A stretch of DNA of 21,812 bases. Source: a virus. Positions within the stretch are counted from its first letter, which is position 1. Every line of letters starts with the position of its first letter. The stretch lies in the IMG/VR virus record IMGVR_UViG_3300009173_000092, positions 1 to 21,812 of that record; one strand, written 5' to 3'. Below, one piece after another: positions 1 to 21,812 of this stretch. The notes under the pieces are model-generated. The model was not told where the DNA came from and ran no database searches. It saw nothing but the letters and a program-made list of their open reading frames with translations. Made by a program: the position numbers and the translations under genes.

Positions 1-2
1 AC

Positions 3-581
3 AAGGCCAAGGTACTGCCACCTCTGCGTGAGAGCGTCATAAAATTCGATATGCCAGCGGAAACGCGGGAAATCTACAACGACATGAAAAAGCACATGGT
101 GGTCGAGGACCGTGAGGCCGCGAACCAAGCGGTCAAGTCGGGCGTCCTACGCCAGATCGCGTCTGGCTTCTATTATGGTGACGCTGGACCGCCAACCTCG
201 CTCGACACGGCCAGAGCCGACGCCGCGCTCTATTGGGCCAAGGGTTTGAAGGGTGAGCCGGGGATTATCTTCTATGAATTTGTCGAACAGCTTGTTCAGC
301 TTGAGGAGTTGCCCGACAACATCATGCGGGCGCAGATACAGTCGATGTCACATGGCATCGACGGCCTTCAAAATACATACAATTCGGTGTGTTTTCTGCA
401 ACCACCGTGGTCGAGGGACCAGCAAGAGCAAAGTATCGGCAGGGTCTGGCGGCAGGGGCAAAAAAAGCCCGTCACCGTCACTACCCTGGTCTGTACCGAT
501 ACGCTGGATGAACTGGTCGTGGCGAGGGTGGAAGACCGTGGCAAGTGGATGAAACTTTTTCGTAAGCATTTAGAGAATTGA
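3..581 (+). CDS. SNF2-type DNA helicase, C-terminal part (5' end outside window)
   Basis: The reading frame is already open at base 3, so the protein begins upstream and only the last ~192 residues are here. The diagnostic part is near the end: QEQSIGRVWRQGQKKPVTV, a helicase motif VI of the SNF2/Rad54-like superfamily 2 type, followed by TDTLDELVVARVEDRGKW, matching the usual region after motif VI. Phage SNF2-like helicases are double-stranded DNA translocases placed in replication or recombination modules; the exact role here is inference. It is followed after 53 nt by the ParB-like gene in the same direction. The ATG at 51 is internal, not the real start. High confidence in family, low in specific function. 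Confidence 0.87.
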   Translation, partial: KAKVLPPLRESVIKFDMPAETREIYNDMKKHMVVEDREAANQAVKSGVLRQIASGFYYGDAGPPTSLDTARADAALYWAKGLKGEPGIIFYEFVEQLVQLEELPDNIMRAQIQSMSHGIDGLQNTYNSVCFLQPPWSRDQQEQSIGRVWRQGQKKPVTVTTLVCTDTLDELVVARVEDRGKWMKLFRKHLEN

Positions 582-586
582 CGCAA

Positions 587-599
587 CACATAGTATGTG
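587..599. promoter_or_regulatory. Short dyad in the helicase-ParB intergenic gap
   Basis: CACATAGTATGTG is a perfect 13-nt dyad (six-base arms around a central G) just after the helicase stop codon and about 35 nt before the ParB-like start. ParB-family proteins often autoregulate from such dyads, so an operator is possible, but this rests on the symmetry alone. No convincing -35/-10 pair was found around it. Confidence 0.25.
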
Positions 600-634
600 G
601 CAAGTTGAGATGTCACAACATAGGAGTTGACAAC

Positions 635-1630
635 ATGACTAAACTGCAAAACGTCCCAATGGACGCTATCGACGCCAACCCGTTCAGGCGGCTTGGTGAC
701 TATCCTTACGTTGAGCGTAAACTCGACGCACTGAAACGCTCCATCGAAGACGTTGGTCTTTGGGAGGGCGTCATTGCCCGTAAGAAAGGCAACCGTTACG
801 AAATCGCCTTCGGACATCACCGTATGGAAGCCGCAAGACAAACGGGTTTGAAAGAAGTCTCCGTTGTTGTCCGCAAGCTGGACGATGAACAGATGCTTCA
901 ATTCATGGGCCGTGAGAACCTTGAAGATTATAATGCCGACTTTGCCACCATGCTTGAGACATGGGAAGCCGCACTTAATTTCCCGGGCGCGGCCCGGGGT
1001 GACCTCAGTGTTGCGAAGTTATTGGGTTGGACAAACACCCATGAGCGCGACGGTGAACAGATGAGCGACACCGCGAGGGCTTGCTCTGCCGTGAATAGCC
1101 TTATCGTCAATAACCATGTGAAGCGCGAAGACTTTCATAATCTCTCAGTGAAGACGGCTAAAATTATAAGTGAGCGGGCTAAAGCCAACATTACCCGTGT
1201 CGTAAAGACCGCTAAGAAGAACAAACGGCCTGTCGAGGAAGTCGAGGAAGCTAAGAAGCAAATCGGCAAGGCAGTCACCAAGACGGCAAAAGAAAGCCGC
1301 CGGGGTGAAATCGCGCAGAAGGACTTGCGGGGTCAGGTCGATGTAAATGCTTATCGCTTTGCCAAGCAGAGTAAAAAGCAATCCCCACTATTTAAACAGT
1401 TTGGCGATCAACTGAAGAACAGCATCACTAAAATGCTGAACGGTGACAGCACCTCGACGAAATTGGCGGAAGTTACCGCCGCTCTTGGGGACATCACGCT
1501 GGAAGAAGATCATGCGGTGGTCCGCGCCATCAAGTTTGAATTGGGTGAACTGTCTGGCCGCGCCGACAAATGGGTTATTACTATGGACCCGAAGAAGGTG
1601 GTCAACTTGAAGGAGATTTCCAATGAGTAA
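635..1630 (+). CDS. ParB-like N-terminal domain protein
   Basis: 331 residues from the ATG at 635, chosen over an earlier in-frame start at 578 because TAGGAG lies at 621-626 and the protein then begins directly with the family fold. Residues 5-100 form a ParB/sulfiredoxin-type domain: VPMDAIDANPFRRL, SIEDVGLWEGVIARK, then the signature GHHRMEAAR at 60-68 (the usual GHRR box with H in place of the first R) and ENLEDYNADF after residue 94. The remainder is Lys/Glu-rich and possibly coiled, around residues 180-240. ParB-like phage proteins can bind DNA, hydrolyse CTP or act as nucleases; which applies is unknown. No ParA partner is in the window, so partitioning is not implied. The end overlaps the next start by 8 nt. 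Confidence 0.85.
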   Translation: MTKLQNVPMDAIDANPFRRLGDYPYVERKLDALKRSIEDVGLWEGVIARKKGNRYEIAFGHHRMEAARQTGLKEVSVVVRKLDDEQMLQFMGRENLEDYNADFATMLETWEAALNFPGAARGDLSVAKLLGWTNTHERDGEQMSDTARACSAVNSLIVNNHVKREDFHNLSVKTAKIISERAKANITRVVKTAKKNKRPVEEVEEAKKQIGKAVTKTAKESRRGEIAQKDLRGQVDVNAYRFAKQSKKQSPLFKQFGDQLKNSITKMLNGDSTSTKLAEVTAALGDITLEEDHAVVRAIKFELGELSGRADKWVITMDPKKVVNLKEISNE

Positions 1631-2105
1631 GTTTGTACGCCGTGAGACGGTGCGTAAATGCGCCATCCATCAGAGCATAATGGAACGGGCGTCAGAAGAC
1701 CTTGAACACGCCGGGGCGTTTAACAAAGAAGACATCCTTGAAACCCTCAGCCTCAAGGTAATGGAAGATAGCGTCCGGTGGGACTACATCCGCGATTTTC
1801 TGCAAGATGACCAAGGGTGTGAGTTGGTCCCGGTTGCCGCCAGTTACTTCAAGCGTCATAAACGCGATGAAGAACTGACCAGCCCTGAACGCTTCATTGC
1901 GTCTGGTTACGGAAAAAAGACGGCGGGGTTTGTGTCTGTATCGCTTGAGAACGATCACCTTGTAGTGTGTCGGGTCAAGCAACGTCAGAAGATGGCGAAT
2001 GGTGCAGGTAAGAAGTTCCGCGAATACGCTGAAGCCGTACAAAGTCGGCGGGTTTCATTAGGTGCGCCTGAAACACCTCTGCAAGTCGTAGACGCAAACA
2101 AGTAA
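1623..2105 (+). CDS. Hypothetical protein, 160 aa, coupled to ParB-like gene
   Basis: Starts at ATG 1623, inside the end of the ParB-like gene, with AAGGAG at 1610-1615 as ribosome binding site. I do not recognise the family. The protein is charged; the N-terminal half is mostly predicted helical (RRETVRKCAIHQSIMERA, KEDILETLSLKVMEDS), the middle has short strand-like stretches (TAGFVSVSLENDHLVVCRV) and the tail is basic. No membrane segment or signal peptide. The 8-nt overlap means it is translated with the ParB-like protein, so a joint function is plausible. A strong terminator follows 7 nt after the stop and closes this transcription unit. Confidence 0.7.
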   Translation: MSKFVRRETVRKCAIHQSIMERASEDLEHAGAFNKEDILETLSLKVMEDSVRWDYIRDFLQDDQGCELVPVAASYFKRHKRDEELTSPERFIASGYGKKTAGFVSVSLENDHLVVCRVKQRQKMANGAGKKFREYAEAVQSRRVSLGAPETPLQVVDANK

Positions 2106-2112
2106 ACTAAAG

Positions 2113-2143
2113 CCCCGCGCCTTCTGGCGCAGGGGTTCTTTTT
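2113..2143 (+). terminator. Rho-independent terminator after the ParB operon
   Basis: CCCCGCGCC and GGCGCAGGGG pair with a TTCT loop and one bulged A, followed by TTCTTTTTC. It ends the helicase/ParB unit just before the primase-helicase start at 2155. The primase gene would therefore need read-through or a promoter of its own, and none is obvious in the 12 nt left. Confidence 0.85.
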
Positions 2144-2154
2144 CGGGGGTTATA

Positions 2155-4443
2155 ATGCCAGTACACGCCAAAGAATTTCTCGACACCATTTTCGATGACC
2201 TGAACGATGATGAATACGTCTGTGTGTCCCGTGCCATTGAAAAGAAGGATGGCACGGGCGTCTGGTTCAAGTCGTTTAAACGTGACGCCCGTCAGTTCCG
2301 AAAGTGGAACCCTGAAACCCAGGCCCAGGCGTGGTATTTTTGTGTTTCAACAGTCAGTGGAGAGTTAAATGAAAAAGCTACAATGGTTGGTCGCGGGCGA
2401 AGACATCTCAGAAGATATTATTGTCTCGTCCTGGATGACATTGGAACAAAAGGAACTCCACCACCTGTTGAGCCGTCTTGGAAGATTGAGACTAGCCCTG
2501 GAAACTGGCAGTGGGGATATTTCCTTGACCCTGGCTCAGATTGGGGGCGCTATGAGGCGCTTGCCGAATTTTGCCATCGACAAGGATGGGGTGATGCGGG
2601 CGCAGGGGGAAGTTATCGCCTCATGCGTCTGCCAGGATCAGCCAACCTCAAGCCAGGACGGCAAGGTTTCCGTTCTGTGGTCAACCACTGGGAAAAAGAT
2701 GTTTGGTCCCTGGATGAACTTGCTGACGCCCTAGGCTGTAATTTTTCAGAAATCGAGGTGAAGGATGTCGATGTTAAAGAAAAGACGGGCGGTGCAGCGG
2801 CGATGGACGGCATTGACCCTCTGCTGGATTGGCTCGTTGACGGCGGTCATGTGGTACGCGACACCGGGTTGGAGTGGGTTGATGTTATTTGTCCTTGGGC
2901 TGACAGCCACACCACTGGTGAGAACATTGCTGGATACTCACCGCTAGGCCGTGGGGTAGGAAAATTCGTCCAGACCAGGGCGTTCAACTGTATGCACGAA
3001 CATTGCGTTGACCGCAAGCTGACCAAGTTCCGCGAATGGGCGTCGAAGCTGGGCGCACCTACTGTGTCGGGCTATGACCCGTTGCCGTGGCTTCAAGATA
3101 AGTTCGTCTATGTGTCCACCGGGCAGATGGTCTATGACCTACACCAGCGCCCACTAGGCGGCGTCTGGAAGTGGTCGTTGGCAGACTTCACCAAGGACCA
3201 CCCCGGCAAGATCACACCGCCGGGGCGTGACAACCCCGTCACCATTGCCACCGCCTTTGTCGAGCATGAGAAGACCCGCAAGGTCGTGGACACTTGCTAT
3301 ACGCCTGTGTCGCGTGAGGCTGACACCGGCATTGTCGAGCGCCTTGAGCAAAAGTTCGTCAACACCTATGTCCCGCCGAATTGGGATGAGACGGGTGAGA
3401 CGCCGGAAGTTTTCATCGAACACATGGAGTATGTCATCCCCGACGAATTTGAACGGGAAACCTTCTACAACTGGCTGGCGCATAAAATACAGAACCCCGA
3501 CAAGCGTTCTTACGCCGTCATCATGATCGCGGAAGGCGCGTATGGTACGGGCCGGTCATGGATAGGTCGGCTCATTGACCAGATGCTTCAGGGTCATTGT
3601 AACAGCGCCACGTTGTTGCAGTTAATCGGAAAGGGGACCAGCGCGGAGCAGAACTACAATTCGTGGATGGTCGAGTGCCAATTTTTAATTTGCGAGGAAG
3701 CGAAAGACACGGCGTTGTCCCGCGAAGACTTCTGGCACGGCTACGACACGTTTAAACAGAACGTCGAGCCGGGTGATGCGGGCCGTCCTATCCGCATCAA
3801 CGATAAATATGGCCGCATTTACCACGAGGTCGTCTATCACAACCCCCTGATCTTCACCAACCATGCCGATGCTATGGTCATTGAGGATGGTGACAGACGT
3901 ATTTTCTGTGTCGAGAACCCGACAGAGCGCCGGGATTATCAATACTATGATCGTTTGACGGGTTCGCTCAAGACCCAGGAACCTCGCCGGGTATACTGGT
4001 GGCTGATGCGCCGTGACCTGACCGGGTTTAAACACATCTACCCACCGATGACGCCGTCGAAGGCGCGGATGATTGAGGACACCCGTGCGCCTAGTGACGC
4101 CATAGCCGAATGGATACGCGACAACCACGCGCCCGACATCGTCACCCGTGCCTCATTGAAGGTTGCCATCATCATGGCGGCGCGTGACCTGGACGATGAG
4201 AAAACAATGCGTGAGCCGGGTAATATCACCAAGATATTGTGGCGAAAATTGAAGTCTTTGAGGCCCGATGACACAAAAAACGGAGCGCGTTATATGGTCG
4301 ATGGGAAGCAAACAGAGGTCCGCGCCATCCGAAATCAGACCAAGTGGGTCGATCAGGATGTTAGCCGCGACACCGAAATTGTTGTTAAGGAGTTGGGAAA
4401 GGCGATAATGCCGACGAATGTGGTGGATATTAGAGGAGCATAG
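2155..4443 (+). CDS. Primase-helicase (RepB-like primase domain plus D5/SF3-like helicase)
   Basis: 762 residues. The N-terminal third looks like a RepB-type archaeo-eukaryotic primase: LVLDDIG near residue 92 (acidic metal-site motif), WKIETSPGNWQWGYFL, and YRLMRLPGSANLKPG. Around residues 240-300 a knot with CPW...HT and CMHEHC resembles the zinc/PriCT-like module found in phage primase-helicases. The C-terminal half carries a helicase-type P-loop at residues ~460-468, EGAYGTGRSW, then QFLICEEAKD as Walker B-like and FCVENPTERR as a sensor-type motif; this resembles the DUF5906/D5-like group. The P-loop has R where K is usual. Such proteins unwind and prime at phage or plasmid origins, and repeats typical of an origin begin at its 3' end. 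Ribosome binding site is a weak GGGGG at 2145-2149. Confidence 0.85.
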   Translation: MPVHAKEFLDTIFDDLNDDEYVCVSRAIEKKDGTGVWFKSFKRDARQFRKWNPETQAQAWYFCVSTVSGELNEKATMVGRGRRHLRRYYCLVLDDIGTKGTPPPVEPSWKIETSPGNWQWGYFLDPGSDWGRYEALAEFCHRQGWGDAGAGGSYRLMRLPGSANLKPGRQGFRSVVNHWEKDVWSLDELADALGCNFSEIEVKDVDVKEKTGGAAAMDGIDPLLDWLVDGGHVVRDTGLEWVDVICPWADSHTTGENIAGYSPLGRGVGKFVQTRAFNCMHEHCVDRKLTKFREWASKLGAPTVSGYDPLPWLQDKFVYVSTGQMVYDLHQRPLGGVWKWSLADFTKDHPGKITPPGRDNPVTIATAFVEHEKTRKVVDTCYTPVSREADTGIVERLEQKFVNTYVPPNWDETGETPEVFIEHMEYVIPDEFERETFYNWLAHKIQNPDKRSYAVIMIAEGAYGTGRSWIGRLIDQMLQGHCNSATLLQLIGKGTSAEQNYNSWMVECQFLICEEAKDTALSREDFWHGYDTFKQNVEPGDAGRPIRINDKYGRIYHEVVYHNPLIFTNHADAMVIEDGDRRIFCVENPTERRDYQYYDRLTGSLKTQEPRRVYWWLMRRDLTGFKHIYPPMTPSKARMIEDTRAPSDAIAEWIRDNHAPDIVTRASLKVAIIMAARDLDDEKTMREPGNITKILWRKLKSLRPDDTKNGARYMVDGKQTEVRAIRNQTKWVDQDVSRDTEIVVKELGKAIMPTNVVDIRGA

Positions 4444-4630
4444 AGGAAAATTAGAGGAAAAGTTTTTTGTTTGCTCTAATCAAAAATCCCAGAAGTCTGC
4501 CGTTTTTATACTCTAATAGAGGAATAGAGGAAAATATCTATATAACTTTAGAATATAACAGTAAAATAGCGGTCCTTCTATTTAGACTCCTTAGGAAAAC
4601 TCCTCTATTTGCTCTTTTTCCTCTATTTGC
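4431..4630. repeat. AT-rich repeat region, candidate replication origin (DUE-like)
   Basis: TAGAGGAAAA occurs at 4441-4450, 4452-4461 and 4525-4534, with shortened copies at 4431 (TAGAGGA) and 4517 (TAGAGGAA). The opposite orientation appears as TCCTCTATTTGC at 4601-4612 and 4619-4630. The DNA between (4535-4600) is very AT-rich. No gene fits in 4444-4731. Repeats in both orientations around an AT-rich core, directly downstream of a primase-helicase gene and beside a second repeat family, are typical of an origin with a melting region. This is inference from layout; no experimental homologue is known to me. Confidence 0.55.
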
Positions 4631-4648
4631 GGCGCGGGCATAAAAACA

Positions 4649-4676
4649 CCCGACACAGCGTTTAAACTGTGTCGGG
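4649..4676. terminator. Bidirectional terminator with GTTTAAAC loop
   Basis: CCCGACACAG and CTGTGTCGGG form a perfect 10-bp stem around the loop CGTTTAAA. AAAAA lies before it and TATTTTTAT after it, so it can end transcription from both sides. It sits between the rightward primase gene and the leftward XRE gene, exactly where converging transcripts would meet. Its stem carries the same CCCGACACA word that is repeated at the terS/terL junction. Confidence 0.85.
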
Positions 4677-4687
4677 CTATTTTTATG

Positions 4688-4783
4688 GTCGATCAGGATG
4701 GAAAAGTATTATTTTTTGCCGCGCCCGTCGATCAGGATGGTATTTTCGGAATTTTTCTGTCGATCAGGATGTCGATCAGGATG
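4688..4783. repeat. Iteron-like direct repeats GTCGATCAGGATG
   Basis: Exact copies of the 13-mer lie at 4688-4700, 4727-4739, 4759-4771 and 4771-4783 (the last two share one G). A fifth exact copy is at 4348-4360 inside the primase-helicase gene. Start-to-start distances in the cluster are 39, 32 and 12 bp. Three copies overlap the 3' end of the leftward XRE gene, where they encode ILID twice and supply the stop codon. Direct repeats of this size beside an AT-rich segment resemble iterons bound by an initiator, or operators of the XRE protein; the choice is open. Confidence 0.7.
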
Positions 4784-4920
4784 GCTAGCGCCAGCGGGAC
4801 GGGCGTAAATCCGTTTTCGTATCTGATAATTTGGCGCGTGGAAATATCCAGAAAAGCGCCTATGGCATTTTGGGTTAGGCCAAGCGTCAAGCGCCGGGCT
4901 TTGAAGGTTTCCGGTGTCAT
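4732..4920 (-). CDS. XRE-type helix-turn-helix regulator, 62 aa
   Basis: Residues 4-50 are a compact HTH of the XRE/Cro type: ETFKARRLTLGLTQNAIGAF, then LDISTRQIIRYENGFTPVP, matching the usual 'GLTQ...ALGISxRTVxRYENG' layout. Such small proteins repress transcription or set copy number by binding operators. The start ATG at 4920 has a weak AGG about 8 nt upstream. The C-terminal end is unusual: ILIDILIDRKIPKIPS is encoded by two overlapping copies of the 13-mer repeat, and the stop codon lies in a third copy. This suggests the gene end was overwritten by repeat expansion, or that the sites serve both coding and binding roles. It lies at the downstream end of the leftward cluster. Confidence 0.8.
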   Translation of the reverse strand: MTPETFKARRLTLGLTQNAIGAFLDISTRQIIRYENGFTPVPLALAILIDILIDRKIPKIPS

Positions 4921-4956
4921 TGCATTTACCTATCCATTTTTAAGGCCCGTCAAGGC

Positions 4957-4980
4957 TATGTCATTTTGTCCGGTATGTCA
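4957..4980. promoter_or_regulatory. TATGTCA direct repeats upstream of XRE gene
   Basis: TATGTCA occurs at 4957-4963 and 4974-4980, 17 bp apart, in the 5' flank of the leftward XRE gene. They could be half-sites for autoregulation, since XRE repressors usually control their own promoter. On the minus strand TTGACG lies close by, but no good -10 at the correct distance was found. Confidence 0.25.
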
Positions 4981-4999
4981 CCCTATAAAAAGGGGAGAA

Positions 5000-5027
5000 G
5001 GCCCGCCAGGGGTTAACCTGGCGGGCC
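5000..5027 (-). terminator. Terminator between the 82-aa gene and the XRE gene
   Basis: GGCCCGCCAGG and CCTGGCGGGCC form a perfect 11-bp stem around GGTTAA. On the minus strand it is followed by TTCTCCCCTTTTTATAG; on the plus strand by TATTTTGGGG. It lies 39 nt downstream of the leftward gene ending at 5067, separating that unit from the XRE gene, which must then have its own promoter in 4921-4999. Confidence 0.75.
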
Positions 5028-5066
5028 TATTTTGGGGTTTATCGGGTTTATTCAAGGTTTGTCGCC

Positions 5067-5315
5067 TCAAAGTCGTTTGTTCTTCCATATAAAATCGAAA
5101 TCAAGATGGTTGGCCAAAGCAATTTTTCCATTGACTTCTATAATCATATCATAACCGTCGAACCAATCTCCGCCGTCGTTGTTGTCCCGGCGTATTAGGA
5201 ATTTTAGATTATCGTCAACGGTACAAACGTCTTGAACAGAATATTGGCAATATAGGACGCCCGCCACTCTGTCGTCTTCTGGCATTTCGTGAGATATTCT
5301 TATTATATTAGGCAT
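5067..5315 (-). CDS. Hypothetical acidic protein, 82 aa
   Basis: The start is placed at 5315 because AAAAGGAACGAACCA precedes this ATG; the open frame continues upstream to 5489 but that part overlaps the next gene and has no ribosome binding site. The protein begins MPNIIRISHEMPEDDRVAG, is acidic overall, and has the segment RRDNNDGGDWFDGYDMIIEV in the middle. No membrane segment, signal peptide or known domain is recognised. It is the last gene of its leftward group before a strong hairpin terminator. Function unknown; small acidic early phage proteins often bind host proteins, but nothing here shows that. Confidence 0.65.
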   Translation of the reverse strand: MPNIIRISHEMPEDDRVAGVLYCQYSVQDVCTVDDNLKFLIRRDNNDGGDWFDGYDMIIEVNGKIALANHLDFDFIWKNKRL

Positions 5316-5346
5316 TGGTTCGTTCCTTTTATGATGGGTTTTGGGT

Positions 5347-5577
5347 TTATTCGCCGATTTCCCCTTGTGAAAGTAATTTTTCGACGCCCGCGCCATGATG
5401 GCGGGTTTGGTAAACATGGAAACAATCTTTTCCTGTTTCCTCATTATACCAAACGTCAACGCGAACCGCGCCCGCCCATGATGCCGCAACCGTTGTAAGG
5501 CCCGTTGATTTATGGGCGCGGGCCGTTGGGACTGTCTTGCGGGCGCTTGTCGGAATAGAACCGTAAAAATGTGACAT
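5347..5577 (-). CDS. Hypothetical protein, 76 aa
   Basis: Leftward gene with TATGAAAGGAAAATCTT before the ATG at 5577, the ribosome binding site style shared by its neighbours. N-terminal residues 1-35 are basic and Ser/Thr-rich (YGSIPTSARKTVPTARAHKS), followed by a strand-rich middle (AGAVRVDVWYNEETGKDCFH). No family recognised and no membrane segment. It lies 31 nt upstream of the 82-aa gene and 36 nt downstream of the 70-aa gene, so it is probably co-transcribed with both. Confidence 0.6.
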   Translation of the reverse strand: MSHFYGSIPTSARKTVPTARAHKSTGLTTVAASWAGAVRVDVWYNEETGKDCFHVYQTRHHGAGVEKLLSQGEIGE

Positions 5578-5613
5578 AAGATTTTCCTTTCATAAAAAAC
5601 CTTTGGTTAATTT

Positions 5614-5826
5614 CTAAGTCGAGTGATAGCGTATTCCACCGTTGACCCCAGATTGTCTAGTTTCTGCAAAACCCTCTTTTACGGCTCGGTCGAGCAAGTT
5701 AAACCGCTCGCGCTTTGCCTGCCACTGGTCGAGGTCTTGCGGCGCTAATCCCGCATTATCATGGTCTTGGTCGGACCATAATTCACGCAGTATGCGATCA
5801 AAATTTGTTATCTGTAGAACAGACAT
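5614..5826 (-). CDS. Hypothetical helical protein, 70 aa
   Basis: The start ATG at 5826 overlaps the stop codon of the 44-aa gene upstream by one base (TAATG), and GAAGGGAAAAAAGTA gives a ribosome binding site. The sequence is mostly helical and charged: NFDRILRELWSDQDHDN, then DLDQWQAKRERFNLLDRAVK. No recognised domain, signal or membrane segment. The start-stop overlap indicates translational coupling to the 44-aa protein. Confidence 0.65.
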   Translation of the reverse strand: MSVLQITNFDRILRELWSDQDHDNAGLAPQDLDQWQAKRERFNLLDRAVKEGFAETRQSGVNGGIRYHST

Positions 5827-5960
5827 TACTTTTTTCCCTTCATGGTTTTCTTGAGGGCTTTTTTCAAAGCGTCTTTTATATCCTTTTCAGACTTTGCCGC
5901 TGTAACGTCTTTTGTTATGTCGATAACTTTGTCGCCTACGACCATTTCAAAACTTGGCAT
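5826..5960 (-). CDS. Small lysine-rich protein, 44 aa
   Basis: Very short leftward gene starting at ATG 5960 with TTTTGAAAGGGAAAAACA upstream, the same ribosome binding site type as the genes at 5577, 6608, 7012 and 7467. It begins MPSFEMVVGDKVIDITKDV, then a lysine-rich helical tail (DALKKALKKTMKGKK). Its stop overlaps the next ATG by one base. The basic tail would suit nucleic acid binding, but that is a guess. It lies downstream of a duplicated intergenic cassette and of the clamp gene's terminator. Confidence 0.65.
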   Translation of the reverse strand: MPSFEMVVGDKVIDITKDVTAAKSEKDIKDALKKALKKTMKGKK

Positions 5961-5986
5961 TGTTTTTCCCTTTCAAAAGAAAAGCG

Positions 5987-6007
5987 TTTGGGATAATTCC
6001 CGCAAAA
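5987..6007. repeat. Intergenic cassette copy 1 (GGGATAAT-CCCGC)
   Basis: A 21-nt block running TTTGGGATAAT-TCCCGCAAAA recurs at 6630-6650 with 20 of 21 bases identical. Both copies lie between a hairpin terminator and the ribosome binding site of a leftward gene (44-aa protein here, clamp at the other), about 20-30 nt upstream of the start codon. The core GGGA-TAAT-TCCC is a dyad, so an operator or a 5' leader element is plausible. Confidence 0.55.
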
Positions 6008-6033
6008 GGCAGAGCGCGTTTAAACGCTCTGCC
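6008..6033 (-). terminator. Terminator after the sliding clamp gene, GTTTAAAC loop
   Basis: GGCAGAGCG and CGCTCTGCC form a perfect 9-bp stem around the loop CGTTTAAA, flanked by AAAA on the left and CTTT on the right. It lies 11 nt downstream of the clamp stop codon (leftward) and so ends clamp transcription; on the minus strand it runs into TTTTGCGGG. The loop is identical to that of the terminator at 4649-4676, although the stems are unrelated. Confidence 0.75.
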
Positions 6034-6044
6034 CTTTAAGTGAA

Positions 6045-6608
6045 TTACACCCGGCGCGGCATTAGCACCGAATAGACGTTCTCAAGGTCGCCATATTTTA
6101 CATAGTGCGGTGACGTTGCATCCTCTCCGCGCAATTGAACCGCAAGCGCCCCTGAACCGTTGCCGAGAATTTTCGCACCGTTGGCAACGGTGATTAATAG
6201 GTCAGCACCGAACGCGCCATGCGATACCTGGCTATCGTCTGTTGACGGCATAACCCGTTCCCAATCAGGAAACGTGCCGTCAATTGCTTCTGACGGTTCC
6301 ATATAAAGTTTATTGTCGAACTCATCCCATACCGTCAACGTGCCGTCTTTAAATTCAACATATTCCGCTTTTTTGCCTTTCATGGCGGTGATTGCCTTTT
6401 TTGAAATCGGCATGATTGCTGGTGCGTCTGTAGGGTTGTCTTTTGCGCGTTCGCTATCGTCAACCGCAACCGTCATTAAGTGACCGTCTGTCGCAACCGC
6501 CGTTATGCCGTTGAGCATTACACCGTTCAGGTAATAGCGGGTTTCCTCTGTCGAAATTGCAAGCGCAACGGCGGCGAGGGTTGAGGCGTTATATTTGATT
6601 GTGTTCAT
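6045..6608 (-). CDS. DnaN-like sliding clamp, reduced (domains II-III only)
   Basis: 187 residues with clear marks of the bacterial beta clamp: TRYYLNG at 23-29, ATDGH at 39-43, IDGTFPDWERVMP at 109-121 and a C-terminal VLMPRRV at 181-187. In E. coli DnaN the first three belong to domain II, and the C-terminal MPMRL ends domain III. Domain I is absent and domain III is about half its usual length, so the protein is about half the usual 366 residues. A clamp tethers a polymerase to DNA; a two-domain clamp could assemble as a trimer like PCNA, but that is inference. TGAAAGGAACC precedes the ATG at 6608. It is transcribed opposite to the primase-helicase and is followed by a terminator. Confidence 0.85.
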   Translation of the reverse strand: MNTIKYNASTLAAVALAISTEETRYYLNGVMLNGITAVATDGHLMTVAVDDSERAKDNPTDAPAIMPISKKAITAMKGKKAEYVEFKDGTLTVWDEFDNKLYMEPSEAIDGTFPDWERVMPSTDDSQVSHGAFGADLLITVANGAKILGNGSGALAVQLRGEDATSPHYVKYGDLENVYSVLMPRRV

Positions 6609-6629
6609 TTTGGTTCCTTTCAGAAAACC

Positions 6630-6650
6630 TTTGGGATAATCCCCGCAAAA
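6630..6650. repeat. Intergenic cassette copy 2 (GGGATAAT-CCCGC)
   Basis: Second copy of the block at 5987-6007, here with the exact dyad GGGAT-A-ATCCC at 6633-6643. It lies between the terminator 6647-6676 and the ribosome binding site of the clamp gene. Sequence similarity extends to the other side of the hairpin (TTTAAGTGA at the end of the upstream gene in both places), so a larger linker seems to have been duplicated. Confidence 0.55.
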
Positions 6651-6676
6651 CGTCAGGGGCTAACCCCTGGCGTTTT
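6647..6676 (-). terminator. Hairpin terminator upstream of the clamp gene
   Basis: AAAACG-T-CAGGGG and CCCCTG-G-CGTTTT pair around CTAA with one mismatch. The arms end in AAAA/TTTT, so it can work in both directions. It follows the leftward gene ending at 6684 by 7 nt. Confidence 0.75.
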
Positions 6677-6683
6677 AAGTGAT

Positions 6684-6914
6684 TTATTCCGTTTTGACTT
6701 GTGAATAATCGCCCGCCCGGTTTTCTTTCCAAATCTTGATATTCGGATATGTAACCTTGGCATGGGCAATGGCCTCTTTTTGCGTCGCAAACCATTTACC
6801 CCTAAAACCCTCCCAAGGTTTGTTACACATTGCGACATTGAAACCCGGCTTTCCGAACGCACACCAGATAGAGACGCATTTCATTCGGTTTGCGTGAAAA
6901 CTATTCATATTCAT
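6684..6914 (-). CDS. Hypothetical protein, 76 aa
   Basis: The ATG at 6914 is preferred over an in-frame GTG six bases upstream, because AAGGGGA then lies at a normal distance. The protein has FHANRMKCVSIWCAFGKPG near the start, then EGFRGKWFATQKEAIAHAKV and a lysine-rich end. The last part (WFATQKEAIAHAK...NIKIWKE) looks like a small alpha/beta fold, but no family is recognised. The stop of the 31-aa membrane peptide gene upstream lies at 6917-6919, two bases before this start, so the pair is likely translated together. Confidence 0.6.
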   Translation of the reverse strand: MNMNSFHANRMKCVSIWCAFGKPGFNVAMCNKPWEGFRGKWFATQKEAIAHAKVTYPNIKIWKENRAGDYSQVKTE

Positions 6915-6916
6915 TT

Positions 6917-7012
6917 TCACTCCCCTTTAAAAATAACTGCTAAGACTGCAATGCAAAGCATAACGGACAAACCGTTAACGGCTATCCAATCAAGAATATT
7001 GAGTGAGATCAT
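6917..7012 (-). CDS. Single-span membrane peptide, 31 aa
   Basis: Tiny leftward gene starting at ATG 7012 with TTTGAAAGGAAACCTAAAA upstream. MISLNILDWIAVNG is followed by LSVMLCIAVLAVIF, a hydrophobic helix long enough to span a membrane, ending in KGE. Positive and polar residues at the C-terminus suggest its end faces the cytoplasm. Its stop is two bases from the next start. Small membrane peptides of early phage regions may affect the host envelope or exclude other phages; nothing here decides. Confidence 0.55.
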   Translation of the reverse strand: MISLNILDWIAVNGLSVMLCIAVLAVIFKGE

Positions 7013-7054
7013 TTTTAGGTTTCCTTTCAAAGTTTAACTACCACAAAGCCCCGG

Positions 7055-7083
7055 CGCTAGGCCCGCTTGTTATCGGGCTAGTG
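7055..7083 (-). terminator. Hairpin after the 75-aa gene
   Basis: CGCTAG-G-CCCG and CGGG-CTAGTG pair around CTTGTTAT with one bulge and a G-T pair. On the minus strand the T content after it is modest (GGGGCTTTG), so it may be a weak terminator or an RNA processing structure. It fills the 104-nt gap 7013-7116, which holds no other recognisable feature. Confidence 0.45.
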
Positions 7084-7116
7084 GCGATTTAAGCTCGCGC
7101 GGGGGATTGTTGAGGG

Positions 7117-7344
7117 TTATAGGTCAGCGAATGTTTCTTCTGAATTGTAATTCGGGGAAGGATCATATTTAGTGAAGGCGCTTAAAGGCCCGCCGGTTTG
7201 TTGCGTCGTATTATGGCCAGTGGCGTTTATGTATAGCATTGTTCCGCTATAGACTGTAAAGATTGAGCGCACCCTGTAAATGTTTTTATCGGGGCCCCAA
7301 TTGGGGGTTACTAAGTCGCCTTCGTTAATTCCATGTCTTGCCAT
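7117..7344 (-). CDS. Hypothetical protein, 75 aa
   Basis: Two ATGs, at 7350 and 7344, follow AAAGGAG; the one at 7344 has the better spacing. The protein starts MARHGINEGDLVTPNWGPDK and continues with strand-like segments (IYRVRSIFTVYSGTMLYINA), then a Thr/Gln-rich stretch and an acidic end. The opening 'GDLVTPN...YRV' recalls small beta-barrel (SH3-like) phage proteins, but no family is assigned. The ribosome binding site lies inside the end of the 38-aa gene upstream, so the two are coupled. Confidence 0.6.
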   Translation of the reverse strand: MARHGINEGDLVTPNWGPDKNIYRVRSIFTVYSGTMLYINATGHNTTQQTGGPLSAFTKYDPSPNYNSEETFADL

Positions 7345-7350
7345 AATCAT

Positions 7351-7467
7351 TTACTCCTTTGTTGGTTTATCTATTGCCAAAGACCCGCTTACGAGATTAT
7401 CGGGCGCGTCATTAAAACTTTTAACCCGTAGTTTTCCGCTTTTTGCGATTACGATAAATTTTGCCAT
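7351..7467 (-). CDS. Small protein, 38 aa, first gene of its leftward group
   Basis: Starts at ATG 7467 with TTTTTGAAAGGGAATTCTA upstream, almost the same leader as the 44-aa gene at 5960. It begins MAKFIVIAKSGKLRVKSF and ends IDKPTKE. The last codons (AAG GAG TAA) also supply the ribosome binding site for the next gene. On the minus strand TTGCAA lies ~55 nt upstream, but no clear -10 at the proper distance supports a promoter. Function unknown. Confidence 0.55.
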   Translation of the reverse strand: MAKFIVIAKSGKLRVKSFNDAPDNLVSGSLAIDKPTKE

Positions 7468-7542
7468 TAGAATTCCCTTTCAAAAACGTATTCCTTACAT
7501 ACGCGCCATATTGTCACATTGCAAGAAAAAAGTTTAAACGCT

Positions 7543-7574
7543 TTCCCGTCCGAATAAAATCGGACGGGAATTTT
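7543..7574. terminator. Terminator after the 21-aa gene
   Basis: TTCCCGTCCG and CGGACGGGAA form a perfect 10-bp stem around AATAAAAT. TTTTG follows on the plus strand; on the minus strand GTTTAAAC (7532-7539) and then a run of T follow. It separates the leftward genes 7577-7890 from the leftward genes below 7467. Confidence 0.75.
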
Positions 7575-7576
7575 GT

Positions 7577-7642
7577 TTAAAGGTTTGCGTTCATCCCCCA
7601 TATTAAAAGGCAAACGACTAACACTAAACCGGATTTAATCAT
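7577..7642 (-). CDS. Membrane micro-peptide, 21 aa
   Basis: Starts at ATG 7642, overlapping the stop of the upstream gene as ATGA. The translation is MIKSG followed by LVLVVCLLIWGM, a short hydrophobic helix, then NANL. It has no lipobox (the residue before Cys is V). The 4-nt overlap is the main support; no strong ribosome binding site is needed with such coupling. It could be a membrane partner for the 83-aa protein, but a chance frame cannot be excluded. Confidence 0.4.
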   Translation of the reverse strand: MIKSGLVLVVCLLIWGMNANL

Positions 7643-7890
7643 GGTGCGGTTTTCAGGTATTGAGATAAACCGAATAAACCTTTGGTGTCTAAAATCTCAA
7701 TAGCCTCTTTTGACGCGATAAAAGTACAAACGGCATTTGTAAACTCTTTGCTATCACTCAAAAACCATTGCATTCCTTCTAATGCGTTTGCTCTATCTTC
7801 TACCATTTTGGCTCTGATTTCCTGGCGGGCGGTTTTCGTTTCAGGTTTGCTATCGCAAACGAATAAACGATTATCCTTTTTTGTGTTCAT
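7639..7890 (-). CDS. Hypothetical protein, 83 aa, next to divergent promoter
   Basis: The frame stays open up to 8103 but would overlap terS and the promoter region; the first plausible starts are ATG 7932 (97 aa) and ATG 7890 (83 aa). Neither has a clear ribosome binding site; 7890 is chosen because it leaves the -10 palindrome and a leader outside. The protein starts MNTKKDNRLFVCDSKPETK and is charged and helical (QEIRAKMVEDRANALEGM), ending FGLSQYLKTAP. No family is recognised. It would be transcribed leftward from the palindromic promoter at 7949-7966. Confidence 0.5.
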   Translation of the reverse strand: MNTKKDNRLFVCDSKPETKTARQEIRAKMVEDRANALEGMQWFLSDSKEFTNAVCTFIASKEAIEILDTKGLFGLSQYLKTAP

Positions 7891-7931
7891 ACCAATTAGA
7901 CGGAATAGGTTTGGAAATCTTACAGCGCCCA

Positions 7932-7966
7932 TTGCAAAAAAACGGTTTGCGGTATTATAATACCGC
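7932..7966. promoter_or_regulatory. Divergent promoter with 18-bp palindrome
   Basis: GCGGTATTATAATACCGC at 7949-7966 is a perfect palindrome containing TATAAT on both strands (7956-7961 rightward; 7954-7959 leftward). Rightward, TTGCAA at 7932-7937 lies 18 bp before the -10, giving a sigma70-like promoter with a ~30-nt leader to terS. Leftward, the -35 is poor. The symmetry itself looks like an operator, so repressor binding would block RNA polymerase on both sides. Confidence 0.65.
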
Positions 7967-7999
7967 GCCAATGGGTTGGTTTTAGAAAAGGACAAAGCA

Positions 8000-8347
8000 T
8001 TGTCGCGTAAAAAAGGAACGCCTAACAAAATGACAGCGGCAATAAAGGACGCCGTTGAATTGTCATTCAGCAAGAAAAACAAGGGCGGTAAATATCTCGA
8101 CAAGCTGGCTGACGATTTTCCCGCCGTCTATTGTGGTCTGATCGCAAAATGTATGCCGCAAGCGATTGCGGTTGACGTTCAAATTCATGCCATAAACCTT
8201 GGCCTTGAAATGAAACGCGCCGCTGACACCCTAGCCCTGCTGACCCATCCACCCGACACACCGCCTCTCATAGATGTAACACCCGACACAGTACAACCTG
8301 ACACACCGTCACCTGTCACTGTGTCGGGTGATGCTGATGATGTTTAA
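8000..8347 (+). CDS. Small terminase-like protein (DUF5681-like start), 115 aa
   Basis: The start is a TTG at 8000, after AAAAGGACAAAGCA; it gives MSRKKGTPNKMTAAIKDAVE, matching the 'RKKGTPNKxT' opening common in phage DNA-recognition proteins placed before terL. Residues 1-80 are basic then helical; residues 85-115 are Pro/Asp/Thr-rich with PPDTPP, TPDT and QPDTPS repeats, encoded by the CCCGACACA DNA repeats. A small terminase binds the packaging site and delivers DNA to the large subunit. Assignment rests on position before terL and on the N-terminus, not on a clear TerS domain. The stop codon TAA lies inside a GTTTAAAC site. Confidence 0.6.
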   Translation: MSRKKGTPNKMTAAIKDAVELSFSKKNKGGKYLDKLADDFPAVYCGLIAKCMPQAIAVDVQIHAINLGLEMKRAADTLALLTHPPDTPPLIDVTPDTVQPDTPSPVTVSGDADDV

Positions 8348-8454
8348 ACAACGCACCCGACACACCACATATTACAATAGGTTGCACACCCGGCATACCA
8401 CAACTGTTAGTATTAAATCGGTTTTGAGATTATCGAAGGCGGGGTGTGCCGGGT
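8252..8454. repeat. CCCGACACA repeat cluster at the terS/terL junction
   Basis: CCCGACACA occurs at 8252-8260, 8282-8290 and 8356-8364, with CCTGACACA at 8297-8305 and the inverse TGTGTCGGG at 8320-8328. The copies at 8320-8330 and 8354-8364 form an 11-bp stem around a 23-nt loop holding GTTTAAAC. A variant pair follows: CCCGGCATACC near 8389 and GGTGTGCCGGG near 8442-8452. No gene was found in 8348-8549 (about 200 nt); besides this cluster that stretch has only AT-rich DNA before the terL ribosome binding site. A packaging-site or regulatory role is possible. Confidence 0.5.
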
Positions 8455-8549
8455 GGTACCCCCGAAGTTTTGGCGGCAATATATTCTATAGTCCTCAAGC
8501 GGCCCGTCCGTATTAAAATTTTTTGAAAAATTAGTTAGGACAAATTGTC

Positions 8550-10082
8550 ATGCCTAAGCAACAAGCCCACCCTGACGAGCAACAGCTTATTGCGAAAATC
8601 CTTACGTTCAGGGATGACCCACTAGGCTACGTCCTCTACGCCTTTCCGTGGGGGAAACCCGGCACACCCCTTGAAAACCACGTTGGACCCCGTCAGTGGC
8701 AGAGGGACGCGCTGACGAAAATGCGTGACCACATTGAAGACAACAAGAATAAACAGATGCAGGGGTTGGACCCTGAACTTATGAAGCTGGCCCGTGCCAG
8801 TGGCCGGGGTATCGGCAAGTCCGCGTTTCTGGCATGGGTGGCCCTGTGGCTGTTCTCCTGTCTGCCGTCCTCTACCGTGGTGGTCAGCGCGAACACAGAG
8901 ATGCAGTTGAAGTCCACGACCTTCCCTGAGATTAGGAAGTGGGCTACCATGTCCATCAATAGCAGATGGTTCGAGCATAACATCATGAGCTTACAACCAG
9001 CCGAATGGCTGGTTCAGACGTTGAAGGAGACAACGGGATATGACGATGCGTATTGGTACATTCAGGCGAGGCTCTGGTCAGAGGAGGCACCGGACGCTTA
9101 TGCCGGGGTCCATAGCCAAATGGCAATGGCGGTCCTGTTCGATGAGGCAAGCGGGATACCGGGGTGCATCTGGCCTGTGGCTCAGGGGTACTTCACGGAC
9201 AAGACGCTACACAGGTTTTGGATTGCCATATCCAACCCGCGTAATCCGTCAGGCGAGTTCTTTGAGTGTTTTCACGGCAATCGTGACCAATGGGACCATG
9301 AGACGATTGACGGCAGATCAGTCGATGAGAACGACAAGTCGCTCTACGACAACATCATCAATCAGTATGGGCAAGACAGCGACCAAGCTAGGGTCGAGGT
9401 CTACGGACAGTTCCCCCGGCAGGGTGACGAGAACTTCATGTCGAGGGGCGCGGTAGAGGAGGCGGTGGCGCGTGAGGTGGTCGAGGACTTGGGTGCGCCG
9501 CTGTTGATGGGGGTGGACCCGGCACGGATGGGTCGGGACAAGGCGGTGATACGTTTCAGGCAGGGCCGTGATGCGGCCAGCATAGCCCCGTTGGTGTATG
9601 CCAAGTGCGACACGGACGAGATGGCGACACACTGTGCCACCGCGATAGAGCGGTACAAGCCCGACCATGTGTTCATTGAGGGTGATGGTATCGGCGGGCC
9701 AGTGATCGAGCTATTGAAGAAAGCCGGGTACAACATAACGGAGGTGCTGGTCAGTAAGACAGCGCAAGACCCGACAACGTATTATCTTCACAGGACGGAG
9801 TTGTGGGGTCGGATGCGCGATTGGTTGAACACGGGCGTACTGCCGAAGGAAGACGGGTTGATTTCCGACCTGTGTGTGATGCGCTACTCCATCAACCTCA
9901 AGGGACAGGTGGCGCTCTGGCCTAAAGAGAAAATGCGGAAGGAAGGTTTCGCCAGCCCTGACTATGCGGACGCCTTGGCGATGACGTTCTCAAGGAATGT
10001 CAGTAGGCTCGACGGACGGACAGCCCGGCGCGGAAGACGGAAAAGGGTTGCGCGGGATGTCGATTATGAGCTATTTGGTTAG
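8550..10082 (+). CDS. terL: Terminase large subunit
   Basis: 510 residues. The N-terminal ATPase has the P-loop SGRGIGKSA at 84-92, and Walker B MAVLFDEASG at 193-202 with D198 and E199. The C-terminal RNase H-like nuclease shows MGVDPARMGRD (D323), VFIEGDGIGG (D379) and SPDYADALAM (D471, D474), the expected set of metal ligands. The enzyme powers DNA translocation into the procapsid and cuts the concatemer at the portal. The start at 8550 has TTAGGA 8 nt upstream. A basic tail (RRGRRKRVAR) precedes the C-terminus. Length is normal for the family. A terminator follows, so the portal block needs read-through or another promoter. Confidence 0.95.
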   Translation: MPKQQAHPDEQQLIAKILTFRDDPLGYVLYAFPWGKPGTPLENHVGPRQWQRDALTKMRDHIEDNKNKQMQGLDPELMKLARASGRGIGKSAFLAWVALWLFSCLPSSTVVVSANTEMQLKSTTFPEIRKWATMSINSRWFEHNIMSLQPAEWLVQTLKETTGYDDAYWYIQARLWSEEAPDAYAGVHSQMAMAVLFDEASGIPGCIWPVAQGYFTDKTLHRFWIAISNPRNPSGEFFECFHGNRDQWDHETIDGRSVDENDKSLYDNIINQYGQDSDQARVEVYGQFPRQGDENFMSRGAVEEAVAREVVEDLGAPLLMGVDPARMGRDKAVIRFRQGRDAASIAPLVYAKCDTDEMATHCATAIERYKPDHVFIEGDGIGGPVIELLKKAGYNITEVLVSKTAQDPTTYYLHRTELWGRMRDWLNTGVLPKEDGLISDLCVMRYSINLKGQVALWPKEKMRKEGFASPDYADALAMTFSRNVSRLDGRTARRGRRKRVARDVDYELFG

Positions 10083-10120
10083 TGGTCCTCTCCCCGGACA
10101 AAACGGTCCTATACCGTTTA

Positions 10121-10151
10121 AACTCCCCAGCCTTGCGCTGGGGAGTTTTTT
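10121..10151 (+). terminator. Terminator after terL
   Basis: AACTCCCCAGC and GCTGGGGAGTT form a perfect 11-bp stem around CTTGC, followed by TTTTTT. GTTTAAAC at 10116-10123 overlaps the left arm. It separates the packaging genes from the portal block. Confidence 0.9.
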
Positions 10152-10195
10152 CATGTTAGCTTAGAGCGTTGCAACACATGGTAGGAGACTTCAGC

Positions 10196-10399
10196 ATGGG
10201 TGGCTTATTTGGGGGCAGTTCAGCCCCTACACCAATCGCACCTCCCGCACCCCCGACACGGTCAGACGCAGAAATTCAGGCGGCGGCGCTTGAAGCGCGT
10301 CAGCGTAGAGCCGGGGCGACGGGCCGAACAGAAACCGTCTTGTCCACAGGGGCCGACGAAGAAAACAAAACAGCTAAGAAGCTGTTGGGTACGGCGTAA
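10196..10399 (+). CDS. Small phage protein, MGG...KKLLG type, 67 aa
   Basis: Start ATG 10196 with TAGGAGA at 10182-10188; an upstream in-frame ATG at 10169 lacks a site. MGGLFGGSSAPTPIAPPAPP is followed by a charged helix (DAEIQAAALEARQRR), then GRTETVLSTG and a C-terminal KTAKKLLGTA. The GRxxTxLxTG plus KxLLG layout is common in small proteins encoded next to podovirus portal genes; their role in the particle is not established to my knowledge. It is the first of three adjacent genes with the same kind of ends, joined to the next by TAATG. Confidence 0.7.
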   Translation: MGGLFGGSSAPTPIAPPAPPTRSDAEIQAAALEARQRRAGATGRTETVLSTGADEENKTAKKLLGTA

Positions 10400-10554
10400 T
10401 GGGCGGTGGTAAACCTTCAGTGTCAGCGCCCCCGCCACCCCCTCCAGAACCGGAACCAGAGCCAGCGTCGGCGGCAGTAGCGCGTAAGCGTATCGCGGAT
10501 GCCAGGGCCGACAGCGACACCACCGGAGCAACCAAGAAACTATTGGGACAGTAG
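10399..10554 (+). CDS. Small proline-rich phage protein, 51 aa
   Basis: Starts at ATG 10399, one base inside the previous stop codon. MGGGKPSVSA is followed by six prolines and an EPEPEP run, an alanine/arginine helix (ASAAVARKRIADARADSD), and TGATKKLLGQ. Both ends match the neighbour at 10196 (MGG at the start, KKLLG at the end), so the two look like diverged duplicates. No strong ribosome binding site; translation is probably coupled. Function unknown. Confidence 0.65.
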   Translation: MGGGKPSVSAPPPPPPEPEPEPASAAVARKRIADARADSDTTGATKKLLGQ

Positions 10555-10555
10555 T

Positions 10556-10801
10556 ATGGGCGGTCAAATTCGTACACCGCAAGTGCGCCCAGGTGAGAAG
10601 GGCGGCACCGGCACACCTAAGAAGGACAAGCCTGACCTATCCGTCGCGGAGGGGCCGACCACTGGCCCCAAGGGTGACTTTGGCCTGACCAACCTGGGTG
10701 AAAGCAAACCTCAAACAGACGAGGGTATCGTTACGACTGTCGGGTCCACACCCGTCCGTAAGAAGAAACCGACGATCACACTGTTAGGTGAGAAACCATG
10801 A
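10556..10801 (+). CDS. Small phage protein, 81 aa, upstream of portal
   Basis: ATG at 10556 follows the previous stop by one base; an earlier in-frame start at 10499 would sit inside the preceding gene and is rejected. MGGQIRTPQVRPGEKGGTGT opens a Gly/Pro/Lys-rich, probably disordered protein that ends RKKKPTITLLGEKP. Start and end again recall the two preceding small proteins. It overlaps the portal start by 4 nt (ATGA). Possibly a minor head or connector protein; no evidence beyond position. Confidence 0.6.
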   Translation: MGGQIRTPQVRPGEKGGTGTPKKDKPDLSVAEGPTTGPKGDFGLTNLGESKPQTDEGIVTTVGSTPVRKKKPTITLLGEKP

Positions 10802-12414
10802 GTACCAAAGCCGCTGACATCATCAAACGCTATGAACAGTTGGAAAGCGAACGGGGAACGTGGGAAACACACTGGACGGAGATAGCGGACAGGATTTTAC
10901 CACGGTACTCTGATACCTTTTTCAAACCTACGTCTGAACAGACGAAGGGTGAGAAGCGCACCGAAAAGATGATCGACAGCACGGGCGGCTTGGCCCTTGA
11001 GAGGTTTGCCGCCGCGATGGAGAGTATGTTGACACCGCGTACTCAGAAGTGGCACAGGCTGACGCCCGACCATGACGAGTTGGGGAAAGAGCGGGACGTT
11101 AAGTTGTGGTTTGAGCAAGCGACCAACGTCCTGTTTAAACAACGCTACGCATCGAAAGCCAACTACGCCAGCCAGCAACATGAAAGCTATATGGGCTTGG
11201 GCGCGTTCGGTACGTCCGTCATGTTCGTGGACAAGCACGACAAGGGCGGCTTGCGGTATGCCTCGACCAACATCAAAGAGATTTTGTTTGAGTTGAACCA
11301 CCAAGGTTTGCTCGACACCACCTATCGGAAATACTCACTGACCGCACGGCAGATGATGCAACGGGTCGAGTTGAAGCGGTGGGAAAGCGTACCTGACGAA
11401 GTCACGAAGGCGAACGAGAAGACGCCCGACAAACGCTTTGACATCATCCACTGTATTCGTCCACGCAAAGAAGTCGAACCAAACCGGGTGGACGCCAGAG
11501 GCAAGGAGTTTGCGTCTTTCTATATCGCCGTCAACGGCCAGCACGTTTTGAGCGAAGGCGGCTACGACACGATGCCGTATCAGATTTCACGGTACGTCAC
11601 TGGACCGGGTGAAAAATACGGGCGCTCTCCCGCCATGTTTGTTTTACCGTCCATAAAAGTTTTAAACGAGCAGAAGAAAACAATGCTCACGCAGGGACAC
11701 AGAGCGGTTGCGCCCGTTCTGTTATCGCATGATGACGGTATCCTTGATACCTTCAGCATGGCCCCCGGCAGTATGAACCCCGGCGGTGTTACCGCCGAAG
11801 GCCGCGCCCTTGTCCACGCCCTCCCCGTGGGCAACCTCGCGGCTGGGCAAGAGTTGATGGACATGGAGCGTCAAGTAATTAACGATGGATTTTTAGTTAG
11901 CCTTTTTCAAATCCTCGTAGAGACGCCTCAGATGACGGCGACAGAAGTGTTGGAACGCGCCCGTGAGAAGGGTGCGTTGTTGTCTCCCACGATGGGACGC
12001 CAACAGTCTGAAAGCCTTGGCCCGATGATCGAACGTGAAGTTGACGTTCTTATGAAACAAAATATCTTACCCCCGATGCCCGAAGTCATGGTTGAGGCAC
12101 AGGCCGAGTTTGAGATTGTCTATGACAGCCCCCTGTCCCGGTCCCAACGGGCAGAGGAAGCAAGCGGCTGGCTCCGCACGTTGGAAGCCGCCATTGCCTA
12201 CGCGAACACCACGCAAGACCTGTCGGTCCTCGACCAGTTCGACAGCGATGTCATCTACCAGCAACTAGCGGAGATCAACGCGGTCCCGGCGTCTTGGATG
12301 CGTGATCCCGCCGCGATTCAACAACTACGCGAAGCCCGCGCACAACAACAACAAATGCAACAGATGGTCGATGCCGCGCCCGCCGCCGCTGGTGTAATGA
12401 AGGCGCTGAACTAA
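10798..12414 (+). CDS. Portal (head-tail connector) protein
   Basis: 538 residues, the usual size for podovirus portals of the 'head to tail connecting protein' family. Diagnostic segments: ERGTWETHWTEIADRILPR near residue 18, LALERFAAAMESMLTPRTQK near 65, MGLGAFGTSVMFVD near 130, YGRSPAMFVLPSIK near 275, and a C-terminal PQMTATEVLERAREKGALL followed by SPLSRSQRAEEASGW. The C-terminal tail is Gln/Ala-rich (EARAQQQQMQQM). It forms the dodecameric ring through which DNA is packaged and ejected. It overlaps genes on both sides (4 nt before, 1 nt after). A GTTTAAAC site lies at 11133-11140, encoding Phe-Lys. Confidence 0.95.
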   Translation: MSTKAADIIKRYEQLESERGTWETHWTEIADRILPRYSDTFFKPTSEQTKGEKRTEKMIDSTGGLALERFAAAMESMLTPRTQKWHRLTPDHDELGKERDVKLWFEQATNVLFKQRYASKANYASQQHESYMGLGAFGTSVMFVDKHDKGGLRYASTNIKEILFELNHQGLLDTTYRKYSLTARQMMQRVELKRWESVPDEVTKANEKTPDKRFDIIHCIRPRKEVEPNRVDARGKEFASFYIAVNGQHVLSEGGYDTMPYQISRYVTGPGEKYGRSPAMFVLPSIKVLNEQKKTMLTQGHRAVAPVLLSHDDGILDTFSMAPGSMNPGGVTAEGRALVHALPVGNLAAGQELMDMERQVINDGFLVSLFQILVETPQMTATEVLERAREKGALLSPTMGRQQSESLGPMIEREVDVLMKQNILPPMPEVMVEAQAEFEIVYDSPLSRSQRAEEASGWLRTLEAAIAYANTTQDLSVLDQFDSDVIYQQLAEINAVPASWMRDPAAIQQLREARAQQQQMQQMVDAAPAAAGVMKALN

Positions 12415-12680
12415 TGGCGGTTATACAATTAGCGGAACAGGTGAAAAACTTTCTTGTCACCCGTGGACAAGCCTACCGTCAGACGTTCAACGGAATTTAT
12501 GGTGAGCGGGTCTTGATTGATCTGGCGCGGTTCTGTCGGGCGAATGAGAGTACGTTCGTACCTGATTCCCGCGCTGAAGGAATTTTACAAGGACGCCGTG
12601 AGGTGTGGCTCCGTATCTCAAAACACCTCAACCTGTCTGAAGATCAGCTTCAGACGTACTTCAACCCACAAGGAGAGTAG
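12414..12680 (+). CDS. Bbp19-like small phage protein, 88 aa
   Basis: Starts at ATG 12414 overlapping the portal stop (TAATG). FNGIYGERVLIDLARFCR and EGRREVWLRI-type segments (here QGRREVWLRISKHLNLS) match the Bbp19 family first named in Bordetella phage BPP-1, where it lies in the same place between portal and scaffold. The role in the particle is not known to me. The family match is by motif recall, not by search. Confidence 0.8.
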   Translation: MAVIQLAEQVKNFLVTRGQAYRQTFNGIYGERVLIDLARFCRANESTFVPDSRAEGILQGRREVWLRISKHLNLSEDQLQTYFNPQGE

Positions 12681-12685
12681 AGACA

Positions 12686-13579
12686 ATGGCCGAAGAAGCT
12701 GGGTCCGTGGAAGCGGGCAACCCAGGGGAAGCAAACGCGCCCTCTGGCGAGACAAGCGCAGACGTAAACGCGGTAGCGGGTTCGCCCCTAGCTACTGAAA
12801 CAACGACAGGTTGGATTGAAGGGGTACAAGACCCCACGACGAAGGCTTGGGCTGAAGCAAAAGGATTACAAAACGGAAGTTTTGAAAATGTCCTTGGGAG
12901 TTACCACAACCTCGAAAAGATGGTCGGCGCAGACCGCGCCGGGCGCACGATTACTATGCTGGGTGATGATGCCACACCGGAAGAAAAAGCTGAGTTCTAC
13001 ACAAAGCTGGGGCGTCCGAAGGAAGCGGGGCAATACTCTGTCGCGTTGCCTGAAGGCGTCACCGATACCACACGCATTGATATGATGCGTAACAAAGCGC
13101 ACGAACTTGGTATCACGGATGCCCAGCTATCGGGTTTGGCTGAAGCCGACCAAGCGTACTTTGAAGCCGCTACGCAAGGGGCAGTAGATGACAAAGCCGT
13201 CTCTGCCGCTGATGCGGAGAAACAGTTGCGTACCGAATGGGGCGCGGCGTTCGACTTGAAGGTTGCGGGTATTGACGTTGCCGCTCACAAGTTAGGTATG
13301 TCGGACGAACAGTTGACGGGCTTGCGCGAAAGCATGGGTCCGGTGGAAGCCATGAAATTCGTGGACGGTTTAAACACTAAGATTGGAGATCACAATTTCG
13401 AAGATGGCATCCCCGTCACACCGGGCCACAAGACGCCTGAACAAGCTAAAGCAGAATTAGCGGACCTGTCCATGAATAAGGAATTTCAGGACGCTTGGCT
13501 CAATAAACAACACCCCGGTCACACGGCGGCGGTTGAGAAGAAAGCCGCCTTGGCTCGTCTCATGGCGGGTGTGGTGTAA
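12686..13579 (+). CDS. Capsid scaffolding protein
   Basis: 297 residues, acidic and alanine-rich, mostly helical; GGAG at 12671-12674 supports the start at 12686. After a disordered N-terminus (residues 1-40), WIEGVQDPTTKAWAEAKGLQ and LGSYHNLEKMVGADRAG (residues ~73-90) match the scaffold-type opening, followed by DATPEEKAEFYTKLGRPKEA. The C-terminus (HPGHTAAVEKKAALARLM) is a basic helix, as in scaffolds that touch the coat protein. It shapes the procapsid and leaves before DNA entry. Its place just before the capsid gene fits. A GTTTAAAC site at 13368-13375 encodes Leu-Asn. Confidence 0.85.
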   Translation: MAEEAGSVEAGNPGEANAPSGETSADVNAVAGSPLATETTTGWIEGVQDPTTKAWAEAKGLQNGSFENVLGSYHNLEKMVGADRAGRTITMLGDDATPEEKAEFYTKLGRPKEAGQYSVALPEGVTDTTRIDMMRNKAHELGITDAQLSGLAEADQAYFEAATQGAVDDKAVSAADAEKQLRTEWGAAFDLKVAGIDVAAHKLGMSDEQLTGLRESMGPVEAMKFVDGLNTKIGDHNFEDGIPVTPGHKTPEQAKAELADLSMNKEFQDAWLNKQHPGHTAAVEKKAALARLMAGVV

Positions 13580-13749
13580 TGAAACAGGTTCGCTTAGAGG
13601 CCCTCAAGCTGGCAAGCCAGCTTGAGGGTGTGACCTCTGACAATGTATTGGCTGTCGCTGAAATCTTGGCGCAGTATATTGAAGAAGGTCCGAAGGTTGT
13701 TGAGTTGACTACACCACCCCGACAAACCCGAAAGAAACATAAAACATGA
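13579..13749 (+). CDS. Small protein between scaffold and capsid genes, 56 aa
   Basis: Starts at ATG 13579, one base inside the scaffold stop (TAATG). MKQVRLEALKLASQLEGVTS and NVLAVAEILAQYIEEG form two likely helices, followed by a basic tail (TTPPRQTRKKHKT). Its first codons include a perfect 13-bp inverted repeat (13601-13628). Short helical proteins with a basic tail at this locus are common in related phages, but their function is unknown. The start-stop overlap is the main support for a real gene. Confidence 0.6.
   Translation: MKQVRLEALKLASQLEGVTSDNVLAVAEILAQYIEEGPKVVELTTPPRQTRKKHKT
13601..13628. other. Perfect 13-bp inverted repeat inside a small gene
   Basis: CCCTCAAGCTGGC and GCCAGCTTGAGGG are exact inverse repeats separated by AA. 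In RNA this makes a very stable hairpin about 20 nt after the start codon at 13579. No T-run follows, so it is not a standard terminator. It could stabilise or process the mRNA between scaffold and capsid genes. Confidence 0.6.
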
Positions 13750-13932
13750 AACCGTGATCCCCTTGCGTTTAAACATCATATATGCCAATAATGAAATCAG
13801 AGCGCACCATGTGGTGTAGAACGGGCCTCGTCGATAACCCGCAAGGGCCGACCAAACAGCCCTAGTATTGGCCCCGGCTCACCGGACAAGCCTTCAGCTT
13901 TTGTTTTAACTGACAGAAGGAAGGCATTTACA
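13750..13932 (+). promoter_or_regulatory. Leader upstream of the capsid gene
   Basis: 183 nt without a gene. It contains GTTTAAAC at 13767-13774. TTGCGT at 13764-13769 and AATAAT at 13788-13793 are 18 bp apart and could be a weak sigma70-like promoter. The last 20 nt hold AGAAGGAAGG, a strong ribosome binding site for the capsid gene. GC-rich pieces between 13830 and 13890 may fold, but no known RNA family is recognised. A separate promoter would explain high capsid output. Confidence 0.4.
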
Positions 13933-14799
13933 ATGTCTAACGAAATCCTAGACTGGTCACTTATTGACTATAAAAGCACTGTTGAGCATCTGCTTCAACA
14001 GCGTGGGTCTAAGTTTCGTGGCGCGGTTATGGAAGACAGCTACCACGGTAAAAGTGGTGCCGCCGTCAACCAACTCGGTGCAGTTACGGCGGTTGCTAAA
14101 ACCACTCGCCATGCCGATACACCGTTAATCGAAACCCCCCAAGATAAGCGTTGGGTTTTTCCCACCGATTATGAATGGGCTGACCTCATTGACGATCAAG
14201 ACAAGCTCCGTATCATTGCCGATCCCACCAGCCCCTACGCCATCAACGGCGCTATGGCTCTTGGCCGTGCAATCGATGACCTCATCATCACCGCCGCCAC
14301 GGGGACTTCCCTGACGGGCGAAGATGGGACCACTTCAACGACTTTTCCGGCTGGTCAAACAGCCGGGACAACGGCTGGTGGCTTAACGATTGCCAAACTG
14401 CGTGAAGCCATGCAGTTGTTGATTGCCGCTGAAGTCGATGTGGACAACGAGCCTTTGTGGTGTGCCATTGGCGCACAACAGCACGACGATCTTTTAGGTC
14501 AAACTCAGGCTGTCAGCCTGGATTTCACAAATAAGCCTGTGCTTGTTGATGGACGTATTAGAGCCTTCATGGGCTTTAACTTCATCGACAGCCAACGTCT
14601 TGCTCTCTCTGGTACAGATCGCACCGTGGTTACTTGGGCGCAATCTGGCCTTCACCTTGGACTCTGGAACGACATCAATGTCCAGATTTCAGATCGTGCC
14701 GACAAATCTTACTCAACTCAGGTCTACGTCAAGGGAACTTTTGGCGCTACCCGTATTGAGGAAAAGAAAGTCGTCGCAATCACTTGTTCGGAGGCTTAA
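13933..14799 (+). CDS. Major capsid protein
   Basis: 288 residues directly after the scaffold, with the strongest ribosome binding site of the region (AGAAGGAAGG). Segments typical for this coat family: DTPLIETPQDKRWVFPTDYE, YEWADLIDDQDKLRIIADPT, AMALGRAIDDLIITAATGT, and GHRVxxR-like GRIRAFMGFNFIDSQRLAL. The C-terminal half has strand-rich segments and GLWNDINVQISDRADKSYST, ending TRIEEKKVVAITC. An HK97-type fold is inferred from family and position. Length and context match BPP-1-like and other T7-type capsid proteins. Confidence 0.9.
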   Translation: MSNEILDWSLIDYKSTVEHLLQQRGSKFRGAVMEDSYHGKSGAAVNQLGAVTAVAKTTRHADTPLIETPQDKRWVFPTDYEWADLIDDQDKLRIIADPTSPYAINGAMALGRAIDDLIITAATGTSLTGEDGTTSTTFPAGQTAGTTAGGLTIAKLREAMQLLIAAEVDVDNEPLWCAIGAQQHDDLLGQTQAVSLDFTNKPVLVDGRIRAFMGFNFIDSQRLALSGTDRTVVTWAQSGLHLGLWNDINVQISDRADKSYSTQVYVKGTFGATRIEEKKVVAITCSEA

Positions 14800-14802
14800 A
14801 CG

Positions 14803-15261
14803 ATGGCTACAGTTTATAGCACCCAGAAAACTAAGTGGGACCAAGACAGCCCTAAGACTAAGATCAAGACCAGTGAATCTGCTGGTCGTGTTCGTGTTTC
14901 TTATGCCGATTACACAGCGGCGACGGAACAGTCTGACATCCATATGTTCAATCTGCCAAACGGGGCGCGTATCCTGTCCATGCAGCTTGTCCATGTGGCT
15001 CTTGGTAGCACAACCACACTGTCTGTCGGCCATGCGGCTTACAACAACAGCGCGGGGACTGCGGTTGCTCTTGATGTCGATGACTTCAAAGCAGCAGCGG
15101 CGTCTACGGGTATCACCACGGTTGGTGCGGCTCTGACGGCGGCGCTTAAGTTGAACAGCATCGTTGACGCAGACGAGGACGGTATCCCAATTACCGTGTC
15201 TCTGGCTGGCGCTAACGGGTCGGGAAAGATTGAACTCACCTGTACTTGGGTGGTCGATTGA
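14803..15261 (+). CDS. Probable capsid-associated (decoration) protein, 152 aa
   Basis: Follows the capsid stop by 3 nt; GGAGG in the capsid gene's end is the ribosome binding site. The protein is Ala/Thr-rich and strand-rich: GRVRVSYADYTAATEQ, then FNLPNGARILSMQLVHVALG and TTTLSVGHAAYNNSAG, ending KIELTCTWVVD. This layout is seen in proteins encoded directly after podovirus capsid genes (Bbp16-like place) that probably bind or stabilise the capsid. No catalytic motif. A hairpin follows. Function inferred from position. Confidence 0.65.
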   Translation: MATVYSTQKTKWDQDSPKTKIKTSESAGRVRVSYADYTAATEQSDIHMFNLPNGARILSMQLVHVALGSTTTLSVGHAAYNNSAGTAVALDVDDFKAAAASTGITTVGAALTAALKLNSIVDADEDGIPITVSLAGANGSGKIELTCTWVVD

Positions 15262-15266
15262 TTTGG

Positions 15267-15294
15267 TGGGGTGACGGCCACCGCCGTCACCCCA
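15267..15294 (+). terminator. Hairpin after the capsid block
   Basis: TGGGGTGACGGC and GCCGTCACCCCA form a perfect 12-bp stem around CACC, followed by TTCTATCTT. The T tract is broken, so it may end only part of the transcripts, giving more capsid than tail mRNA. Confidence 0.65.
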
Positions 15295-15317
15295 TTCTAT
15301 CTTAAAGGAGTTTAAAC

Positions 15318-15890
15318 ATGGCTGACGACTATGCCCTCGCATACAAGAAAATCACTGAATTAACTACCGCCACGGGCGTCCCCGCCTCTGGTGATTATAA
15401 TGTCCGTTGGGACGCCAGCACGGGTGGGCCTGTCAAAATTGATGCTACCAGCCTTACGGATACTGTCGGGACGACAGCTACGGCGGATGAATTGAATATG
15501 GCTGCGGATAGCTCGGCTAATACAGAGCTTGTCACAACTACTAATGTACTTACTGCGGCTGAAAGTGGTGCAACCCTTGTCTTCAATACTGCGACAGCGT
15601 TTGTAACTACCTTACCGGCCCTGGCTAAAGGGGTACGTTATAAATTCTATGCGGGTGCTACTGAAGTCACTGGGGGCAATCATACTATTGCTTGTACCAA
15701 CAATGACAATACCATTCATGGGCAATGCACCGTTGCTGGTGCTTTGGTTGCTGCTGCTGATGAAGGTGTTATTAATCTTGTTGCTGATAAATTCCTCCAA
15801 GGTGATTGGATTGAAGTATTCTGTGATGGCGTAGGTTGGTATGTAAGCGGTCAAGTGGTCACTTCTGGTGGTTGCACGTTTACGACTTAA
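15318..15890 (+). CDS. Probable head or tail decoration protein, 190 aa
   Basis: The start is preceded by AAAGGAG and then TTTAAAC, so a GTTTAAAC site fills the gap between ribosome binding site and ATG. The protein is Thr/Ala/Val-rich and mostly beta: KKITELTTATGVPASGDY at the N-terminus, TAAESGATLVFNTATAF in the middle, and YKFYAGATEVTGGNHTIAC, DKFLQGDWIEVFCDGVGWYV near the end. The middle segment looks like those in phage decoration and fibre-base proteins. No enzymatic motif. Its base composition is a little more AT-rich than neighbouring tail genes. Confidence 0.6.
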   Translation: MADDYALAYKKITELTTATGVPASGDYNVRWDASTGGPVKIDATSLTDTVGTTATADELNMAADSSANTELVTTTNVLTAAESGATLVFNTATAFVTTLPALAKGVRYKFYAGATEVTGGNHTIACTNNDNTIHGQCTVAGALVAAADEGVINLVADKFLQGDWIEVFCDGVGWYVSGQVVTSGGCTFTT

Positions 15891-15902
15891 CAGGAGCGGT
15901 AA

Positions 15903-16478
15903 ATGACTGATGCGGTAAGCATCTGCAACCTCGCTCTGCAACGGGTAGGCGCTAAGTCTATCTCGTCCTTAGCTGAAGACAGCACCGCTGGCCGGGCTTG
16001 CAACCGGGTTTACGCGCAAGCCCGCGACAGCGAACTCCGCGCTAACTCTTGGGCGTTTGCCCGCGAACGGGTACAGGTTGCAGCAGATAGTACGGACCCG
16101 GTTTTTGGCGCGGCGAAGCGTTATGCTATCCCGTCAGACAGTCTCAGGGTACTCCCGACCAACGGGGTCGATGGCACGGATACCCAGGATGACTTTGAGA
16201 TATACGGACGGTTCATCCACACCGACCACAGTTCGCCTGTTAATCTTGTGTACGTCAAACGTATCACAGACGAAGGCACATTCGACGCCTTGTTCGTGGA
16301 ACTTCTGATTGCCCGTATTGCTATGGATATATCAGAGAAGGTGACACAGTCGAATAAGAAGAAAGAGGAAGCACGTTTTCATTATAAGGAGGTCCAGAAA
16401 GAGGCGCGGCGGGTTAATGCGTTTGAACGTCCACCGCAGAAGCCGCCTACGGACACTTGGGTTACCGCGAGGCTTTAA
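15903..16478 (+). CDS. Tail tubular protein A-like adaptor (T7 gp11-like)
   Basis: 191 residues, usual size. AVSICNLALQRVGAKSISSL at the start is the hallmark, then YAQARDSELRANSWAFARERV, and the middle KRYAIPSDSLRVLPTNG. The C-terminal helix (KKKEEARFHYKEVQKEARRV) is typical too. The protein forms the ring between portal and tail nozzle. CAGGAG lies before the ATG. The next gene starts immediately at its stop codon. Confidence 0.9.
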   Translation: MTDAVSICNLALQRVGAKSISSLAEDSTAGRACNRVYAQARDSELRANSWAFARERVQVAADSTDPVFGAAKRYAIPSDSLRVLPTNGVDGTDTQDDFEIYGRFIHTDHSSPVNLVYVKRITDEGTFDALFVELLIARIAMDISEKVTQSNKKKEEARFHYKEVQKEARRVNAFERPPQKPPTDTWVTARL

Positions 16479-19400
16479 GTGTCAAAAGTCTCAGCAATAC
16501 AGAACAATTTCAACGGTGGGGAAATTTCATCTCTCTTGTATGGTCGGCCTGACGTTGACCGCTACAAGACGGGCCTGAAGACCTGTTTAAACTTCATCCC
16601 TCTGGTGCAGGGTCCGGTTGAACGCCGTCCCGGTACAGTCTTCATCAAGGAAGTTAAAACAAGTTCTCTATCCACTAGGATTGTACGTTTTGAGTTTTCG
16701 ACCACTCAGGCGTATATCCTTGAATTTGGGCATCTCTACGCTCGATTTTATAAAGATAACGGGGCGATTCGTTCATCCACCTCCACCATTTCAGCCGCGA
16801 CAAAAGCCAATCCTTGTGTTGTAACAGACACAGGTCACGGCTATTCAAACGGCGCGGAGATTTTCATAACTGCTGTTGTTGGGATGACGGAGTTGAACGA
16901 CAAGTATTATCTTGTCGCTAGTAAGACCACCAACACCTACGAACTGACGAACATCGACGGGACCAACATCAATAGTTCTTCTTTTACCACCTATTCGTCC
17001 GCTGGTACGTCCGCGCAAACGATTGAGTTAGCCACCACCTACACCACGGCGTCCCTGTTTCAGTTGAAATTTGCACAGAGCGCAGACATCCTTTATGTGA
17101 CGCACCCTGATTTCGAGCCGCGTAAGATTTCGCGCTCTGCGGATACCGTCTGGACGATCACCGACATTACCTTCGCCGATGGCCCGTATTTACGGACGAA
17201 CACCGAAACGACAACAATGGGGCTTTCAGGAACTACCGGGTCCGTCACTGTCACTTCCGCTGACCCCACCACTTCCACGATTTCAGGCGCGACCCAGGCC
17301 GACCCGTGTGTCGTTACAGACACCGGGCATGGCTACAGTAGCGGCGATACGATTTTCATAGCAGCCGTTGTTGGTATGACGGAATTGAACGATATATTTT
17401 ACCATGTCACGGTCATAGACGCTAATAGCTACAGCTTACAAAATACGTCTGACGTTGATATTGATAGCACTGGTTTCACCTCGTATGGGTCCGCTGGTAC
17501 GTCCGCACAACACACCAAAGGTATCAACGATCAAGACGGGTTCAAGTCCACCGATGTCGGGCGGCTCATCCGCTGGCAAGACCCCGCTTCAGAGTGGACG
17601 TATCTGACGATCACGGCGGTTACGAACGCGAAGACTTGCACCGCTTTTATAGACGGCCCTGATGCGTCCGCTACCACCGCTACGGCAGACTGGCGGCTTG
17701 GGGCTTGGTCAGACAACACCAGCTACCCCGGCGCGGTTACGTTCCACCAGAATAGGCTTTGTTTTGCTGGTGGGACAAGTGAGCCGCAACGTGTGGACAT
17801 GAGCCGCACGGGTGACTTTGAGAATTTCGCGCCCACGGACGTTGACGCCACGGTGGTTGACGATCACGCCATTACGAACAATCTATCCGCTGACACCGTC
17901 AACGCTATCCAATGGATTGCAGACGATGAGAAAGGTCTGTTGATTGGGACCGTAGGCGGCGAGTGGGTCTTGCGCCCGTCTGACACAGGCGGCGTCACCA
18001 CCCCCGCCAACGTCCAGAGTAAGCGGTCATCTGCCTACGGTAGCGCCAACATCCAACCCATGCGGGCTGGGCGCGCCATCCTGTTCGTTCAGCGGGCGTT
18101 GCGTAAGGTCCGCGAACTAGCCTACGTCTTTGAGGATGACGGTTTCAGAGCGCCCGACCTGACGCTGGTGTCCGAACATATTAGCCGTTCTGGTATCGTG
18201 GAAATGACGTACCAGACAGAGCCTCAGAGCCTTCTATGGTGTACCCTGACGGACGGTACGTTGATCTGCTTGACCTACGAGCGCGACCAGAAGGTTGTCG
18301 GCTGGTCACGGCACGTTCTAGGGGGGCAGAGTGACGCGGGAACGGCCCAAACCAAGGTCGAGAGCGTTGCCGTCATACCGAACACGAACGGCACGGCTGA
18401 CGAACTTTACATAGTTGTTCAGCGGTACATCAACGGCGCGACCCGCCGCTACATTGAGTATTTGAAACCTCACTGGGAAGAAAGTAACGACCCTGAAGAC
18501 GCCTTCTTTGTCGATTGCGGGTTGAGCCTTGACGTACCGCTGACGATCACCGCCGCAACCGCCGCCGACCCGTGCGTGATTACGTCAGCGTCACACGGCG
18601 TCGATGGCGGCGACGATGTCCGAATTACTTTTGTCAAAGGGATGACGGAGTTGAACGGAGTCGCCTACATTGCGGGCGAGACAGCGACAAACACCTTGGA
18701 GTTGTTCAGCAACACCAAACAGAACACCACCATTTCAGCCGCGACAGCAGCGAACCCCCCAGTTATTACCGCCGCCGCACATGGTCTGTCAGATGGTGAT
18801 GAAATCGGTATATTTGGTGTCGTCGGGATGACCGAGTTGAACGGGAAGGGTTTTACCGTAGCCAACAAAACCTCTGATACTTTTCAATTGTCGGGTATCA
18901 CCGGAGCCGGATACACCTCCTACACCAGCGGGGGCGACCTTCGCCACGCCATCAACAGCACCGCATTCACCACCTACGTCTCTGGCGGCGAACTCAGAGA
19001 GCGGGCCACGGTTCTCTCCGGCCTCGACCACCTTGAAGGTGAGGTTGTGAAGGTGCTAACGGAAGGTTCTACTCACGCCGATAAAACTGTAACATCAGGT
19101 GCAATTACATTGGATAGGTCATCTGCCATAACTCATGTTGGTTTGGCCTATACGTCTGATTTTGAGACACTACGACAGGATGCCGGCGCCCGGGATGGTA
19201 CGAGCCAAGGTAAGTTCATCCGCTTCCACCGCGTCATTATCAGGTTCCTTCAGACCCTTGGCGGGTTCATGGGGCCAGACACAGATAACCTCGACCGGCT
19301 GGTCCTCCGCGAAGGCGGTGACCCGATGGACACCGCCGTTCCGCTGTTCACAGGTGACCACGAGTTAGAGTGGGACGGTGAGTTGTCCACGGACGAACAC

Positions 19401-19481
19401 TTTTTTTACCGGCAGACCGACCCCTTACCTGTTACCATTGAGGCAATCATGCCCCAGATGGAAACACAGGATAGATCATAA
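16479..19481 (+). CDS. Tail tubular protein B-like nozzle protein with four FCCH-like repeats
   Basis: 1000 residues from a GTG at 16479 (GAGG 6 nt upstream). SAIQNNFNGGEISSLLYGRP and LKTCLNFIPLVQGPVERRPG at the start mark the T7 gp12-like nozzle family; TYPGAVTFHQNRLCFAGGT-like SYPGAVTFHQNRLCFAGG at ~415 is another hallmark. Inserted are four copies of a ~75-residue beta domain (residues ~103-180, 267-344, 689-745 and 751-822), each with xPCVVT...GHGxxxGD, VVGMTELND/G and a terminal TxYxSxGT; phage databases call this E1 FCCH-like. The last two are arranged so that copy 4 interrupts copy 3. The nozzle conducts DNA; the repeats may bind sugars or extend the tail. It overlaps the next gene by 1 nt. 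Confidence 0.9.
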   Translation: MSKVSAIQNNFNGGEISSLLYGRPDVDRYKTGLKTCLNFIPLVQGPVERRPGTVFIKEVKTSSLSTRIVRFEFSTTQAYILEFGHLYARFYKDNGAIRSSTSTISAATKANPCVVTDTGHGYSNGAEIFITAVVGMTELNDKYYLVASKTTNTYELTNIDGTNINSSSFTTYSSAGTSAQTIELATTYTTASLFQLKFAQSADILYVTHPDFEPRKISRSADTVWTITDITFADGPYLRTNTETTTMGLSGTTGSVTVTSADPTTSTISGATQADPCVVTDTGHGYSSGDTIFIAAVVGMTELNDIFYHVTVIDANSYSLQNTSDVDIDSTGFTSYGSAGTSAQHTKGINDQDGFKSTDVGRLIRWQDPASEWTYLTITAVTNAKTCTAFIDGPDASATTATADWRLGAWSDNTSYPGAVTFHQNRLCFAGGTSEPQRVDMSRTGDFENFAPTDVDATVVDDHAITNNLSADTVNAIQWIADDEKGLLIGTVGGEWVLRPSDTGGVTTPANVQSKRSSAYGSANIQPMRAGRAILFVQRALRKVRELAYVFEDDGFRAPDLTLVSEHISRSGIVEMTYQTEPQSLLWCTLTDGTLICLTYERDQKVVGWSRHVLGGQSDAGTAQTKVESVAVIPNTNGTADELYIVVQRYINGATRRYIEYLKPHWEESNDPEDAFFVDCGLSLDVPLTITAATAADPCVITSASHGVDGGDDVRITFVKGMTELNGVAYIAGETATNTLELFSNTKQNTTISAATAANPPVITAAAHGLSDGDEIGIFGVVGMTELNGKGFTVANKTSDTFQLSGITGAGYTSYTSGGDLRHAINSTAFTTYVSGGELRERATVLSGLDHLEGEVVKVLTEGSTHADKTVTSGAITLDRSSAITHVGLAYTSDFETLRQDAGARDGTSQGKFIRFHRVIIRFLQTLGGFMGPDTDNLDRLVLREGGDPMDTAVPLFTGDHELEWDGELSTDEHFFYRQTDPLPVTIEAIMPQMETQDRS

Positions 19482-19909
19482 TGTTTGAAGTTGTACCTTT
19501 CAAAGCAGAACACCTCGCCGCCATACAGTTACAATCCATGCAAGCGCACTTGAGTAATTGGGTCACGCTAGAGGAGGGTGTGGGGCTTGAGCAATCACCC
19601 GGCTACACGGCTTTCTCTGATGGTAAACCTATCGGCGCGGCGGGTGTTCTACCTTTGTGGATGGGCCGCGCAATGGCTTGGGCGTTTATCGCAAAGAGTA
19701 CGCCCCAAGACTTCCTCAAGGGCCACCGTGTTGTTAAAAAATTCTTGGATGGTTGTCACATCAGGCGCATTGAAATGACCGTCGATTGCGATTTTCCAGC
19801 GGCGCACCGCTGGGCCAAAATGCTGGGCTTTGAAATGGAGTGCGAACGGATGAAGCATTACAGCCCTGACGGACGGGACTGTGCGCTATATGCGAGGATA
19901 ACCCCGTGA
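19481..19909 (+). CDS. T7 gp13-like internal virion protein with GNAT-type fold
   Basis: 142 residues, start overlapping the previous stop (TAATG). FEVVPFKAEHLAAIQLQS at the start, GYTAFSDGKPIGAAGVLPLW in the middle and AHRWAKMLGFEMECERMKHY near the end fit the gp13/DUF2833 family, which resembles GNAT acetyltransferases. The 'HRVVKKFLDG' and 'AxxWAKxLGF' segments are GNAT-like. T7 gp13 is needed for virion assembly although it is not a lasting part of the particle. Acetyltransferase activity has not been shown for the group. Confidence 0.75.
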   Translation: MFEVVPFKAEHLAAIQLQSMQAHLSNWVTLEEGVGLEQSPGYTAFSDGKPIGAAGVLPLWMGRAMAWAFIAKSTPQDFLKGHRVVKKFLDGCHIRRIEMTVDCDFPAAHRWAKMLGFEMECERMKHYSPDGRDCALYARITP

Positions 19910-20358
19910 CAGAGGTAATCCGCATCACGTTTAAACAGGCTTTCGATGACCCCGACTTCACCACTCTGTTCGATGAGTATTGCGAAGAAAGCGCCATGAA
20001 CGGTATGCCGCAACCTGTCTGCCAGCCAGCGATTTACCAACAGATTGAGGACGCCGGGATAATGCACGTTCTCGGTGCGTATGATGATGACCGCATGGTC
20101 GGCTTCCTGAACCTGTTAGTTAATACCCTGCCGCACTACGGTAAGTTGGTAGCCACCACCGAAAGTTATTTCGTAGGGTTTAAACACCGTAAAGGCGGTG
20201 CAGGGTTGATGCTGTTGCGGGAAGCTGAACGCTTGGCAACCACGCTGGGTGCGGTGGGTATACTGGTCAGTTCTCCGAACGGTAGCAAGCTGGCTGAAGT
20301 CATGCCGAAGGTTGGCTACACGGCGGCTAACCAAGTATTCTTCAGGTCACTACAATGA
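19906..20358 (+). CDS. GNAT family acetyltransferase
   Basis: GTG start at 19906 overlapping the previous stop by 4 nt. 150 residues of a typical GNAT: strand VLGAYDDDRMVGFLNLLV, then SYFVGFKHRKGGAGLMLLRE at ~88-107 with the acetyl-CoA binding loop HRKGGAG at 94-100, and ILVSSPNGSKLAEVMPKVGY at the end. This is a second GNAT-like protein directly after the gp13-like one. The substrate is unknown; a virion or host protein, or a small molecule, are all possible. GTTTAAAC sites at 19929 and 20178 both encode Phe-Lys. Confidence 0.85.
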   Translation: MTEVIRITFKQAFDDPDFTTLFDEYCEESAMNGMPQPVCQPAIYQQIEDAGIMHVLGAYDDDRMVGFLNLLVNTLPHYGKLVATTESYFVGFKHRKGGAGLMLLREAERLATTLGAVGILVSSPNGSKLAEVMPKVGYTAANQVFFRSLQ

Positions 20359-20816
20359 CGGACTTAACCACCACACAAGGGGCTATCCCGGCGATGAGCG
20401 CAGACGCGCTTATGGCCGTGCGAGAGTTTGAGGCTGAAGCCCTTGCTCAACCTCAGTGTCAAGTGAAAACGCACCACGTTCTACACGGCGGGATTTACAG
20501 CCGTACTATGCAGATGCCCGCCAGTTCTGTGACCGTGGGCGCTTTGATTAAGATTGACACCACCGTAGTTACGAGCGGGCATTTAACGATTTACACCGGG
20601 GCGGGGAAGGTTGACCTTATCGGGCATACCGTCACGCCCGCCCGCGCAGGGCGTAAGCAGATTGTGTTCGCCCACCGGGACAGCGACTTCACGATGCTTT
20701 TTGCCACAGACGCCAAGACAGTCGAGGAAGCGGAAGCGGAGTTTACAGACGAGGTTGATATGTTGGGTTCCCATAATAACCCTGAGAACGATATTGTAGT
20801 GATAACAGGTAGATGA
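20355..20816 (+). CDS. Cupin-like phage protein, 153 aa
   Basis: Start overlaps the GNAT stop as ATGA. HVLHGGIYSRTMQMPASSV, then ALIKIDTTVVTSGHLTIYTG and GRKQIVFAHRDSDFTMLFAT, follow the order of a small cupin (two beta motifs with His positions), and VEEAEAEFTD closes with an acidic helix. Metal-binding residues cannot be confirmed by eye. Proteins like this sit between the gp13- and gp14-like genes of many podoviruses; their role is unknown. It ends one base before the next start. Confidence 0.6.
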   Translation: MTDLTTTQGAIPAMSADALMAVREFEAEALAQPQCQVKTHHVLHGGIYSRTMQMPASSVTVGALIKIDTTVVTSGHLTIYTGAGKVDLIGHTVTPARAGRKQIVFAHRDSDFTMLFATDAKTVEEAEAEFTDEVDMLGSHNNPENDIVVITGR

Positions 20817-20817
20817 T

Positions 20818-21339
20818 ATGAGCGGCTATACCACAATCGCGCTTACCGTTATCGGAACCACGATGTCCGTTATCGGTCAGCTAAAGCAGGGTGCGGACGC
20901 AGAGAGAGCCGCGAACCGAAACGCTGGTGTGCTGTTCCAGAACGCCAACGCCGCACGGCTGGCGGCGAACGAGAACGCCAAACGCCAGAGACGGCTTGCT
21001 GGTAAACGCGCTGGTACGAACCGCGCCCTTGACCCTGATAAGATCGACTTGCTTGAGGACACGGCGCTTGAGGAGGAATTGGCTATTCAGTCTCTCGTCC
21101 ACGCGGGCGAGGTCGAGGCCATAGGTTTTGAGAACCGGGCGCAGAGCGAAATCGCAAGAGGTAAGAACGCCAAGTCAAATTCCGTGTTCGGCGCTTTCTC
21201 GTCAATCCTAATGGGTGCGGCGAGTTTGGGTGCTGGCTCCGCTGATAAGGCGGGGTCTACTATCCAATTCAACCCCGGCAACTTCAACCCGGTTTCGGGC
21301 GGCGGCGGCACAGGCTCACCGTTGGTTCTTAGGACTTAA
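20818..21339 (+). CDS. Internal virion protein B-like (T7 gp14-like)
   Basis: 173 residues. A hydrophobic N-terminus (YTTIALTVIGTTMSVIG), then a long Ala/Asn/Arg-rich helix (AERAANRNAGVLFQNANAA, RLAANENAKRQRRLAGKRAG), the EDTALEEELAIQSLVHAGE region typical for the family, and a Gly-rich end (SILMGAASLGAGSADKAG). gp14-type proteins leave the particle at infection and form the channel in the outer membrane. Position before a gp15-like gene supports this. Family identified by layout more than by exact motifs. Confidence 0.75.
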   Translation: MSGYTTIALTVIGTTMSVIGQLKQGADAERAANRNAGVLFQNANAARLAANENAKRQRRLAGKRAGTNRALDPDKIDLLEDTALEEELAIQSLVHAGEVEAIGFENRAQSEIARGKNAKSNSVFGAFSSILMGAASLGAGSADKAGSTIQFNPGNFNPVSGGGGTGSPLVLRT

Positions 21340-21342
21340 AGA

Positions 21343-21812
21343 ATGGCAAAATTCACTTCATTCGACGCGCCACAAGGTGTAGCTGGCCCGACCAACAGCG
21401 GTATGGAAACCGCCGCGCACCAAGGCGGCGGCGGGCAAGCCCTAGCCAGTTTAGGGTCCGACATAGTAAAGTTCGGTGGTGTCCTCAGACAGCGCGAAGA
21501 CAAACGCGCTATCACTTCAGCGCGGGCGTCCTTCTCTGAATTTCAGTTGGGCTTTGAGCAAGACGAAATTACGCGGAGAATGGCGGCACCGATTGGTGCA
21601 CCCGGCCACTACGAACAGTCTCAACAGGCGTTCGACGCGGGTATCTCCAAGCTGACCGAAGGAATGAATGACGTTCAGAAGAACGCGCTTGCTGGTCTTA
21701 TAGGCACGGCGCGGACTTCCAACCTGACCTCTGCCATGAAGGTCCAAGCGCAGAGCATGGTCAAGGGGGATCTGAACCACGTCGACGCCATTGGTAAGGG
21801 TATCGGCGCACA
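21343..21812 (+). CDS. Internal virion protein C-like (T7 gp15-like), 5' part
   Basis: Starts at ATG 21343, three bases after the gp14-like stop, and is still open at the window end (about 156 codons seen). MAKFTSFDAPQGVAGPTNSG is followed by a helical, Gln/Ala-rich sequence: DIVKFGGVLRQREDKRAITS, EFQLGFEQDEITRRMAAPIG, FDAGISKLTEGMNDVQKN. This 'short loop then long helices' start is typical of large internal virion proteins that enter the host periplasm. Assignment depends mainly on gene order. The ribosome binding site is weak (TTAAAGA). Confidence 0.65.
   Translation, partial: MAKFTSFDAPQGVAGPTNSGMETAAHQGGGGQALASLGSDIVKFGGVLRQREDKRAITSARASFSEFQLGFEQDEITRRMAAPIGAPGHYEQSQQAFDAGISKLTEGMNDVQKNALAGLIGTARTSNLTSAMKVQAQSMVKGDLNHVDAIGKGIGA

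Follow-up and report, generated by a model that had tools for sequence, protein, structure and literature searches.

Evidence for the nesting of one FCCH-like domain within another in the tail nozzle protein of a short-tailed phage

The first catalytic cysteine half-domain (FCCH) of the ubiquitin-activating E1 enzymes is itself an inserted domain. Insertion of a domain into a homologous domain has been described for RNA polymerase: HABAS domains are nested within each other in a recursive manner, as in the type 3 beta' Si3, and the authors place the nested insertions early in evolution (PMC11515920). Domain insertion is common: a census gives 48,551 events of which 65.8% are between different homologous groups (PMC13114784), and by our own subtraction about a third would thus be within a group. 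With respect to phage tails, a study of phage T1 describes residues 16-94 of gp41 as a tail tube domain, referred to as Ig-like, which extends outside the tube (PMC11945409). Among the papers listed by a search of the open-access literature, which most subscription journals fall outside, none described nested FCCH-like domains in phages or phage tails.

Here we report that the tail nozzle protein of a short-tailed phage very probably carries two homologous FCCH-like domains, one of which was inserted into the other at a C-terminal site (referred to as the C-site) to give the order A1-B-A2, where A1 and A2 are the two parts of the outer domain and B is the inner domain. The source record is short-tailed phage DNA of 21812 bases, and this whole stretch is referred to as the window. 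Residues 1-998 of the nozzle open reading frame match phrog_376 (tail protein; E 7.4e-211), a profile generated from 21 nested nozzles detects the solved chain 8ck1_A ("Tail Nozzle") with E 1.3e-120, and the relatives of the nozzle are annotated as tail tubular protein B. The whole-length profile match together with the position after the tail tubular A gene identify the protein as a tail nozzle of the tail tubular B type (Table 1). The FCCH copies of the nozzle are also matched in sequence by phrog_584 (major tail protein), and a 190-residue open reading frame located between the head and tail genes (window positions 15318-15890) gave no match in PHROGs at E 0.01.

Table 1. Positions in the window of the tail genes and of the FCCH-like domains in the nozzle protein
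Feature	Position	Strand	Details
Tail tubular protein A type gene	15903..16478	+	phrog_394, E 3.5e-53; directly upstream of the nozzle open reading frame
Tail nozzle protein (tail tubular protein B type)	16479..19481	+	1000 aa, GTG start, four FCCH-like domains
FCCH-like copy 1, complete, nozzle N site 1	16782..17015	+	Residues 102-179; 80.2 bits, positions 2-76; PF16190 31.4 bits
FCCH-like copy 2, complete, nozzle N site 2	17274..17507	+	Residues 266-343; 67.9 bits, positions 1-76; PF16190 36.4 bits
Nozzle stretch DCGLSLD, left of the C-site	18513..18533	+	Residues 679-685; counterpart in 0-domain, 1-domain and nested relatives
Outer FCCH-like domain, first part (strands 1-5)	18540..18725	+	Residues 688-749; profile positions 2-63
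Inner FCCH-like domain, complete, predicted in the strand 5-6 loop of the outer domain	18726..18950	+	Residues 750-824; PF16190 41.5 bits
Outer FCCH-like domain, last part (strand 6)	18951..19001	+	Residues 825-841; profile positions 62-78
Nozzle stretch TVLSGLDHLEGE, right of the C-site	19008..19043	+	Residues 844-855; counterpart in 0-domain, 1-domain and nested relatives

Using an HMM generated from one-domain relatives only, FCCH-like copies were detected in the nozzle at residues 102-179 and 266-343, as an interrupted copy from residue 688, and at 750-822. At the interrupted copy, residues 688-754 correspond to profile positions 2-63, a full copy follows (750-822), and a spare end at residues 823-840 corresponds to positions 62-78 (6.3 bits). 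A preliminary description of this DNA had reported a third copy that stops early, a complete fourth copy and a spare domain end; this is the arrangement returned by the profile, and the residue numbers given were correct to within 1-2 residues. With the curated cut-off of Pfam E1_FCCH (PF16190) set at 29.5 bits, copies 1, 2 and the inner domain pass (31.4, 36.4 and 41.5 bits), and the outer copy is matched at positions 9-37 of 70 with 20.4 bits, i.e. below the cut-off. The Ube1 profile recognized one FCCH stretch in the nozzle (residues 258-327) with 42.3 bits relative to a cut-off of 750. That Pfam catches part of the outer copy, and this below the cut-off, is a warning that profile tools split nested domains.

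To locate the boundaries of the inner domain we scored excisions and partitions of the region. With the one-domain HMM, removal of residues 750-824 ranked first among 4920 excisions (83.1 bits vs 66.8 with nothing removed). For the nozzle of locus L003, which is 100% identical to that of the window, the same residues also constitute the best of 3485 two-part partitions with either of two HMMs: among cuts placed more than 15 residues from it the best reached 174.0 bits, compared to 201.2 for the two-domain partition, and with the other HMM the values were 134.0 and 155.9 bits. Both parts are complete, with 96.5 bits for A1+A2 (positions 2-77) and 104.7 bits for B (positions 1-77). The margins in other nested cases were 32 (L252), 24 (L310), 44 (L235) and 28 bits (L236), while the differences were 0.3-3.5 bits in four tandem arrays used as controls (L094, L095, L232 and L233). 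Moreover, when the 45 residues following the inner copy were shuffled, our detector of nested copies fired in 0 of 100 trials for each of 11 nested proteins. The result of excision on its own depends on the HMM. With a broad HMM a chimera, consisting of the start of the outer and the end of the inner domain, was favoured for L003 (103.9 vs 101.0 bits unexcised) and also for L252 and L310; for L235 the nested cut was better than the chimera by 0.2 bits and scored below the unexcised sequence (93.5 vs 103.8 bits), and for L236 the nested cut was the best (105.6 vs 90.9 bits). Since the chimera preference makes excision alone not decisive, both parts were scored together instead; this two-part score was adopted after the excision result had been seen and the four tandem arrays were added as controls. 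Nesting is accordingly decided by the two-part score, the fragment model and the relatives, and not by excision alone.

These scores bear on the reading that the region comprises two ordinary tandem FCCH copies, of which the first lost its end and the end of the second was duplicated (X1 - Y1Y2 - Y2'). The ends of the inner and outer domains are similar in sequence, and tandem pairs exist at another nozzle site (L249, L389 and L411), both of which would fit such a history. It requires, however, two events with products that have to fit together again, the outer domain after excision is as long as a one-domain form, and for complete copies placed head to tail the best cut is 27 bits worse than the nested one. 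On this and on the structural and phylogenetic data below we regard a decayed tandem pair as very improbable.

An alignment that combined the window with 42 relatives (43 sequences) was used to predict the structure of residues 680-849, giving a mean pLDDT of 93.0 and a pTM of 0.86. In the window numbering the modelled strands of the outer domain are residues 688-693, 700-703, 713-720, 728-733 and 739-744, with residues 835-841 as the closing strand, and the inner domain is positioned between strand 5 and this last strand. In the model A2 packs on A1 in three dimensions, i.e. the last strand is joined to the body of the outer domain, which argues against the tandem reading. The outer domain aligns to UBA6 (9qiv_B) over model residues 4..166 with 81 aligned residues, Z 13.2 and rmsd 1.3; its Z-scores to UBA6 chains, 13.2 and 14.1, assign it to the FCCH fold on the predicted model. 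The inner domain aligns to UBA6 (7pvn_A) over model residues 66..147 (79 aligned residues, Z 14.0, rmsd 1.5). VIA-align listed 50 solved chains. For 43 of them the aligned part is the inner domain (about 66..147); the other seven cover the model from residues 1-5 to 164-170, i.e. the outer domain, and comprise five E1 chains and two others with Z 7.0 and 6.9. The ranges give the end residues only, and it is the low rmsd together with the number of aligned residues which suggests that the outer alignments skip the inner domain. The preliminary description had proposed one FCCH-like domain nested in another, inserted just before the last strand of the outer copy, and had suggested structure prediction of this region as a check; the scores, the model, in which the split outer and the inner domain each match E1 FCCH, and the relatives (see below) all agree with residues 688-749 plus 825-841 as outer and 750-824 as inner domain.

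The model also bears on whether both domains are present with their last strands swapped, as in recursively inserted HABAS domains. Both ends are alike in sequence, which makes a swap conceivable, and the RNA polymerase study reports swaps in some cases for Si3 (PMC11515920). In the model, which has a pLDDT of 93, the outer domain occupies 4..166 and the inner domain 66..147, without a swap; while a prediction leaves room for a strand swap, we consider such an arrangement highly unlikely. The model of the full-length protein (mean pLDDT 52.7, pTM 0.31) is usable for the FCCH copies only. A link to sugar binding through matches to endosialidase (Z 7.2-8.5) was dropped because the matches are too weak.

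The first scan, which comprised 80 viral loci, contained relatives with a single domain at this position, as the preliminary description had suggested looking for: at the C-site 40 loci are nested, 19 have a single domain, 18 have none and three are unclassified, where three of those scored as none (L024, L078 and L082) end before the site, one scored as nested (L041) ends inside the inner domain, and several loci are near-copies (L003 to L006 share the C-site sequence of the window exactly). The outer domain thus occurs without the inner one at the same place in 19 of the 80 loci, and after joining of its two parts it has the same length as the single form. Five nozzles from GenBank were added, one with a single domain at the C-site (L090; MW202898) and four with none. 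In the nozzles L089 and L091 (HTVC010P and HTVC034P) approximately 100 extra residues are present in a different nozzle loop, after GGRFGNA, compared to HTVC035P and Lederberg. In another relative, Pelagibacter phage Skadi-8 (L096), the C-site loop is filled by other sequence without FCCH match. Considering this phage and the solved nozzle 8ck1_A, the C-site loop looks like a general acceptor site.

The relationship between outer, inner and single domains was studied in a carefully computed tree, for which we chose 45 of 102 domain rows; L041 was not split into outer and inner domain because its contig ends inside the latter. Here the outer copies and the single domains of the C-site, with L090 apart, constitute one clade (support 98/95) and the inner copies a separate clade (95/96). 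This grouping speaks against two tandem copies, and it points to the outer domain as the most likely resident of the C-site. Constraining the outer and inner copies to one clade, as the tandem reading would have it, costs 6.1 log units and is not formally rejected (p-AU 0.086). The single domain of L090 shifts between trees, grouping with the inner copies in one and next to the outer and single copies in the other. A tree of 98 domain rows was searched too shallowly to be used: it was beaten by trees in which outer and single copies (47.0 log units) or outer and inner copies (24.9 log units) were constrained to group. Pairwise identities separate the domains of the window little: relative to four one-domain forms the joined outer domain is 47-52% identical and the inner 38-49%, ranges that omit a fifth form (L051), for which the outer domain gave no match and the inner a short one, probably owing to the choice of a wrong stretch. 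Over the first part of the domain the mean identities were 0.458 for outer-inner within one protein, 0.476 for outer-single and 0.491 for inner-single.

For 60 nozzles, of which 27 are nested, 16 single and 17 without domain, a quick search gave a backbone tree that needs five changes for the three states and in which the nested rows flank the one-domain clade on both sides. Histories other than a single clean insertion into an ancestor with one domain are consequently allowed by these sequences, and at some point the inner domain must have been lost or the region exchanged. In line with the nested rows outside and beside the one-domain clade, the nested form might be ancestral in the nozzle clade of the window, with the one-domain relatives having lost the inner domain by exact deletion. 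The one-domain nozzle L090 falls outside that clade, however, and close relatives in the second nozzle clade (see below) comprise none, single and nested forms, so that we find this order of events possible albeit unlikely. It concerns the order of events and not the nesting, and is compatible with insertion of one FCCH-like domain into another as the best explanation.

Nesting was also detected at a second nozzle site, approximately residues 240-405 of the nozzles of L252, L292, L353 and L389. In this second nozzle class (L252 and kin) the insert is in the strand 4-5 hairpin, the loop names here and below being assigned by mapping the split profile positions onto the modelled strands of the window. 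The open frame is 670 aa in the form without domain (L353 and L347), 756 aa in the single form (L292, L350 and L284), 839 aa in the nested form (L252 and L263) and 841-842 aa in a more distant tandem form (L249, L389 and L411). For L252, identity to four single forms amounts to 76-79% for the joined outer domain, across the junction, and to 54-56% for the inner domain. Single domains that match both halves of the outer domain across the junction are what a tandem pair with a lost and a duplicated end would not give, and they are found here. With this site empty, single, nested or tandem among relatives, the order, source and cost of insertions are open to stepwise study.

Two further cases concern other tail proteins. 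A tail tubular A type protein (phrog_394) in L235 (locus positions 2629-3675) has a nested FCCH-like pair with the insert in the strand 4-5 hairpin. In L236 (locus positions 1681-4698) residues 6-41 match the tail fibre connector profile phrog_677, and residues 399-626 comprise two complete FCCH-like copies inside a third, in one loop just before strand 4; the inserted pair lies between GMTQLNG and YTVANVTANTFEL of the third copy, and another full copy precedes it. The nested cases seen thus show three loops of the fold and four contexts that accept a sibling domain. Given the different loops, sites and proteins, with L235 and L236 represented by one sequence each, we infer that the nested cases are independent events.

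How common the nested form is depends on how loci are sampled. A detector of split-full-split copies fired 94 times among 204 FCCH-bearing open reading frames in the first 326 loci, many firings repeating one contig, and 82 distinct nested regions including the window were identified, 65 at the C-site, 15 at the second nozzle site and one each in L235 and L236; the loci were mostly fetched with nested queries and neither the detector nor the region counts are rates. All 80 regions of the two nozzle classes match the nozzle body of the window with the FCCH copies removed, while L235 and L236 do not. An FCCH consensus was used to fetch another sample, consisting of 19 genome loci plus the 80 best of 567 viral matches. 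Two of its 97 FCCH-bearing open reading frames are nested, both with the C-site split and one (L401) on a contig also present as L210, and under a strict rule two of the 97 have directly adjacent full copies. In this consensus-based sample nested FCCH is a minority form. The nested form was not present in the 19 loci from one scan of the genome contig collection, nor in the 11 of 160 GenBank phage records that were examined by hit ranges. Searching the phage collection with two nested regions gave 25 and 23 matching records with no nested form seen; the longest matches (more than approximately 330 bases) were to MW202473 and MW202478 only, and both have ordinary tandem copies.

Taken together, the data suggest the following scheme. 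The C-terminal nozzle loop between DCGL and LDHLEG would have gained an FCCH-like domain, and a second one would then have entered the strand 5-6 loop of the first, giving A1-B-A2 with A and B homologous; the insertion could have occurred by illegitimate recombination. The placement in loops suggests that the ends of an FCCH-like domain are close together, and such a domain can thus be plugged into a host loop without breaking it. The loops of an FCCH-like domain already present on the tail may in turn serve as further insertion sites. A nested pair would reach further than one domain does, as an arm attached through two chain links and not through one flexible linker, and it might decorate the exterior of the tail and possibly touch the cell surface. 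With the T1 tail tube domain as a guide, we regard an extended side arm of the nozzle, anchored by both chain links, as the most likely role of the pair. More generally, the FCCH-like domains of phage tails could represent a self-nesting plug-in module that has repeatedly entered loops of tail proteins. This joint reading covers three FCCH loops (before strand 4, the strand 4-5 hairpin and the strand 5-6 loop) and, counting both sites of the nozzle together with tail tubular A and the fibre-like protein, at least four contexts, with the tail growing rigid arms by insertion and not merely by end-to-end addition of copies, and we would give it an even chance. The findings suggest that unrelated tail proteins of phages exchange domains in the form of modules inserted into loops.

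With respect to known systems, the similarity to E1_FCCH is evident from the three copies above the PF16190 cut-off and the Z-scores of about 14 to UBA6. Unlike in E1, the FCCH copies of the window are present in a phage tail protein in which we detected no further part of E1, and one of the copies is split by another. In phage T1, residues 15..97 of the tail tube chain 9l0f_G match the inner domain with Z 10.8 (rmsd 2.0 over 80 residues), assuming that entry 9l0f is the structure described in PMC11945409, where the numbering 16-94 corresponds. The gp41 domain lies between parts of the tube domain (PMC11945409), but it is single, not nested, and belongs to a long-tailed phage. The solved nozzle 8ck1_A is of the same family and has approximately 80 residues at the loop of the nested pair, which align weakly or not at all; no paper listed by a search of the open-access literature could be linked to this entry. 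Tandem FCCH arrays (L249, L389, L232 and L233) have several complete copies head to tail, unlike the split copy in the window; L249 and L389 are tandem as judged by hit ranges, and for L232 and L233 the partition scores gave no preference for an internal cut. The closest parallel in architecture, HABAS-in-HABAS in Si3, shares with the phage case a domain inserted in a homologous domain (PMC11515920). It differs in fold and protein and in that strands are swapped in some cases (PMC11515920), while the phage FCCH model is unswapped, and for phage FCCH the none, single and nested forms are present in close relatives. Homologous self-nesting is already known from RNA polymerase.
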